Assembly (NCBI GenBank): GCA_024434115.1
Contig: QMIT01000008.1
Span: forward strand, 186,001-250,000
Reading direction: 5' to 3'
DNA: 64,000 nt
DNA from: Chloroflexota bacterium
Lineage (GTDB): Bacteria; Chloroflexota; Anaerolineae; Aggregatilineales; J027
Every line of letters begins with the position of its first letter. Positions within the stretch are counted from its first letter, which is position 1. A program made the position numbers and the translations under genes. Under the pieces are notes generated by a model that was given only the letters and a program-made list of their open reading frames with translations, searched no databases and was not told the DNA's origin. Positions 1 through 64,000 of this stretch are shown one piece after another.

Positions 1-173
1 GCTTTTTCGACTGCGGCGTCCCATATCCGCAGCGAGGCTTTCATAATATCGCGCCCGATGCCATCGCCCTCGATATACATCAAAATGGGATGGTCAGACA
101 CTACCAATTTGCCGTTTTTACCTACCGTTATTTTATCCCCTTCGGTAGGTACTTTAATCTTTTCGTAGGCCAT
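1..173 (-). CDS. icd: Isocitrate dehydrogenase (NADP-type), N-terminal part, cut by window edge
   Basis: The visible 57 codons read as the N-terminus of a dimeric isocitrate dehydrogenase, the TCA-cycle enzyme that oxidatively decarboxylates isocitrate to 2-oxoglutarate in the cytosol. The segment contains the typical N-terminal pattern of a KITV strand, a NGKL turn and the diagnostic YIEGDGIGRDI stretch, followed by the WDAAVEKA helix seen in E. coli Icd. The ATG at 173-171 is preceded by an AGGAG ribosome site about 12 bases upstream. A 96-base gap containing a strong -10 element separates it from the rhomboid gene, so it probably has its own promoter. The active-site region lies outside the window, and a related beta-decarboxylating dehydrogenase cannot be strictly excluded. 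Confidence 0.85.
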   Translation of the reverse strand, partial: MAYEKIKVPTEGDKITVGKNGKLVVSDHPILMYIEGDGIGRDIMKASLRIWDAAVEK

Positions 174-225
174 AATGGGCTTCGACTCCTAGAATTAGTT
201 ACGGTCATCCAAAGAAACGGGGTGG

Positions 226-234
226 ATTATAACA
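226..234 (-). promoter_or_regulatory. Candidate extended -10 promoter of icd
   Basis: On the minus strand the bases read TGTTATAAT, a perfect TATAAT with the TGn extension, 53 bases before the icd start codon. No good -35 is found at 17 bases. A TTGACG lies 23 bases upstream, which is too far. Extended -10 promoters do not need a strong -35, so this is a reasonable but untested call. Confidence 0.45.
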
Positions 235-269
235 TATGCCTGCGTGTGCAAACCCGTCAAAAATTTCTT

Positions 270-1109
270 TTATAGGGCACGCCCCTGTAGATAACGCATC
301 AGCATATCTTTGCGAATGAACAAAAAGATGGTAAAGCCTGCCAAAAAGCCCATCACATGCGCCAAATGTCCAATATTGCTCTCATAACCACTTTTTATGA
401 TGCTGATAGAGGGCACGGTTTCCATAATCAAAAAGGGGAACAACAGCAGCACCGACGGGATTTGCAGATGCCAGTGCCACCAATCGGGTCGGCGGCGTGT
501 AAACAACCGTATCGGGATGACCCCCAAAAATCGCAGCAGCGACCCCACTCCCCATAAACAAGTGATGCGTTCGCCATAAAACAAGATGAGATACGCCCCC
601 ATTACCCCGGAAATGGCCCCACTTGCACCGATCCCCGCAAAATTGGCTTGTGCCTCAATCGGATTCAGCAGCACATCAAAAACATTCGCCACCATACCCG
701 CTAACAAATAATAGGCCAGAAATCGCCACGGGCCACACGCATCCTCTACCCGAAATCCAAACACCCGCAGATAGAGCATATTGCCAAATAGATGGGCAAA
801 ACTGCCGTGCATAAAAATGGCAGTAAAGGTCATCAATGCACCGATACTTTGAGATTGGTGGAGTTCGGCTTCTCGATAGCCATACAAAAAGACCTTGCTG
901 CGAAGGATTGAAGTGCGGGCCGCCACCATGTCGGGCACGAGCCACACCATAAACACCACGATATTGAGGATGATAATTGTCCATGTCATCCATGGGAATG
1001 TCCGATAGCGCATCTCCCCACGCGAATCTCGAAATGGCATCGGGTAAAATAGCGAGGACAGCAGCAATTCAAGGATGGTGAAGAGAATTGCGAGCAAGAT
1101 AATCGCCAT
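270..1109 (-). CDS. Rhomboid-family intramembrane serine protease
   Basis: A 279-residue polytopic membrane protein with the rhomboid signature. A first conserved loop reads HGSFAHLFGNMLYL (about residues 101-114). The catalytic serine sits in GASGAISG (Ser163), and the partner histidine is in AHVMGF (His251). Rhomboids cleave transmembrane substrates inside the bilayer. Six or seven hydrophobic segments are visible, with a basic patch between residues 200 and 208. A GTG at 1127 would give six more residues but overlaps the upstream TPR gene. The ATG at 1109, five bases after that gene's stop, is the better start. It is the last gene of a long minus-strand run. The substrate is unknown. Confidence 0.9.
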   Translation of the reverse strand: MAIILLAILFTILELLLSSLFYPMPFRDSRGEMRYRTFPWMTWTIIILNIVVFMVWLVPDMVAARTSILRSKVFLYGYREAELHQSQSIGALMTFTAIFMHGSFAHLFGNMLYLRVFGFRVEDACGPWRFLAYYLLAGMVANVFDVLLNPIEAQANFAGIGASGAISGVMGAYLILFYGERITCLWGVGSLLRFLGVIPIRLFTRRRPDWWHWHLQIPSVLLLFPFLIMETVPSISIIKSGYESNIGHLAHVMGFLAGFTIFLFIRKDMLMRYLQGRAL

Positions 1110-1114
1110 GTGTC

Positions 1115-2155
1115 CTAGACTCCCCACTTGGCGGCGAGTAGGGACAAGGCGATTGGCAGCACCAGCCTAAAAGCGACCATCAACAGTATCCCGCCCATTA
1201 AACCGAGCACGGCCCGCGCTTCCAGTGCGATTTCTGGCAATTTGGTTTCACCGACCCGACTACCCAACCATTTACCAAACGGCTGCTGGCGTGATCCCGA
1301 TGTTGCCGTGACCAGCAAATAGCCCCCCAACAGCGATAACCCAACACCCAACCAGCGTGACCGCCCCATTTGCGAAAAATCGAGTCCGGCGTCCTGAAAA
1401 CCCAAAACGAGAAATAACAAACTGACCGCTACTGCTTCCCGAAAGGCCAACAGAAAACTGCGCTGTTCATGTTCGCTGACGATAGGAATTTCGTTTTGGA
1501 GGGCGGCTTCGGCTTTTTTGCCATCTTCGGTGCGTGGCCCCAAGCGTGCAGCACGATCATAGGCGACTGCGGCAAGTTTGGCATGGCGTGTCTGGCGATA
1601 CCCATCCCCTAAATACCGCCACAGGGTTTGATTTTCCGGATAGCGCTTTAGGGTGGTTTCCAATAATTTGACGGCGTTTTCGGGATGGCCGGCATCTTTT
1701 AGCTGCTGGGAGGCTTTCAAGATGATCTCCGGGTCGGCATCTGGCAATAGCGCCAACCGCATCCGAATTTCATCCGCCTCACGCCAGCGTCCTATTTTTT
1801 CGGCCAATTCAATCCCCAACAGATAGACCGTCGCCGAGGTAGAACCACCGCGCAGTGCCCGTAACATCAGTGTCCATGCGTCCTCGGTGAAATAACCGTC
1901 ATAGAGAGCTTTGGTCGCTTTTGCTAATGCTTCAGGATGATCTATCCGAATCTCCAATACTGCTGTCCATGCCCTGACCGCCGTCTCCACATTGCGACGG
2001 TGCATGGCGACTTCGGCATAATTCAGTAGTTTTTCGATACGCTGTGCTTCTGCTGGAGTCAAGGGGGCGCTGATGGTCTTGGGGGTAGTGGATGTTGATA
2101 ATGGGTGGTCGGACGGATTTTGAGGCACTAAGGAATTCGGGGGTACGGCTTCCAT
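1115..2155 (-). CDS. TPR-repeat protein with C-terminal membrane segments
   Basis: A 346-residue protein of unknown specific function. Residues about 30-235 are alpha-helical with TPR-like units (for example the NPENAV-KLLETTLKRYPEN and LWRYLGDGYRQ segments), suggesting a protein-interaction scaffold. The C-terminal third has three hydrophobic stretches: AVSLLFLVLGF, a WLGVGLSLLGGYLLV segment and a final one before the end. The N-terminus is low-complexity and rich in Ser/Pro/Thr. The ATG at 2155 is chosen over a GTG at 2167 because a GGTGGAG ribosome site lies just before it. It sits between an alpha/beta hydrolase and the rhomboid protease with short gaps, so co-transcription is likely. The TPR call is firm by pattern; the function is not. 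Confidence 0.7.
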   Translation of the reverse strand: MEAVPPNSLVPQNPSDHPLSTSTTPKTISAPLTPAEAQRIEKLLNYAEVAMHRRNVETAVRAWTAVLEIRIDHPEALAKATKALYDGYFTEDAWTLMLRALRGGSTSATVYLLGIELAEKIGRWREADEIRMRLALLPDADPEIILKASQQLKDAGHPENAVKLLETTLKRYPENQTLWRYLGDGYRQTRHAKLAAVAYDRAARLGPRTEDGKKAEAALQNEIPIVSEHEQRSFLLAFREAVAVSLLFLVLGFQDAGLDFSQMGRSRWLGVGLSLLGGYLLVTATSGSRQQPFGKWLGSRVGETKLPEIALEARAVLGLMGGILLMVAFRLVLPIALSLLAAKWGV

Positions 2156-2176
2156 CGGACGCTCCACCTGATGAAA

Positions 2177-3037
2177 TTAAAGGGTGTTTTCAAACCATTC
2201 TACGACTTTTTGGGCATACTGCTCTGGATATTTGATATGGGCACGGCGATGGCGGCAGTTGGGAACGATCCAAAGGTCGCTGCCAGAAGGGGCATTGGCG
2301 GCGATTTCGCGCATGGCACGGCTAGAAACCAGTGTATCCTCTGCGCCATGAATGAACAGCACGGGGCATTGAACCGCCTGAATCCAATGATGGGTATTCA
2401 CACGATCCAACCGCGCCATGCTGATGATCGAGCCACCGAACACAAACAGCCACGCCAAACCGCCTGCCAGAATCGGAGGGAGATTTTTTTCGACCAGCCA
2501 GCCCGTCATGGTTTGATGCAGGGTGGCAATCGCACCGTCCGCGACAATCGAGCCGATCTGTTTGGTACGGGCTGCCGTCAAAATGGCTGTTACACCGCCC
2601 ATGCTAAATCCCAAAACACCGACTTGCTCAATGCCATGTGCCCCGACCAGATAATCCAACGCGCCAAGCAGGTCATATTGTTCGCGCAGGCCGAACGTTA
2701 CCCAACTGCCCTCAGACTCGCCATGTGCCCGAAAATTAAACATCAGCACATTAAACCCGGCGTCGTGGAGCATTGCCGCTTGGCGTACATCGGCATCCAT
2801 GCTGCCATTTTGCCCGTGACATTGAATAATTGTGCCTTTGGCGGTGTGGCGTGCTGGAATCCACCAGCCTTGCAACAGCAAATCATCGCGGCTGTAAAAA
2901 CGCACCCGTTCAAATGGCAGGTCGTGATTGGCCGGAGAATCGGGTGGGTCAGGGGTGCGGCGTTCGACCAATTTTTTGCCCCCTAATCCTACAATTAGGC
3001 TGATAGCGCCAATCAGAAATGCCAAAAGCCCTTTCAT
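2177..3037 (-). CDS. Membrane-anchored alpha/beta hydrolase
   Basis: A 286-residue protein with an N-terminal hydrophobic anchor (LLAFLIGAISLIVGLGG) followed by an alpha/beta hydrolase fold. The nucleophile elbow is GFSMGG, preceded by VGVLG. The oxyanion-side motif is around HGQNGSM. The acid is in the FIHGAEDTLV segment, and the catalytic His is probably in the CRHRRAH region near the C-terminus. The family (serine aminopeptidase S33 / YqkD-like 'peptidase or esterase') hydrolyses esters or small peptides, and the substrate cannot be read from sequence. The ATG at 3037 has a GGGTAGGG ribosome site and starts 10 bases after the preceding stop. A TTG at 3061 is an alternative but overlaps that gene. 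Confidence 0.82.
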   Translation of the reverse strand: MKGLLAFLIGAISLIVGLGGKKLVERRTPDPPDSPANHDLPFERVRFYSRDDLLLQGWWIPARHTAKGTIIQCHGQNGSMDADVRQAAMLHDAGFNVLMFNFRAHGESEGSWVTFGLREQYDLLGALDYLVGAHGIEQVGVLGFSMGGVTAILTAARTKQIGSIVADGAIATLHQTMTGWLVEKNLPPILAGGLAWLFVFGGSIISMARLDRVNTHHWIQAVQCPVLFIHGAEDTLVSSRAMREIAANAPSGSDLWIVPNCRHRRAHIKYPEQYAQKVVEWFENTL

Positions 3038-3047
3038 TTCCCTACCC

Positions 3048-4280
3048 TCAATTGGCCTCAATGCGGATCGTGCGAATTAAATCGCCCGGCGGTGGATTGG
3101 GGAAACGCAACGGATCACCGGGGTTGCGGGGCGTCAAGTCCTGCACTACATCCATCCCCTCTATCACCACGCCAAAAATCGTATACTGACCATCCCACTC
3201 GATTTCGTGATTCAGCAACGCCCCAAAGGTGATGAAAAATTGACTGCCTGCCTCACCGAGTTCGCCGGGGGGATGCGACATCGCCACCAAACCCGCACGG
3301 TCAAAAACGAGGCCATTCTGTTCTTCACCTGATATACGATAACCCGGATAGCCGCGTCCGGTGTCGCTGGGGTCGCCCGATTGGGCATAAAAGTCGGGAA
3401 TCACCAAGAAAAAGGTATTGGCATCGTACCACCCCTGCTCCGTCAGAAACACGAAATTGTTGACCGTCTGCGGGGCTTCAGCTTCAAACAGGTCAATGCG
3501 AATATCCCCTTTTTCAGTTTCGATGACGGCCTGATAATCTTTGGCCGGGTCGAGGGTGAATGGTGGCGCGGATTCAAAATAATCCTGCTCCAAGAGGGCC
3601 AATCGCACTACGCCATCTAAGCCAAACAGGTCATCACGATCATTCAACAATTCGCCGTTGACCAGCAGGGTCGGAATGCCCACAATTTCGAGCGCGGCGG
3701 CCTGTGCCTGATACTGCTCAATCAATGGGGCATATAGGCCTTCATCGAGTTCGCGGTTAAAACGTTCGACATCCAAGCCAGCGGTTTCGGCATAGTCGGT
3801 CAATTTGGTGCGGAAATCTTCAGGGGATAGCTCTACCCATTCGGCCTGTGTGGTATATAAAATGGCCTGCATATCCCAAAAATGATCTTGGGCAGCAGCG
3901 GCTTCGGCGGCTTGGAGGGCCAGCCCTGCTCTATCATTACTCTGGGTGTCGGGCAGGTGTCGCCAAATGAGCCGTAAACTTTCGGGATATTGACCGCGCA
4001 GGATTTCCAAATCACGGGCATAACGGGCACAACGCGAACACTGAAAATCAGCATACATAATGATGGTGACAGGGGCATCTTCTGGCCCTAAAATGTAATC
4101 GCGCGGTTCGACGGCCTGTGATTCACTACCCCCCAGACTGAGGCCATCCGGTGTTTGGGTAATGGGTGGCGGCGCGGTGGATTGGGTGACTTCCACCCGT
4201 TCTCCCTTTTTATCGTCTCCCCCGCAGGCTGATAGAAGAAATACGCTCACTAAAAGGATTGCAATGAAAATTTTACACAT
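3048..4280 (-). CDS. Lipoprotein with DsbA-like thioredoxin domain fused to cyclophilin-type peptidyl-prolyl isomerase
   Basis: A 410-residue exported lipoprotein. The signal peptide ends in the lipobox LLSAC (Cys19), followed by an acidic linker. Residues about 60-230 form a DsbA-type thioredoxin domain with the redox motif CSRC and a cis-proline segment GIPTLLVNG. Residues about 245-405 form a cyclophilin domain (AVIETEKGDIRIDLF start, FFITFGA core, TIFGVVIEGMDVV near the end). The first domain can make or shuffle disulfides and the second isomerises prolyl bonds, so the protein looks like a two-function extracytoplasmic folding factor. The start overlaps the upstream acetyltransferase stop by 8 bases, implying translational coupling. 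The cyclophilin part lacks some canonical residues (SGDPSDTGRG replaces the usual GGDPTGTG), so isomerase activity is likely but unproven. Confidence 0.88.
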   Translation of the reverse strand: MCKIFIAILLVSVFLLSACGGDDKKGERVEVTQSTAPPPITQTPDGLSLGGSESQAVEPRDYILGPEDAPVTIIMYADFQCSRCARYARDLEILRGQYPESLRLIWRHLPDTQSNDRAGLALQAAEAAAAQDHFWDMQAILYTTQAEWVELSPEDFRTKLTDYAETAGLDVERFNRELDEGLYAPLIEQYQAQAAALEIVGIPTLLVNGELLNDRDDLFGLDGVVRLALLEQDYFESAPPFTLDPAKDYQAVIETEKGDIRIDLFEAEAPQTVNNFVFLTEQGWYDANTFFLVIPDFYAQSGDPSDTGRGYPGYRISGEEQNGLVFDRAGLVAMSHPPGELGEAGSQFFITFGALLNHEIEWDGQYTIFGVVIEGMDVVQDLTPRNPGDPLRFPNPPPGDLIRTIRIEAN

Positions 4281-4836
4281 TTACCATTGTCCACTCATGG
4301 GCCAACAATGAATACATTGCATGATCAGCATAACGATTGGTCAGCCAGTCGGATTGCCGCTTAATACCTTCTAATGTGAATCCTAATCGCTCGGCAATTG
4401 CTCGACTGCGAAGATTTTCTACTGCCGCCTGAATTTCGACGCGGTGCATTTTCTCGCGTCCAAAAAGATGGGTGATAACCGCACGGCAGGCACGTGTTAC
4501 AAGGCCATAACCCACGTACTGCTCCCCCAACCAATAGCCGATTTCGGTTTTATTGCTCTCATGGTTGATGAAATGGCACACCACGCCACCTGCCAATTTA
4601 TTTTTGTACCACAATCCAGCATGAAAGCCATCACCCTGCTCGGATTTTTCAGCAAATCGCTCAATCAGCGCCCGTGTATCTTGCAGGGTTTGAATCCGCC
4701 CTGACCAACGCAGCCACGAATCAAGATGAGCACGATTTTGCAGGATGAGATTAAACATCGTCTCGCCATCCGCTACATCGAACTGGCGTAAGGTGATTTC
4801 GTCGTCAACGGAAAGCAGCAGTGGAATATCCGCCAT
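4273..4836 (-). CDS. GNAT acetyltransferase, RimJ/RimL type
   Basis: A 187-residue N-acetyltransferase. The pattern matches the RimJ/RimL-like branch that modifies ribosomal-protein N-termini or small molecules with acetyl-CoA. It shows an N-terminal LRQFDVADGETMFNLI strand-helix, a central EIGYWLGEQYVGYGLVTRA segment that forms the acetyl-CoA binding turn, and the C-terminal IAERLGFTLEGIKR strand typical of the family. Length is normal. The ATG at 4836 starts two bases after the glycosyltransferase stop, so it belongs to the same transcription unit. The acceptor substrate is not deducible, and neighbours give no direct clue. Confidence 0.85.
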   Translation of the reverse strand: MADIPLLLSVDDEITLRQFDVADGETMFNLILQNRAHLDSWLRWSGRIQTLQDTRALIERFAEKSEQGDGFHAGLWYKNKLAGGVVCHFINHESNKTEIGYWLGEQYVGYGLVTRACRAVITHLFGREKMHRVEIQAAVENLRSRAIAERLGFTLEGIKRQSDWLTNRYADHAMYSLLAHEWTMVNV

Positions 4837-4838
4837 TT

Positions 4839-5984
4839 TTAATCCCGCATCACCTGTTCATAGACCTCAAGTGTTTTTTGGGCCGTTTTGCGCCATGTAA
4901 ATTTGCTCGCCTGTCCACGTCCGGCATTCGCTAGGTGGTCGTGTAAATCGTCTTGGATGACTACCGCCAGAATCGCCGCCCCCAACTGTCGCGCATCATC
5001 GGGTGGCACAAGATAAGCCGCGTCGCCTGTGACTTCGGGAATCGAGGATATGTCGCAGGCGATCACCGGAGTGCCGCACGCCATTGCTTCAAGGGGAGGT
5101 AGGCCAAAACCCTCATAGCGACTGGGGAACACCACTGCCTTTGCCAAACGATAGAGGGCGGGTTTATCTTCTTCAGCAATTTCCCCTAGCCACATCACAT
5201 ATCGCTCAATATCGAGTTCGTGGGCATATTTCCGCAAATCGGGAAACCGCGGTGTGCCCCATTCTTTGGGTTGATTGCCTGCCAATACCAGCGGCACCTG
5301 CTCCCCCAATGATGGCCCGGCGTATGTCCACGCCAATAATAAATTATGCACATTTTTGCGGATGTCAAAGCCGCCAAAATACAACACAAATTCACTTGGC
5401 AGATCATATTTTTGGCGCACCGCCTCATCCTCATCAGGGTAAGCTGCTGGACGGAAACGTTCATCTGCCGCCAGATAGGTCGGGGTAATGTGTTCGGCGG
5501 GAATGTCGAGATGCCGCACAATATCGGCTTTGCTGGCCTCCGACAGTGTGATGATATGCGCTGACCCTTTTGCCGTCGCACTCACCAAACTGGTATAAAA
5601 TTTCGCGCCTGTCCCCCCCCGATATTCCGGCAGCACTAGCGGAATAATATCCAGCACCGATGTCACTAGACGGGCGGGTTTGCTGCTGAGGGGGCCGCCC
5701 CAATAGGGCACATGGGCAATATCCGCGCCGACCTGTCGCACAATTTTGGGATACCCGTGCTGCTCAAACCACACCTTTTGCAAATGGCCCTTAAATTGGG
5801 TCGTGGCATGAGCGATATTCACATTTTCTGGCAGGTCACTCAATTCCCGTACAAAATCCGGCACGACCAGCGTCATCATCAACTCCGGTGCGACTTTTGG
5901 CAGGGCCATCACCAATTGACGGATATATTGACCACTGCCCACCCGCTCTTGATTCCAAAACCATCCATTAAAGGCGATGTGCAT
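4839..5984 (-). CDS. Glycosyltransferase family 4 (GT-B)
   Basis: A 381-residue glycosyltransferase of the GT4 type. The N-terminal half begins with a glycine-rich donor-side loop ([12 protein letters not shown]). The C-terminal half has the characteristic [13 protein letters not shown] strand, a [21 protein letters not shown] nucleotide-sugar site carrying the E-x7-E pattern, and [21 protein letters not shown]. Such enzymes add hexoses to lipid or polysaccharide acceptors at the inner membrane face. The ATG at 5984 follows the upstream stop by one base; a TTG at 5993 is disfavoured. Two membrane glycosyltransferases and GalE upstream suggest a role in envelope glycan assembly. Confidence 0.92.
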
Positions 5985-5985
5985 C

Positions 5986-8295
5986 CTATTCAATCCTAAA
6001 GGTGTCTAGTGTAGCCGTGTCGTCCGGCAAGATATTACCAACGGCGTCCGTCGCATGTAATCGTGTAAAACTTTCGGCTTGATACAGCCCAATCTTGACT
6101 TGATACTCCCCGACGGGCAAGCCCGATAATGGCAGGGTAATCACATCGGGAATGCGTTCCTCCGCGTCCCATGCCCATGTGGGATACTGCTCCCCACCCG
6201 CCAGTGGGTCAAGTTGGGCCACCTGTTGACCACTGGCATCCACGATATGTACAAACAACTTATAGGTATCAGCGGGGCGACTGCTTGTGCCCCATGTCAG
6301 CGTCAATTGCAGGTTTTCGGTGTCATGGCTGACGGTATACTCCACCAGCGATATGCCCTCAAAACGGAACGGTGCGGAGTTCAATTCAGCCGGGTCAATT
6401 TTTGCGGCGGGGGCGATCAATGAGCCGATATAGGTGGTAAACAATTGGCTGCCATCAGGGGCATAATTCGGCAAACGGTTGCCTGTTTCAAATTCGAGCA
6501 GGGTCAGCGACAGCCGATAGATTTGACCCTCTTTGAGTTCCCCGCCAATCGGCAAGCCAAAGGTATCACAAAACGATTTGCCCGCGTCCCACAGCGTATA
6601 ATTGCCCAAACCCGGATACGATTCACGCCGCCCCACCACTTCATCATCCGGCCCAATGACATGCAGCGTAAAGGCGTAGGGCATCGGGATTTTTTCGCCT
6701 GATGATGCGGCATCTTCGGCCTGCCAGCACAGCGTAAATTCGCGGGTGTCACCGAGGTGGATGCGTGTATCATCTACCTTGAAACCTAGAAAACTGGCTT
6801 GACCATAATCCAGCACCTCACCCATCAAATTTTCGGGGGGATTTTCGGTCAAGGGGGGACGTCCAAAAGCAGGATAAATCGTCGTTGGCACGATAATGAC
6901 CACTACACCCCCTAAACCCCCGGCCACCCACAGCCGTGTTCTGGGAAATTGGCGCAGACCCATGACCACTAGCAGCACCAACGCCGGATAGTATGGCAGC
7001 AATAAGCGCCCCGGCACGACATGGCTGATGGTTGACCATTGCAACAATGAAATAATACCGAGCGTGAGGGTGAGGAGAAGAATAATTTCGACTTTTATCC
7101 GTAAAATAAATGCTATAGCTATCCCTGCAAAGTTCGCTGAAGTGGACTGGGGAGGTTTATTGGAGGTCGTATTTTTCCTAATCGTGTTTCTAAATAGAGC
7201 TTTTATCCACCCCAACACCCCGATCACTATCAACACAATCGGCAGTACATAGCCCCACTCTTGGATAAACACCGAGCGCCACCCAAATTGTGCCCAAAGT
7301 TCCCGCGTCAACTCCGGGATGCGGTCACGGAATTCGGGCCATTTTTCCAGCATGGAGGGGTGTTCTCGAATCCCCCACGGCATATTGCTATGTGGCTGTG
7401 TGCCAAAGGGATCATCAAACAAAATCGCCCCGCGCACATACCACCACCCACCAATGATCGCGGCAAGGCCCACTAAAATCAGCCAGCCAGCCAGAAGTTG
7501 GGATAGAGGAGCAGGCCGTTGATTCGCTCGATTTTGCAGCCACCCTAAACCAAGCGCAACCATCGGAACAAGCCACAGTGATAATCCACTGGTTTTGGAA
7601 AGGGCCGCCAATCCCATGCAAATTCCCGTACCGATCAGCCAGCGCCGATTTTGCCAATCGCGTAATAAATGCAGTGACCCCGCCAGCACCCATGCCCCAA
7701 ACGCCATAGCACCAACGTCATTGCTGACCACCGCGAATCCGTGCAGGGCTTGAGGATTGAAGGCCAGTCCCATCGCCGCCAACAATGCCCAACCGCGCTG
7801 CTGGGGCCATAACGCCAACCCCGCCCAATAGACCCCCGCCACTGCCACCATGCCATAGACGGCAGATAGTAGGCGTGTCCATCGCAGCGCATCGGCTAAA
7901 TGCTGCTCCCCCTCGGTCAGCACATGGTTTTTCGACATCAAGTAAAAATTACGATTATCCCGGCTGGTTTCAGGCGCAGGATACCCCCGCCAAGGGTTGC
8001 CTTTCGCTTCAGCATCCAGTGGGCCAAAATCGCGCAACTGGCTAAACAGCGCCGCCGAAACATAATACAAAGGGGCTTGGCTGACCTGTTGAACAATCAT
8101 GGTGTCAAAATCAGCATCAGGGTCGGGGAGTTCCCCTGTCTCGCGTACTTTCAAAATATAGGCAAAATGCGAGGGTTCGTCCGGCCCTTCAAAAGGGGTA
8201 ATGGCCCACCCATACACCCGCACAACCAACAAAAACACCCCCAACAAAACGATGAGCGGCAGATGTTTACGGAGGGGGACAGGCAATTGAGGCAT
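5986..8295 (-). CDS. Large polytopic membrane glycosyltransferase-like protein (DUF2142 / GT-C type)
   Basis: A 769-residue membrane protein. Residues 1-460 contain about ten hydrophobic segments, and the first periplasmic loop holds the acidic GPDEPSHF motif typical of DUF2142 and other GT-C enzymes that use polyprenyl-phosphate sugars. Residues 480-769 form a soluble, probably extracytoplasmic beta-rich region with two repeated units (compare FTLCWQAEDAA and LQLTLTWGTSS strands). The same type of C-terminal unit appears in the next gene. A short AT-rich, Asn/Thr/Lys-containing patch near residue 370 (around 7060-7200) breaks the pattern. It lies three bases from the neighbouring membrane glycosyltransferase. 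The sugar and acceptor are unknown. Confidence 0.78.
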   Translation of the reverse strand: MPQLPVPLRKHLPLIVLLGVFLLVVRVYGWAITPFEGPDEPSHFAYILKVRETGELPDPDADFDTMIVQQVSQAPLYYVSAALFSQLRDFGPLDAEAKGNPWRGYPAPETSRDNRNFYLMSKNHVLTEGEQHLADALRWTRLLSAVYGMVAVAGVYWAGLALWPQQRGWALLAAMGLAFNPQALHGFAVVSNDVGAMAFGAWVLAGSLHLLRDWQNRRWLIGTGICMGLAALSKTSGLSLWLVPMVALGLGWLQNRANQRPAPLSQLLAGWLILVGLAAIIGGWWYVRGAILFDDPFGTQPHSNMPWGIREHPSMLEKWPEFRDRIPELTRELWAQFGWRSVFIQEWGYVLPIVLIVIGVLGWIKALFRNTIRKNTTSNKPPQSTSANFAGIAIAFILRIKVEIILLLTLTLGIISLLQWSTISHVVPGRLLLPYYPALVLLVVMGLRQFPRTRLWVAGGLGGVVVIIVPTTIYPAFGRPPLTENPPENLMGEVLDYGQASFLGFKVDDTRIHLGDTREFTLCWQAEDAASSGEKIPMPYAFTLHVIGPDDEVVGRRESYPGLGNYTLWDAGKSFCDTFGLPIGGELKEGQIYRLSLTLLEFETGNRLPNYAPDGSQLFTTYIGSLIAPAAKIDPAELNSAPFRFEGISLVEYTVSHDTENLQLTLTWGTSSRPADTYKLFVHIVDASGQQVAQLDPLAGGEQYPTWAWDAEERIPDVITLPLSGLPVGEYQVKIGLYQAESFTRLHATDAVGNILPDDTATLDTFRIE

Positions 8296-8298
8296 GAT

Positions 8299-10281
8299 TT
8301 ACGGCTCGGTGGTGAACAAAATCAGGTCGGCGGTGAACTGCATTTGTCCATTGGCATCGGGATAATTAAAAATCGCATTGACTCCGCGTGGGCTGTCATA
8401 AAATCCGGTTAAGACGGTCATCGGCCCTTGAATATCTGCTGGAACATGCAGCTTGAGATCATAAATCATCCAATCCCCCACTCGCCATGTCAGCGCGGGA
8501 ATATATGCCCCATCCGCGATATACCGCACCTGTTGTTGGCCGTCCAACACATGGGCATAGGGCGCAAAATTCCATCCCCCTCGTTCAGGCGCAAGGCCGT
8601 CTATCTGCCAATACACCCGCAGGGTTGATGTTTGACCGGGGCGCAGCGGGTCAAGCAACCACCAGCCGATAAATCGAATCCCCACATCGGACGGAATATC
8701 CGCTGGGTTGCGCGGTGTAAAATCCTGTTCTAATTCCCATAGGCTGATGCGTGTACCATCATCTAACTGAATCGGGATGTCGGCTACATGACCATGCGCG
8801 GGGGGGTCAATCGGCTGAGTCGGCCCATGAAATTTGATAGATAACCCGCCGCCTTTAGGAATCACCTCCGCATCGTGAATCAAGAAGTTATAAACCGCCG
8901 GAAACGTTTTGCCGGACATCGCCATCGAGGGCCATTCGCCAATTTGAGTATAAACCACCATGCCATCCTGATAATTTTCGCGGATGCCTGCCCCCAATTT
9001 CATGGCGGCGTCAATCGGCAAGGTCCATGGGATGCGGCTGCCGGGGTATGTGGCGATTTCTTGACCGTAGCGAATGGTATTGAGTCCATTCAGGCCCATC
9101 GTGAAAATAACCCCTGTAACGGCAGCATATTGAGCGATGAGCCTCAATTTCTCACTCGCTAATTTTGGAGAGGGGGTCGGTTGAAACAGCGGCGCTAATG
9201 CCCAACCCACCAAACCATGCCCCGCCGGAAGAGCCAGCAGCAAATAGTGGGGATGCACCGATTTAGAGACATAGGTCATCATCAAAACGGGCAGCCAAAA
9301 CCAGATCAGCAAAATCACGGCTGTGTCTTGTTCGGGCGTATGACGGCGTTTGACGAGATAATAGATGGCCCGCACCACCCCCGCCAGCAATATCGCCGTC
9401 AGAACATAATGGACAACATTGGTGATGTCATAACGAACAACGGCATCCCGCGCCGGAGCATAGACCCCCCGCGACGCCGGATATTCCCACCCCGTCACCT
9501 GTCGGAGCGCATGGCTAAGGGCTTCATCAGACAAGCTGGAATTACCCCCTGTAAACGACTCGGTACGGCTCTTGGTATCCTCCCACTGACGCGCCAAGCC
9601 GATGACATATAAGCCAAACAGGGCCGCGAAAATCGCCCCGCCCACTAGCAACGGTTTTTTGGGGATACGCCGCCAATAAATCAACATCAGCAATCCCACT
9701 GGCGCGACAAGGGCATACGACAGCAAATAGGTATTGGCGAAAATTGCAAGGCCGACTAGCGCAATCAATGTTTTTTGACCGGGCCGGGTGGTAGTGCGGG
9801 TGATGACTGCGACCAATGCCCAAAAAATTAGGCTGGTGAAGAATGGCATCAAACACTGCACCCATGTGCGGCGGCTGTCCTCGATAATCCACGCATTCGC
9901 CGCAAAAAGGGCCGTGCCAATCAGCGCTGCCTGTGAATTCATCAACCGCTTGAGACCACGATAGGCAAAATAAACGGCAAGGCTGTTGAGGCTGATGGTC
10001 AATACATAGACCATCATAAATTGACGGGTGAGCGCCATCAGAGGCAGAAAAATGTAGCCCGTCAGGGGGGGATTGGCGAATAATACCGATGTCCCCTGCC
10101 CTGCCAATGGAAAATGCCCATTATCCAACGTATCAAGGGCTTGCCAGATCGGATAGACCTGATCGAGATTGACCTCGATTGCGCCGAAGTGTTGAAAACG
10201 CAAAACAAAGCCGACAGCCAAAATCGCCAGCAATATCAGGCGTTCCCAGTCGCGGGTGGGCGATGATTTAGGCGTTGCCAT
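8299..10281 (-). CDS. Polytopic membrane glycosyltransferase (GT39/GT83-like) with C-terminal soluble domain
   Basis: A 660-residue GT-C-like membrane protein. After a short cytoplasmic leader (about 12 residues) come roughly ten hydrophobic segments. The first large loop has an acidic residue in NLDQVYPIW and a later NPPLTGYIF motif, reminiscent of dolichyl-phosphate-mannose or ArnT-type transferases. The last 180 residues are beta-rich and resemble the tail of the neighbouring DUF2142-like protein (LRVYWQIDG strand). The ATG at 10281 is preceded by GGAAGGCG and overlaps the galE stop by 14 bases. Starts further upstream overlap galE more deeply. The role in polysaccharide or glycoprotein assembly is inferred from neighbours. 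Confidence 0.78.
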   Translation of the reverse strand: MATPKSSPTRDWERLILLAILAVGFVLRFQHFGAIEVNLDQVYPIWQALDTLDNGHFPLAGQGTSVLFANPPLTGYIFLPLMALTRQFMMVYVLTISLNSLAVYFAYRGLKRLMNSQAALIGTALFAANAWIIEDSRRTWVQCLMPFFTSLIFWALVAVITRTTTRPGQKTLIALVGLAIFANTYLLSYALVAPVGLLMLIYWRRIPKKPLLVGGAIFAALFGLYVIGLARQWEDTKSRTESFTGGNSSLSDEALSHALRQVTGWEYPASRGVYAPARDAVVRYDITNVVHYVLTAILLAGVVRAIYYLVKRRHTPEQDTAVILLIWFWLPVLMMTYVSKSVHPHYLLLALPAGHGLVGWALAPLFQPTPSPKLASEKLRLIAQYAAVTGVIFTMGLNGLNTIRYGQEIATYPGSRIPWTLPIDAAMKLGAGIRENYQDGMVVYTQIGEWPSMAMSGKTFPAVYNFLIHDAEVIPKGGGLSIKFHGPTQPIDPPAHGHVADIPIQLDDGTRISLWELEQDFTPRNPADIPSDVGIRFIGWWLLDPLRPGQTSTLRVYWQIDGLAPERGGWNFAPYAHVLDGQQQVRYIADGAYIPALTWRVGDWMIYDLKLHVPADIQGPMTVLTGFYDSPRGVNAIFNYPDANGQMQFTADLILFTTEP

Positions 10282-11278
10282 CGCCTTCCGCATATCCATG
10301 AGGATGAGCTTGATGCCATGCCCACGCTGTTGCGATAATCGCTTCCAATGTCGGGCGGCGCGGTTGCCAACCCAGTTCATCATTAATGCGTTCGGAAGAA
10401 GCTACTAAAACCGCCCCATCCCCCGGACGGCGGTCTACCACCTGCGCGGGGATTTCATGCCCGGTCACTTTACGCGCCACGTCAATGACTTCTTTAACAC
10501 TATACCCTCGTCCATTGCCGAGGTTATAGGTCATTTCACCGCGTTCATCAATTGCTTCAAGGGCCAAGACATGCGCTGAGGCCAAATCTTCGACATGTAC
10601 ATAATCACGGATGCACGTCCCATCTTGAGTTGGGTAGTCGTCCCCGTAAATCTTGATCTCACTGCGCTGACCGAGCGGGACTTGCAGCGTCAACGGGATC
10701 AGATGGGTTTCGGGTTGATGGGCCTCGCCACGAATGGACTTGCCAGTGCTGTCCACCATCGAACCACAGGCATTAAAATAGCGCAGGGCTGCATATTTTA
10801 GGCCCGCTTGTCGCGCATACCAATGAATCATTTCTTCAATCATCAGTTTGGTATGACCATAGACATTGCTTGGCCCCAGTGGGTCTTCTTCATTTAGGGT
10901 AGCGTTTTTACTGGCATAAACCGCCGCTGTTGACGAAAACACCAGCCGTTTCACCCCGTTATCCATCATGGCATCCAATAGCGCCTGCGAATTGACAACG
11001 TTATTGCGGAAATACTTGCCCGGTTTTTCCATTGATTCGCCCGCCTCGATAAACGCGGCAAAATGCGCGACAGCATCAAATTGATGCGATTGGAACAGCA
11101 CCGACAGCGCCCCGCGATCTCCAATATCCCCCCGGATAAACTCTGCCCCTTCGGGAATGGCAGCCAAGTGCCCCCGTGAAAGGTTGTCATAAATGGTCAC
11201 GCGATGTCCGGCTTGCATAAAATGGGCGGCAGTGGTTGACCCAATATACCCCGCCCCGCCTGTTACGAGAATGTGCAT
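10268..11278 (-). CDS. galE: UDP-glucose 4-epimerase
   Basis: A 336-residue extended short-chain dehydrogenase of the GalE type, interconverting UDP-glucose and UDP-galactose in the cytosol using bound NAD. The Rossmann motif GGAGYIGS lies at the N-terminus, the Ser-Tyr-Lys active site appears as FSSTAAVY followed by YGHTK, and the substrate-side segments RYFNACG, GTCIRDYVHVEDLA and YNLGNGRGYSVKEV are intact. Length is normal. The ATG at 11278 has a GGGAGATAAG ribosome site. Its position directly before three glycosyltransferases suggests it supplies UDP-galactose for envelope glycans. UDP-GlcNAc epimerase activity is possible and not separable by eye. Confidence 0.95.
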   Translation of the reverse strand: MHILVTGGAGYIGSTTAAHFMQAGHRVTIYDNLSRGHLAAIPEGAEFIRGDIGDRGALSVLFQSHQFDAVAHFAAFIEAGESMEKPGKYFRNNVVNSQALLDAMMDNGVKRLVFSSTAAVYASKNATLNEEDPLGPSNVYGHTKLMIEEMIHWYARQAGLKYAALRYFNACGSMVDSTGKSIRGEAHQPETHLIPLTLQVPLGQRSEIKIYGDDYPTQDGTCIRDYVHVEDLASAHVLALEAIDERGEMTYNLGNGRGYSVKEVIDVARKVTGHEIPAQVVDRRPGDGAVLVASSERINDELGWQPRRPTLEAIIATAWAWHQAHPHGYAEGDGNA

Positions 11279-11288
11279 CTTATCTCCC

Positions 11289-12032
11289 TTACTCTGCACG
11301 TAAATAATCCGTCACGGTCTGTCGCATCCGCTCGTACATGGTTGTTTCAACGGCAGCCATCTTTTCCGGTGTAATTTGTACCCACAATTCAGCGGCAAGA
11401 CGCTCTGGGGATTGGAGAATCGTATGCAGACCGTCTATTCCTTGTGGGATACGCTTGCCCAAAATATCAACGGTCTGGCTTGTCCCAACGGGTTGAATTT
11501 GGCTCGCCACCACATCCCGCCACGCGATCAGTGCTTCATCAGGGAAAAATTTCAACCAATGCTTAGGCACTGCCCCCGCTAATGCCGATTGATGCGCAAG
11601 GCCCAATCGCAAATAATCACGGGCATCCATCCATGCCAATATAACATGCAGCATAAAATGGCTGGTTTCGCGTGAGGGCCATTTCCCATGAATAAATTCA
11701 GGAAACAGCATGTCCTCGCACCATACCTCATCCATTTCCAAATGGCTCAGATAACCTGCCACAAATGCGCGTTGGGCTTCATCCTCAATTGCGCCATTGA
11801 CTAGGTTAGGATGGGCCGTCAGCATGGCGGGAACCGCATGGGGTTCGACTTTGGGACGATAAGCGAAAAAATGGGTATCCTCACGGGTGAGATTGCCCCT
11901 ATGATGGGCGTCGGGTGAGATACAGCCAAGCAAAAATTCACCCCAATGCGCTTGAACAAATTCAGCATGGGGAAATTGTGGGTCGTTGACGAGCCGCTGG
12001 GAGGCGACCATGTGCATAAATGGTGTTGGCAT
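11289..12032 (-). CDS. Zinc-dependent phospholipase C-like protein
   Basis: A 247-residue protein resembling the zinc-dependent phospholipase C / S1-P1 fold. Candidate metal ligands are early (PTPFMHMVASQRL), in LLGCISPDAHH, and in AGYLSHLEMDEVW, which matches the helix carrying His and Glu/Asp ligands in that family. No signal peptide is visible, so it is probably cytoplasmic, unlike secreted clostridial phospholipases. The real substrate is therefore uncertain. It starts with ATG at 12032, diverges from nfeD across a 100-base gap, and is the first gene of the minus-strand run that ends with icd. Confidence 0.7.
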   Translation of the reverse strand: MPTPFMHMVASQRLVNDPQFPHAEFVQAHWGEFLLGCISPDAHHRGNLTREDTHFFAYRPKVEPHAVPAMLTAHPNLVNGAIEDEAQRAFVAGYLSHLEMDEVWCEDMLFPEFIHGKWPSRETSHFMLHVILAWMDARDYLRLGLAHQSALAGAVPKHWLKFFPDEALIAWRDVVASQIQPVGTSQTVDILGKRIPQGIDGLHTILQSPERLAAELWVQITPEKMAAVETTMYERMRQTVTDYLRAE

Positions 12033-12082
12033 AGTGTTGGATTCTACCCCAAATCTGGGGGGAGTGAAGCGCGAACTTTGGG

Positions 12083-12111
12083 TTTACCATTATAAATAGG
12101 GGAATTATATA
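12083..12111 (+). promoter_or_regulatory. Weak candidate promoter for nfeD
   Basis: TTTACC and TATATA are separated by 17 bases, 21 bases before the nfeD start codon and just upstream of an AGGGAAAGGA ribosome site. Each hexamer matches consensus at four of six positions. The region is notably AT-rich compared with its surroundings, which supports a promoter somewhere here even if these exact boxes are wrong. Confidence 0.3.
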
Positions 12112-12132
12112 GGGAAAGGATTTGGGTAGAAC

Positions 12133-13473
12133 ATGGCCCGTCATCTATTGTTGGTCATTTTGTTGATGCTGCTAGGGTCATTTTTGGTTCCGGCGAATGT
12201 ACAGGCCGATGAAGCTCATATTGTGATTTTGGAGGCTGACGGCCCAATTGTCCCCGCCATGCAAGATTATATTGAACGCGGCTTGGGAAAGGCGGAAGAG
12301 GATGGCGCGACGCTGGTCATCATCCGCTTGGATACGCCCGGCGGCAGTGTTTCGACAATGGAAGACATCGTAAAAAACCTGCGTGGATCACGAGTGCCCG
12401 TTGTGGTGTATGTTGCGCCACGTGGAGCAATGGCGGCTTCGGCAGGCACACTCATAACCCTAGCGGGCCATGTAGCGGCGATGGCACCTGAAACGGTCAT
12501 CGGGGCTGCGAGTCCAATCAACAGTGATGGCAGCGACCTCAACGAAACGGCGGATCGTAAGGTAAAAGAGGTGTTGACCGCGATGGCCCGCAGTCTAGCA
12601 GAACGACGTGGCCCCCAAGCGGTTGATCTGGCCGAACGTACCATCACTGATGCCGAAGCAGTGTCCGCCGATGAAGCCCTGCAAGTGGGCCTGATTGACT
12701 ACATCGCCACTGACAACCGCGATTTAATAGCCCAAATGGATGGTACAACCATCGCGGATGTGCGCGGTCAATCCGTCACCCTTGAGTTAACAGGTCTGCC
12801 GATTCGCACCCTGCATATGAGCTTCATCGAACGCCTATTGCTGATTTTGACCGACCCCACCATCGTATTTACCCTGCTCAGTTTGGGCGTCATTCTGGTC
12901 ATTTTGGAAATGCGTGCGCCGGGGGGTTGGGCAGCGGGTACAATTGGCGCGGCTTGCCTTCTCCTTTCGTTGTATGGTTTAGGCGTCCTGCCCATCAATT
13001 GGCTGGGCTTGATTTTTGTGGGATTGGCCTTTGCCCTGTTGGTGGTTGAAATTATCACCCCGCACTCGTTTGGTGCGCTCTCCACTGCCGCCGCTATTTC
13101 GATTGCTGTCGGAGGGTTGATTCTATTCAACAATGATGATGTACGGCAGTTCGGCAAAATCTCGATTCCAATTTTGATCGGGCAAAGTGCGCTGGTCGCC
13201 GCGCTCGGCATCATTTCAGTCTATTTTGTGATGCGTGTGCGCAATCAAGCCCCACTATTGGGCATGTCGCATATGATTGGACAGGTTGGTGAGGTACGGG
13301 TTGCCCTTGAACCGCACGGCATGGTGTTTATCAACGGTGAACTATGGAAAGCGGAGTCCAACGACGGGGTAGCGATTGCCAAAGGTGAACCCGTGCAGAT
13401 TGTTGAGGTCAAAGATTTGCTGCTCAAGGTCAAGCCCGATGGAACCCGCAAGAAAAAAGAAAACCCTTCGTAG
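12133..13473 (+). CDS. nfeD: NfeD-family membrane-bound serine protease (ClpP class)
   Basis: A 446-residue full-length NfeD protein. A signal peptide (about residues 1-25) is followed by a ClpP-like protease domain with LDTPGG, the catalytic serine in MAASAGT (Ser103) and a candidate lysine in DRKVKEV (Lys143 or 145). Then come four or five transmembrane segments (about 230-375) and a C-terminal OB-fold (IGQVGEVRVALEP to LLKVKP). The family cleaves membrane proteins such as stomatins and organises membrane microdomains. A stomatin/SPFH partner, often adjacent, is not seen here. DUF4058 follows by 14 bases and is probably co-transcribed. Confidence 0.92.
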   Translation: MARHLLLVILLMLLGSFLVPANVQADEAHIVILEADGPIVPAMQDYIERGLGKAEEDGATLVIIRLDTPGGSVSTMEDIVKNLRGSRVPVVVYVAPRGAMAASAGTLITLAGHVAAMAPETVIGAASPINSDGSDLNETADRKVKEVLTAMARSLAERRGPQAVDLAERTITDAEAVSADEALQVGLIDYIATDNRDLIAQMDGTTIADVRGQSVTLELTGLPIRTLHMSFIERLLLILTDPTIVFTLLSLGVILVILEMRAPGGWAAGTIGAACLLLSLYGLGVLPINWLGLIFVGLAFALLVVEIITPHSFGALSTAAAISIAVGGLILFNNDDVRQFGKISIPILIGQSALVAALGIISVYFVMRVRNQAPLLGMSHMIGQVGEVRVALEPHGMVFINGELWKAESNDGVAIAKGEPVQIVEVKDLLLKVKPDGTRKKKENPS

Positions 13474-13487
13474 GAATAGGAGTTGAT

Positions 13488-14417
13488 ATGCCGATTCGCG
13501 CCCGCAAAAATCTCTATTGCGGCATTAACGCTCATTTAAACAGTTTCCTCCAAAACACCACTGGTGAATGGGAAAGTTTTCACGCGGCCCACATCGTAGA
13601 TATTACGCGCACCCTCAACCAGCAATTACCTTCCGGTTATGAGGCACGAGTGGAAAAATCACTGCAAATCCGTGAGATTTACCTGAGTGAAACTGGAATT
13701 CAAGAGCGCCACCGCCGCCCTCAACCCGATGTTAATTTTTTAGAAACCGAACGGAATCATCCTCGTTCCTCTTCCACTGCCTCCATGACGGGGACTGCCG
13801 AAATTCTCAGCCCTGTGATTGATACAATGGATATTGATACCGAGTCACTCCTCAATGCTACCGTGATCTATCAAATCGCTGAAAATGATTTGATGGGCAA
13901 ACCCGTTTGTCGCATTGAACTACTGTCACCTGTCAACAAACCACCAAGCGATGGTTACAAGCAGTATCGAGAAAAACGGAACTCAACTCTCAACAGCGGA
14001 ATGCCGTTGATTGAAATGGATTATCTCCATCAATCGTCACCTGTCGTGAAAAATTTACCCGCCTATCCTTTGCAGGAACAAGGCGCACATCCCTATGTGA
14101 TTATCGTCAGCGACCCGCGCCCTTCGATTCAAACTGGCCTATCCCATTTGTACGTTTTTGATGTAGATGATCCAATTCCATTGATTGATATTCCATTGGC
14201 AAACAATGATCGGGTGGAACAATTCAATTTGGGGGTCGCCTATCAAGTGACATTTGAGAATACCCCCACCTATATGCGCATTGTAGATTACGCCGAACCG
14301 CCATTGCATATGATGGGTTATCATCCCGATGACCAAGCACGAATTTTGCGGCGGATGCAGCATATCTTGGAAGCTCACCAGAACGGTGTGAATTTGGATC
14401 AGTACATACCGGAATAA
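13488..14417 (+). CDS. DUF4058 family protein
   Basis: A 309-residue cytoplasmic protein matching the DUF4058 pattern. It shows an early NPFLQ-like segment (HLNSFLQNTTGEWESFHAAH), the IVDITRTLNQQLPSGYEARVE helix-strand, a central CRIELLSPVNK with the conserved RIELLSP core, and a late FDVDDPIPLIDIPL strand. The family is common in Cyanobacteria, Planctomycetes and Chloroflexota and has no established function; the RIELLSP-x-NK strand recalls restriction-like folds of the Uma2 type. The ATG at 13488 has an AGGAATAGGAG ribosome site. It follows nfeD closely and ends about 80 bases before the kinase gene. Confidence 0.85.
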   Translation: MPIRARKNLYCGINAHLNSFLQNTTGEWESFHAAHIVDITRTLNQQLPSGYEARVEKSLQIREIYLSETGIQERHRRPQPDVNFLETERNHPRSSSTASMTGTAEILSPVIDTMDIDTESLLNATVIYQIAENDLMGKPVCRIELLSPVNKPPSDGYKQYREKRNSTLNSGMPLIEMDYLHQSSPVVKNLPAYPLQEQGAHPYVIIVSDPRPSIQTGLSHLYVFDVDDPIPLIDIPLANNDRVEQFNLGVAYQVTFENTPTYMRIVDYAEPPLHMMGYHPDDQARILRRMQHILEAHQNGVNLDQYIPE

Positions 14418-14451
14418 ACCCAACGAAATTCCCCATTTTGATGCCTCATGC

Positions 14452-14457
14452 TACAAT
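14452..14457 (+). promoter_or_regulatory. Candidate extended -10 for the Ser/Thr kinase gene
   Basis: TACAAT preceded by TGC (extended -10 form) lies 41 bases before the kinase start codon in the gap after DUF4058. No convincing -35 is present at 16-18 bases. Supporting evidence is limited to this hexamer and its position. Confidence 0.3.
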
Positions 14458-14497
14458 GCCTGCGTAATTATTGAAGTACGTGTGGGGGTATAAGTTA

Positions 14498-17089
14498 ATG
14501 AGCCAGCAGGTTATTGCCAATCGGTTTGAAATGGGGAGTTTTCTGGCAGGGGGTGGCATGGGCGACGTTTATCGTGGCATGGATCGTACCACCGAACAAC
14601 CCGTCGCCATCAAAGTGTTAAAGCCGGAAATTGTTGCCCAAGACCCTGACCAACTTCAGCGGTTTGCTCGTGAGGGTGAACTGCTGGCAAAACTCAACCA
14701 CCCCAACATTGTTAAAGTCATTAAAATGGCCCAAGAAGAAGGCCGTCATTACATCGTGATGGAATACGTGGGGGGTGGCACGCTGCGTGATCTGTTATTG
14801 GAACAGCCCCAACTGCCCATCAAGCGGGTTATGGAAATCGCCCTCGATCTCGCCGATGCCCTCACCCGCGCCCATCGTTTAAATATCGTCCACCGCGACC
14901 TCAAACCCGCCAATGTGTTGATTGCCGAAGACGGCACACCGCGCCTGACCGATTTTGGCCTTGCATGGCAGGCAGGTAGTGAACTCACTCAGACGGGTAT
15001 GGTCATGGGCACATCCGCCTATCTTAGCCCCGAAGCTATCTCCGGTCAACAATTGGATGCCCGTAGCGACATTTGGGCTTTTGGGGTGATGTTGTATGAG
15101 ATGTTGGCAGGTCGGCGGCCCTTTAATGAGGATTCCCAAGCCGCTCTTTTATTTGCCATCATGCAGAAACCCGCCCCCGATCTACAGGGTTTACGATCCG
15201 ATGTACCCGAAGCATTGACAAGTTTGATTCGGCGGATGTTAGAAAAAGACCCCGATAATCGTATCCCCAGCGTGCGGCAGATTGGTGCTGAACTGGAAGC
15301 CATGATGTCCGGGATTAAACTATCTAGTTCGCAGAGTGGGTCAGTCACTAAACCCACCCCTACTTCAGAGGAATCACGCTTTAGAACACCCACCTCGGCT
15401 GCTTTCCCCGAAATCAATGTGCAGATTATGAATCCAGTGCTGACCCCGCCGACCAGCCAGACCGCCGTTGCCGCGCCCGTCGAAAAATCAAACCGTCGCT
15501 TCCCGTTATGGGCCATTATCACGGCGGTATTGCTTGGTTTGGTTATTATCGGCGGCGCGAGGTTCGCCCTGACACAAAATGATGATGATAAGTCGTCTGA
15601 TACAGCCGATACCCCCAAAGGGCCTGTCAAAATTGACCCGGTTGCGGAGGGTGAGGTATTGGTACTGGTGGCCGATTTGGAGCAGACTGGCGGGGACGAA
15701 CGGGATGTCGCACGTTTTATTGTGGACGACTTGCAGCAAAAATTGGAACGCGATGTGGTGTTTTCCAACATCCGTGTCCGAGCCTATCCGCGTGTCATCA
15801 CTACAGCCGAAGCAGCCCAAGAAGCAGCCTTATTAAACAACGCCCCCTTAATTGTCTGGGGGAACTACACCAACGACCTCATTCAACTCGAAATCCAGCT
15901 TGGCGTTGCTAATGAATTTAGCAATCTTCAGCTTACCCCCGATGATCTTGCCAAACTCATCAACGTGCGGATTGAACTCAACAATGAACGCCGCCAATCC
16001 ATCGCCCCGATCATTATTTCGGCCTGTGGCATTTTGCAGTTTGCTGAGGGTAATGTTTATGAAACCGCTGTTACGCTGGCAATTGCGGATGAAATCGGCC
16101 CGATAGATACCGCCACCATCATTGGCACAAGCATCGCCGCCGACTACTATCGCTATCTGACATCCTTCCGCCAGCCAGATGTGGCACTTGAGGCCATTAA
16201 TCGCGCGATTGAAGCCGAACGTAGCCCCATTTTGTATGCGGCCCGCAGCACCCTACGCCAACGTACAGGCAATCGGGTTGAAGCCAGAGAAGATGTCAAC
16301 ACCGCCTTATTACTGGCCGAACGGCAGGGCCTAGATCGGTGGGCCACACCCTATGTCTTAAAAGGACTGCAAGCGGTCTTTGCTGATGAGTTGACTGAGG
16401 CGAGTACAGCCTATCGGCACGCGGCTGAACTTCGTCCGGGGGATTGGTTTCCACTTGCCCTAGAAAGCATCTCCCTCTACTTTGAAGGCAAATATACTGA
16501 GGCGAAACAGGCCAGCGACGAATCCATTGCTCAAACAGAAATGCCAACCACCAATTTCCCCTATATTGTGCAAGTCCTAGTGTCGCTGAGGGAAGGTCGA
16601 ATTGAAGATGCGATTGCCGCGAATGAAACCATCGCTCGTCAATTTCCTGACCCCACCTTCTCTAATCGCATTCTGCAAGCGGTTTATGGCCGGGATGCTG
16701 ATTTGGTCTACACATGGTTTAATTCTGCCGCTGGCAATCTGTTTTTAGGCCAATTTAACGCCGTGATCGCCGATACTGACCAAGCCATCAGCATTGACCC
16801 TGACCTTGCTGAAGTCTATATGGTACGGGGCTTGGCCTATTGCAATTTGGGGCAATATGAAGACGCCGAAATTGCCTACAGCCAAGCCATCGAACGCGAT
16901 CCCAGTTTTATTGCGCTGTATCTGCTGCGGGCCGATGTGCGACGAAAAATAGATCGCTTACCAGACGCCCTTGCCGATGTAGCCATCATCACCCAAAGTG
17001 ACCTAAGTGATGAATTTGCCCCTTATTTGCAACGGGCCAATGAAGGCAATTTTGACTGCACCAGCATTCTCAACAATCCAAATAATTAA
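14498..17089 (+). CDS. Transmembrane serine/threonine protein kinase with extracytoplasmic TPR region
   Basis: An 863-residue receptor-like Hanks-type kinase. The kinase domain (about 10-275) is complete: glycine loop LAGGGMGDVY, VAIK lysine (Lys39), HRDLKPANV with Asp134, DFGLA with Asp152, and an activation segment GTSAYLSPEA. A Ser/Thr/Pro linker leads to one membrane helix (about 335-358) and a roughly 500-residue outer region. That region has an ABC-like first part (EGEVLVLVADLEQTG) and TPR repeats towards the C-terminus (AEVYMVRGLAYCNLGQYEDAE). It lacks PASTA repeats. The ATG at 14498 follows a GGGGG ribosome site; a TTG at 14471 is less likely. A DsbA-like lipoprotein gene follows by 16 bases. 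Confidence 0.93.
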   Translation: MSQQVIANRFEMGSFLAGGGMGDVYRGMDRTTEQPVAIKVLKPEIVAQDPDQLQRFAREGELLAKLNHPNIVKVIKMAQEEGRHYIVMEYVGGGTLRDLLLEQPQLPIKRVMEIALDLADALTRAHRLNIVHRDLKPANVLIAEDGTPRLTDFGLAWQAGSELTQTGMVMGTSAYLSPEAISGQQLDARSDIWAFGVMLYEMLAGRRPFNEDSQAALLFAIMQKPAPDLQGLRSDVPEALTSLIRRMLEKDPDNRIPSVRQIGAELEAMMSGIKLSSSQSGSVTKPTPTSEESRFRTPTSAAFPEINVQIMNPVLTPPTSQTAVAAPVEKSNRRFPLWAIITAVLLGLVIIGGARFALTQNDDDKSSDTADTPKGPVKIDPVAEGEVLVLVADLEQTGGDERDVARFIVDDLQQKLERDVVFSNIRVRAYPRVITTAEAAQEAALLNNAPLIVWGNYTNDLIQLEIQLGVANEFSNLQLTPDDLAKLINVRIELNNERRQSIAPIIISACGILQFAEGNVYETAVTLAIADEIGPIDTATIIGTSIAADYYRYLTSFRQPDVALEAINRAIEAERSPILYAARSTLRQRTGNRVEAREDVNTALLLAERQGLDRWATPYVLKGLQAVFADELTEASTAYRHAAELRPGDWFPLALESISLYFEGKYTEAKQASDESIAQTEMPTTNFPYIVQVLVSLREGRIEDAIAANETIARQFPDPTFSNRILQAVYGRDADLVYTWFNSAAGNLFLGQFNAVIADTDQAISIDPDLAEVYMVRGLAYCNLGQYEDAEIAYSQAIERDPSFIALYLLRADVRRKIDRLPDALADVAIITQSDLSDEFAPYLQRANEGNFDCTSILNNPNN

Positions 17090-17105
17090 GCGTCTGGAGA
17101 GAAAC

Positions 17106-17927
17106 ATGAAGCTGAGAAATCCGATCTATCTGCCTGTCATTCTAGCCTTGATCTCATGCAGTTTTCTCAACGTCGGCATGGACAGCGACTTTGGCGGAGG
17201 CAGTGGGGTCGAGGTCGGCGAACCAGTAGCCGCCCAAAACCCGTTAGATGACGCATCACGTTATCCAGCGTTTGCAGGAATCCCCCTAGATGTAGACGCC
17301 GCATCCGCAACAGGTCGGTTTGTAGTTCCTGCTCCAGATGTTGCACCGGGAGTGGTGCGCGGGGTATTGGAAGATGGCACACCTTATATTGGCAATCCGA
17401 ATGCACCGATTATTTTGGCGGAATATTCCGATTTTTCGTGCCCCCACTGCGCAGATTACGCCCCTGAAGCAGAACGCATCATCACCGAAATGGTACGTAC
17501 TGGGCAAGCCCTCTACACCTTCAATATTCTGACTTTTGTCGGTGGTGAATATTCGCAACTAGCAGGTAAAGCGGCTCTGTGCGCGGGTGAACAGGGTGCG
17601 TTTTGGGAATATCGCAGGGAGCTTTATGCCATCCAATCACGGGAAGGTCGCCAAGAATTTGCACAGGGTCGCCTAATTGAAAAAGCGATTGAGTTAGGCT
17701 TGAATCCTGAATCATTCCAGATCTGTCTCGACGCCGACACCCAAACTCAGGTGATTCAACAAATGGAACAACGGAGAAACGACCTCGGCGTCAATGCCGT
17801 TCCGACGGTTGTATATAGCACAGACAGTGGGGATAGCTGGCAATTCTTTACCAGCAGTGATGGCTCCCGAGCAACCCGTACTTCGTTTAATGAAGTCAAA
17901 GCATTGGTCGAATCCGTACAACCTTAA
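17106..17927 (+). CDS. DsbA-like thioredoxin-fold lipoprotein
   Basis: A 273-residue exported protein. The N-terminus is a lipoprotein-type signal ending near LISC (Cys18), followed by a linker rich in Gly and Val. Residues about 95-270 are a thioredoxin/DsbA fold with the redox motif CPHC in a YSDFSCPHCADYAPE context and the cis-proline segment NAVPTVVY. It should oxidise or isomerise disulfides of exported proteins on the outer side of the membrane. The ATG at 17106 has a TGGAGAG ribosome site 16 bases after the kinase stop, so the two are likely co-expressed. A second DsbA domain in the window is part of the cyclophilin fusion near 4 kb. Confidence 0.9.
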   Translation: MKLRNPIYLPVILALISCSFLNVGMDSDFGGGSGVEVGEPVAAQNPLDDASRYPAFAGIPLDVDAASATGRFVVPAPDVAPGVVRGVLEDGTPYIGNPNAPIILAEYSDFSCPHCADYAPEAERIITEMVRTGQALYTFNILTFVGGEYSQLAGKAALCAGEQGAFWEYRRELYAIQSREGRQEFAQGRLIEKAIELGLNPESFQICLDADTQTQVIQQMEQRRNDLGVNAVPTVVYSTDSGDSWQFFTSSDGSRATRTSFNEVKALVESVQP

Positions 17928-17947
17928 AACTTGAGGAGGCACTTGTC

Positions 17948-18547
17948 ATGAGTGGCCCCAAGACCTATGAAATCCGGGCTGATTTTGACCGTGAGACGCT
18001 GGTCGTGTATCAAGCCTATCGCAAAGAAATCGGCCTACCCGCGATTGAAGCCCAAAAATTTGTCACCCCATTTTCACTCACACGCATGACGTGGATTAAA
18101 CCCTCCTATTTATGGCTGATGGAGCGCAGCAATTGGGGGCAAAAATCTGACCAAGCCATGATTTTGGCGGTCAGAATTCGACGGCAGGCGTGGGAATCAG
18201 CCTTGCGTGAGGCGGTTCTCACCCACCCCGAAAAGAAAATTTATGGCAGCAGCGAGGCATGGCGCGAACAGTTTGAAAAAGCGCGGGTGATTGTGCAGTG
18301 GGACCCGGAACGTTCACTGCGGGGGGCAAAATTGGAATATTCCGCCATTCAAGTGGGTATCAGTCGCCACTTGATCGAAGATTATGCCACCAAATGGATT
18401 ACTGAAATCAAAGATTACACCCCTCTCACCCGTAAAATTCATGCCTTTTGTCGGGACGGGGAATATGATAAAGCCAAAAAACTACTACCGTCCGAGCGTG
18501 TTTATCCTGTACCCGATGAAATTGCCAAGCGGCTAGGCATGGTTTAG
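17948..18547 (+). CDS. DUF4291 family protein
   Basis: A 199-residue cytoplasmic protein recognised as DUF4291. The conserved core includes VVYQAYRKEIG, then PFSLTRMTWIKPSYLWLMERSNW, then the QWDPERS motif and GISRHLI. The function is not established; the family is widespread in bacteria and some fungi. The ATG at 17948 follows a GAGGAGGC ribosome site. It ends convergently with the DUF1349 gene, sharing four bases (18544-18547, ttag), so each stop codon lies within the other's last codons. Confidence 0.88.
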   Translation: MSGPKTYEIRADFDRETLVVYQAYRKEIGLPAIEAQKFVTPFSLTRMTWIKPSYLWLMERSNWGQKSDQAMILAVRIRRQAWESALREAVLTHPEKKIYGSSEAWREQFEKARVIVQWDPERSLRGAKLEYSAIQVGISRHLIEDYATKWITEIKDYTPLTRKIHAFCRDGEYDKAKKLLPSERVYPVPDEIAKRLGMV

Positions 18548-19098
18548 GCTTTTTCATTCTTTTCTATTTTTTCAATCTTGAGATGTTCAAAAGTCGCTTC
18601 AAAACCGCTGCCCGTTGGTGAACAGGCCATCACGCCCACTTGAAGTTCATTGGCGGTGGTCAGATAGGCTTGGCGCATCATGTTATACACCGCGCCGTCC
18701 AGCGAATAATAAACTTCGATGGTGGGTTGATGCCATACTAAGCGCAGCCACATCGCCGCCGGATTTTCCTTGAGAGGGGTCACTGACCAGTCGGAAAAAT
18801 CGTGGGTGATGACCACACTGGCGTTGTAAATTTCATTGACATATTCGATCCCACATTTCAACCATGTGCTTTCATCATGGCGCAGCATCAACCCGGCTTG
18901 GTCATACAAATCTCGATATTGCCCACTAAATTTCACCTCGGCTGTAAAATTTCCGGCGACGGTCTGATAATAAAAATGCCCATTATCAGCGATGGCTCCT
19001 GAATGGGTTTTGCGCCAAAAATCGGTCTTAGGATTGGTCGTAAAGCGAATCGTGTTGGTTGGTGCTGCCCACATTTGCGGTTCGTTATACCAGCGCAT
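18544..19098 (-). CDS. DUF1349 family protein (concanavalin-like fold)
   Basis: A 184-residue protein of the DUF1349 family. It starts MRWYNEPQMW as many family members do, and contains FWRKTH, DNGHFYY, then AGLMLRHDESTWLKCGIEYV, VVITHDFSDWS and WLRLVWHQPTIEVYYS. The fold is a beta-sandwich like laminin-G/concanavalin A, possibly binding carbohydrate; activity is unknown. The ATG at 19098 has an AAGGAAAAG ribosome site. Upstream in-frame starts at 19137 and 19146 exist but add a segment unlike the family. It lies 65 bases downstream of the glyQS stop. Confidence 0.85.
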   Translation of the reverse strand: MRWYNEPQMWAAPTNTIRFTTNPKTDFWRKTHSGAIADNGHFYYQTVAGNFTAEVKFSGQYRDLYDQAGLMLRHDESTWLKCGIEYVNEIYNASVVITHDFSDWSVTPLKENPAAMWLRLVWHQPTIEVYYSLDGAVYNMMRQAYLTTANELQVGVMACSPTGSGFEATFEHLKIEKIEKNEKA

Positions 19099-19163
19099 AT
19101 CTTTTCCTTGTTTATCCAAAATAAGAGGGCAGGCCATTCGACCCACCCTCCTAAGTATTCAAA

Positions 19164-22100
19164 CTAGAACCCTTGCAATTTGCTCAAGTCGGCCCGACCA
19201 TGGGCCATTGCCGCAATATGTTGCAACAGCGCAAGGCGGTTTTCACGCACGGCCTGATTTTCATCCATCACCATGACTTCCTTAAAGAAATCAGTGATAG
19301 CGGGCACCATGTTGATGAACGTCGCCAAGAAGCGCCCCACATTATGTTCAATCGGGTGCAAGCGGCGGTTATAGGTGAAATAGGCTTCAAATAAGGCTTT
19401 TTCGGCCTCAAGCGTAAATTTTTCGGGATGCAGGGTATAGGTCGGTTTATCCCGACTAATACGCACACATCGCGCATAGCTGTCCAAAATTCCGGCCCAA
19501 TCTTCATGCTCTGTCCATTGGCGCAGTTCATGAACCGCCGTCACAGTACGCACCGGATTATGACCTTGTTCTGCCAAAACCGCTTCAATCACATCACGCG
19601 GTTGGCCTTGTTCGACTAGCCACACCCGCAGACGTCCGATGATAAATTCCATAACGGCTGCCTTCGCCTCATCACTGACATCCACTGGCTGATACCGCGC
19701 TACCAGTTGAATGGCATCGCGCAAATCAAGCTCCAACCGCTGATCTAACAAGATTTGGATGACCCCCAGCGCAGCCCGACGTAGCGCAAAGGGGTCAGCA
19801 CTGGCGGTTGGGGCAAGGCCGACTGCAAACAATCCGACAAGGCTGTCTAGACGATCTAACAGAGCCAATAGAATCCCCGGTGCGCCGCTGGGCAAAATAT
19901 CGTCCGCACTACGCGGCAGCCAGTGTTGGAAAATGGCGTTGGCGACTTCGGGTGACTCACCACCCAACGTGGCATAAATACGCCCCATCACTCCTTGCAG
20001 GGAGGTCATTTCAACCACCATCTGAGTTGCAAGGTCGGCTTTGGCAAGTTGGGCGGCCCGTCGCACAATCGGCATCACATCAACCGCCGCACCGAGCAGT
20101 TCGCCAAAGGGGTCAACCATCGTTGCAACACGGTTGTTTTTATCGAGCATCGAACCTAGTTTTTCTTGGAAAGTCAGTGTGCCGAGCCGAGGCAGATAGC
20201 TTGCCAGCGGTTGCTCACGATCCGAATTAAAGAAGTAGACCGCATCGCTAAAACGGGCCACCAAGACATGCTCATTACCGTGTGTGACCTTATCGAGATG
20301 CAAATCATCCCCATTGCGCACGGCAAGGAAATAGGGCAGCAGTTGACCAGATTCATCTTCTACCGCGAAATAGCGCTGATGTTTCCGCATGACTGTTACC
20401 AGCACTTCACGCGGCAGATCAAGGAATTTCTGGTCAAATTCGCCCCGCAGCACCGTCGGCTGTTCGATGAGATTGACGACCTCATCCAACAAACCGGGGT
20501 CTTCCGCCACCTTGCCACCGACCTCATCGGCCAGTGCAATCACCTGCTGCCAAATGATTTCGCGTCGTTGTTCAGGGTCAAGCGTAATGCCATTGGCTTT
20601 GAGGGTGTCCAAATAACTGGCGGCATCCTTCAAAGGGATTTCCGGCGACCCCAATGGGCGGAGGCCGCGACTGATTTTGCCCGAATGGACATCCGCGTAA
20701 TTAAAGGCAATCACCTGATCGCCATACAAGCCCACCAGCCAGCGAATTGGACGGGAAAAGGCAATCCCTGAACTGTTCCAGCGCATGGACTTATCAAATT
20801 TGATATTGGCAATGAGTTCCGGTAAGGCTTTTGCCAGCACGTCCATCGCGGGCTGGCCGTCGTGGGTCACATTAGCAACGATATATTCGCCGCCATCAAT
20901 AAATTTACGCTGCAAATCACTTAACAGAACACCCTGCCCTTTCGCAAATCCTTCGGCAGCTTTGGTGGGGTTGCCCTTATCATCAAAGGCACGGCTGACG
21001 GGTGGGCCTTTGACCTCGACGGTGCGGGTGGTTTGATGGGTTGCCATCTGACGCACCAAGACCGCAAGACGGCGAGGCGTGCCATAGATTTCGACCCCGG
21101 CATGTTCCAAAAAGAGATTATCCAATAGGGTCGGAACTTGGGTCTTGAGTTGTTCAATCCCTGTCGCCACATCCCCATAGGGCATTTCTTCCACGCCGAT
21201 TTCCAACAGCACATCCGCAGGTTTGGCTGGCTGTGACATGGAGGTGATGGTGAATTTTTCGTCCGACTTGATTGTCCAAGGCGTTTTGCGTTGCAGCAGC
21301 GGATAGCCCATTTGCTCACGCTGTTCAACAAAGGCTTTGGCAACATTGCGGGTCATATCGCGCATCCGGCGGAAATAATAGGCGCGTTCGGTTACACCAA
21401 TCGCCCCGCGTGTATCCAAGACATTAAACAGGTGCGAACATTTCAACACATAATCATAGGCGGGAATCAAGGCTCCGGCTTCGAGTGCTCGTTTATGCTC
21501 ATTGGAATAGACTTCGTAGGTTTGTTTAAGACCCTGCACATCCCCGATTTCAAAATAATAGCGGCAGTGTTCAATTTCACTTTCACGGTACAGGTCACCA
21601 TAGGTCACACCCGACGCAAACCGTATATCCCACACCGCGTCCACATCTTGCAGGGCCAACACGATGCGCTCCACACCATAGGTGATTTCAACGGCCACCG
21701 GGTCAAGCGTCATACCACCCGCCTGTTGAAAATAGGTGAACTGAGTAATTTCTTGCCCGTCTAGCCAGACTTCCCAGCCCAAGCCCCATGCGCCTAATGC
21801 CGGACTTTCCCAGTTGTCTTCGACAAAACGGATGTCATGCTGACGTGGGTCAATACCGATGGCTTCTAGGCTCTTAAGGTAAATTTCTTGGGAATTGCCG
21901 GGGTCGGGTTTGAGAATGACCTGATATTGATAAAAGGCCTGCATCCGGTTGGGATTTTCCGCATAGCGTCCATCGTCGGGTCGGATACTTGGCTCAATAT
22001 AGGCCACCCACCACGGCTCTGGCCCCAAGACACGCAGCAGGGTTGCAGGGTTGTTCGTACCAGCCCCGACTTGAATGTTATAGGGCTGCCAAAGCAAACA

Positions 22101-22172
22101 CCCCTGTTCAGCCCAAAATTGGTCTAGTTTCAGTACAACATCTTGGAAAGACAACGCTTTGGGGTTCGCCAT
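19164..22172 (-). CDS. glyQS: Glycyl-tRNA synthetase, alpha and beta subunits fused in one chain
   Basis: A 1002-residue fusion. Residues 1 to about 300 are the alpha subunit ([19 protein letters not shown] start, [25 protein letters not shown]-type motif, [11 protein letters not shown]), which carries the aminoacylation site. After a short linker, residues about 310-1002 are the beta subunit ([10 protein letters not shown] start, [11 protein letters not shown] motif, [12 protein letters not shown] near the end), which binds tRNA. The enzyme charges tRNA-Gly. Most bacteria with this type have separate glyQ and glyS; a fused form is known from Chlamydia and some other lineages. The ATG at 22172 has GAGGT upstream. 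The ATG at 22187 adds five residues but lacks a good ribosome site. Confidence 0.96.
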
Positions 22173-22221
22173 GCGTGTTAACCTCATATTCAGTTCAGGG
22201 AATTAATGCAAGTGCGGGCAG

Positions 22222-22250
22222 ATTATAAATCAAGAACGGCATCCCCACAA
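22222..22250 (-). promoter_or_regulatory. Promoter of glyQS
   Basis: On the minus strand TTGTGG and a perfect TATAAT are separated by 17 bases, with the -10 about 50 bases before the glyQS start codon. The perfect -10 and ideal spacing make this a credible sigma-70-type promoter. No T-box or other leader structure is recognisable in the short leader. Confidence 0.55.
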
Positions 22251-22266
22251 CGAAGTGCCAAACCAA

Positions 22267-22301
22267 AAAACGCCACTGCTATCACTAGACAATGGCGTTT
22301 T
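22267..22301 (-). terminator. Rho-independent terminator after the zinc metallopeptidase gene
   Basis: Nine-base arms AAAACGCCA and TGGCGTTTT enclose a 17-base loop. Read on the minus strand, the stem is followed by a run of six T. It sits 22 bases beyond the metallopeptidase stop and just upstream of the glyQS promoter, separating the two transcripts. Confidence 0.75.
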
Positions 22302-22322
22302 GCAAAGTTCAGTGAGCTAAGA

Positions 22323-23018
22323 CTAATCGCGGCGGCTCATGCCAGACACCAACATGGCATAGTAGAGCAAGTTTAACACTGAGCCGATCATGGCAGCCAG
22401 ATAGGTGAACGCGGCGGCCCGTAAAACCGACTGTGCGCCGCTGCGATCATCGGAGGTTCGCAGCATCCCCTGTTCTTCCAGCATCTTCATGGCTCGACGG
22501 CTGGCATCGAGTTCAATAGGCAGCGTCAGAACCGAAAATAGGGTCGCCGCTGCAAAAAGCAAGACACCAAGCCATGCTAGGCCCGTAAAATTCAGCATCA
22601 ATCCGGCGATAATCACAAAAATTGAAAGACCGCCGCCGTACTGGGCCACCGGCAGGATAAACCCACGCGCGGCAATCAAGGGGCTGTTTTGCTGATATTG
22701 CTGCACATGCCCAAACTCGTGCGCGGCAATCGCCATGGAAGCAACGGACGGTTGTCGCCCCACCTTTGAAGAGAGACGCACCACGCCGGAACGCGGGTCA
22801 AAATGATCGCCGAGTTCTTGCGGGGTTTCTTGTAAATTCACCTCAAAACCATATGAGCGCATCAAATGACGGGCCACATCTGCGCCTGTCGCATTGCTGG
22901 CATTGGCTCGCTGACTCCACTTGCTATAGGCCCCACGAACCGCCATCTGTGCTGCCCCACTCAAGATAAGGGTGGGAATCAATACACACATAAAATAGGC
23001 TGGGTCAAAAAACATCAT
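22323..23018 (-). CDS. YugP-type zinc metallopeptidase (peptidase M-like, PF04298 family)
   Basis: A 231-residue membrane metallopeptidase. The zinc motif is HEFGH in an AIAAHEFGHVQQ context, preceded by a soluble segment with SKVGRQPSVA. Hydrophobic segments lie at the N-terminus (about 5-25) and in the second half (three or four), including the final SVLNLLYYAMLV. The family (Bacillus YugP, DUF neutral zinc metallopeptidase) has no firmly known substrate. The ATG at 23018 is followed immediately by a second ATG; either could serve. It ends in a clear terminator, and the gap upstream to the S41 protease gene is about 80 bases. Confidence 0.9.
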   Translation of the reverse strand: MMFFDPAYFMCVLIPTLILSGAAQMAVRGAYSKWSQRANASNATGADVARHLMRSYGFEVNLQETPQELGDHFDPRSGVVRLSSKVGRQPSVASMAIAAHEFGHVQQYQQNSPLIAARGFILPVAQYGGGLSIFVIIAGLMLNFTGLAWLGVLLFAAATLFSVLTLPIELDASRRAMKMLEEQGMLRTSDDRSGAQSVLRAAAFTYLAAMIGSVLNLLYYAMLVSGMSRRD

Positions 23019-23099
23019 TCACCTCACACTCCCAGTTCACAATCACCACATAACTCAAATAATTCTACGCGGTGATTGTAAAAATGCCGTAAATTCATC

Positions 23100-24350
23100 C
23101 TACAGATGCCACAGACCCCCAGAAATTGGGAGGTGGACTTGGGGTAGCCCAACCCCATCCAACGCTTTAATGGCCGCCTGTAACTGACTATCTACGTCAT
23201 AGCTGTAAATCGTGCCGGGTTCAAGCGGTTCAAACTCGACCACAATATCGGGAGTTACACCCACCAAATCAATCGAGCGTTCGTCGGGGGTATACCAGCG
23301 TGCAATCGTGATACGCACTGCGCCACCATTGGAAAGCTGTCGCCATGTTTGGACGGTGCCCTTGCCATAGGACTGCGTTCCGACGACGGTTGCCCGTCCC
23401 AAATCTTGGAAGGTCGCGGCTAAAATTTCGCTGGCGCTGGCACTGTTGGCATCTACCAAAATCACCATTGGGACGGTGGGGGCCAATGCACCCCCAAAGG
23501 CTTGATAGACCTGTTCTTGATCGCCTGAACCGCGCTCAATCATAATCGGGCCAGATTCGATAAATTGGCTCATAATCTCAAGGGCCACATCCAAATAACC
23601 ACCTGTGTTGCCGCGCAAATCTAGGATAAGGCCGGCGTGACTTTGGACATCGGATTCAATGAGGGTCTCGGTCAATTCTGAGCCAGCATCGCGTGAAAAG
23701 TCATAGAGTTGGATATAGACAATGTCGCCCTCCAAAATATCAAATTCCACACTGGGCAGGCTGATACGGGCGCGTGTCACAGTGATTTCAATAACGTCTT
23801 CATTGCCTTCCCGTCGTACCCCCAAAATCACATCGGTTCCGGCTGGCCCACGCACTAGGGTAATGATGACTTCCTGCTCCATCTGGGTGATGTCTTGGCC
23901 GTCTACCGTGACAATTTCATCCCCCGGCAAAATCCCCGCTTGTTCCGCAGGTGATCCCGGTAGCGGACGTACAATCAACAAAGCGCCTGTTTCTTCATCT
24001 TTACGCACCGTCGCGCCGATGCCTTCAAATTCACCCGAAAGATCGGAAAAGACCATCTGGGAAGTTTCAGGGTCCATATAGCCCATATTCGGATCGCCTA
24101 AAGAAGTCAGCATTCCATCAAGGGCCGCTTCCATCAGGTGCAAATCTGATTCTTCATCAAGGGGGTCAACATAATTATCATGCAGCAAATCCCACGACTC
24201 CCAGAACGGCGCAAAAAGCTCATCGCGGCCTGTACCCGTTTGGGCAACTGCAGGTTCTTGTGAATCGCGGAAAAAGTAACCTGCCCCAAAGGTCAATGTC
24301 ACTAACAATACCAGACTGGCGACCTTGTTGAATTGACTACGCATTACCAT
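23100..24350 (-). CDS. ctpA: C-terminal processing peptidase, S41 family, with PDZ domain
   Basis: A 416-residue membrane-anchored protease. The N-terminal signal anchor (SLVLLVTLTFGAGYF) is followed by a helical region and a PDZ domain (about 100-185; EGIGATVRK start, PAEQAGILPGDEI). The S41 catalytic domain follows, with the nucleophile in NSASASEI, the lysine in SYGKGTVQ, and the substrate strand AGLILDLRGNTGGYL. CtpA-type enzymes trim or degrade exported proteins. The ATG at 24350 follows GGAG; the second ATG (24344) is also possible. Length is usual for the family. It lies downstream of the CoA-transferase alpha gene with a 58-base gap. Confidence 0.94.
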   Translation of the reverse strand: MVMRSQFNKVASLVLLVTLTFGAGYFFRDSQEPAVAQTGTGRDELFAPFWESWDLLHDNYVDPLDEESDLHLMEAALDGMLTSLGDPNMGYMDPETSQMVFSDLSGEFEGIGATVRKDEETGALLIVRPLPGSPAEQAGILPGDEIVTVDGQDITQMEQEVIITLVRGPAGTDVILGVRREGNEDVIEITVTRARISLPSVEFDILEGDIVYIQLYDFSRDAGSELTETLIESDVQSHAGLILDLRGNTGGYLDVALEIMSQFIESGPIMIERGSGDQEQVYQAFGGALAPTVPMVILVDANSASASEILAATFQDLGRATVVGTQSYGKGTVQTWRQLSNGGAVRITIARWYTPDERSIDLVGVTPDIVVEFEPLEPGTIYSYDVDSQLQAAIKALDGVGLPQVHLPISGGLWHL

Positions 24351-24408
24351 TTATCTCCAACTACTCAATCTATAGGGATAATTATAGGCCAGATTTTGGA
24401 CGGAAGAA

Positions 24409-25251
24409 CTAAGCGTTGTGTGAATATATTACGCGCTGGCCCCACTCCGCGCTCAATAGTGTTGCCAAGTAACCCTCAAAATCTTCACCATTGCAGGCAT
24501 CTATATAACGCAAAATTTCGCCACCCCCCACCGGATAATCGGGATAACACGAGGTCGGCCACGCCCCAAATGGTGCATGTACAACGGCTGTGGTGACGGG
24601 CGAGGGAATATGCACGTCTTTATCTAGTACATCTACGATTTTTTCGGCGGTGATAATAACCTGCTTGGCGATCATTGCCAGTTCCATATCAATGCCGCGA
24701 TTCTGGTTAATTTGGGCGTTACCCCGTTTATCGGCGACGAGTGCATGAATCACGGCGACATCGCAGGATAAGGCGGGAAAAGCCATCAACGTCTCTCCGC
24801 TATAGGGGTCTTGTACGGTTTTGACATCGGGTCGTAATCTAGGTAAATCTGTCCCCAACCATGCACAGGCAGGCATAAAACCCACCCCGGCCATCGTTGC
24901 GCGGATACCCATTGCAAGACTGGCTTCGGTCTCCTCCATAATCTGAATCTCACCGAAATTTGCCGCTTGGGTAAACATGGGAGCAAGGCCAAAAATTTCT
25001 AGTCCGAAATAGCAGGTGCGCGTTTTTTGGATAACCCCCGCTCCCACCAGCAAATCCGACTCATAGCCGGAAGTGAAATTCAGCAGGGTTAGGTTGGTAG
25101 ACCGATCCTCCCGTCGAAGGAGTTCACGCACGAAAGCCACCGGACGGCGATACATCGTCACCCCACCCAAGCCCAATGTGATGCCGGATTGTACCAATGA
25201 GGCCGCTTCTGCCATTGAGACAACACGATTGATGAGGGGTGTATGCGCCAT
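24409..25251 (-). CDS. CoA-transferase family I, alpha subunit
   Basis: A 280-residue protein resembling the alpha subunit of glutaconate/3-oxoacid CoA-transferases. It has an early GITLGLGGVTMYRRPVAFVRELLR strand-turn-helix with the glycine-rich loop, the LLNFTSGYESDLLVGAGVIQ segment, and a late HALVADKRGNAQ motif characteristic of the family. The enzyme family moves CoA between acyl donors and acceptors; IpdA-type hydrolases are close relatives, so the exact reaction is open. The beta subunit is normally encoded next door. Here a beta-type gene lies about 21 kb away on the other strand (46029-46847). The start is ATG at 25251, divergent from rluD. Confidence 0.85.
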   Translation of the reverse strand: MAHTPLINRVVSMAEAASLVQSGITLGLGGVTMYRRPVAFVRELLRREDRSTNLTLLNFTSGYESDLLVGAGVIQKTRTCYFGLEIFGLAPMFTQAANFGEIQIMEETEASLAMGIRATMAGVGFMPACAWLGTDLPRLRPDVKTVQDPYSGETLMAFPALSCDVAVIHALVADKRGNAQINQNRGIDMELAMIAKQVIITAEKIVDVLDKDVHIPSPVTTAVVHAPFGAWPTSCYPDYPVGGGEILRYIDACNGEDFEGYLATLLSAEWGQRVIYSHNA

Positions 25252-25355
25252 AATCCGTTCCTCTTTGACGGGGTTGAGATGCTCCCTAGTCTACCATAAG
25301 CCGTCAGAAATTTTGGCTGGCATGATTCGCCGATTAAGTTCATAGGGCCGTCATG

Positions 25356-25361
25356 TATAAT
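25356..25361 (+). promoter_or_regulatory. -10 element for rluD
   Basis: A perfect TATAAT lies 43 bases before the rluD start codon in the 153-base divergent gap between the CoA-transferase and rluD genes. A weak TTAAGT sits 16 bases upstream as a possible -35. Confidence 0.45.
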
Positions 25362-25404
25362 AAACGTGCCGAATCGCTCAGGCCATATATGTCAGGATAA
25401 TTGA

Positions 25405-26328
25405 ATGGAAGAACTCGATATTTTTGAATTTTGTGCCGACGCCGCTGAAGTGGGCGAACGGCTGGATAAAGTCTTGGCAACACGCTTGCCTGACCTCTCG
25501 CGTACCCGTATTCAGGAACTCATCAAGGCCGGGGAGGTACAGGTCAACAGCGAGACCAGCAAACCTGCCTATCGCCTAGAGGCCGAGGATTGTGTCACCG
25601 TTGCCCTGCCTCCGATTGAAGGCGATCAACCCGTCCTGCCCGAAAATATCCTGCTGGACGTGCTGTACGAGGATGAATATTTGGCGGTGGTCAATAAACC
25701 CGCAGGTATGGTGGTGCATCCGGCGCATGGCAATGAGCACGGCACACTGGTCAATGCTGTCTTGAACCGCTGGCCCCAAACCGCTTCCGTCGGGGATGAT
25801 GAAACTCGCGCCGGGATTGTGCATCGCTTGGATAAAGAAACATCGGGGGTTATCCTCATCGCTTTGACCGACCCCACCCGCGAAAAATTGATGGCGCAAT
25901 TTAAGGCCCGTACCATCGAAAAACACTATCTGGCGCTAACCGAACGCACCCCGACGACGGATCGTGGCAAAATTGATGCCCCGGTTGGGCGCGACCCCAA
26001 AAATCGCAAGCGCATGGCGGTGGTACGCGATGGCAAAGAATCGGTGACGGAATTTCAGATACGCGAACGCTATGGCGACTATGCGCTGTTGGATGTTCAT
26101 CCTATCACTGGACGCACCCATCAAATCCGTGTTCATCTGGCGTTTATCGAGTGCCCAGTGGTGGGAGATGCGGTTTATGGACCACGCAAACAGCGCATCA
26201 AGACTCTGTTTCTACATGCCTATCGCATCAGTTTTGACCATCCGGTGACAGGCGAACGATTGACTTTTGAGGCGGCTTTACCGGAACGGTTGCAAACGAT
26301 CTTGGAAAATTTACCGCACTCAAATTAG
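25405..26328 (+). CDS. rluD: Ribosomal large-subunit pseudouridine synthase, RluD type
   Basis: A 307-residue RluA/RluD-family enzyme that converts uridines of 23S rRNA to pseudouridine. An N-terminal S4 RNA-binding domain (about 14-75; GERLDKVLATRLPDLSRTR) precedes the catalytic domain. That domain carries the signature HRLDKETSGVIL with its catalytic Asp, VVNKPAGMVVHP, and the later HPITGRTHQIRVHL. Length and layout are normal. The ATG at 25405 has AGGATAA upstream. In many bacteria this gene follows lspA; that is not the case here. The precise target (1911/1915/1917 by homology) is inferred from family only. Confidence 0.93.
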   Translation: MEELDIFEFCADAAEVGERLDKVLATRLPDLSRTRIQELIKAGEVQVNSETSKPAYRLEAEDCVTVALPPIEGDQPVLPENILLDVLYEDEYLAVVNKPAGMVVHPAHGNEHGTLVNAVLNRWPQTASVGDDETRAGIVHRLDKETSGVILIALTDPTREKLMAQFKARTIEKHYLALTERTPTTDRGKIDAPVGRDPKNRKRMAVVRDGKESVTEFQIRERYGDYALLDVHPITGRTHQIRVHLAFIECPVVGDAVYGPRKQRIKTLFLHAYRISFDHPVTGERLTFEAALPERLQTILENLPHSN

Positions 26329-26402
26329 GCCACATGGCTCTCAAAAGATGGGGTGGAGCGGGTTAAAATTTCCCAAAATTTGCACATGGGAGAGCCTGAC
26401 CT

Positions 26403-27089
26403 ATGCCGAAAACCAATGCCGCCCTACAAGCTAAAACACTGCTGGTCTATGAGCAATTGGTGGCGCTGCATGGCGAACGTCCGCTAAAACCGCGCCGCGA
26501 ACCGATGCACGAGCTTGTATCCACTATGCTGTCGCATCGCACCACCGAGCAAAATGAAGCAACGGCTTATGCGGAAATGCGGCGGCGTTTTGGCACATGG
26601 GAGGCGGTACGCGATGCCCCACTCAACGAATTGATTGACGCCATTAAGGTCACAAATTTCCCGGAGGTTAAAGCGCCGAACGTTCAAGCCACCCTCAGCC
26701 GGATCATCGCGGAACGAGGAGAGGCCGATATTGAATTCTTGCGTGATACCCCAACGGAAGAAGCCCTTGCATGGCTGACCTCCCTGCCCGGTGTTGGCAT
26801 TAAAACGGCGACGCTAGTGCTGCTGTTTTGTTTTCATAAGCCTGTCCTACCAGTGGATACCCATGTGCATCGCGTCAGCCAACGGGTGGGCTTGATTGGG
26901 CCAAAGGTGAATCCAACTGCCGCCCATCCCCTTCTATTGAATTTGCTGCCTGCCGATCCGTATGTCCTGTATAATTTTCATGTGAGCCTGCTGAGACATG
27001 GGCAAAAGATTTGTGTATGGAAAGACCCCCGCTGTGAAAAATGCCCTCTGACGGACATCTGTAATTGGTATCAGGAAAATCGCATCTAG
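26403..27089 (+). CDS. nth: Endonuclease III-like DNA glycosylase/AP lyase
   Basis: A 228-residue HhH-GPD base-excision repair protein. The helix-hairpin-helix is LPGVGIKTA with the catalytic Lys, the catalytic Asp is in PVDTHVHRVS, and the C-terminus binds a 4Fe-4S cluster through a C-x6-C-x2-C-x5-C set (CVWKDPRCEKCPLTDIC). The protein removes oxidised pyrimidines and cuts abasic sites. The N-terminal part (KPRREPMHELVSTMLSHRTTEQN) diverges from E. coli Nth, and a relative with another base specificity (Nth-like family) is possible. The ATG at 26403 is the first start. The gene is followed two bases later by a 28-bp hairpin repeat. Confidence 0.9.
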   Translation: MPKTNAALQAKTLLVYEQLVALHGERPLKPRREPMHELVSTMLSHRTTEQNEATAYAEMRRRFGTWEAVRDAPLNELIDAIKVTNFPEVKAPNVQATLSRIIAERGEADIEFLRDTPTEEALAWLTSLPGVGIKTATLVLLFCFHKPVLPVDTHVHRVSQRVGLIGPKVNPTAAHPLLLNLLPADPYVLYNFHVSLLRHGQKICVWKDPRCEKCPLTDICNWYQENRI

Positions 27090-27090
27090 G

Positions 27091-27118
27091 GACACGGGGC
27101 TAAAGCCGCCGTGCTGAA
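27091..27118. repeat. 28-bp hairpin-forming interspersed repeat, copy 1
   Basis: The 28 bases starting GACACGGGGCTAAAGCCG are identical to 45892-45919. The core CACGGGGC-TAAA-GCC-G-CCGTG folds into a hairpin with one bulged G. Both copies lie in a non-coding gap shortly after a plus-strand stop codon. The design recalls REP-type bacterial palindromes. The rest of the gap to 27351 (about 230 bases) holds no gene that I can support and becomes AT-rich towards the next gene. Confidence 0.75.
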
Positions 27119-27351
27119 TCTAGCTCAGGCCAACCAATATAAAATGCGTTATGATTATAGAACATGCGGTCTATTATTGACACTTATATAAGCCGAAGTT
27201 GAATTCGTAACAATTGTTACGCTTTTATGGACGATGGTTATATTTGAAGGTAGGGAGATGGCCGTTAAGATAAGGCGAAGTATGGTAGCGGGATGATAAA
27301 AAATTTATGCTAGACTGGGAATAGAGCATCTAGCAGATTAGGATTATTTTT

Positions 27352-27873
27352 ATGAATAGCCTGACACTTTATACCATCGGACATAGCAACCACCCGCTGG
27401 ATGATTTTTTGGGGTTATTGAAACAACACACGATTACAGATTTGGTAGATATTCGCAGCGCCCCACAAAGCCGATTTTCGCCACATTTTAATAAAAAACG
27501 CCTTGAAAGTGCCCTACCCGAACACGGCATGACTTATCATTTTCGTGGGGAGGCGCTGGGTGGCAGACCCAAAGACCCTAGTGTTTACGCCAATGACAAA
27601 GTGGATTTTGGACTGGTCATGCAGCAGGAATGGTATCAGGCAGGCATCCGGGATTTGCTTGCTTTGCTCCAAGAAGTAGAGGCGCGGGCGGGTCGAGTGG
27701 CGATTATGTGCAGCGAGGGCGACCCCGACCAATGCCACCGTCATCATCTAATTGCCCGTTCGCTGCTCGACCCACAGGTGAAAATCGTCGGGGATGAGGT
27801 CAGCATGAAAATTGTGCATATTTTGAAGGATGGTGAACTGCGGTCTATATCCGCTGAGGATTTTGCATCCTAA
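27352..27873 (+). CDS. DUF488 family protein
   Basis: A 173-residue protein of the DUF488 family. It starts with LTLYTIGHSNHPLDDF, continues with LVDIRSAPQSRFSPHFN, and has the late cysteine motif CSEGDPDQCHRHHL, all hallmarks of the family. No function is established; the conserved Arg and Cys/His residues suggest an enzyme or a nucleic-acid-related role. The start ATG at 27352 follows TTAGGATT. The last 25 residues (MKIVHILKDGELRSISAEDF) are normal for the family. Only five bases separate its stop from the next gene, which is of different base composition. Confidence 0.9.
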   Translation: MNSLTLYTIGHSNHPLDDFLGLLKQHTITDLVDIRSAPQSRFSPHFNKKRLESALPEHGMTYHFRGEALGGRPKDPSVYANDKVDFGLVMQQEWYQAGIRDLLALLQEVEARAGRVAIMCSEGDPDQCHRHHLIARSLLDPQVKIVGDEVSMKIVHILKDGELRSISAEDFAS

Positions 27874-27878
27874 CTTGA

Positions 27879-28781
27879 GTGGAAAGCCAAATTCAGCCCG
27901 TGTCTGAGAATACTTACTCAATCTATGACCTATATTTTGAATTGCTAGACAGTGAAAGAACGCTGCATCCGCAAATTCTTGTGTCGCGCCGAGGTGCAAT
28001 ATTGCAGGATATTGAGCCTCTAAGGAAATATGGTGAGTTGGAAGCCATTCAGTGGCGAAAGTTTGAAAAAAATTCTAGGGGGCGTCCAGAAGTTGTACAA
28101 GAAAATGTCATGGTTGATTTATGGGATCTATATGCTTATTCGAGAGTCCATGAAATATTGACTCTTCCCTTTCAGCCGGGCACATTCGTTGACTCATTCC
28201 TTCACAAATATTGGGAAGGGCCAAACATCTCGCTTGAGAAACAGCATGAATTTTGGCTGGGGCTTGGTCTAACTCCAATAGATTCGCCCGTATTCCACCC
28301 GTTTTATCATGAAATCGTCGAAGTAGAACAATCAGATGATCCAGAAGAAAGAATATCGCTCGTACAAGAAATCTGGCGGGGTTATATGTTAGGGTACATG
28401 ATGCTCTGTCGGGCAGGTGTTAAAGTACGTGGCGGTACAAACCATATCGTCAAGAGCATAGCCGAAAATTCAGTAATGTATTGGGCTTTTTGGCGTAGAA
28501 ATCGTCCATATAAGGATTTATCTCATGGGTGGGGCCATAATTCACAATGGAGAACGGACTTCAGACGTGATTACAGGGACAACGACACTTTTTACTACAA
28601 TGTGGACGCAACCGAGAATGTCTTGTTACCTTTCGTTTATAAGGGACCAAATTTAAACCGTGACATGCTTAAACCAGAAGAGCGAGTCGAGTTACTTTTG
28701 AATCGGTGTTTCATTCGCACCAATAAGGTAGACGATAGACTACTATGGCTTTATGATGATGGGTATACTGAACAAAGATAA
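27879..28781 (+). CDS. Protein of unknown function, AT-richer than its neighbours
   Basis: A 300-residue protein I do not recognise. It begins with GTG (27879) and has no strong ribosome site, so translation may be coupled to DUF488, whose stop lies five bases before. The protein is soluble, rich in aromatic residues (many Trp/Tyr/Phe) and charged. It has a conserved-looking central helix EIWRGYMLGYMMLCRAGVK and a late WGHNSQWRTDFRRDY stretch. There are no membrane segments, signal peptide or known catalytic motif. Codon use and base composition are clearly AT-richer than the surrounding genes, hinting at horizontal acquisition. A bidirectional terminator follows at once. Confidence 0.7.
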   Translation: MESQIQPVSENTYSIYDLYFELLDSERTLHPQILVSRRGAILQDIEPLRKYGELEAIQWRKFEKNSRGRPEVVQENVMVDLWDLYAYSRVHEILTLPFQPGTFVDSFLHKYWEGPNISLEKQHEFWLGLGLTPIDSPVFHPFYHEIVEVEQSDDPEERISLVQEIWRGYMLGYMMLCRAGVKVRGGTNHIVKSIAENSVMYWAFWRRNRPYKDLSHGWGHNSQWRTDFRRDYRDNDTFYYNVDATENVLLPFVYKGPNLNRDMLKPEERVELLLNRCFIRTNKVDDRLLWLYDDGYTEQR

Positions 28782-28814
28782 AAACGCGCCACCCATCTCA
28801 CAGGCAGCGCGTTT
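28782..28814. terminator. Bidirectional terminator between the unknown gene and glmS
   Basis: Eight-base arms AAACGCGC and GCGCGTTT enclose a 17-base loop between two convergent genes. On the minus strand the stem is followed by TTTTT, giving a proper terminator for glmS. On the plus strand the T run is shorter (TTT then AGATTTA), so it is weaker there. Confidence 0.7.
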
Positions 28815-28840
28815 AGATTTATAGAATGCCCATCTGAGAA

Positions 28841-30685
28841 CTATTCGACGGTGACACTCTTGGCAAGGTTACGCGGTTGGTCAACATCCGCCCCACGCCG
28901 CACCGCGATATGATAGGCCAGCAGTTGCAACGGAATAACCGCCACCACAGGACTCAACAACCACGAGACAGGCGGGACATATAATACATGGTCGGCTTTT
29001 TCCGCGATCAGTGTATCCCCCTCCGTCGCAATGGCAATCACGATGCCGCCGCGTGCTTTGGCCTGCTCAATTTGACTGAGCATCTTGTCGTAGACTTCAT
29101 CTTGAAGGGCGACCACCACAACGGGCAAATTTTCATCAATCAGCGCAATCGGGCCGTGTTTCATTTCCCCCGCCGGATACCCCTCGGCATGGATATAGCT
29201 GATTTCTTTGAGCTTGAGTGCCCCTTCGAGCGCGACAGGATAATTAATCCCACGCCCTAGATAGAGAAAATCTTCGTAGTGATAGAGACGGCCTGCGAGT
29301 TGTTCAATGGCGTTTTCATGACCTAACACCCGCCCCACCAAATCGGGCAAAGTGGCGAGGTCGGCGGTATAGGCGATCATGTCTTTTTCGGTCAATGTGC
29401 CACGCAGATGACCCACATAGAGGGCCAGCAAAATTTGGTCTACCACACTGGCGGTAAAGGCTTTGGTGGAGGCCACCCCGATTTCCGGCCCAGTCTGCAT
29501 GGTGATATAACCATCGGAGATTCGCATGGCTTGGCTGCCGAGCGCATTGACGATGCTCCACAGGCGGATGTGATAGTGTTTCGCTACTTCCATCGCCGCG
29601 AGGGTATCCACCGTTTCGCCGCTCTGGGTAATCGCCAGCATCGCACAGTGTTCGTCCAATACCGGGTCACGATAACGATACTCGCTGCCGTAATCCACCT
29701 CAACGGGCAGACGGGCCAATTTTTCGATGGCGAATTTCCCGATGAGGCCGGAATAGTAACTTGTGCCACATGCCACCGTAATCAGGCGTTGCAGCGATTT
29801 GGCTTCGTCAGAAGTGAGGGGTAAATCGGGTAAAAATACTTCCCCCGTCTTAAAATCCACCCGTCCGCCGATGGTGTCGGTAATGGCGCGGGCCTGTTCG
29901 TGGATTTCCTTTTGCATGAAATGGCGATATTCCCCTTTGGCGGCGCTGATGGGGTCATAGGGGACATCATGTACTACCGCTTGGATGAGTGCGCCATCAA
30001 TCGTTTGCACGGTATAGCCATCAGCGGTGATGGTTGCCATCTGGCGATCTTCCAAAAAGACCATGCGGCGAGTATGCTCCAAAATGGCGGGGATGTCGGA
30101 GGCGATGAACATTTCATTTTCACCCAAGCCAATCGCCACACCACCCGCGTTGCCAATCCGCGCCACGACCAATTGGCCGGGGTAATGGGCGCTCATGATG
30201 ACGATGGCGTGTGCCCCACATAAATGCTGTACGGCAAGTCGGGTCGCGGCGGTGATGTCTTTGCCGGCGGAGAGATAGCGTTCGACGAGATGCACGATCA
30301 CTTCGGTGTCGGTATCGGAGGCAAAAACCGCCCCCTCCGCTTCCAATTCCGCACGTAGAGACAGGAAATTTTCGACGATGCCGTTATGGACGACAACGGT
30401 TGCACCATCCATACTGGTGTGAGGATGGGCGTTGCGCTGGCTGGGTGCGCCGTGTGTTGCCCAACGGGTATGCCCGATACCCAGCGACCCTTTGACAGGG
30501 GCAAGTTCGACTTCTTGGCGCAGATTGCCCAATTTGCCAACCTGACGCCGCACTTGGATGTGACCGTTTGCTTCTAAAATAGCGATACCAGCGGAGTCGT
30601 AACCGCGATATTCCAACAATTGCAGGCCGTTTAAGATAATCGGCGCAGCATCACGCGCACCAACGTAACCAACGATTCCACACAT
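28841..30685 (-). CDS. glmS: Glucosamine-6-phosphate synthase (isomerizing glutamine amidotransferase)
   Basis: A 614-residue cytosolic enzyme making glucosamine-6-phosphate from fructose-6-phosphate and glutamine, the first step of UDP-GlcNAc and peptidoglycan synthesis. The mature N-terminus MCGIVGYVG carries the Cys nucleophile of the glutaminase domain (1 to about 220; HTRWATHG, NGIVENF). Two SIS domains follow (AITQSGETVDTL, GVASTKAFTASV, and the C-terminal PRNLAKSVTVE). Length is normal. The ATG at 30685 has an AGGAGG ribosome site. A glmS ribozyme lies in its leader, so the mRNA should be cleaved when glucosamine-6-phosphate accumulates. Confidence 0.97.
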   Translation of the reverse strand: MCGIVGYVGARDAAPIILNGLQLLEYRGYDSAGIAILEANGHIQVRRQVGKLGNLRQEVELAPVKGSLGIGHTRWATHGAPSQRNAHPHTSMDGATVVVHNGIVENFLSLRAELEAEGAVFASDTDTEVIVHLVERYLSAGKDITAATRLAVQHLCGAHAIVIMSAHYPGQLVVARIGNAGGVAIGLGENEMFIASDIPAILEHTRRMVFLEDRQMATITADGYTVQTIDGALIQAVVHDVPYDPISAAKGEYRHFMQKEIHEQARAITDTIGGRVDFKTGEVFLPDLPLTSDEAKSLQRLITVACGTSYYSGLIGKFAIEKLARLPVEVDYGSEYRYRDPVLDEHCAMLAITQSGETVDTLAAMEVAKHYHIRLWSIVNALGSQAMRISDGYITMQTGPEIGVASTKAFTASVVDQILLALYVGHLRGTLTEKDMIAYTADLATLPDLVGRVLGHENAIEQLAGRLYHYEDFLYLGRGINYPVALEGALKLKEISYIHAEGYPAGEMKHGPIALIDENLPVVVVALQDEVYDKMLSQIEQAKARGGIVIAIATEGDTLIAEKADHVLYVPPVSWLLSPVVAVIPLQLLAYHIAVRRGADVDQPRNLAKSVTVE

Positions 30686-30765
30686 GGCCTTATAGCCTCC
30701 TATTTGATTTTGAGGAACGCAATAATGCAAATAGATATGCTCTCTGCGCGAACATGCTCAGAGAT

Positions 30766-30980
30766 TCATCACGGCAGGCGAAGCTGTCCCGCTGTCACCA
30801 GTGGGGTTTATGAAAAAACCTGCTTGTTGTGTGGGGAGTAACCGGAGTAGTGATGATATACCCCGAACGGCATCCGCTGAAACCTCGATTTTCCCCTTGT
30901 TACAGGGTTAGCACTGCCCCTCGGCAGGAACCGTTACCTCGTCACCTGTGAAGTGAAGTTTACGCACAGGCCATGCGCTA
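30766..30980 (-). ncRNA. glmS ribozyme (glucosamine-6-phosphate-activated self-cleaving riboswitch)
   Basis: The leader of glmS, read on the minus strand, carries the ordered conserved parts of the glmS ribozyme. First is a 5' A|GCGC at 30979-30975, with cleavage expected between 30979 and 30978. A P1-like stem CCTGTG/CACAGG follows, with GACGAGG directly after it (30943-30937). Then comes AATCGAGGTTTCAGCGGATGC (30890-30870 region), with the hallmark GCGGATGC. The 3' part has GGTGAC, GGGACA and a final GTGATGA (about 30766), resembling the end of the Thermoanaerobacter ribozyme. The glmS start codon is about 80 bases further. In this class bound glucosamine-6-phosphate acts as a cofactor for cleavage, lowering glmS expression. 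The helical pairings were judged by eye. Confidence 0.92.
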
Positions 30981-31047
30981 TTATCCCCTTGATCTATTTT
31001 TCGCTCGGCAGTCTTCCTTTCCTCATTTTTTGGATACGATGGGCCAC

Positions 31048-31076
31048 ATGATACCTAGTCATCCAAAATTTGTCAT
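31048..31076 (-). promoter_or_regulatory. Promoter of the glmS ribozyme leader
   Basis: On the minus strand ATGACA and TATCAT are separated by exactly 17 bases; each hexamer matches consensus at five of six positions. It lies just past the plsC stop. Transcription would begin near 31041, leaving about 60 bases of RNA before the ribozyme cleavage site, consistent with a cleavable leader. Confidence 0.65.
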
Positions 31077-31085
31077 GGGCAAATT

Positions 31086-31820
31086 TCACGATACGAATTC
31101 TAATGTTTCCGTTGTAGCCTGCGATAGATCGGCATAAAAACCGCGCCGTTCGGGGTTGACCAACTGTGCCAATTGATACATCGCCTCGTGGGTCATCTGG
31201 CGCATTTCGGGGCGCGGCACATGCGAACGCCCCCCCGTTTTAAAGCGGAAGGCTGGCCCAAAACGAATTTCAATCGGGGTACGCCGCAGTCGTTTCATAT
31301 TGCCACCCACCAAATGTGTCCCCTCCAACCCAATCGGCACAATCGTCGCACCGGATTTGACGGCGACATAGGTAAAGCCCTCTTTAGCCTCAATCATACT
31401 CTGTTGGCGGGTACCTTCCGGGGCAATCAAGACACAATGGCCTGCTTTTAATAAGGCAATCGTGTTTTCAAGGGCCTGCCGATCCACTTTATCTCGATCT
31501 ACCGGATAAGCCCCCCATGCCCGTGCAAGTAAGCCAATGAAGGGCGAATTGAAATTTTCGATTTTGGACATGGGGATGACATAACGCGATGTGACTGCCC
31601 CCGTCACGACCACCGGATCAGGGAAGCCGATATGGTTCATGACCAGCAGGGTTGGGCCGCTGGCGGGAATATATTCTGTCCCAGTGATGGTCGGGCGCAC
31701 AATCACACGAAAGCCAATTGGGCGGAGCAGCCAATCGCGCATGAACTTACGCCGCCAGCCATAATGGGCCTGCTGCTGAACAATATCGGTTGGGGGGGAT
31801 ACAGATACATCGGTACTCAT
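31086..31820 (-). CDS. plsC: 1-acyl-sn-glycerol-3-phosphate acyltransferase (PlsC-like)
   Basis: A 244-residue PlsC-family acyltransferase of phospholipid synthesis, adding a fatty acyl chain to lysophosphatidic acid at the membrane. The catalytic box is NHIGFPD (NH-x4-D), and the glycerolphosphate box is APEGTRQ in place of the more usual FPEGTR. It also has a VPIGLEGTHLV segment typical of the family. Hydrophobic segments are modest. The ATG at 31820 follows the pseudouridine synthase gene by only five bases, and both read the same way. Substrate choice (lysophosphatidate versus another acceptor such as ornithine lipid) is not decidable. Confidence 0.88.
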   Translation of the reverse strand: MSTDVSVSPPTDIVQQQAHYGWRRKFMRDWLLRPIGFRVIVRPTITGTEYIPASGPTLLVMNHIGFPDPVVVTGAVTSRYVIPMSKIENFNSPFIGLLARAWGAYPVDRDKVDRQALENTIALLKAGHCVLIAPEGTRQQSMIEAKEGFTYVAVKSGATIVPIGLEGTHLVGGNMKRLRRTPIEIRFGPAFRFKTGGRSHVPRPEMRQMTHEAMYQLAQLVNPERRGFYADLSQATTETLEFVS

Positions 31821-31825
31821 ATTTT

Positions 31826-32707
31826 TTATTCATCTCGGCGTGGGCGACGGGGTGCGATGCGACTAGATGGGCGCGAAGATGGACGACGAGATGGACGTTC
31901 TCCATCCGAAAGGCGGCGGGTTGGTCGCTGGCCTTCTGGTTTAGCGGCAGAGGATCGCTGCTGATTGGGACGGCGCTGTTTGCCAATGCCAGCATTATCG
32001 CGCAACGCCCTAACTTCATCATGGGTGAGTTCGCGCCATTTACCGGGGGGTAGATCACCCAACGCCAATGAGCCGATATGGGTACGGATAATGCGTTTGA
32101 CGGGATGGCCCAACAAATCGGCAATCTCACGAATCTGGCGTTTATGGCCTTCGCGCAAGACGACACGCACCCATGTGCCATCGCGTGAGCCTTCCAATAG
32201 AATCACTTTGGCCGGGCCGGTGCGGAACCCATCCGGCAGCGTCATGCCACTGCGCCAGCGATTCAGTTTTTCATCGTTGACATGGCCTTCAAGCAGCACC
32301 TTGTAGGTTTTTTCGTGACCATAACGCGGATGGGTCAGCCGATTGGTGAGTTCGCCATCATTGGTCAGCAGCACCAGCCCTTCGCTGTTGACATCCAACC
32401 GCCCTACCGGATAGAGGCGTACATCACTGTTGACCAATTCCAAGACCGTCGGCACATAAATCTGCTCATCTTCGACGGTGGAGGAAATATACCCACGCGG
32501 TTTGTGTACGATGATATAACGATGTTTTTCGGGTCGGGGCAGCGCTTTGCCATCTACCCTAATGTCATCCGTTTCGGGGTCGGCTTTTTGACCGAGCGTG
32601 GCAACTGTGCCGTTCACCGACACACGGCCCTGTATAATCATTTCTTCGGCAGCACGGCGCGACGTAATGCCCGCCTGCGCGATGAGCTTTTGAATACGTT
32701 CTTCCAT
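31826..32707 (-). CDS. rluB: Pseudouridine synthase, RluB/RsuA type
   Basis: A 293-residue rRNA pseudouridine synthase. The N-terminal S4 domain (1-62; MEERIQKLIAQAGITSRRAA) precedes the RsuA/RluB catalytic domain, with the catalytic motif GRLDVNSEGLVLLTNDG and the later REGHKRQIREIADLLGHPV. The C-terminal 45 residues are a basic, Arg/Ser/Pro-rich tail (RPTRRLSDGERPSRRP) likely to contact RNA. The ATG at 32707 is the only sensible start. It is 17 bases downstream of the first PPC-protein gene stop and five before plsC. The specific uridine (2605 of 23S rRNA for RluB) is inferred. Confidence 0.93.
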   Translation of the reverse strand: MEERIQKLIAQAGITSRRAAEEMIIQGRVSVNGTVATLGQKADPETDDIRVDGKALPRPEKHRYIIVHKPRGYISSTVEDEQIYVPTVLELVNSDVRLYPVGRLDVNSEGLVLLTNDGELTNRLTHPRYGHEKTYKVLLEGHVNDEKLNRWRSGMTLPDGFRTGPAKVILLEGSRDGTWVRVVLREGHKRQIREIADLLGHPVKRIIRTHIGSLALGDLPPGKWRELTHDEVRALRDNAGIGKQRRPNQQRSSAAKPEGQRPTRRLSDGERPSRRPSSRPSSRIAPRRPRRDE

Positions 32708-32724
32708 TATTATCCCTCAATCAG

Positions 32725-34569
32725 TTATTGGGATGCGGTGAATGCCAATTGATAGGGCTGCTCACCAATCCCACGAAAATGGACTAACAGCAGATAGTCG
32801 CTGGGGGGTTGAATCCGCTGCAAATCCAAAACCCCATTCACCGATTCCGCCATCAAGTCCCAATTAGTATCAAATAGGCGCATTTCAAAGTCGCCGGGGA
32901 AATTGCTGCCCTCAACGGCGGTCAATGTTTGGATATTTAATTGCTGGCCTTCGATCACGGGAATTACCCACAGGGCATAGGTCTGGATCGTCTCGTCCAT
33001 TGTCCCAGCTACCCACGCCGCACTATCTTGCAAAACGACGACCCCCGCAGGCACACCGAGTGGCGAAAAATAGACCCGGCCCTCCGCCAGTGCTAGTAGA
33101 TAGCGACCACCAATCGTGGCGGAGGCTTCACGTACCCGCACCGCATATTCCCCGGTGATGGGCAGCGAATAATCGGTAATCTGTGGGCTTAACCCCAAAC
33201 CAGAATCGTCGTCAGAAATCAATACCCGTCCATCAGCATCCATCAAATCCACAAACAAATCCAACTGTTCGGTGGGGTTCTGTGGCATGGCGGATATACT
33301 GACGATTTGCCCGGCGGTTGCTTGAAATGTCCAGATGGCCGCCGTCTCTGGCAATAGGCGGGCTTTGGCGGTTTGCCCAATGTCGAGCGTGCCGCCGGGG
33401 GATTCAATCGAATCGAGCGCATAGAGTTCTAACTCAAACTCGCCCGCAATTTGCGTTTCATAGGCCGATACTAGGACGAAATATATCCCGCCGTCGGGGA
33501 GTTCAAGATTAAGGGCCGAGTTGGTGGTGCGTCCATCATCATCATTTTCCCCAACCAACGTGCCTTCAGCATCAAGCAGTTCAAGGTAGGTATCAAACTG
33601 GGCGGAGGTTAAAAATAGACTGATTTGCTGACCCGCCGTGCCTTCAAAATAATAGGCGGCTTCCGGCGTGGTTAGCGTTCCAATCACGGTCTCCCCAAAA
33701 GGCAGAGGGGTGCTGTTTTCTATTGAGACGACTGTGCCTGTATCTTCGAACAGTGACAATTCATACGTGCCGCTACTCGAATCTTCAAACGAATGAACAT
33801 AAATCTGATAAGTGCCCGACACGAGGAGTTGGGTGTTATAGATCAGGGAATTTGTGCCCCGTCCGCCATCATCATCGGCGATAAACGGCACGGTGGTATC
33901 GGACGGCTCATACAATTCCAAATAGGGGTCAAAATCGGCAGAGGTCAGTTCAATGGTGACCACCTGACCTGCTTCGGCATCAAACTGCCATACGTCCCAA
34001 CGTCCTACGGCTAAATAGCCCTCCACTGTGCTGTTGAGTTCAATGGGGCGACCCGTGCGGCTGACACCGGGGGGAATGCGCGTGGGGGCAAGTGTGCCGT
34101 CTGGGGTCGGGGTGGGAAAATTTAAGGTGCTGGTGGGCATTTGGGCAGGGCCAGATGGGGTGTTGGTGGCGGTCTCCTCAACCCGTAGTTCCAATTGATA
34201 AGCACCTATTGAATCACCACTGCCGCCTACTAGCACCCGATAGGTTGAAGTGGCAGGCAGGGAAATCGCAATCACGGCGCTGCCAGAACGGGCTTCAGAC
34301 GCCAAAATGTTGCCCTCAATATCCTCTAGGGCGACGGATGGCACAAGTTGAGAACCAGCGGCGGCTTGCACTTCGATTTCAATCTCTGTGCCGCCCGTTC
34401 CATCATAGAAATACTCGTTTTCCTGACCGGGGGTCTCAATCGTCCCGGTCACAACTTGATTGGGGACAAGCGGAATCCCATCTTGGGCATAAACCATCCA
34501 TGACGACAACAATCCAACAATAAGCAGCAGGCTAAGGAATGCTGTGAGGCGGCGACATGGGGTTTTCAT
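32725..34569 (-). CDS. Secreted protein with multiple PPC (pre-peptidase C-terminal) domains
   Basis: A 614-residue exported protein. A signal peptide (about 1-28, ending near MVYAQ) is followed by four to five beta-sandwich units of the PPC type. Each carries the DPYLELY-type strand, a DDDGRGTNS or DDDGRTTNS loop that could bind calcium, and a GTYQIYVHSF-type strand. A Thr/Pro linker lies around residues 135-165. PPC domains usually ride on secreted proteases or mediate binding; no catalytic domain is present here. Two similar genes follow upstream in the same direction, so it belongs to a family of surface proteins encoded together. The function is unknown. Confidence 0.82.
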   Translation of the reverse strand: MKTPCRRLTAFLSLLLIVGLLSSWMVYAQDGIPLVPNQVVTGTIETPGQENEYFYDGTGGTEIEIEVQAAAGSQLVPSVALEDIEGNILASEARSGSAVIAISLPATSTYRVLVGGSGDSIGAYQLELRVEETATNTPSGPAQMPTSTLNFPTPTPDGTLAPTRIPPGVSRTGRPIELNSTVEGYLAVGRWDVWQFDAEAGQVVTIELTSADFDPYLELYEPSDTTVPFIADDDGGRGTNSLIYNTQLLVSGTYQIYVHSFEDSSSGTYELSLFEDTGTVVSIENSTPLPFGETVIGTLTTPEAAYYFEGTAGQQISLFLTSAQFDTYLELLDAEGTLVGENDDDGRTTNSALNLELPDGGIYFVLVSAYETQIAGEFELELYALDSIESPGGTLDIGQTAKARLLPETAAIWTFQATAGQIVSISAMPQNPTEQLDLFVDLMDADGRVLISDDDSGLGLSPQITDYSLPITGEYAVRVREASATIGGRYLLALAEGRVYFSPLGVPAGVVVLQDSAAWVAGTMDETIQTYALWVIPVIEGQQLNIQTLTAVEGSNFPGDFEMRLFDTNWDLMAESVNGVLDLQRIQPPSDYLLLVHFRGIGEQPYQLAFTASQ

Positions 34570-34620
34570 AGGAGATGTGTATTTCCGTTGATGGATAAGG
34601 ACGGTGCATTTATAGTAACA

Positions 34621-36327
34621 CTATTGTACACGCCAGTTAAGGCTAAATTCTCCGGCACTATTTTCGTAGCCGTAGACACGCAGCACATAGCGCCCTTCTA
34701 CCGGGATAATGACCGTCAGGCGTGGGTTGCGGTCAAAGGTAGTATTGAACCCAACATCATCCACCATTTCGATCACTACCCCAGAGGGATCAACCAACTC
34801 CAAAATCGCATCAAAACTCCAATAGCCTTCGACAAATACCAATAGACTGTCGCCAGCGGGAATATCAATCTGACGTTCAAAGACACCGCCTTCACTGACA
34901 CTGCCCCGTTCCGAACCCGCCGGAGGTAAAACCGCCGCAGCCGTTGCCAAATTTGTCGCAGTAGGACTCACCGATGTCGGGGTGGCCTGTGGGCTGGGGA
35001 GTTGGGACACGTTAGAAGTCGTTGGGGTCGGGGTTGAACTCGGCAAGAGGCGGGTCGTTGCAGTAGGCGATGGGGTTGATGGGATGGATGGGGTGGCTGT
35101 CTCACGTGACCAGCGCAGTTCATAGGTCCCCAAATCGCTGTTGCCAAACCCGGCCACATGAATGCTGTACAGTCCGGTTTCTGTAATTGTTAGATCGGTA
35201 ATCAAAGCATTGCTATCGCCGCCGCTGTCATCATCAAAGGCTAATGATTCACCCCCCGGTGCGACCAATTCGACCATCGGGTCAAAGGTGGTGGTATTGT
35301 CTACGCGCTTGAGGTAAACGGTGACGACATCCCCAGCTTGCAGGCCAATTAACCAACGATCCCGCGCTCCATAAAATTCAAGGGTAGCGGTTTGCGTGAA
35401 ATCAGGGGCAAGGGTGCCACGTTCGACATCCGCGACAGTAACGCCTATACCAATCCCGATTAGATAACTCCCTACCCCAAATCCGGTAGCGCTTCCGGCA
35501 TAAACGGTATACGTCCCATCGGCGGGCAAAATTACGCTGTTAATCACCGAATCGAGCGTGGTAGGTACGATATCATCATCTTCGGCAATGATGGTGCCGT
35601 CGGGGGACTGCAAACGCAAATAGGGGTCAAAGGTGGCCTCTTCATCCATCCGGCTAAAACTCAACGTTACCACCATGTCGGTCGTGCCGAAGAAGGTAAA
35701 TTGATGGATATCGCCTTCCTGCTCGAATACCCCTTCGCGCATTTCGCCAAATTCGAGCACCTCACCCGATTCGATCAATTTAAAACCGGATATACCCACC
35801 TCATCTCCGGCAATCTGAGTCGCATTATTGGAGGGGATTGGGGTAGCGGTACGATTCACTGTTGGGTTGGGGGTAAAGGTCGCCACGTTAGCGGTTGGGC
35901 CAACCGGGGTTCCCACCGTCGCCAGCAAAATATAATAATCAACCGTTTCTCCGCCTATCGCCACTAAATCCCCTGTCACGGTCAGGGCATAACTTCCGGC
36001 TTCCAAATAGAGTTGGGGAATGTAGACCCGTCCGGTGGTATCCCCCCGCGCTTTGATAAGTTGCAGCGGCGTATCGGCATTGTTCATCTGATTAAGTATC
36101 ACAATCAACACCGAATTACCCGTGCTGCGAGCGACATCCAAGCTGAGGGTTTGGGTCTGTCCAATCTGAAAACGCCAAGTTTGCTGCGGCATAGTTGCGG
36201 TAAGCGTTCCAGCGGTGGGGTTATTCAAAGACAAATTCAAATCATCCTGTGCGACAGCAAAGGGAGCAAAAATCAGGAGGGCCATCAGTACACAGGCGAA
36301 AATGGCAAAGCGGTAAAACACTCTCAT
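34621..36327 (-). CDS. Secreted PPC-domain protein (paralogue of the neighbour)
   Basis: A 568-residue exported protein. The signal peptide (1-26, ending FAVAQ) is followed by PPC-like units at about 30-145, 165-300 and 305-415, a Ser/Thr/Pro linker (about 415-465), and a final unit to the C-terminus. Typical loops are EDDDIVPTTLDS and DDDSGGDSNAL. The last unit has the NTTFDRNPRLTVIIPVEGRYVL strand pair. No enzyme domain is present. It sits 51 bases upstream of the previous PPC gene and 14 bases downstream of the PPC-esterase stop, so the three are probably one transcription unit. The ligand is unknown. Confidence 0.8.
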   Translation of the reverse strand: MRVFYRFAIFACVLMALLIFAPFAVAQDDLNLSLNNPTAGTLTATMPQQTWRFQIGQTQTLSLDVARSTGNSVLIVILNQMNNADTPLQLIKARGDTTGRVYIPQLYLEAGSYALTVTGDLVAIGGETVDYYILLATVGTPVGPTANVATFTPNPTVNRTATPIPSNNATQIAGDEVGISGFKLIESGEVLEFGEMREGVFEQEGDIHQFTFFGTTDMVVTLSFSRMDEEATFDPYLRLQSPDGTIIAEDDDIVPTTLDSVINSVILPADGTYTVYAGSATGFGVGSYLIGIGIGVTVADVERGTLAPDFTQTATLEFYGARDRWLIGLQAGDVVTVYLKRVDNTTTFDPMVELVAPGGESLAFDDDSGGDSNALITDLTITETGLYSIHVAGFGNSDLGTYELRWSRETATPSIPSTPSPTATTRLLPSSTPTPTTSNVSQLPSPQATPTSVSPTATNLATAAAVLPPAGSERGSVSEGGVFERQIDIPAGDSLLVFVEGYWSFDAILELVDPSGVVIEMVDDVGFNTTFDRNPRLTVIIPVEGRYVLRVYGYENSAGEFSLNWRVQ

Positions 36328-36341
36328 GCAACCAACTCTTT

Positions 36342-37535
36342 CTAATTCAATCCTAAATCACAGGGAGGATACGTACTGGCGTCCCATGTCTCGGCATAAA
36401 ACATCATATATTCTTCGACATGCACCGCCCAATATTCATCGCGGTGCTCACCCGTTGGATGTAGCACATAGGTAAAGGGAATGCCATGTTCGGTCAGGCG
36501 CTCGGCAATTAAATCAATATTCACTTGGGCATAATCATCCTTGCCGCGATCCATGTAGAGACGGGGAGCATTGGCGGGCCATTCGACGGTGAGAACCAGC
36601 GCTAACGGATTATGGGTATCCGGCGCGTGGTACAAATCAAAAAAAGGGCTGTGTCCACCAATGGCGGTAAAGAGGTCGGGGTGACGCAAGCCGATGAGAT
36701 AGGCCCAAAAGCCACCGCGTGAAATCCCGCCAATCGCCCGACCTTCCGGAGTATTTTGGAGGCAGTAGGTGCTTTCGACCAGCGGCATGAGTTCGTTCAA
36801 AATGACGTATTCATACGATCCATCAATCCAAAAGACATTGGTATTTGCCATCACGCCGCCAAAGGGCAATACCAATGCCATTGGGGGCAGACGACCTAAC
36901 GCTATATCGCGGGTAAGGGCCTCGTCCATTTCCAAACGATCAAAATGGGAATCGTCGGTATTTGAGCCGTGCATCAGGAGCACATAGGGATACTTGACTG
37001 TACCGGTCTGATAACAGGGGGGCAGATAGACCCGATAGCGCAAATTTTCGCGGGCGATGGCGCTGTACCAAGAGTCTACCTGAATCATCGTGCCTTGCAA
37101 CGAGGTACACCCCTCTGGCAGCACATTTTCCACCAGCGCAATCTGGTAAATGCCGGGGCTGAAATCGTCAAAACTGCTTAATTGAATGGAATAATCGCCA
37201 TCGGCAGGCAGGGTCCCACCCAAAATCAGCGCATCTTGGCCGGGGCCGCTGTCATCATCCGAGGCAATGAGTGTCCCATCTGGCCCAAGTAAGTCTATAT
37301 AGGGGTCAAGCGTATCGGCTTGGTCGGCGGGAAAACGCTCCATTGAAATCGTGATCATCTGCCCCAGACGACCTGTAAACGTCCATGTGTCGGTTTCACC
37401 CGATGCCAAATCCGCCGCAATGGTCTCGCCGAATTGAATCACCCCACCCCCATTTTGGCGGGCATGGGTTTTGAACGGAAATCCTAGAACTAGAATGACA
37501 ACTATAGCTAAAACAATCTTTTTAACGATTTTCAT
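36342..37535 (-). CDS. Secreted PPC domain fused to esterase (alpha/beta hydrolase)
   Basis: A 397-residue exported hydrolase. A signal peptide (about 1-25) is followed by one PPC domain (30-135; DDDSGPGQDAL loop) and an esterase-D-like alpha/beta hydrolase (145-397). The nucleophile elbow is GGISRGGFW, with the earlier oxyanion strand PYVLLMHGS, an acid candidate in YMDRGKDDYAQ, and the His in TGEHRDEYW. The fold is like feruloyl/carbohydrate esterases, so a polymer-linked ester is a plausible substrate. A lipoprotein with the same catalytic half is encoded three genes upstream (38586-39602). It starts with ATG at 37535. Confidence 0.85.
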   Translation of the reverse strand: MKIVKKIVLAIVVILVLGFPFKTHARQNGGGVIQFGETIAADLASGETDTWTFTGRLGQMITISMERFPADQADTLDPYIDLLGPDGTLIASDDDSGPGQDALILGGTLPADGDYSIQLSSFDDFSPGIYQIALVENVLPEGCTSLQGTMIQVDSWYSAIARENLRYRVYLPPCYQTGTVKYPYVLLMHGSNTDDSHFDRLEMDEALTRDIALGRLPPMALVLPFGGVMANTNVFWIDGSYEYVILNELMPLVESTYCLQNTPEGRAIGGISRGGFWAYLIGLRHPDLFTAIGGHSPFFDLYHAPDTHNPLALVLTVEWPANAPRLYMDRGKDDYAQVNIDLIAERLTEHGIPFTYVLHPTGEHRDEYWAVHVEEYMMFYAETWDASTYPPCDLGLN

Positions 37536-37543
37536 GTACCTGT

Positions 37544-37939
37544 TTACTCTGTAGATTGATCTGGTGGAGTTTCAGCTAATTCCCATGCTTTGGGAATCGC
37601 TTCCAATAACCACCATTTCCAAAACTCTTCCAATTTCTGCGGGTCATAGCTTGAAACATTTTCATCGGTTGCCGCATACGCTAATGCCGCACATCCTGCC
37701 GTATCACCGACACCCGCGATGCTTACCCAGTCGCTGTCTGAAAATTTATCGCCTGATACCATACCATCGGGCGTGTGTTTACTATGCTTTTTCGCAAACT
37801 CGAACGGGTCTTGCCTTTTGCCTCGTACCTCGCCCGCTGCTTTATATACTGCCATCGCTGCAATATCGGCTCTAGGTGAATAACCGGGATCATCAAAATC
37901 AGCCCAGTTACCTAAGGTGTGATAGCACTCATCATCCAT
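37544..37939 (-). CDS. C-terminal part of a frameshifted immunity-like protein
   Basis: A 131-residue reading frame starting ATG at 37939 (MDDECYHTLGNW), alpha-helical, with a DIAAMAVYKAAGEVRG helix and a C-terminal EEFWKWWLLEAIP helix. It overlaps the end of the neighbouring 98-residue frame in composition and style. Removing one G from the eight-G run at 37963-37970 would join the two into one chain of roughly 235 residues (LNGGVSDDEIANMDDECYH). The combined protein resembles all-alpha immunity proteins (Imm5-like) that protect against polymorphic toxins, with low certainty. It could be a pseudogene, a sequencing error at the homopolymer or a phase-variable gene. Confidence 0.6.
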   Translation of the reverse strand: MDDECYHTLGNWADFDDPGYSPRADIAAMAVYKAAGEVRGKRQDPFEFAKKHSKHTPDGMVSGDKFSDSDWVSIAGVGDTAGCAALAYAATDENVSSYDPQKLEEFWKWWLLEAIPKAWELAETPPDQSTE

Positions 37940-37952
37940 GTTGGCAATTTCA

Positions 37953-38249
37953 TCATCCGATACCCCCCCCGTTCAAGTAGCCAATGGATGCCTCCAACAT
38001 GCTCCGAAGCAAGTCATCAATTTCTGTTTGAGTGGCTTCAAGAATTGGAAATACATATTGAGCCGTTAGAACGGCCAGCCACCCTCTTGCTTTCAAGACG
38101 TTGGGATCATCATAGGAGCCGAACGTTAGGTAAAGTTCTTGGCGATGAAGCCAATGGAAGTGATGGAGTGAGTGTGTCTTTATCACTTCTAAACCCTTGT
38201 CAATCGCTCCTCGTAATTCAGGTGGTACAGGCATTTGGCAATCCGTCAT
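37953..38249 (-). CDS. N-terminal part of a frameshifted immunity-like protein
   Basis: A 98-residue frame beginning ATG at 38249 (MTDCQMPVPPELRG), three bases after the stop of the 107-residue gene. It contains helical segments LEVIKTHSLHHFHWLHR and ARGWLAVLTAQYVFPILEA. It ends abruptly after LNGGGIG, at the TGA that follows an eight-G homopolymer. In the next frame the sequence runs straight on into the C-terminal piece. Start and operon position look intact, so the break is probably recent or artefactual. No catalytic motif is visible; a toxin-immunity role is a guess from the overall alpha-helical look and context. Confidence 0.6.
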   Translation of the reverse strand: MTDCQMPVPPELRGAIDKGLEVIKTHSLHHFHWLHRQELYLTFGSYDDPNVLKARGWLAVLTAQYVFPILEATQTEIDDLLRSMLEASIGYLNGGGIG

Positions 38250-38252
38250 CTA

Positions 38253-38576
38253 TTAGAAGTCTTTAGTATGTGAGAAGGCAGATTCCAGTTCTCGCTCAAG
38301 AATCATATAGGCCACTGTTTCCCGAATGGCTTCTGTTGTCAGTTCACGAACAATGACCATATCGGCGGCCCACAAATATTTGCCGTAGTTGCATTCCCCG
38401 CTTTGGGCATGGCGATCCATAATCGTTTCCAAATTCTTGAGCGTAAAGAATGTTGCAACATATCGTTCGCCATTTGGAAAAACAACCTCAACATCCACAT
38501 TATCATCTTGGGGGTCAAGAGGATCAGGCCCTGTTAAAATGAGGAGTTGATAGTCAGCTTCCTGTATGGTCAACAT
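38253..38576 (-). CDS. Small immunity-associated-type protein of unknown function
   Basis: A 107-residue soluble protein. It has a beta-rich first half (VDVEVVFPNGERYVATFFTL) and a helical second half (NLETIMDRHAQSGECNYGKYLW then ADMVIVRELTTEAIRETVAYMI). The pattern DG/NGE-R-Y-ATFFTL then SGEC-GKYLWA-DMIIV is one I associate with small proteins lying near polymorphic toxin immunity genes. I cannot name the family with certainty. It is followed three bases later by the broken immunity-like gene and preceded by an esterase lipoprotein. No toxin gene is seen in the window, so the pair may be orphan immunity genes. Confidence 0.65.
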   Translation of the reverse strand: MLTIQEADYQLLILTGPDPLDPQDDNVDVEVVFPNGERYVATFFTLKNLETIMDRHAQSGECNYGKYLWAADMVIVRELTTEAIRETVAYMILERELESAFSHTKDF

Positions 38577-38585
38577 CTGATGATC

Positions 38586-39602
38586 CTAAAAACAACTCGG
38601 CAGTTCGGCAGGATTACGCGGCCAATCTTGCCCATAGAACATCAGATAATCCAAGACATGGGCTGACCAATATTCATTATCATGATCCCCTGTCGGGCTG
38701 ATTTCATAGGTATGCTCGACCCCATTCAGGCGCAAAATATTGGAGACCGCTGTCACGTTGGCCTCGGCTATATCGCTCTGGGTCACATCCAGATAAATCC
38801 GCAGTTGGGTGGTTGGCGGAATGGTTTCGGCCAATTGCAGCGGATCATACAATGGCGGGGCAAGGTCATCATCAAAAACGGGGCTGTGTCCCCCGACTGC
38901 TGAAAACAGGTCTTGATGCCGAAACGCCATGCTGACCGCCCAAAAGCCGCCGCGTGAAATCCCGCCAATCGCCCGACCTTCGCGCTCTGACCATAGGCAA
39001 TATTGGCTTTCGACGGTTGGAATCAGTTCATCCAAAATGACATTTTCATAGGACACCCCTTCGTCAAAGATATTTTCCTGCATCAGATAATCGCCAAATG
39101 GCATAACCAACACCATCGGTGGCAGGGGATTCAGCGGATCCGCTAACTGCTCATCCATGACCGTTTGGACAGCTAGGCCGTCCGTCCACTGAGTTTGATC
39201 GAAGGTTGAGCCGTGCAATAAAATGACATAGGGATAGCGCTGTCCGGTGATGAAAAAGCAGGGGGGCAGATACATGCGATACGGCACCTCATTTTCCATG
39301 ATGGCGCTGGTAAAGGTGGCATCCAACACCCGGCCCTCGGTTTCCTCACAGGGGGGGAGGCTCACCGTCGGGCGTGTTGCAATCGTAGGGGTAACGGTTG
39401 CTTCGATACGGGTCGGTAGTGGCGTAACAAACGGTGGGGTGGCGCTTGGTCGGGGAGATGGCAAAGAGGTCGCCGTCACGACGATGACCTGTTGACTCTG
39501 ATCATCGGGGGCTAATGGCTCGCAGGCCACCACCAAAAGTAGAATCCCAATCAGTACAAAAATACTGGTCGGGATATGGGAGAGACGTAATTTTTTTCGC
39601 AT
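38586..39602 (-). CDS. Lipoprotein esterase (alpha/beta hydrolase), paralogue of the PPC-esterase
   Basis: A 338-residue lipoprotein. The signal ends in the lipobox LVVAC (Cys27). A Thr/Pro/Ser linker (about 40-85) separates it from an esterase-D-like hydrolase that closely parallels the enzyme at 36342-37535. Shared features are MYLPPCF, YPYVILLHGST, MVLVMPFGDY, the nucleophile GGISRGGFW, GGHSPVFDD, and the final His in TGDHDNEYWSAHV. It should hydrolyse esters at the cell surface. The two paralogues flank three small immunity-like frames, suggesting duplication and later insertion. It starts with ATG at 39602, nine bases after the BON gene stop. Confidence 0.85.
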   Translation of the reverse strand: MRKKLRLSHIPTSIFVLIGILLLVVACEPLAPDDQSQQVIVVTATSLPSPRPSATPPFVTPLPTRIEATVTPTIATRPTVSLPPCEETEGRVLDATFTSAIMENEVPYRMYLPPCFFITGQRYPYVILLHGSTFDQTQWTDGLAVQTVMDEQLADPLNPLPPMVLVMPFGDYLMQENIFDEGVSYENVILDELIPTVESQYCLWSEREGRAIGGISRGGFWAVSMAFRHQDLFSAVGGHSPVFDDDLAPPLYDPLQLAETIPPTTQLRIYLDVTQSDIAEANVTAVSNILRLNGVEHTYEISPTGDHDNEYWSAHVLDYLMFYGQDWPRNPAELPSCF

Positions 39603-39610
39603 GGAACGGT

Positions 39611-40009
39611 CTAACTAAAAGTCACCCATCGGACACCCGGAATTTCACCCACGTTGGCGACGATTTCATCCGCCGAAGTCCCGCTTAAAGCTACCGCGCC
39701 GTGATTGATACGTGCCCGAACCCCAACAGGCAGCACTTTGCCCACCGCGAGGAGAACGGCTTCATCATCGTATAATTCCGTATCATCTACCGCACTGACG
39801 CCCGCCAATTGCAGCACGCCGTCTTTAAACATCCGCCGCACAATGGGGGTTCTCACATTGCCCACCAATTTCACCACCCCATTGACCACTGTATAAGTGA
39901 AATCATTCCGTGACACACGGATTTGATCGTTTGAGCGGACGAGGGCATGGAGCGATTCTAAAATATCCTCATCCGTTGGGACTAGCACGGTTTCATCGGT
40001 CATCGTCAT
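39611..40009 (-). CDS. BON-domain protein
   Basis: A 132-residue protein built from one clear and possibly a second degenerate BON unit. The first has SLHALVRSNDQIRVSRNDFTYTVVNGVVKLVGNVRT, matching the phospholipid-binding BON pattern with the VxNGVVxLxGxV strand. The second, about residues 80-130, ends with HGAVALSGTSADEIV and a GVRWV strand. There is no signal peptide. BON domains bind phospholipid or small ligands and are often found in osmotic-shock proteins. The ATG at 40009 is followed by another at 40003. It is divergent from dnaG. Confidence 0.75.
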   Translation of the reverse strand: MTMTDETVLVPTDEDILESLHALVRSNDQIRVSRNDFTYTVVNGVVKLVGNVRTPIVRRMFKDGVLQLAGVSAVDDTELYDDEAVLLAVGKVLPVGVRARINHGAVALSGTSADEIVANVGEIPGVRWVTFS

Positions 40010-40136
40010 TCTTTCACCCCTTCAAAATAACACAAGGCGCAAAATCGCATATTTTCAACTCTAATTTTGAACCGAATTCGAGGTTCTGCCAAGTGCCTTA
40101 CGACATGAAGATTGCCTAAATTTTTAGAGCCTTCGC

Positions 40137-40165
40137 TTGCGCTAAGACTAGAACAAACATATAAT
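40137..40165 (+). promoter_or_regulatory. Promoter of the dnaG-rpoD unit
   Basis: TTGCGC and a perfect TATAAT are separated by 17 bases, with the -10 42 bases before the dnaG start. It lies in the 200-base divergent gap with the BON gene. The ideal spacing and perfect -10 make this credible. Confidence 0.6.
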
Positions 40166-40207
40166 GCCAACACAAAACACCATCCCGGTCAGAAGGTTTT
40201 AACTGGT

Positions 40208-42256
40208 ATGTCCGTAATTGACGACATCAAAGCCCGACTCGATATTGTAGACATCGTGGCGGCGTATACCCCCCTTAAAAAAGCGGGGCGCAATTACAAG
40301 GCACTTTGCCCCTTTCATGGGGAAAAGACCCCTTCGTTTGTCGTCTTTCCAGACCGTCAGACGTGGCGCTGTTTTGGCGCGTGCAGCGAAGGCGGCGACC
40401 TGTTCAGCTTTGTGATGAAAGCCGAGGGATGGGATTTTGCCGAAACGCTGCGTGCCCTCGCCGAAAAAGCCGGGATTGAGCTTCGTCCACAAACGCCTGA
40501 AGAAACGACCCGCCAAAACACCGAAGAACGTCTCTTGGCGCTGCTCGATGCGGCAGCCCAATATTTTACCCAGTATCTTCTGGAATCGCCGGAAGCTGAG
40601 TCGGTACGGGGCTATGTTGCGCGGCGCGGTTTGAACGAAACGACCATTCGCCAGTTTAACATCGGTTATGTGCCCGATAACTGGCATTTCGCCCTGAATC
40701 ATTTCCGTTTGGAGGGCTATCGGGAAGAGGAATTACTAGAGGCAGGGCTTGCTATTCGTAATGACAATGGCCGCGTCTATGATCGCTTCCGTCACCGCTT
40801 GATGATCCCAATTCGAGATGGGCGAGGTCGCACACTTGGTTTTGGGGCACGCGCTTTGGCAGATGACCAGCAGCCAAAATATTTGAATTCCCCACAGGGG
40901 CCATTATTCGATAAAAGCACCCTGCTCTATGGGCTTGATCTGGCCCGTCGCGCCATCCGTGAAAGCGAAACAGTGGTCATCGTTGAAGGCTATATGGATG
41001 TCATTCAGGCTCACCAAGCGGGGTATACCAATGTCGTCGCCCAAATGGGAACGGCCTTGACCCCCACGCAAGTGCAATTGGTGGCAAAATATGCTCATCG
41101 GCTGATCTTAGCCCTCGATTCAGACGCCGCCGGGGTGAACGCCACCATGCGCGGCCTCAAAGTGACGCGTGATAGCTTGGTCGAAGCAGGGGCTGATAAT
41201 GGATCACAGGGGTTGGATGCGCGGGGCATGATGTCGCAGGCGGGGAAACTGCAATTGGATATACGGGTGTTACAACTGCCTAGCGGCAAAGACCCTGATG
41301 ATTTTATTCGGGCCAATCCTGAACAATGGCCGGAAGTGGTCAATCAGGCCAAACCGCTGGTAGACTATGTGATTGAAATGGGCACACGCGGCCTTAGTCC
41401 ACACGCCGATATTCACGAGCGTCAGCGGCTGGCCCATGAACTATTACCCTTGCTGACGGCAACGGAAAGCGATTTGCAACGCAATGACAATGTACAGCGC
41501 CTAGCCGTGCGGCTACATATCCCAGAACGTGATTTGCTGAATTGGGTACATGCGGCGGGTGGAATGAAGTCTACCGCCAAACCGCTGCCCGCCCATCGCC
41601 CCCAACCTAAAGGCGCGGCAAATGGTAATACTATGCAGCGGCGCAACGGGCACACCAGCCAACCCGGTGCTGCGCTTGAACGTTACTGCCTATCATTGTT
41701 GTTGCACGCCCCTGACCGCTTGTTTCAGGTCAATCGTAGACTGCGCGAATTGGCTGCCCAAGAAGAACGTGCATCAGCGGCCCTACTTCCGCTAAATCAA
41801 GATGATTTCAGCCGCGAGGATTATCGCGCCCTATTCCGTTTAATCAAACAATCACTGGATCAAGATCAATATGAGCCAGCGGAGTTTATTCAGGAATACG
41901 TACCGCAAGAATTGTGGGGAACGGTGCAAGAGATTCAGCCCCACCCATTGGAGGTTTTCCGACAGCGGGCCAATAATTTGCATCTCACCGAGTTGCAGAG
42001 TGTGATGAAAGACCTCAGCCGCTTTAATGGTGAAGCGGAACAGCAAGGTCTTGAGCTATTGCGGTGTGTATTTGAACTCCGCCAGCAACGCTTAAAACGT
42101 GAGATGAGTGATTTCTACTTTTTTGAGCGTGAGGCTCAATTAGACGGCGAGGATGCCCTCGTGGTAGATTATTCAACCATCAAGACCCATAGCCTCGCTA
42201 TACATTTATTGGAACGCGCCCGTCATGAGTTAGTGCATCAACGGCAAGAAAATTAA
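40208..42256 (+). CDS. dnaG: DNA primase
   Basis: A 682-residue primase that makes RNA primers at the replication fork. The N-terminal CHC2 zinc finger has Cys34, His37, Cys55 and Cys59; the last pair reads CFGAC, one residue longer than the usual CFGC, as seen in several Chloroflexota. The TOPRIM core follows ([23 protein letters not shown], and a PDDFIR-type motif in [10 protein letters not shown]). A C-terminal helicase-binding region ends with [14 protein letters not shown]. The ATG at 40208 gives the family's usual MSVIDDIK start; an upstream ATG-less extension to 40112 looks non-coding. rpoD follows six bases later, the classic pairing. Confidence 0.96.
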
Positions 42257-42261
42257 GTGAT

Positions 42262-44091
42262 ATGAGCAAACGAGTGAGTTCTCGACCAAAGACCACCTCA
42301 ACAGCGCCAGCCCATCTGGTAGAAGCGCTGGCTACCAAAGGACAACAAGCCGGACAGCTAACTGAATCCGAGATTGTGGCTGTCTTCGGTGATCTCGCCA
42401 GCGAGGAAGCACAGGCATTTTTGAAGCGATTGGAAGGGATTACTGTGGTATCGGACGCGGAAGAATTTGAAGCACAAGACGGCACCACCGCTGTCGAAGA
42501 AGTCGAAGTGGAAGACGCCCTCGATGATGAGCCTGTGTTGGTCGAAGAGGATTTTGAAGAAGAAGACCTTGACGACCTCGATGATACCCTTTCCGAACTG
42601 GGCATTGCAGGCGAATTGGGGGGTGACGACGAAGAGTTAGATTTCGACGATTTTGATCTCGATGACGTCGGGTTTGACACCGCCGACGAGAGCGATAACG
42701 ATCTACTGGCGCTGGCGGATGACCCGGTGCGCATGTATCTCAAGGAAATCGGTCAGGTGGAACTACTTGATTCCAACCGCGAAACATGGCTCTCGGTGCA
42801 AATCACTGCCGTTATGTTCCTAAATCGGTTGGTGGATACCCTGACCAAAGAGGGCCAGACCGACCCGCTGACTGTCCTGAATACGCTCTATCTGCACATC
42901 CTCACGAATTGGGCCAAGCTCGAAAAATTGGTGGCGACCCATAAACTTGACTTGCCCGATTTTGAACTCGTGGTCGCCGAGACCATCCAATTACGCGAAA
43001 ACTGGGACGTGGATTTGCCCTCCTATATCCGCGAATATTTGATGGCGCAGGGGCCTTGGGGACGTGATGAAAAATGGACAGGCCTAGCACAGTCGCTGTT
43101 CGAAGTGTTCCATGCCCTCTATCTCATCCCGCCGGAAATTCAACAGGAATTGTTACGGGCCTATCGCCAAACGGGTGAACCCCCGACGGCTGATGCATTT
43201 AGCGCGTGGGTAGAGCGTCGGCCAGATCATTATGCCAGCCGCGTGCGCGACGAATTTGCCAGCGCGGTGTTCCGGGGCAATGAAGCCGCCGAAGTGTTGA
43301 CCCGTGCCAATTTGCGCTTGGTCGTCAGCATGGCAAAACGTTATATGGGACGCGGTATCAGCTTCCTTGACCTCATCCAAGAGGGCAATATTGGTCTACT
43401 GCGGGCAGTGGAAAAATTTGACCACACCAAAGGCTTTAAATTCAGCACCTACGCGACGTGGTGGATTCGCCAAGCCATTAGCCGAGCCATTGCCGATCAA
43501 GCGCGTACCATCCGCATCCCGGTGCATATGGTTGAAACCATCAACCGCCTGATGCGTATCCAGCGCAAATTGATTCAAGAACTCGGCACTGACCCGACGA
43601 TTGAACAATTGGCGGTTGAAATTGGCTTCCTGACGCCCGAAGAAACCGAGCAGGTACGGGAAGCATGGAAAAACGATGAAAAACTCGACCCGACCATGAA
43701 ACGCAAACTGCTGCGGGCCGCCAGCAAAGTCCGGCGGATTATGCGGATTTCGCAAGAGCCGATGTCGCTGGAAATGCCCGTTGGACAAGAGGACTCCAGC
43801 CAGCTAGGGGATTTCATCGAAGACGACAAGATGATTAGCCCGGTGGAGGCCGCCGCCCGTCAACTACTGAAAGAGCAAATTCGCAGCGCCCTGTCGGTGT
43901 TAAATGAACGCGAACGGGAAGTGCTAGAACTGCGTTTCGGTCTGAAAGATGGCAAAGAACACACGCTTGAAGAAGTCGGGCAGCATTTCGGTGTTACCCG
44001 TGAACGCATCCGTCAAATTGAAGCCAAAGCTCTGCGTAAACTGCGCCACCCCAATCGTAGCCGCCCCCTGCGCGATTATCTGGAGCTTTAA
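42262..44091 (+). CDS. rpoD: RNA polymerase principal sigma factor (sigma-70, RpoD/SigA)
   Basis: A 609-residue housekeeping sigma factor. A region 1.1-like N-terminus ([20 protein letters not shown]) is followed by a strongly acidic stretch (about residues 75-150), then region 1.2 ([12 protein letters not shown]). Region 2 has [36 protein letters not shown], and [17 protein letters not shown]. Regions 3 and 4 contain [29 protein letters not shown], and the helix-turn-helix [18 protein letters not shown]. It recognises the -35/-10 promoters proposed in this window. It starts with ATG at 42262, immediately after dnaG. Confidence 0.97.
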
Positions 44092-44107
44092 ACGATAGGC
44101 ATATCTT

Positions 44108-44407
44108 ATGTCTAATCAAACGCAATCTCGGCTTCCCGCCCGTCGCAAATCCCCACCACCGCGTGTGGTTGAAAACCTTACGTTGCAGGAGGTGGGGCTT
44201 GGCCCATTTGCGACGATCTTTATTGTGATTATCTCCACCCTGCCGATGACGGGACTACTGATCGGCCTCTACTATCAACGCCAAAAACACTATGCCACCC
44301 GGACGTTTGGGCGCACACTGCTGATGTTTGCAACCTTCTTGCACTTCATCTATTTTTGCGTGTTGTGCCCGATGCTGGTTGTTGTTGGCTCCGAGCGACT
44401 ATTCTAA
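44108..44407 (+). CDS. Small two-helix membrane protein
   Basis: A 99-residue protein. A basic, Pro/Arg-rich N-terminus (about 1-25) precedes two hydrophobic segments (about 32-55: FATIFIVIISTLPMTGLLIGL; and 72-95: LLMFATFLHFIYFCVLCPMLVVV). No family is recognised. It starts ATG at 44108, 17 bases after rpoD, and ends before the lipoprotein gene, so co-transcription with dnaG-rpoD is likely. A membrane-located role is all that can be said. Confidence 0.6.
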   Translation: MSNQTQSRLPARRKSPPPRVVENLTLQEVGLGPFATIFIVIISTLPMTGLLIGLYYQRQKHYATRTFGRTLLMFATFLHFIYFCVLCPMLVVVGSERLF

Positions 44408-44494
44408 ACAAGCGGCTACTCTAAAACTGAACCTTTTGCAGGCTTTGGGCTAGTAGAAATATAGTGACCACGCTGCCATTTGGGAGATGTTGTA

Positions 44495-45844
44495 ATGCTT
44501 CTCAAAAAAATGTCTTTTGCTCTAAGCCTTTTATTCGTTAGCCTGCTGATTTTGAGCGCCTGTAAGGATGAGGGGGACGCCGAGCCGACTGCGACACCCA
44601 ATCTTGACCGCGCCGCCCTTGCCCAAACCGCCTTTGCCAATCCAACCAATACACCACGCAGTCGGGAAACCCCCACCCCCCTACCCGATGTTGAAAGCGA
44701 ACTGGCCCTGACCACCGCGCAGATGGAACTCGCCATTGTTGCCGGGGATGTGGACAAATATATGGAAAATATTTGGCCGGGTGATCCGTTGTTCACTATT
44801 GAGCAGCAGCGTTGGGCAGAGGCGTGGGCCAAACAGCCGCCCCATTCATTTGACATCACCCTTAGCTCGATCAGCGCCCCCGGCGAAGATGAATCGTTTG
44901 CGCGGATGTCGGTTAAATGGCGCGGATCGGGTGAGGCCGAAGTCAGCGATTTGGGTTCAGGTGGCTCAACCATTACCGTCCATTTTTATCGAGAGGCGGC
45001 GGATAGTCAGCGTTGGCTTTTTGCGGGTGAGGCATGGCAGGTTATTAATCTCCACCGCAACGGAAGCGATTGGACAGCCGATCAGCCCAGCGACGGCACC
45101 GAAAAAATTCGCATCTACTATCTGCCCGACTACGGCCCAATCACAGGGACAAGCAAAGCCGCGACTGTTCTGGCTGAAAATATCCCCGGTATCTATACCA
45201 TTGTCAGCCGCGAATTGGGCATTGAGCCAGCCGAAGCCCTAAATCTCAAGGTGTATGAATACCCAGATGCGCTGCGTTCAATGGTAGACATCACCTATCT
45301 GCATGTCCTATGGGTCTGGAATCAACCCGCCGAAGCATTGCGCTTTTCGCAAGATGTGAATACCGAACTGCCCCCCGATGATGAGGTTATGGCGGCCCAG
45401 TTGGTCTACCGTCTGCTCTATCAACTGGCAGGCGACACCATCGGAAATTATCCGCAGTGGGTGGTCGAAGGCACAGCGCAAATGCTCGTGATGAAAGAGT
45501 TCATGACCGTACCGCGCCGTAACAATCAACTGTCAGAAATGGCCGGAATCGTGCTAGGCACAGCGGAGGGGGTTGAGCCTGAAGCAGATGCCCCACAAAT
45601 GCAAGACTGGGAAGCGATGGCCGAGTGGGAAATCGAGCCTTCAGCCCAAGATTATGCCGCTGGTCTTCAGGCCGGGACATTTGTTTATTATATTGATGCC
45701 ACTTACGGCCAAGCGAAACGCAATGAATGGATCAAGAGCATGGCCGCCGAAAAAACGCTGGAGGAAGCCTGCCAAGACATTCTGGGTAAATCGTTTGAAG
45801 AATTGACCGCCGATTGGCTGGCATGGATTGTGACACAGGGCTAG
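44495..45844 (+). CDS. Lipoprotein resembling a peptidase MA-like domain without the zinc motif
   Basis: A 449-residue lipoprotein. The signal ends in LILSAC (Cys23), then a Thr/Pro linker. The middle region (about 60-190) is of unknown fold. The C-terminal half has a layout like peptidase MA-type domains: IYYLPDYGPITG, LNLKVYEYPDALRS, a helix AQLVYRLLYQLAGDT at the HExxH position, WVVEGTAQ at the follow-on Glu helix, then LQAGTFVYYIDATYG. The HExxH is missing, so it is likely not a working metalloprotease. The ATG at 44495 has TGGGAG upstream; a TTG at 44480 is possible. It is 88 bases after the small membrane protein. Confidence 0.65.
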   Translation: MLLKKMSFALSLLFVSLLILSACKDEGDAEPTATPNLDRAALAQTAFANPTNTPRSRETPTPLPDVESELALTTAQMELAIVAGDVDKYMENIWPGDPLFTIEQQRWAEAWAKQPPHSFDITLSSISAPGEDESFARMSVKWRGSGEAEVSDLGSGGSTITVHFYREAADSQRWLFAGEAWQVINLHRNGSDWTADQPSDGTEKIRIYYLPDYGPITGTSKAATVLAENIPGIYTIVSRELGIEPAEALNLKVYEYPDALRSMVDITYLHVLWVWNQPAEALRFSQDVNTELPPDDEVMAAQLVYRLLYQLAGDTIGNYPQWVVEGTAQMLVMKEFMTVPRRNNQLSEMAGIVLGTAEGVEPEADAPQMQDWEAMAEWEIEPSAQDYAAGLQAGTFVYYIDATYGQAKRNEWIKSMAAEKTLEEACQDILGKSFEELTADWLAWIVTQG

Positions 45845-45891
45845 TTTCCGTCTGGGCGGTGGTAGTATATCTCATGTTGTTTGAGCCATTA

Positions 45892-45919
45892 GACACGGGG
45901 CTAAAGCCGCCGTGCTGAA
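45892..45919. repeat. 28-bp hairpin-forming interspersed repeat, copy 2
   Basis: Identical over 28 bases to 27091-27118 and in the same orientation. It lies in the 184-base gap between a lipoprotein gene stop and the CoA-transferase beta gene, so it may affect transcript ends. Beyond the 28 bases the two copies still look loosely alike for about ten more bases. Confidence 0.75.
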
Positions 45920-46028
45920 CTTAGGTTCCCATAAGATTTGCTTTAAGCCGCCCCTCATTTTTTGCTTTCCCCAACTTTTCAAGGCTATACTTAAAAAATC
46001 AAATCTCGGTTTGGGAGAATTTATTGGC

Positions 46029-46847
46029 ATGTCTACCGCCTACACTGTTGACGAACTGATTTCGGTTTGTATTTCACGCCAAATTCAAGACGGTGATTTA
46101 TTGGCACAGGGCTTGGCAACGCCGTTAGTCGTGGCGGGTTATATCTTGGCTTCCAAAACGCACGCCCCCAATGTGGCCTATGGTTCGGCGATTGGACAAG
46201 GAATTTGTTTTGAATCTGCCCCACTGGGTGTCGCCACGATTGAAGCACTCTGGTTGGGCAAATCGGTCATGAATGTCGGCTTTGTGTCGGCGGTGGCGGA
46301 TGTTTTGCCCTCGCTGCATATGAAAGAATATTTTCGCCCGGCACAGGTAGACAGGGTAGGCAATTTTAATAACGTGGCCTTTGGGGAGGACTATACCCAT
46401 CCCCGAATGCGACTCCCCGGCACAGGCGGCATCCCGGATGTCACGGTTTTTTCCGACCAGATTTACCTGTATGTGCCACGCCATTCGCGCGTGACCTTTG
46501 TGGAAAAACTCGACTTTATCAGCGGGTTGGGGCATACGGCGGAACGCGGGCGGGGACTAGGAGCGCGGTATCTCATTAGTGATTTAGGTCAATTTGATTG
46601 GGCCAAGGGGCGAATGCGCCTGCTGACCTATCACCCCGGTGAAAGCGTGGAACGCATCCAAAAGAAAACGGGCTTCGAATTGGAAATTGCGCTGGATGTA
46701 CATGAGACGCCCCTCCCCACCGACGAAGAAATCCGCCTATTGCGCGAAGAAATTGACCCCCTCGGCGTGCGAAAACTTGAAATGTTGGGGGGAACTGCCC
46801 GTCGAGATTTGCTGCGCGATATACTTGCTGCCGAAAATGCACTTTAA
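46029..46847 (+). CDS. CoA-transferase family I, beta subunit
   Basis: A 272-residue protein matching the beta subunit of glutaconate/3-oxoacid CoA-transferases or IpdB-type CoA hydrolases. Its features include TVDELISVCISRQIQDGDLLAQGLATP, a glycine-rich NVAYGSAIGQGICFESAPLG segment (the Glu there is the candidate active residue), RMRLPGTGGIPDV, VTFVEKLDFISGLGH, and the late YLISDLGQFD then LLTYHPGESVERIQKKTGF. It starts ATG at 46029 after GGGAGAA. The matching alpha subunit gene lies at 24409-25251 on the opposite strand. A thioesterase and an acyl-CoA ligase follow, pointing to acyl-CoA metabolism. Confidence 0.85.
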   Translation: MSTAYTVDELISVCISRQIQDGDLLAQGLATPLVVAGYILASKTHAPNVAYGSAIGQGICFESAPLGVATIEALWLGKSVMNVGFVSAVADVLPSLHMKEYFRPAQVDRVGNFNNVAFGEDYTHPRMRLPGTGGIPDVTVFSDQIYLYVPRHSRVTFVEKLDFISGLGHTAERGRGLGARYLISDLGQFDWAKGRMRLLTYHPGESVERIQKKTGFELEIALDVHETPLPTDEEIRLLREEIDPLGVRKLEMLGGTARRDLLRDILAAENAL

Positions 46848-46871
46848 TTCAACCACCGGGAGAGACGAATT

Positions 46872-47303
46872 TTGCCACCACCGCCCAATCATCGTTTTCA
46901 TGAAATTACCTTTTACGTGCGCTATTTTGAAACCGACGCCATGCGGATTGTCCATCATGCCAATTACTTGGCTTACTGTGAAGAGGGCCGCAGCGCCTAT
47001 TCGCGGGCGATTGGAGCGAATTATGCCGACTTCGAAAAAGCAGGTTTCTTTTTAGCGGTAAGTGAGGTCAATCTGCGTTATCTATCACCAGCGGTTTATG
47101 GACAACAAGTCACCGTGCGGGTGTGGGTGGAGGAGATCAAAAGCCGCCGCATCGTGTTTGCTTATGAAATCTACAATTCTATGGATGGCACCATGCACGT
47201 TACTGGGATGACACGCCACATCTGCATTACCCAAGACGGCAAAGTGACCCGTATCCCCGAAGATTGGGTGGAACGCTGGTCGCCGAACCCAAACCCGTCA
47301 TGA
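46872..47303 (+). CDS. Acyl-CoA thioesterase, 4-hydroxybenzoyl-CoA/YbgC type
   Basis: A 143-residue hotdog-fold thioesterase. The family core is VRYFETDAMRIVHHANYLAYCEEGR with the catalytic Asp in ETDAM, then VSEVNLRYLSPAVYGQQVTVRV and a late GTMHVTGMTRHICIT strand. It hydrolyses acyl-CoA thioesters in the cytosol. The only in-frame start before the core is TTG at 46872, with GGGAGAG just upstream, so the gene probably begins with this rare codon. It sits 24 bases after the CoA-transferase beta gene and 48 before the acyl-CoA ligase gene. Confidence 0.87.
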   Translation: MPPPPNHRFHEITFYVRYFETDAMRIVHHANYLAYCEEGRSAYSRAIGANYADFEKAGFFLAVSEVNLRYLSPAVYGQQVTVRVWVEEIKSRRIVFAYEIYNSMDGTMHVTGMTRHICITQDGKVTRIPEDWVERWSPNPNPS

Positions 47304-47351
47304 AATCATCGCTTATTTAAAAAATAACATTAGTTTAGGAGTATAAAAAAT

Positions 47352-49118
47352 ATGGTGACGTATACTGACCGCCCTTGGGCAAAACACTACGATGCAAAAG
47401 TGCCCCCTTCGCTTGCCCCCTATCCCGATCACCCACTGCATGAATTTTTGCGTCAGAGTGCCAAGAAATTCCCCAACAACCCGATCACGCTGACCTCAGC
47501 CCATCTACCAGTGGTGGGTCGCATCAAATCCACTTTGTCCTATCAGCAGGCCGATGCGCTTTCGGATGCGTTGGCGCAAGGGCTGGTAGAAATGGGCCTA
47601 CAAAAAGGGGATCGGGTAGCGATTATCATGCCGAACTGCGTCCAGTTTGTGATTAGCTTCTATGCCATCCTCAAGGCAGGCGGGGTCGTTGCGGCGACTA
47701 ATCCGACTTACCCCCCCAAACGGATGGCGGAACAATTGAAAGACAGCGGCGCGAAGGTAGCCATTTCGCTGACCTTGTTTTACCCGATGTTGAAACAAAT
47801 CCAAGCCGAAACCGATGTCAAAAACATCATTGTGACCAACATCAAAGAATATCTACCCGGCCCGGCCAAGACGTTGTTCACGATTGCCAAAGAGAAGAAA
47901 ACAGGCCATCGGGTGGAACAACTTCAACCCAATGATTATTGGTTCCAAGCCATTTTGACCCAAAATGTTGGCAAGCGTCCCAGTGTGGAGGTTAAAGCCA
48001 GCGACATTGCGATTTTTCAGTATACGGGTGGGACAACAGGGGTAGCCAAAGCTGCAATGGCAACCCATCAGGCATTAGTTGCTAACACGCTGATGTGCAA
48101 CGCATGGCTGGTGGGGGATGGGCCAAGTCAAGAGGAAATTTCATTGGCAGCCATCCCGATGTTTCACGTTTTTGGCATGGTTGCCGTGTTGAGTTTTTGC
48201 GTCTATATGGGCGGCCTGATGGTGCTTGTGCCGAATGCCCGCGAAATTGATGAGGTGTTGGACTGCATTGACCGCTATAAACCTACCCAATTTATGGGCG
48301 TTCCGGCCCTCTACAACTCCATCAACAACCATCCTAAAGTAATCGCGGGTGAGGTCAGCCTCAAATCTATTCGGGCGTGCATCAGTGGTTCGGCCCCCCT
48401 GCCCCCTGCCACCAAACGTCGCTTTGAGGAACTTTCCGGCGGGGTCATTGCCGAAGGGTTTGGTATGAGCGAAGCCCCCACTGCAACCCATGTCAATCCA
48501 TTACGGGGTGAAAATCGGATTGGCTCGATTGGTCTGCCGCTGCCCGATATGGAAATGAAAATCGTCAGCCTAGAAGATGGCGAAACCGAGATGCCGGTGG
48601 GTGAACCGGGGGAATTGTGCATGGCAGGGCCGCAGATTATGGTCGGCTATCACAACATGCCTACCGAAACCACCAATGTCATCCGTACCGACAAAAATGG
48701 CAAACGCTGGCTCTATACGGGGGACATTGCCCGCATGGACGAAGATGGCTATTTTTATATTGTAGACCGTAAGAAAGATATGGCGTTGATTGGCGGCTTT
48801 AATGTCTATCCGCGCAATGTTGAAGATGTGCTGAACGAACATCCAGCGGTGCTCGAAGTCGGCGTTGCGGCAGTGCCTCATCCCGACGCCGATAAAGTAG
48901 GTCAGGAAGCCCTCAAGGCGTGGGTCGTGCTGAAACCCGATATGCAAGCTACCGACAAGGAACTCATTGCATTTGCTGGCGAACGCCTTGCCCGGTATGA
49001 AGTGCCGACACGCATTGAGTTTGTGAAAGAATTGCCCAAGACGACGGTAGGGAAGATTTTGCGCCGCCAATTGGCCCAAATGGAAATCGAGGCCCGCGAA
49101 AAATCCGAAAGCCAGTAA
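47352..49118 (+). CDS. fadD: Long-chain fatty-acid-CoA ligase (AMP-binding)
   Basis: A 588-residue adenylate-forming enzyme that activates fatty acids to acyl-CoA. It carries the ATP/AMP motif YTGGTTGVAKAA, the region GFGMSEAPTATHVNPL, the AMP-binding TGDIARMDEDGYFYIVDRKKDM, the hinge GGFNVYPRNVEDVL, and the C-terminal catalytic lysine in PKTTVGKILRR. Length is normal. The ATG at 47352 follows TTTAGGAG. It ends the plus-strand unit and is followed by a strong terminator. The chain-length preference cannot be read from sequence; the thioesterase and CoA-transferase neighbours suggest acyl-CoA turnover. Confidence 0.93.
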   Translation: MVTYTDRPWAKHYDAKVPPSLAPYPDHPLHEFLRQSAKKFPNNPITLTSAHLPVVGRIKSTLSYQQADALSDALAQGLVEMGLQKGDRVAIIMPNCVQFVISFYAILKAGGVVAATNPTYPPKRMAEQLKDSGAKVAISLTLFYPMLKQIQAETDVKNIIVTNIKEYLPGPAKTLFTIAKEKKTGHRVEQLQPNDYWFQAILTQNVGKRPSVEVKASDIAIFQYTGGTTGVAKAAMATHQALVANTLMCNAWLVGDGPSQEEISLAAIPMFHVFGMVAVLSFCVYMGGLMVLVPNAREIDEVLDCIDRYKPTQFMGVPALYNSINNHPKVIAGEVSLKSIRACISGSAPLPPATKRRFEELSGGVIAEGFGMSEAPTATHVNPLRGENRIGSIGLPLPDMEMKIVSLEDGETEMPVGEPGELCMAGPQIMVGYHNMPTETTNVIRTDKNGKRWLYTGDIARMDEDGYFYIVDRKKDMALIGGFNVYPRNVEDVLNEHPAVLEVGVAAVPHPDADKVGQEALKAWVVLKPDMQATDKELIAFAGERLARYEVPTRIEFVKELPKTTVGKILRRQLAQMEIEAREKSESQ

Positions 49119-49186
49119 TCATTCACCCCCGACCCCTCTCCAACGTGGCGTGGGGCTTGAATATCAAAATTCGATATATAGAAAAT

Positions 49187-49218
49187 AAAATGCCCCGGAA
49201 GAGCTTCTGGGGCATTTT
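49187..49218. terminator. Strong bidirectional terminator between fadD and the Tad-like genes
   Basis: A 32-base hairpin with ten-base arms AAAATGCCCC and GGGGCATTTT, and an inner GAAG/CTTC stem, lies between two convergent transcription units. T-rich tails are present on both sides, so it should stop both. Confidence 0.85.
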
Positions 49219-49274
49219 GGTTGATTGAGAAGGGAGGGTGACTTTTTCTATCAGTCACCCTGATATGATTTTGG

Positions 49275-51626
49275 TTACGCGCAGTCCACACAGACCGTCG
49301 GTGGTGGCGGCTGGGTTGGGGTTGAGGTAGGCGGACGCGGTGTGGGTGTCCGGGTCGGCGTGTTCGTCGGTACAGTCGAGGTCGGTGTGTTGGTTGGCCG
49401 AGTCGCGGTAGGCGGCGATGTATTCGTCCGCGTCGGCGTATGGGTCGGCGTATTGGTCGGCCTCCGGGTATTCGTGTGCGTCGGGGTCGCCGTCGGGCCA
49501 GTCGGGGTCGGCGTCCGCGTCGGCGTGTTCGTCCGAGTATTGGTTGGCGGCGGTGTATTCGTCCGCGTCGGCGTGTTCGACGGTGTATAGGTCTGGGTCG
49601 GCGTCGGTGTGTTGGTGGGCGTATAGGTCGGCGTTGGCGTTGGCAGCGGCGGCACTACGACAGCCGGGCAACCTTCAAAGTACAGCGCCGAGTTGTTGAA
49701 GTCCGAGCCAGCCGCACCATAGTAGTTCAGCGATTGCACACCCCCGAGGCCGTCAAAGTCTACCCACATAAAGGTCGTCGAGCCAGCGTTGACCATTGGC
49801 GCACGCTGCCACACGCCTTCACGCGGGGTACCGGGCGGATTCGGCATATAGGTCGTGGCAGGTGTATAGTCGCGTGGCGAGCCGGTTAACCACATAATCA
49901 CGTTCAGCGGGTCGCCAAACGAAGCACCTCCGACTTGAATTTGCTGGATATGCATACTGCCAGCCAAGCCGCTGAGGACGCGCCAGTTGAGGCTAAACCC
50001 ATTGATGGTGGCGGTGTTTGGCCCAACGTTTTGGATACGGAAGACCACGACACCCGACGGGTCAAAGCGTTCGAAGCGTACCGTGAAGTCCGAGCAGTTC
50101 GGAATGGGGGTGCTGGTAGCCGTCGCGTTTGGTGTAGCCGACGGGGCTTGGCCGGGGAAGGGTATCTCGCAGATGTTGCCTGTCCCACCCTCAAAACGTA
50201 GCCTCGAGCCATAGAAGCTGTTGGCATTGTAATGCGCCGACAACGGGTTTGGTCCATTGGTGAAACGGATACGCCATGTCGTCGTCGAATTACCCGCGAA
50301 CTGGCGGAGATAGTTGTTGTTATTCCACCCCGGCGTACTTGAATTTAAGATGGTATCGCCATAGCCGTTGGGAATACCACTCCCCAATTGGGTACCTGTC
50401 CAGTGATCGGTACGCAGCGGGCTAGAGATGCCCGTCGCCGCCAAGATCATGCTGCCGCTGACCCATTGACGCCAGTGAATAGTCGCCTGCGATATGTACC
50501 ATGGGGCCGGGTCAGTATTTTGAACCTGTACCGTCACATTGTTCGTCCCGACAATCACGCTGCCCGGAACTATGCTCAAACGGGTGCAGTCAGGCGTTGA
50601 AGTGGCAGTAGCCGTCGCGCTGGAGGTCGCCGTGGCGGTGGGGCTGGGTTGCAGCGTAAAGGTCGCTGATGCCGATGGTACCGGGGTATTGGTTGGGAAC
50701 GGTGTGTCCGAAGGTGTAAACGTCGGCAGTTGCAGTTGGGGCGGCAAGTTGACCGCACGCACCGCACGGAACGATTCGTTTACCCCGACACGTTGGGCCG
50801 TCATATAGACGTAATCGCCCAAGTCTGTCCATCCCAATAAGGCCGCCATTGGGGTAATCAGCGGCGCATTGTAATGCACCACGACTTCCAAAATATCACC
50901 GGGGCCACCTGCGTCATATTGGTTGGTGCCAACCGCGGGGCCATAACCGGGTGGGGTCTGGGATTCACGCACCGAGCATTGCCGATTACGCCGATCAACG
51001 CTGGGTTGATAACGTGATCCCGATTTTACATAAGTTGGATTGCCGGGATTGTACGGTTCTGTAACAATGGTCGGGCGTGAACTACAAATCCAAACATGAA
51101 ACCAACTCGGTCTATTTTCGTCGCCGTTATTGCTGCTGTTGACCGGGCCACCGGGGGACATCAAACCCACAATGTTATCGCCGTCGCGCAGATTTATACC
51201 AGAAGCGCCAACTCTGGCTCGATCTACAATTGAAGGCAAACGGGCTAGGTCTTTGCGCAACCCCTGATGTTCGTCATCTTGGGGGTCACAGTCAATGCCC
51301 CAGTGGTCTATAAAAATGGTGTCATACCCTGCGGTACAGGGCACCAAGTAATCCAAAACGGTCTCATCCACTGGGCCACTTGGCGCTCCGGGCACGTGGT
51401 CTTGGACGCTTTCCGGGTCCCATTGTCCGGTGACGCCATAACGCACGGCAGCACGAGCGGAGTTTTGCAGCGTTACCCATGCTTGGAAAAGCCGCGCAAA
51501 CTCAATGACACCAAACGTCAGAATCAAGACAATCGGCAGGGTTAAAGCAAATTCTACCATTGTCTGTCCACGTCGGCCTCGTCGTGGCACTGTTTTAACT
51601 CGCGTTACCTGTTTACTCGAATTCAT
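49275..51626 (-). CDS. TadE-like pseudopilin with long extracytoplasmic region and TPT-repeat tail
   Basis: A 783-residue protein. The N-terminus is TadE-like: a basic leader, [22 protein letters not shown] (a pseudopilin-type cleavage and hydrophobic helix, about 18-45), and [13 protein letters not shown] large outer region follows, including Thr/Ser/Pro linkers (about 310-345, 505-520) separating two beta-rich units ([24 protein letters not shown]). The last 124 residues are almost only Thr, Pro, Asn, Arg and Ser, with the end CVDCA. TadE proteins are minor parts of Flp-type pilus systems. Such decoration suggests a surface-exposed, perhaps glycosylated, adhesin-like product. The ATG at 51626 begins the third gene of the Tad-like set. 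Confidence 0.8.
49278..49649. repeat. Low-complexity TPT-coding repeat
   Basis: The 3' end of the TadE-like gene is a long run of irregular short direct repeats in which GTCGG, GTATTCGTC and GTGTTG units recur on the plus strand, coding [12 protein letters not shown] tracts. Periodicity is imperfect. This explains long open frames in other phases here, which are not real genes. Slipped-strand copy-number change is likely over evolution. Confidence 0.85.
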
Positions 51627-51666
51627 GGTTTAACCATGCTCCCTTCTCGCTCCACCCACATCCACA

Positions 51667-53733
51667 TTAACGTGAAATACGAGTGAACAACCGACTGGCG
51701 ATTGCTTCAAACACCGCATCCAAAGATTGCAGGTTATCGGCATAAAAATATTGACCACACCATCTTCTATAATCCGTAATCCCCTGACAGGGACCAGCAT
51801 CTCCCGGCGATATACTGCTGTTGATGAACCCGTCGTCCCGCAGGTCTTGCTGAATATCATCATCAATGAACCCATTGTCGCCGGCATCCGCAATGTAATG
51901 CAACAGCGGCCCAGCTACGGGTGAATTAACGACTTGGTTACTGAACCCAATGGTAAAGATTGCCACAAAATTCCCTTCAACCCCCGGTCGGACTTCCTGC
52001 AACCCGGCATAGTCGGCCCAGTCACGCGCATAATCGTCCGCATCGTAATTGCCCGCTTGGGTGCATTCAGGATTGCCGGTTTGGGGTGAGCCATTGGTCA
52101 GCGGATCATTTGTCCATTGCAAACAGAAATGCCGCGTCAAAGGGGTGTTATCGTTACAGAACGGCGATGTTGTATCGGTATTCCCAGCCGGGCATTCCGG
52201 ATGCACATCATAGGCGTTATTGGATGGGACCCCATTGCAGAACGTCCGCCATGGGCAGAAACCCGCCGCGCCATAGGTGGGTAGGCTCAAAGTGGCCGAG
52301 CCAGATGGACTATCGGTCACGTTTGCCCCACCGTCGCTCAACATAATGATGACCCACACCGCGTCCTTACGAATCGTCTCGACATTCGTTAAAGCATTAT
52401 TGGCCCAGAAAATCCCCGATCCGGTATTGGTATCAGGACAGGGCGCAATACTTTCATAGGCCCATTCACGCACCAATGAGGTATTGACAGGAGATCCAAT
52501 AGGATAGACCGATTGGGGTGCATATACACTGCTGACCAAACCATCTACGGTTCCGGTCGCAGGGTCATAATCCCAATACGGTTCAAGCAGCTCACGACAG
52601 CGGTTATACCGATCCCAGAAAGCATTCCCGGTACCCCAAGGCTCATTAGCAAAGTCGGGTGCCATTTCTTCGTTCAGGGTAATCGTGGCAACCGTCTCTG
52701 AGGTCATCATAAGTTCGTCAGTCGAGCCTGCGTTCCATGGAATGAGAATTTCCCCGGTACGAGAAAACGACACCAATGCCACGCGGTCACCCCGGATAAA
52801 GTCCAAGCGACGGATGAAGTTGCGGGCAGCATCCTTGACATCCTTGAAGGGACGGCAGATCAAGTCGGTATATTTGTCATCCGGTACGGCAGTAGTCTCG
52901 TTGAGAGATGGAATTGGTCGCACCCCATCTTCACCACTCCCATCGTAGGAGCCATTGCCATTGACATCTGTCCAAATATTCCAATTCCCGGTTGCAGGGT
53001 CTTGACGAATCAAGCCTTTACCGGGGTTGGAACAGCAACCTGACCATTTTAGGCGGTCTGCATCGGGGTATGAGCCATCTTCAGGGGCTGTCCGCATACA
53101 GTCAGGGCGAATCCAGCCTTGAATACCCGCGTGGGCAGGAAGATAGTGGGTAGTAAAGTTTGTATCTTGTGTCATGGTCGCCGAGCTATCCAAGACCAGC
53201 GCTACGTCCAACACAGCCGTTTCGGAAACAGAGGTGGCTTCAAGGGTAATATCTGACCACCCTACCATCCGCAAAAATGTCGTTGGCGATTGAATCTGGG
53301 CCGTCACACGCACCAATTTACGCGGGTTATCCCATTGGCACAATTCGGTTTCGGGCATGGTGTCTAGGGTTGGGTATGTCGCCTCAGGATGCGGGTTGCC
53401 TTCCCATTCGCCTCTTCCGGCACGCCAAGCGGCAATGTCGGTTTCACAGGTCTCCACAAAGACCCGATGGGGTTCGAGGCCATGCAGCTCGATATATTGA
53501 CGCGCCGCAATTGCCACGTCGCCATAGTCACGGCCTTCCCGAATTTGGCCCGCTGCCGCAATCGCCGACGAGTCTACGGCACGACGGAGAGCGCTGTAGC
53601 GGACAAACAGCAGTGAAAGGTCGGTGACCAAACCAACAAAGGCAATGAGCGCGATAAAACCAATAGCGAGCAAGACAATAGACTGTCCTGCCTTTTCCTT
53701 TTTGAATTTAAAGCGATGTACTATACGTCTCAT
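51667..53733 (-). CDS. TadG-like protein with von Willebrand factor A domain
   Basis: A 688-residue protein. The N-terminus has a TadG-type membrane helix (AGQSIVLLAIGFIALIAFVGLVTD) and a LRRAVDSSAIAAAGQ segment typical of Tad-associated proteins. A vWA fold begins around residue 175 (DVALVLDSSATMTQD, a slightly altered MIDAS), continues with GDRVALVSFSR and AVWVIIMLSDGGANVTD, and ends near FEAIASRLF. A loop rich in Cys and Gly (about 195-260) is inserted early in the vWA domain. vWA domains with MIDAS sites bind ligands through a divalent metal. The start is ATG at 53733, followed 40 bases beyond the end by the TPT-tailed TadE gene. Confidence 0.82.
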   Translation of the reverse strand: MRRIVHRFKFKKEKAGQSIVLLAIGFIALIAFVGLVTDLSLLFVRYSALRRAVDSSAIAAAGQIREGRDYGDVAIAARQYIELHGLEPHRVFVETCETDIAAWRAGRGEWEGNPHPEATYPTLDTMPETELCQWDNPRKLVRVTAQIQSPTTFLRMVGWSDITLEATSVSETAVLDVALVLDSSATMTQDTNFTTHYLPAHAGIQGWIRPDCMRTAPEDGSYPDADRLKWSGCCSNPGKGLIRQDPATGNWNIWTDVNGNGSYDGSGEDGVRPIPSLNETTAVPDDKYTDLICRPFKDVKDAARNFIRRLDFIRGDRVALVSFSRTGEILIPWNAGSTDELMMTSETVATITLNEEMAPDFANEPWGTGNAFWDRYNRCRELLEPYWDYDPATGTVDGLVSSVYAPQSVYPIGSPVNTSLVREWAYESIAPCPDTNTGSGIFWANNALTNVETIRKDAVWVIIMLSDGGANVTDSPSGSATLSLPTYGAAGFCPWRTFCNGVPSNNAYDVHPECPAGNTDTTSPFCNDNTPLTRHFCLQWTNDPLTNGSPQTGNPECTQAGNYDADDYARDWADYAGLQEVRPGVEGNFVAIFTIGFSNQVVNSPVAGPLLHYIADAGDNGFIDDDIQQDLRDDGFINSSISPGDAGPCQGITDYRRWCGQYFYADNLQSLDAVFEAIASRLFTRISR

Positions 53734-53767
53734 ATCCAGAGGCCCTCATCATTATTCTTGACAGTCA

Positions 53768-54733
53768 CTAGCACTGTGCATCATCACGCAAGAGGCCACA
53801 AATTGGCTCAGCCGCAGTGTTGGGGAACATTGACCAAACATGAATATCAAATTGATCCTCAAAAAATGTGAAGAATGGAATCCCGAGCAGTTGTTCATGC
53901 TGCCAGAAAATCTCTACCAGCACCATACCGCCAGCACCCATTTCACGAATTTCAGGATCGGTAATTGGTCCCCCCGTGTTATTCAACAGGGTACGATTCA
54001 ACATATCTTCCACTTCAGCGGTGGTAAATTCTGACCCGCGACAACCGGGGGTATGGGAAGACATATGGTTGCCTCGGAAGAAATAGCCCAATCGGTTCTC
54101 ACCACCCGAATCAGCTTGGGTAGCCGGAATCTTATATAAGGCATTTGCATAAGGTTCATCGGCCCCCGTGCATTCATTAGCGCGGCTGGGTAGGCGACCT
54201 ACTACATGAATTCGGCGGTCATTGGCAAAGTAGGCATACGAAAACACCGAAACGACGACATCATCCTCGGCATCATTAAATGGCAGGGGCAAGATATTGG
54301 TGATTGCAGAGCAGGCTACCCCATCGTAAAATTGCAGCCCCGGAGTTTCGACCCCATTGTTAAAGCCGGGGACTGCAGGACCGGGATAGGTGCCCACCAA
54401 TTCCTGTTGATACTTATCAAAGTGCGTGGAACCATAATTCCCATTTTCAGGGGTGTCAAAGTCACAGTCCATCATATGGTAGCTGGTTTCATAACCAATC
54501 TGCCAAAGATTTGGATCGCGTACCGAGCCATAGCGCCCTGCTTCACGAGTGGCATCGAGCAGGGTGAGATAATTATTAGCCAACCACCCAATCTCAACCA
54601 AGCCTAACAGCATCAGCAGCAGAATTGGCATGGTCAATGTCAATTCCACGAGGCTTTGCCCACGAGTCCGGCTGGTGCGGCCATCTAAAATGGCTAAGGC
54701 TCTCCGAAAAGTTCTTTTAAGCGGTTTTCGCAT
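53768..54733 (-). CDS. TadE-like pseudopilin
   Basis: A 321-residue TadE-family protein. A basic leader (about 1-24) precedes RGQSLVELTLTMPILLLMLLGLVEIGW, the conserved pseudopilin-type segment with the Glu that follows the cleavage site, then LLDATREAGRYGS. The remaining 250 residues are exported and contain several Cys residues that could form disulfides. TadE proteins assist Flp/Tad pilus assembly; the Tad ATPase, platform proteins, prepilin peptidase and the major Flp pilin are absent from the window, so they must be elsewhere if present. The ATG at 54733 follows a GAGGG site. It is the first gene of the Tad-like set. Confidence 0.85.
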   Translation of the reverse strand: MRKPLKRTFRRALAILDGRTSRTRGQSLVELTLTMPILLLMLLGLVEIGWLANNYLTLLDATREAGRYGSVRDPNLWQIGYETSYHMMDCDFDTPENGNYGSTHFDKYQQELVGTYPGPAVPGFNNGVETPGLQFYDGVACSAITNILPLPFNDAEDDVVVSVFSYAYFANDRRIHVVGRLPSRANECTGADEPYANALYKIPATQADSGGENRLGYFFRGNHMSSHTPGCRGSEFTTAEVEDMLNRTLLNNTGGPITDPEIREMGAGGMVLVEIFWQHEQLLGIPFFTFFEDQFDIHVWSMFPNTAAEPICGLLRDDAQC

Positions 54734-54839
54734 AAGGTTAGCCCTCTAGTCAAAACTCTGTTGGACGAGTTTCAGGATAGGCTCATCCGAGGAGTGGCAA
54801 CTCCTGTTGACATGATACCATACCTGCCATAAAAGCCGT

Positions 54840-54857
54840 GTTCTCAATTGTGAGAAC
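54840..54857. promoter_or_regulatory. Inverted repeat, candidate operator upstream of the Tad-like genes
   Basis: GTTCTCA and TGAGAAC form a perfect seven-base inverted repeat around a four-base ATTG spacer, about 105 bases before the tadE start. It overlaps a weak minus-strand -35 (TTGAGA). A smaller hairpin with AGGAGT/ACTCCT arms lies between it and the gene (about 54789-54804). The remaining part of the 290-base gap (54734-55020) shows no gene. Confidence 0.4.
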
Positions 54858-55020
54858 TTGTGCATATATTGTCATTAGGGTATCCAATACGCCGAATTAC
54901 CCTCTGTATCCTTACCCAACTTTAACCGTTTTTGGATAAAAACAAAATTGCCGCCGACCTGATGAAGCCTGCCGCGCGACAATTGTGATTATATGAAATT
55001 TGTAAAACTAGGTCTATGTC

Positions 55021-55737
55021 CTATACGACCATTTCGGTTGGTTTACCCGTTTTGTGAACATTAGCATTGATACGATAGCCACGTCCATGCAGCGAAATAA
55101 TGATACGCGGTCGGTCGGGATCGAATTCCAATTTGTTCCGCAAGTTATGGATGTGATTGCGGACAAGGGCTGTATCACCAGAGCCTGCCGGGTAATCCCA
55201 CACCGATTCCAACAAATCATTGGCGGTGTGATATTTATCGGTGTTGACACACAGATAATCGAGCAGTTCAAATTCCACTGGCGTAAGGCTAATCACCCGT
55301 TGATCTACCGATACCGTCCGCAAATTATAGTCAATAGTAAGGCGCTGCTGCTCTTCTTTTTTGTTGCGCGTGGCCCGTCGCAGCAGGGCGCGAATCCGTG
55401 CATTGAGTTCGCGTGTGCTAAACGGCTTCCGCATAAAATCGTCGCCCCCCGCATCCAACGCCAACGCAATCTCATGAGCGCTGTGATAGGCGGTTAGGAA
55501 CAGAATTGGTACATCGGTCAGATGGGGCAGCTTGCGAAGTTGGGTGCAAAGGGAAAGGCCATTATCACCCGGCAGCACCATATCCAAGATAATCAAATCC
55601 GGCTGCGACTCGCGGGCGATGGACAAAACCTCATAACTATTCAGGACACCCAACACATCATGCCCTTCACGCTCAAGCACACGCTCAAGTGTTTCAAGAA
55701 TAATTTCATCGTCTTCTACCACCATAATCACTGGCAT
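55021..55737 (-). CDS. OmpR/PhoB-type response regulator
   Basis: A 238-residue response regulator. The receiver domain (1 to about 120) has the acidic pair VVEDDEII, the phosphorylated Asp in LIILDMVLPGDNG, a conserved Thr in LFLTAYHS, and the Lys in MRKPFSTREL. The C-terminal winged-helix (about 140-230) ends with HIHNLRNKLEFDPDRPRIIISLHGRGYRI, typical of OmpR/PhoB. The ATG at 55737 follows AAGGAG; a TTG at 55758 is weaker. It is transcribed after a terminator that follows the other regulator gene, so it has its own promoter, probably near two palindromic boxes at 55750-55819. Its partner kinase is not adjacent, unless it shares the GAF kinase. Confidence 0.94.
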   Translation of the reverse strand: MPVIMVVEDDEIILETLERVLEREGHDVLGVLNSYEVLSIARESQPDLIILDMVLPGDNGLSLCTQLRKLPHLTDVPILFLTAYHSAHEIALALDAGGDDFMRKPFSTRELNARIRALLRRATRNKKEEQQRLTIDYNLRTVSVDQRVISLTPVEFELLDYLCVNTDKYHTANDLLESVWDYPAGSGDTALVRNHIHNLRNKLEFDPDRPRIIISLHGRGYRINANVHKTGKPTEMVV

Positions 55738-55749
55738 GTGTGTGGCTCC

Positions 55750-55819
55750 TTGATTCAATACAGGGGTTATGAGATGCCCCCTTATTACGGTAAGGCGTTT
55801 TGACTTTCTATTGAATCAA
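55750..55819. promoter_or_regulatory. Two palindromic TTGAWTCAA boxes flanking the regulator's leader
   Basis: TTGATTCAA at 55750-55758 and TTGAATCAA at 55811-55819 are each nine-base palindromes, and each occurs close to the regulator start and its presumed promoter. Two such boxes around a regulator's promoter fit autoregulation, but no -10/-35 pair stands out between them. The nine-base length is short enough for coincidence. Confidence 0.3.
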
Positions 55820-55832
55820 TGGTAACAAACAA

Positions 55833-55855
55833 ACTGGCCTAAAATAAAGGCCAGT
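55833..55855 (-). terminator. Terminator after the second response regulator
   Basis: Eight-base arms ACTGGCCT and AGGCCAGT around a seven-base loop. On the minus strand the stem is followed by TTTGTTTGTT. It separates the kinase-regulator pair from the next regulator gene. Confidence 0.75.
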
Positions 55856-55906
55856 CCATGAAACTCCTATGAATTTTTCCCGAAGAAATTCTAATGAGTC
55901 ATCAGC

Positions 55907-56611
55907 CTATTCATTCATCATATAACCGACGCCATGAATGGTCTTGATAAATTGGCTTTCGGGGTCCATATCTTGCAGCTTGGAACGCAGGTTGCGGATA
56001 TGGGCACGCACCAGATCGGGATCGCCAGTGTTGGGGGGATAGCTCCAAACAGCCTCTAATAAATGGCCGGGAGAAAGCGCCTGATTGATATGTTCCATCA
56101 AATAGCGCAGCAGGCGATGTTCGGTAAACGTTAACTGAATAGTCTGGTCACCAATCGAAGCCCGATAGGTATCCGAATCGAGAATCAAATGACCGACTTG
56201 GATGCGTGAACTAACCTTTAAAGCATCGCGTTCACTGCGACGAAGCAAGGCCCGCACTCGTGCCTGTAATTCAATTAGTTCAAAGGGTTTGACGACATAA
56301 TCATCCCCACCAGCGTCCAGACCCGACACAATATCATCGGTATGACCACGTGCCGTCAAAAACAACACCGGAATATGATTCATGGCTGAATCGGCCCGAA
56401 TCCGTTTGCAGACTTCAAAGCCTGTCATGCCCGGCATCATCACGTCTAAAATCACCAAATCGGGCACACGTCGTTTTAGTTGATCTAAGGCATCGGGGCC
56501 GGAGTTCGCTGATGATACATCAAAGCCATCCCGTGTTAAGGCACGGGTCAGCGTCCCCAGCACATCAGGATCATCATCTACCACGAGGATATGGTTGGTA
56601 CTGCTGCTCAT
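55907..56611 (-). CDS. OmpR/PhoB-type response regulator, partner of the GAF kinase
   Basis: A 234-residue response regulator. The receiver shows VVDDDPDVL, the phosphorylated Asp in LVILDVMMPGMTG, LFLTARGHTDD, and VVKPFELIEL. The winged-helix carries LTFTEHRLLRYLMEH and the final HIRNLRSKLQDMDPESQFIKTIHGVGYM. It is 22 bases downstream of the GAF sensor kinase on the same strand, so the two form a two-component pair. The ATG at 56611 is a clear start. The DNA target is unknown. The gene ends in a terminator, and the gap beyond it to the next regulator holds that terminator and two palindromic boxes. Confidence 0.95.
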   Translation of the reverse strand: MSSSTNHILVVDDDPDVLGTLTRALTRDGFDVSSANSGPDALDQLKRRVPDLVILDVMMPGMTGFEVCKRIRADSAMNHIPVLFLTARGHTDDIVSGLDAGGDDYVVKPFELIELQARVRALLRRSERDALKVSSRIQVGHLILDSDTYRASIGDQTIQLTFTEHRLLRYLMEHINQALSPGHLLEAVWSYPPNTGDPDLVRAHIRNLRSKLQDMDPESQFIKTIHGVGYMMNE

Positions 56612-56632
56612 AGAAAGTCTTCCTCTCGCCGA

Positions 56633-59248
56633 TTATTTTTCGAGTGCTGGTAATAACACGACAAAACGGGCACCTGTTTTGCCGTTTTCAGGCTTTTCGG
56701 CAGAAATTTGCCCGCCGCATTTTTCTACAATCTGTCGAGAAATATGAAGTCCAAGTCCTGTCCCCTGCCCCGGTTGTTTCGTGGTATAAAACGCATCAAA
56801 AATCGCTTCACGCTCTTCGTCGGGAATCCCCGGCCCATTATCCCACACCTCAACTCGTATAATGCCATCCGGGTCTAGACAGGACATAATGCCGATTTTG
56901 CGGGTTTCCTGTTCCATGACGGCATCACGGGCATTCAGTAGCAAATTGAGCCAAACATCTTCCATCTGTCCACGCAATCCGTTGATGATAGGTAGATTAT
57001 CCGCCAAATCAACGGTTAGGGCAATAAAGCCACGCTCAATATGGCTGGTGACCAGTGCCAATGTATTTCGAATGGTGATATTGACATCCATCGGCTCCAA
57101 ATGTTCACTTTCGCGGTCACGATAGGCCATACTCAACAGACGCCGTACCACTTCGTGTGCCCGCTGCCCAGCCCGATGAATTGCTTGGAGGGCTTCATGT
57201 GAGGGGTCCCCCTCGGGGCTGTCTTGCAATAATATCTCGGTATCCCCCAAAATGGTCGTCAAGGGGTTGTTAATCTGATGAGCCACTGCTGCGGCCAATT
57301 CCCCCATTGCTGACATGCGGGCGGCTTGAACAAGCTGTGTTTGGGCCTTGCGCAGTTTTTGCAAACTGTTTTCAAGATCATTATACAAACGGGCATTTTG
57401 GAGGGCATTTCCCGCCTGCAACACAAGCGCTTGAGCCAGATTAAACTCCCGTTTGGCGAAGGTACGTTTGCTCAAGGTGTCTGCTAACACCACTACCCCC
57501 ACTACCTGCCCAGTTATCATCAATGGCAATACAAGCAAGCCTTGTGCGTGATAGAAATCGAGCAGCACCGCCTCGTCGGGGTCGAGTTGAGCATTGGCTG
57601 TGATTTCCACCGTCTCACTTTGTAGCACTGTCCGACGGAGCAACTTCAATTTATTGAAATTGAGCATAGGGCTAGGCGAAGTAAGCCATACCCCTTTGCC
57701 AACACTGAGTAACTGGCGCAGCATCTTGTAAATCGGGTCCCAACGCCAAACATTACAAACGTTTGCTTCGGTAGCTTTCGCCAAAGCCCATGCCAACTCT
57801 TTTTGTTGTGCAAAATCATCTTGGTTATTGAGTGCCATCGTCAATAAATGATGGCTTTTTTCTTCCCAGTCGGGGGAAATCACTGGATCGGAGTGTCTGT
57901 GATGATAAATCAGTTCCACGACCCCATAAGGCTGATTATGGCTAAAAACCGGAATCAGGCATAATTTTTGAGCCTGTTGACCCGCAAGATATTGATAATT
58001 CACCTTGTCGTTGACCAATTCATCAAGGCCCAGCACCATCGCTTGGCGCTGCTCTAAACCGTGACGAAACACCGTGACTTGGAGTGGGTTCAATTGTGGG
58101 GAATGTTCGGGTGACCAATGGCCCTGCATATAACGTGAAATGACCCGCAACGTGCCCGTGCCGCCATCAATGGTGGCTAGTTCACACAAGCTGATGTTGA
58201 GGGCATGGATAAACTGCTCACCGATGGTTGGCAATACCACTTCTAAGGATAAGGTGGTATTGACGGCGGCACTGGCGTTTACTAGAGTTGCCAATTCACG
58301 GGAGCGCATCACACTTTCGCCGTATAAACGGGCATTTTCAATGGCAATCGCCGCGTGTGAGGCCAAATCTTGCAGCAATTCGCGGTCACGTTCGGTAAAG
58401 GTGCGGTCGGTCATGCGATTGTTGACGCCTAACACGCCGACATTTTGACCTTTGACCTGCATTGGCACATAAAGCAGTGAACGGGCAAAGTATTGGGTTT
58501 TAACTTTTTGCCAGCCTGCCCGCCCCACTAAGACCGGATTACCCGTCTGGAAAACATGTCCCGCCAGCGTATCTTGTGTTTTGATGCGAAACTCGCGGGC
58601 GGTTTCGTGGTCAATGCCTTTGGCGGCGCGGATATACAGCGTCTTGCCTTCATCATCTGGCAGCAGCAGCAAGCCTTCTTCGGCATTGGTCAAGGAGGTC
58701 GCCGCGTCCACCACCTTCGTCAATACCGTGTTTAGGTCGAGCGTAGAGTTCAGCATCCGCGCAATGCCTGAGAGCGTCTGTTGTTCCAGCAAATTACGCT
58801 CCAGCAGTTTTAACAACTCATCGCGGGAGGTCATTTCTGGCATACTCGATAGATTGGTGGGCTTCAATTTGGCCCGTTCAAGTGTTTGGGCCACAATATT
58901 CAAGACCGCCTGTGTATGAATCGGCGCGGTAATCATCCCTGAAGCACCCTCCGGGGGCATCACTTTGGCAGGTGACGTTGAAATCGCAATCCATGTCACA
59001 TACTCAAAGGCCGGGTCTTTCTGAAAGACATCCGCTGCTGACTGTCCATCGGTATCACTCACACGCAAATCTACCAACGCCACGTCATAATGATGATGTC
59101 GAACCGAGAAGCGTGCATCGCCCAGATTATAGGCTTTCTGGACATAGTAATTCTCAGCCACCAACATATCATGGAGGGCGTCGGCCAGATTGACATCCGA
59201 CTCTACAATCAGAATGCGACTTGCGTTAATTGACGGCCAGAAATCCAT
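56633..59248 (-). CDS. Cytoplasmic multi-GAF sensor histidine kinase with degenerate N-terminal receiver
   Basis: An 871-residue kinase with no membrane segment. Residues 1-125 resemble a receiver domain, with the phospho-acceptor-like Asp in VALVDLRVSD; the acidic pair is reduced (IVESD) and the conserved Lys is missing (TAPIHT), so it may not signal normally. Three GAF-type domains follow (about 160-310, 325-460, 480-640). The kinase core has the H-box AAVAHQINNPLTT, the N-box WLNLLLNARDAV, and G-boxes DNGPGIP and GTGLGL. GAF domains bind small ligands, so it senses a cytoplasmic or diffusible signal. It starts with ATG at 59248 and is paired with the regulator just downstream. Confidence 0.92.
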   Translation of the reverse strand: MDFWPSINASRILIVESDVNLADALHDMLVAENYYVQKAYNLGDARFSVRHHHYDVALVDLRVSDTDGQSAADVFQKDPAFEYVTWIAISTSPAKVMPPEGASGMITAPIHTQAVLNIVAQTLERAKLKPTNLSSMPEMTSRDELLKLLERNLLEQQTLSGIARMLNSTLDLNTVLTKVVDAATSLTNAEEGLLLLPDDEGKTLYIRAAKGIDHETAREFRIKTQDTLAGHVFQTGNPVLVGRAGWQKVKTQYFARSLLYVPMQVKGQNVGVLGVNNRMTDRTFTERDRELLQDLASHAAIAIENARLYGESVMRSRELATLVNASAAVNTTLSLEVVLPTIGEQFIHALNISLCELATIDGGTGTLRVISRYMQGHWSPEHSPQLNPLQVTVFRHGLEQRQAMVLGLDELVNDKVNYQYLAGQQAQKLCLIPVFSHNQPYGVVELIYHHRHSDPVISPDWEEKSHHLLTMALNNQDDFAQQKELAWALAKATEANVCNVWRWDPIYKMLRQLLSVGKGVWLTSPSPMLNFNKLKLLRRTVLQSETVEITANAQLDPDEAVLLDFYHAQGLLVLPLMITGQVVGVVVLADTLSKRTFAKREFNLAQALVLQAGNALQNARLYNDLENSLQKLRKAQTQLVQAARMSAMGELAAAVAHQINNPLTTILGDTEILLQDSPEGDPSHEALQAIHRAGQRAHEVVRRLLSMAYRDRESEHLEPMDVNITIRNTLALVTSHIERGFIALTVDLADNLPIINGLRGQMEDVWLNLLLNARDAVMEQETRKIGIMSCLDPDGIIRVEVWDNGPGIPDEEREAIFDAFYTTKQPGQGTGLGLHISRQIVEKCGGQISAEKPENGKTGARFVVLLPALEK

Positions 59249-59317
59249 AACATACCAATACTTTTACTTATACAAGCAGGCGATACCTGTTTCCCTTCGG
59301 TCCCGATGGTTCGTTCC

Positions 59318-59346
59318 ATTGTACTAGTCATAGCCAGAAGGGGCAA
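59318..59346 (-). promoter_or_regulatory. Promoter of the GAF kinase operon
   Basis: On the minus strand TTGCCC and TACAAT are separated by 17 bases, 70 bases before the kinase start. The -10 matches five of six and the -35 four of six positions. It lies immediately beyond the groEL terminator. Confidence 0.5.
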
Positions 59347-59370
59347 TTAAGGTTCTGTACCTCAAAAATC

Positions 59371-59402
59371 AAAAACGGACTCGACATTGCTGCCGAATCC
59401 GT
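59371..59402 (-). terminator. Terminator of groEL
   Basis: On the minus strand ACGGA-T-TCG pairs with CGA-G-TCCGT across a 10-base loop with one mismatch, then comes TTTTTGATTTTTG. It lies 27 bases beyond the groEL stop. Confidence 0.7.
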
Positions 59403-59428
59403 CTTGGTACTTAGCTCGAGGCGTTGGA

Positions 59429-61063
59429 TTAGTAATCCATGCCGCCGGGGGGCATTGCTGGGGCTTTTTCTTCCTCAGGGATGTCGGTGATGAGCGCTTC
59501 GGTGGTCAGGATCATCGCGGCAATACTGGCAGCATTTTCCAGCGCTCCACGAGTCACCTTCACCGGATCGAGCAAACCAGCGACAATCATGTCAACATAT
59601 TCGCCCGTCATCACGTCATAACCGATCTTGTTGTTGCCCTTTTCCTGTTGGATACGGCGAACGTTGCTAATAATCACGCCACCGTCCTGACCGGCATTGG
59701 CAGCAATCTTCTTAATGGGCGTTTCCAGCGCGGTACGCAGGATGCTGATACCTGTGTTTTCATCACCGTAGTTCAACTTCACCCCATCGAGAGCGGCAAT
59801 GGCGTTAATCAGGGCCACACCACCACCGGGGACAATACCTTCTTCGACAGCGGCGCGGGTTGCGCTCAGGGCGTCTTCAACGCGGTGCTTCTTTTCCTTC
59901 AGTTCAACTTCGGTAGCGGCCCCAACGCGAATCACAGCCACACCACCCGCCAGCTTCGCCAGACGTTCGTTCAGTTTTTCTTTGTCATAGTCGCTGGTGC
60001 TGTTTTCAATTTCGACACGGATTTCTTCGATACGGGCCTTGATGTCAGCCTGATCACCCATGCCGTCCACAACGGTGGTGTCATCTTTGGTGCAGACCAC
60101 TTTGCCAGCGCGACCCAAGTCGTCAATCGTCACGCTGTCCAGTTTGCGACCCATTTCTTCGCTAATGACCTGACCGCCCGTCAGCACAGCAATGTCACGC
60201 AGCATAGCCTTGCGACGATCACCAAAGCCGGGGGCTTTGACAGCGACAACGTTGATCATACCACGCAGTTTGTTCAACACGAGGGTGGCGAGCGCTTCAC
60301 CATCAACGTCTTCCGAAATAATCACGACATCACGTTTGCCCAATTGGAACAGTTTTTCCAGAATCGGCACGAGGTCGGCAGCGGCGCTGATCTTTTTGTC
60401 ATGAATCAAAATATAGGGGTCTTCAATGACAGCCTGCATCGTTTCCGGGTGGTTAACGAAGTAGGGGCTGATGTACCCACGATCAAAGTTCATACCTTCG
60501 ACGTATTCGGTCTCGAAATCCAGACCCTTGCTCTCTTCAACGGTGATCACGCCGTCCTTGCCCACTTTGTCCATCACTTCGGCAATCAGTTCACCAATTT
60601 GGCGATCCTGCGCGGAGTTGGAGGCGACGGAGGCAATTTCTTCTTTGGTGTTGATTTCAACCGACATCTTACGCAGGGCCTCGACCACTTTGTCGGTGGC
60701 AGCTTCGATCCCACGCTTCAGCAGCATGGGGTTGGCACCAGCAGCGATGTTCTTCAGGCCTTCATTCACAATCGCCTGAGCCAGCACGGTTGCGGTGGTT
60801 GTACCATCACCCGCGATGTCGTTGGTCTTGGTGGCGGCTTCCTTCAACAGTTGCGCACCCATGTTTTCATAGGGGTCAGACAATTCAATTTCTTTGGCAA
60901 CGGTTACACCATCGTGAGTAACAGTGGGAGCGCCGAATTTCTTATCGAGGGCCACGTTGCGCCCCTTGGGGCCGAGGGTGGTGCTCACAGCGTTCGCCAA
61001 AATATCAATACCCACTTTTAGGCGACGACGGGCGTCTTCATTAAACACCAGTTGTTTAGCCAT
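59429..61063 (-). CDS. groEL: Chaperonin GroEL (Cpn60)
   Basis: A 544-residue group I chaperonin that folds proteins in an ATP-driven cage with GroES. The ATP-binding motifs are [16 protein letters not shown] and the catalytic [14 protein letters not shown]. The apical and equatorial motifs [15 protein letters not shown] and the C-terminal domain are all present. It ends in PPGGMDY, without a long GGM repeat. The ATG at 61063 follows an AGGAG site. It is 61 bases downstream of groES and is controlled by two upstream CIRCE operators. Another frame of the same length runs opposite (59387-61021); it is a codon-bias shadow. Confidence 0.98.
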
Positions 61064-61124
61064 GACGTTTTTACTCCTCCGAGTAGTTGTATTTCTCTAA
61101 AGATTTGCTTTGCTAGGCTAGAAA

Positions 61125-61427
61125 TTACTTGTTATCAACAACAGCCAGAATGTCGGTTTCTTTCAAGATAAGCAGTTTCTTGCCATCCACCTTGACTTCA
61201 GTGCCCGCATATTTGGCAAACAGCACGGTATCACCAGTGTTGACATCCATCTTGATATAAGCGCCATCATCATCACGACGGCCCGGGCCAACGGCCAAAA
61301 TCAGACCCTGTTGGGGTTTTTCCTTCGCGGTTTCTGGCAGTACCAGCGCACCACCCGCAAAAGTCTCTTCTTTATCCTGTGGTTCGACAATCACGCGGTC
61401 GGCCAAAGGACGCAGCTTCAATGACAT
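61125..61427 (-). CDS. groES: Co-chaperonin GroES (Cpn10)
   Basis: A 100-residue heptameric lid for GroEL. The family start is [15 protein letters not shown], the mobile loop is [19 protein letters not shown], then [15 protein letters not shown] and the C-terminal [23 protein letters not shown]. Length is normal. The ATG at 61427 has a TGAGGAGG ribosome site. The leader carries a sigma-70-type promoter flanked by two perfect CIRCE elements, implying HrcA-controlled heat-shock expression of the groES-groEL unit. Confidence 0.98.
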
Positions 61428-61489
61428 GCTATCCTCCTCATTAGGGATGACTTAAATTTCACTGAGATGAATTTCAACTTTGTTCATCG

Positions 61490-61516
61490 TTAGCACTCTC
61501 ATTGGGGGAGTGCTAA
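61490..61516. promoter_or_regulatory. CIRCE operator 1 (HrcA site)
   Basis: TTAGCACTC and GAGTGCTAA are perfect nine-base arms around a nine-base spacer, the exact CIRCE consensus. It lies between the promoter and the groES start codon, so it would be transcribed and would block early elongation or start when HrcA binds. Confidence 0.97.
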
Positions 61517-61527
61517 TTCCGACCCAA

Positions 61528-61557
61528 AATATACCGTCTGGTTGGTAGGAATGTCAA
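61528..61557 (-). promoter_or_regulatory. groES-groEL promoter
   Basis: On the minus strand a perfect TTGACA is followed after 18 bases by TATATT. It lies between the two CIRCE operators, with the -10 101 bases before the groES start codon. Confidence 0.8.
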
Positions 61558-61564
61558 GACATTT

Positions 61565-61591
61565 TTAGCACTCTAAACAGGCGAGTGCTAA
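61565..61591. promoter_or_regulatory. CIRCE operator 2 (HrcA site)
   Basis: A second perfect TTAGCACTC-N9-GAGTGCTAA element lies just upstream of the groES promoter -35. Two CIRCE copies around one promoter suggest tight repression by HrcA. The hrcA gene is not in this window. Confidence 0.97.
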
Positions 61592-61970
61592 TTTCTATGA
61601 TTTTTCTTACGATGTCTCTATAAATGGGGAATCCGTTAAAGAATCGTTAAGCATTATTGAGAAAGTATTGAGGTTTTGTGAAAAGCCTGCAAGTTTGTTG
61701 CAAATCACCAAATCCGTGAGTAACATTCATCTCATTCTAATAAATTTCTTTCAAAAAGATTTTTTTCAGGAGTTTTGCAAAAATAGCTTGCAACAAAACT
61801 CATTTTTGTTATGCTCATTGAAAAATCAATTTAGACCAAAAAGATTTGTAAATACTTCTTGTCCAAATAGCTTATCAAATTATTTCAATAGATTTCACCC
61901 TTTGTCAGGCAAATATATTTTAGCCAACTAAATTTAAATATTGCGCCATTTAGTAAGTAGAAAAAATATC
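61592..61970. other. AT-rich non-coding island upstream of groES
   Basis: About 380 bases are far more AT-rich than the coding DNA on both sides. They include long A and T runs, two AAAAAGATTT copies, and an inverted pair AGTTTGTTGCAA (about 61690) and TTGCAACAAAACT (about 61790). A TTG-initiated open frame (61668-61931) lies inside but has no ribosome site, no domain and atypical composition. I see no supported gene. It may be a regulatory or decayed region. Confidence 0.5.
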
Positions 61971-61994
61971 GCCTGTCTTGTACAGGCATTTTTT
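61971..61994. terminator. Bidirectional terminator beside the duplicated-domain lipoprotein gene
   Basis: GCCTGT and ACAGGC arms enclose CTTGT, followed by ATTTTTT on the plus strand. On the minus strand an AT-rich tail with TTTTTT also follows. It lies 18 bases beyond the lipoprotein gene stop, whose transcript it should end. Confidence 0.65.
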
Positions 61995-62011
61995 GTTTTT
62001 AGGGGCCAAAG

Positions 62012-62905
62012 TTATTCCGCTTCCGGTGTTCCGATAATCAACGGCTCAAGCGTGCCATAAGGCGGCGGAAGCACCTCTAATTCAGCATCGCAATAACTGA
62101 CTTGCAAGCCATCTGAATGATAAATATAGGTCGTGGGCGCTGCTTCATCCCCTAACACCTGAAACACTATGCGATAGCCGGGGATACTGACCACCGTATA
62201 ATTGAGGTCGGGGCGGGGACATCCTAAACTGGAATCAATCCACATCACCGCTGACAAGTCCACCCACTCAATGGCCTCCACATCCATTTCCAATCGCCGC
62301 GCCAAATCTGATCGGGCCGGGTCAATCAAGGACTCACCAATCGGATCAAAGGCCAGCGGATTCCCCGCATCACTCAATAACTCGGCCCGTACACAATAAT
62401 AAATCGTGCCTTCGCTATCGGTATGATAAACATAACCCTCTTCACCATAACTTAGGGCCACACGATAACCCGCCACGCCCGATTCTCCACGCAAGGCGGA
62501 CGAAACGATACGCGGCGCACAGCCCAGTTTGCCATCCGGCCAATTGACCTTACGTAAATTTAGTACCCCAATGACGGCATCATCCCCCAAGTCTAGTTTC
62601 TGGCGGAGATCACGCATGGCATAATCCACCGCCACAGTTGCGCTTTCGGGTAGAAATGAAATGATGGCAGGGGTATAGGTTGGTAAGTCATTGGGACGCA
62701 AGGCAGGTGTTGAGGGAGGTGGGGTTTGGGTGAGGGTCGGTGTGGGGGTCGGCGTGGGAGGAATCAGTGTTGAAACAACCGCCGCTTGGGGTGTCGGCGT
62801 AGCCTTAGAATCTGAACAAGCCACCCCAACCGTGACGAAAAAAACGATCATCAAAGTCGAGGCAGCTAGGGGGATAAAACGGCGGCGCATAACCGCGTTT
62901 GACAT
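62012..62905 (-). CDS. Lipoprotein with a tandemly duplicated domain of unknown function
   Basis: A 297-residue lipoprotein. The signal ends in VGVAC (Cys30), followed by a TPTPT linker (about 36-75). Two similar domains follow. The first (about 95-185) has DLRQKLDL, VNWPDGKLGCAPR, GYRVALSYG and YVYHTDSEGTIYYC. The second (about 200-285) has DLARRLEM, VMWIDSSLGCPRP, GYRIVFQVLG and YIYHSDGLQVSYC. The W-x-D-x-LGC-P and GYR-x5-YHxD motifs recur, and the paired cysteines hint at disulfides. The family is not named here. The ATG shares a base with the YggU stop (TAATG), implying coupled translation. Confidence 0.8.
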   Translation of the reverse strand: MSNAVMRRRFIPLAASTLMIVFFVTVGVACSDSKATPTPQAAVVSTLIPPTPTPTPTLTQTPPPSTPALRPNDLPTYTPAIISFLPESATVAVDYAMRDLRQKLDLGDDAVIGVLNLRKVNWPDGKLGCAPRIVSSALRGESGVAGYRVALSYGEEGYVYHTDSEGTIYYCVRAELLSDAGNPLAFDPIGESLIDPARSDLARRLEMDVEAIEWVDLSAVMWIDSSLGCPRPDLNYTVVSIPGYRIVFQVLGDEAAPTTYIYHSDGLQVSYCDAELEVLPPPYGTLEPLIIGTPEAE

Positions 62906-63222
62906 TAGTCTTCAGCATCCGGGTCTGGTTTCAGGCGCTCTTCCAACTCTGATGGGCTGACCCCTGCAACACTGAGCAGTTTATCGCGTGAATTTTCGCC
63001 CGCGACAATCTCAATATGTTCGGGATCAACACCAAGCCGGTCTGCCAAGAAATCAATCAACTGCTGGTTCGCTCCACCCTCCCCCGGGCCAGCCGTCAAG
63101 CGAATTTTCAGCGTACCGTCTTCTTGAATTCCAGCGATCTCGGTTCTATTGGCACGAGTCACTACACGGACAGTAAAAGCTGCCCCACTTTGGGCATCTG
63201 TGATTTTAAAGGGTCGTGTCAT
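62905..63222 (-). CDS. yggU: DUF167 (YggU) family protein
   Basis: A 105-residue protein of the DUF167/YggU family. It has FTVRVVTRANRTEIAGI, then LKIRLTAGPGEGGANQQLIDFLADRLGV, then IEIVAGENSRDKLLSVAG, matching the conserved basic and Gly/Ala-rich core that gives the family its small alpha/beta fold. The function is unknown. The ATG at 63222 gives MTRPFKITD; a TTG at 63249 would add nine residues. It is part of the conserved YggS-YggT-YggU neighbourhood found in many bacteria near cell-division genes. Confidence 0.9.
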   Translation of the reverse strand: MTRPFKITDAQSGAAFTVRVVTRANRTEIAGIQEDGTLKIRLTAGPGEGGANQQLIDFLADRLGVDPEHIEIVAGENSRDKLLSVAGVSPSELEERLKPDPDAED

Positions 63223-63303
63223 CCTATAGTCGCCTTTCTGATCTGGCAATGCACTTACTCTATTTTACGACAAAGACTCATGTTCTGCTGAGGGACTTCC
63301 GAC

Positions 63304-63570
63304 CTATGCCACCATTTGGATCAACAGTGTCCTTACAATTTGAATGATGATAAATGCGATAAGTGGACTGAGATCGAACCCGGCAGTCTGGGGCAGTAGA
63401 TTACGGATCGGCGCTAAAAACGGCTCGGTAAGATCAAAAAGAGTTTTGGCTATCGGGCTATAAGGGCTTAATCGTCCCAAAGCGACCATCCAACTCACAA
63501 TAATACGCCCGAACAGGATTAACGAAAGAATCGTAGCCAGCATATCAATCAAATCCGCCACTGCTATCAC
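63304..63570 (-). CDS. yggT: YggT-family membrane protein
   Basis: An 88-residue protein with two hydrophobic segments (about 5-30 and 62-84) joined by a loop containing SPYSPIAKTLFDLTEPFLAPIRNLLP. This is the YggT/YlmG signature with its conserved EPxLxPIR segment. YlmG/YggT proteins are linked to cell division, membrane organisation or osmotic tolerance in different bacteria. The start appears to be GTG at 63570 with AAGGAGC directly upstream; a GTG at 63561 is an alternative with better spacing. It lies between YggS and YggU homologues. Confidence 0.88.
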   Translation of the reverse strand: MIAVADLIDMLATILSLILFGRIIVSWMVALGRLSPYSPIAKTLFDLTEPFLAPIRNLLPQTAGFDLSPLIAFIIIQIVRTLLIQMVA

Positions 63571-63624
63571 GCTCCTTACCTATATGTGATTCCACCTATA
63601 TTACGCAAAATTCGCCCACAGCGC

Positions 63625-64000
63625 TCACTCACGTTCACCAAAGATCGCCCGCCCAACCCGTACCATTGTCGCACCTTCTTCAATTGCTACTGAGTAATCA
63701 TTGGTCATGCCCATGCTCAATTCCCGCCATGCGATTTGCGGAAAATCATTGATCAAAGCATCACGCAGACCGCGCAGCGCCGCAAACACCGGACGAGTGG
63801 CTTCGGGTTCGGCATAATAGGGCGCCATCGTCATCAGGCCAACCAGCCAAATATTTGATAGCTGGCTTATCTCCTGTACGAGTGACCACAAATTTTGTCG
63901 CTGATCAGCATCATTTTGCCAATTTTGCGCCGCGATGCCTTCTTTGCTTTCTTCACCCGAAACGTTGATCTCCAACAGCACCTCACGGACGACATTTTGT
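63625..64000 (-). CDS. yggS: YggS/PLPBP-type pyridoxal-phosphate homeostasis protein, C-terminal part, cut by window edge
   Basis: The visible 124 codons are the C-terminal part of a YggS-family protein, a PLP-binding protein with an alanine-racemase-like fold that keeps free PLP levels in balance. Recognisable segments are [15 protein letters not shown], then [14 protein letters not shown], then [29 protein letters not shown], the last being the phosphate-binding end of the family. The reading frame stays open to the window edge, and the PLP lysine must lie outside. It is upstream of yggT on the same strand. Confidence 0.93.

Follow-up and report, generated by a model that had tools for sequence, protein, structure and literature searches.

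In Bacillus subtilis, cleaved glmS mRNA is degraded by RNase J1. Extra core stems are said to have been described in the glmS ribozymes of Deinococcus-Thermus by McCown et al. in 2011. Ribozymes of the glmS class bind glucosamine 6-phosphate (GlcN6P) as a cofactor, cleave themselves and thereby lead to degradation of the mRNA (PMC11602151; PMC10043782), and they were used as the analogy for the element in the window (the whole 64 kb stretch of DNA that was analysed). A literature search, performed in part by title and abstract, returned neither a paper detailing Chloroflexota glmS ribozymes nor a report of a glmS ribozyme linked to glutamine synthetase.

The ribozyme is located at 30979–30766 on the minus strand, inside the glmS leader. 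Structure and context place it in the glmS ribozyme class. The Rfam model RF00234, which an earlier note on this DNA had proposed as a check on its claim of a glmS ribozyme, matched end to end (model positions 1–167, 30764–30990) in a sensitive e-value search of 501 bases, with 32.6 bits (E 5.3e-6). The claim is thus upheld by a significant full-length match, but one that does not reach the gathering score of 37, which is why a default Rfam scan of the 64 kb window returned no entry at all. Relatives with the same architecture pass this threshold; the low score of the window is attributed to two hairpins inserted between P2 and P2.1, within the catalytic core. When RF00234 was run over the whole 5.3 Mb genome, the window ribozyme took the top place by far (E 1.4e-5, with 0.7 for the second place). 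Model R2, built from 29 cores of which none came from the window's order, gave 89.5 bits (E 7.4e-20) for the window core and 10.7 bits for the runner-up within the 64 kb; the R2 E-values are rough owing to a short calibration, but the score gap is beyond doubt. The window RNA did not reach a lower minimum free energy than its shuffles (z −0.18) in a folding program that does not handle pseudoknots and, as the RNA is pseudoknotted, free-energy folding is uninformative here. Matches to SNORD58, Yfr1 and sR1 in the sensitive scan were at chance level and were rejected.

Two samples were used for comparison: 78 distinct two-hairpin cores, nearly all from Anaerolineae genomes with a few from Deinococcota, and alignment A1, a MAFFT alignment of 42 cores. 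The features of the locus are as follows.

31048–31076, minus strand: probable sigma-70-type promoter, ATGACA-17-TATCAT (consensus scan and conservation).
30766–30979, minus strand: whole glmS ribozyme (RF00234 over its full length; R2 for the core).
30978–30979, minus strand: predicted cleavage site A30979|G30978, at the start of AGCGC.
30945–30970, minus strand: P1 hairpin, CCUGUG (30970–30965) with CACAGG (30950–30945); compensatory changes in 8 of 8 pairs across the class.
30937–30943, minus strand: GACGAGG, which holds the P2.1 5' strand CGA; no variation in 42 cores.
30866–30935, minus strand: P2, AACGG (30935–30931) with CCGUU (30870–30866); compensatory changes in 3 of 5 pairs.
30912–30928, minus strand: extra core hairpin 1, CUGCC/GGCAG with an outer C-G pair and a bulged U (covariation).
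30908–30911, minus strand: CUAA linker joining both extra hairpins; conserved in the cores.
30894–30907, minus strand: extra core hairpin 2, CCCU/AGGG (covariation).
30886–30893, minus strand: GAAAAUCG, comprising GAAA opposite UAA, then the cofactor-contacting A-U, then CG of P2.1 (UCG); in 70 of 78 cores.
30871–30879, minus strand: CAGCGGAUG, the P2.2 3' strand and active-site G; three invariant P2.2 pairs.
30833–30865, minus strand: P3, CGGGG...CCCC, with loop UCAUCAC (30856–30850).
30774–30823, minus strand: P4 (GCAGG/CCUGC), internal loop AUAAAC/ACAGC and P4a with a GUGA (GNRA) loop at 30798–30795.
30766–30772, minus strand: GUGAUGA, 3' strand in the P3.1 pseudoknot, where all 7 bases pair with UCAUCAC at 30856–30850.
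28841–30685, minus strand: glmS, glutamine–fructose-6-phosphate aminotransferase, 614 amino acids (TIGR01135, 764.6 bits; Pfam GATase and two SIS domains).

The leader motifs listed in the earlier note (A|GCGC, P1, GACGAGG, AAUCGAGG-UUUCAGCGGAUGC, the GGUGAC tetraloop hairpin and GUGAUGA) were all found in that order on the minus strand, and the glmS ATG at 30685 is 80 bases downstream, in agreement with the distance of about 80 given there. The leader lies between the end of an acyltransferase-like gene (31086) and this ATG, which is preceded by AGGAGG at 30701–30696. The window glmS is the sole full match to TIGR01135 in the genome, which also encodes RNase J (586 bits; cut-off 400); its glmS copy of the ribozyme is the only one detected in searches with RF00234 and the two-hairpin model R1. 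The claim that the leader has its own promoter stood in part: the hexamers are present, but the promoter scan was at chance level (one found, 0.9 expected). Both hexamers are retained in four genomes of the same genus (one with TATTAT) while the spacer varies, which makes an own promoter likely. The ribozyme is likewise retained in each of the four genus genomes sampled, with a nearly unchanged core between variable flanks and spacer. Elsewhere in the window (32725–37535, minus strand) are three consecutive genes for signal-peptide proteins with repeated FDPYLELYDPDG-like units; these resemble beta-sandwich domains of the pre-peptidase C-terminal type, and the last protein has an esterase-like part.

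The window has all of the core elements needed for P2.1 and P2.2 (the A|GCGC site, GACGAGG, AUCG and CGGAUG). AGCGC is without variation in 42 of 42 cores of A1; this alignment shows no variation in P2.1 (CGA/UCG) or in three P2.2 pairs, and the cofactor-pocket residues are retained. GACGAGG also holds the counterpart of the catalytic G, which is G40 in T. tengcongensis and G33 in B. anthracis. The fourth P2.2 pair is C-G in 18 of the 42 cores, U-G in one and A.A in 23, never mixed; the window has A.A. The P3/P3.1 pseudoknot and P4 with its GNRA loop are also present, as judged from sequence and not from covariation; in one genus member the P4a loop is GUAA, so that GNRA is retained. A strict regular expression for P4a matched 36 of 77 relatives, a count that was set aside since the misses, among them the window, mostly keep AAA...GNRA...ACA with mismatches when inspected by eye. 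In the P4 internal loop the 3' strand reads ACAGC, as against ACAAAG in the Rfam consensus. This change looks homologous to A140G in the B. subtilis ribozyme, which makes that ribozyme less stable but leaves it active (PMC11602151). The description 'well preserved' in the earlier note suits the catalytic residues but not the way the element as a whole fits the Rfam model.

That note had also remarked on a long P2–P2.1 region and a possible structural variant, and this was borne out. From the GGUU end of P2 to the UCG of P2.1 there are 40 bases in the window and one or two in canonical cores; the insert consists of hairpin 1, CUAA, hairpin 2 and GAAAA, the order that defines the two-hairpin-core subtype. 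The linker is CUAA in 57 of the 78 cores and another NYAA (NUAA or NCAA) in the remainder; the occurrence of YAA in 78 of 78 is not independent, as the search pattern demanded it, while in A1 the AA is invariant and the U nearly so. Hairpin 1 is 18 nt long in 49 of the 78 cores, 31 of these with a GNRA loop; hairpin 2 ranges from 6 to 47 nt, and the hairpin sequences vary freely. The window departs from the common form of hairpin 1 (seven pairs and a GNRA loop) in having five continuous pairs plus the outer pair and a GAGG loop.

Both extra core hairpins are real. In the 78 cores, strands of hairpin 1 paired with their own partners at 0.864, compared with 0.611 when swapped (maximum of 2000 swaps 0.677), and those of hairpin 2 at 0.913 compared with 0.556 (maximum 0.638). 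Pairs in this test were counted from fixed anchors without structural alignment, and the hairpin 1 register was picked for each sequence by its pairing score, which somewhat favours pairing; the test on A1 is free of that. There, 93.8% of the cells of the full structure, pseudoknots included, were paired (69.4% when shuffled; 34.6–45.4% in slid controls), and 323 double changes were observed against 94.6 in the shuffled alignment. Compensatory changes occur in 7 of 7 pairs of hairpin 1 and 5 of 5 of hairpin 2. Since pairing is kept while the sequence is free, with constraint confined to the UAA/GAAAA joint and, in hairpin 1, to loop and length, the most likely role of the hairpins is to brace the core externally, as opposed to a sensory one.

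The GlmS proteins closest to that of the window are from Chloroflexi/Anaerolineae metagenome-assembled genomes (at most 73% identity), and in the GlmS tree the window's genus falls within Anaerolineae, adjoining families of its own order, which supports the suggested Chloroflexota host. RF00234 matched 198 of 396 Anaerolineae genomes at E 0.01 (116 above the cut-off), and R1 matched 234 of 396. At least half of the genomes of this class therefore carry a glmS ribozyme, usually with the two-hairpin core; the view of the window ribozyme as an outlying occurrence was mistaken. Seven records from named Chloroflexota that are missed at the RF00234 cut-off (L051, L053, L055, L057, L059, L060 and L070) gave 67–101 bits with R1, which found no match in the glmS loci of Acidobacteria, Nitrospira and proteobacteria. 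Among 101 Deinococcota genomes, RF00234 matched 11 and R1 matched 66 (54 of them with an E-value below 1e-4); the two hairpins were read directly in only four Deinococcota loci (L127, L166, L168 and L169). Most ribozymes of the Deinococcota loci, including L302–L331, are missed by RF00234, and a revised Rfam seed would help.

In other Chloroflexota families some matches have the length of two-hairpin cores and others that of canonical ones. Canonical cores are nested among two-hairpin cores in the GlmS tree, with seven changes, at least four of them forced by well supported branches, so that the two-hairpin module has been lost, or gained, more than once. Within the window's own order, one locus (L036) has a single hairpin and four (L013, L030, L035 and L037) have none.

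Several genomes of the class have a second ribozyme copy that does not precede glmS. Almost all of the glmS ribozymes known so far belong to glmS mRNAs, so these copies merit a study of their own. In family f56, which is Anaerolineaceae by tree position, six loci (L332, L334, L336, L339, L340 and L348; genomes G263, G357, G243, G362, G334 and G202) have a second two-hairpin copy in a glnA leader, about 50–100 nt ahead of the gene for a type I glutamine synthetase, except for one copy that overlaps the gene start. One downstream gene gave 518 bits with NCBIfam GlnA and the others are alike by eye. Three of these copies exceed the Rfam cut-off (47.7, 46.6 and 42.9 bits), and all six have AGCGG or AGCGA where the glmS copies have AGCGC. 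Feedback by GlcN6P on the supply of glutamine would make sense, as GlmS takes its amine from glutamine. Two-hairpin copies also precede a gene for a glutamate-synthase-like FMN protein of about 860–900 amino acids (L343, G279; L346, G192; Pfam 36.9 bits for one of the two) and a YvcK (GlmR)–phosphoglucosamine mutase fusion (L349; G245 C50).

In family f32, a divergent second copy (45–71 bits) stands ahead of an ada-like gene in 13 of 13 two-copy genomes searched with R1 (L360, L362, L366, L367, L369, L371–L374 and L376–L379). The gene combines an AraC-type helix–turn–helix with an O6-methylguanine-DNA methyltransferase (Pfam, run on four). Most of these copies have AGCGG or AGCGA; they have UCGGAU after P2.1, and UCACGAGG, CUACGAGG or UUACGAGG instead of UGACGAGG. 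As these core changes are common to the copies, their ligand may differ. Two weak further matches were seen 9 kb away on the L349 contig. One further copy is followed by a GTPase plus SIS-domain gene (L350; G173 C18) and another by a gene for a 910-residue FAD oxidase (L341; G034 C134), genes that these copies may or may not control.

The window element is very probably a GlcN6P-activated self-cleaving glmS ribozyme of the kind with extra core stems, exerting feedback control on glmS. This reading draws on the sequence, the covarying structure, the gene context, the single glmS and the RNase J gene, from which the cleavage, the cofactor, the mRNA decay and what the extra hairpins do are predicted. 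Transcription would start shortly downstream of the promoter at 31076–31048, and the RNA would fold into a double-pseudoknot core of P1, P2, P2.1 and P2.2 that the P3/P3.1 pseudoknot and the P4 domain hold in place; the two added hairpins would lie on the P2–P2.1 joining strand, immediately 5' of the cofactor-contacting A-U. When plentiful, GlcN6P, the product of GlmS, would enter the pocket as the acid–base cofactor, and the RNA would be cut between A30979 and G30978, 5' of the latter. The cut would leave the glmS mRNA with a 5'-hydroxyl end, and the mRNA would then be degraded, probably by RNase J. With a single glmS and an RNase J gene in the genome, cleavage triggered by GlcN6P and followed by mRNA decay is the likely mechanism.

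A leader that descends from a glmS ribozyme but has lost cleavage and regulation would also account for the score below the Rfam cut-off, for ACAGC in the P4 internal loop and for A.A in P2.2. We consider such decay very unlikely: A.A is shared by 23 of 42 cores, where its match to position 5 is perfect, the core stays nearly unchanged in the four genus genomes despite variable flanks and spacer, and the 89.5 bits come from an independent model, R2. The inserted hairpins might instead provide a second site, for a ligand or a protein, through which cleavage is tuned, a reading favoured by the conserved UAA/GAAAA joint next to the cofactor pocket and by the constant length of hairpin 1 with its frequent GNRA loop (18 nt in 49 of 78; 31 of those). 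The freely varying hairpin sequences, the 6–47 nt range of hairpin 2 and the related genera of the same order that lack one or both hairpins (L036, L013, L030 and L035) leave it a slim chance, and the pattern resembles a docking or bracing element rather than an aptamer. The class is best known from Firmicutes, from which ribozyme and glmS might have been transferred together recently; this is improbable in the extreme, as the window GlmS lies inside Anaerolineae beside its own order and the core subtype matches its own class and not Firmicutes. Both an outlying occurrence and a recent Firmicutes transfer were rejected on the basis of the distribution and the GlmS tree.

The window element is a further glmS ribozyme, of a form that its group normally has. 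Cut-off-based annotation understates how widespread the class is, since the Rfam model loses most two-hairpin copies (in Deinococcota, 11 against 66 of 101). Through the second copies ahead of glnA and other genes, GlcN6P would act as a signal for the supply of glutamine, beyond its own enzyme. A broader proposal, which we regard as possible but somewhat doubtful, is that the window ribozyme belongs to a Chloroflexota/Deinococcota branch of glmS ribozymes in which the two-hairpin module is an added tertiary scaffold by the cofactor pocket, and that this branch, unlike that of Firmicutes, has been copied onto further genes of nitrogen and amino-sugar metabolism (glnA, glutamate-synthase-like, YvcK–GlmM fusion and ada-like genes), in some cases with core changes that may alter the cofactor.

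Compared with ribozymes of the RF00234 type (Bacillus, Thermoanaerobacter), the window has the same gene context, cleavage-site sequence, P1, P2, P2.1, P2.2, P3, P3.1, P4 and GNRA L4, and every cofactor-pocket residue. It differs in the two additional hairpins (about 40 nt between P2 and P2.1 instead of about 2), a longer P3 loop, A.A as the fourth P2.2 pair and a score below the 37-bit cut-off. The UAA/GAN internal-loop motif is a known one; the joint in the window core resembles it in having UAA that would stand opposite GAA beside a helix (hairpin 2), but is placed at a junction and not in a plain internal loop. The copy in Meiothermus (L127) has the same two hairpins, an AUAA linker and a GAAAG-AUCG joint of the window type, whereas the Deinococcota copies have shorter hairpins, and UACGAGG where the window has GACGAGG. 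The extra-stem core of the window is probably the same variant as that reportedly described for Deinococcus-Thermus by McCown et al. in 2011.
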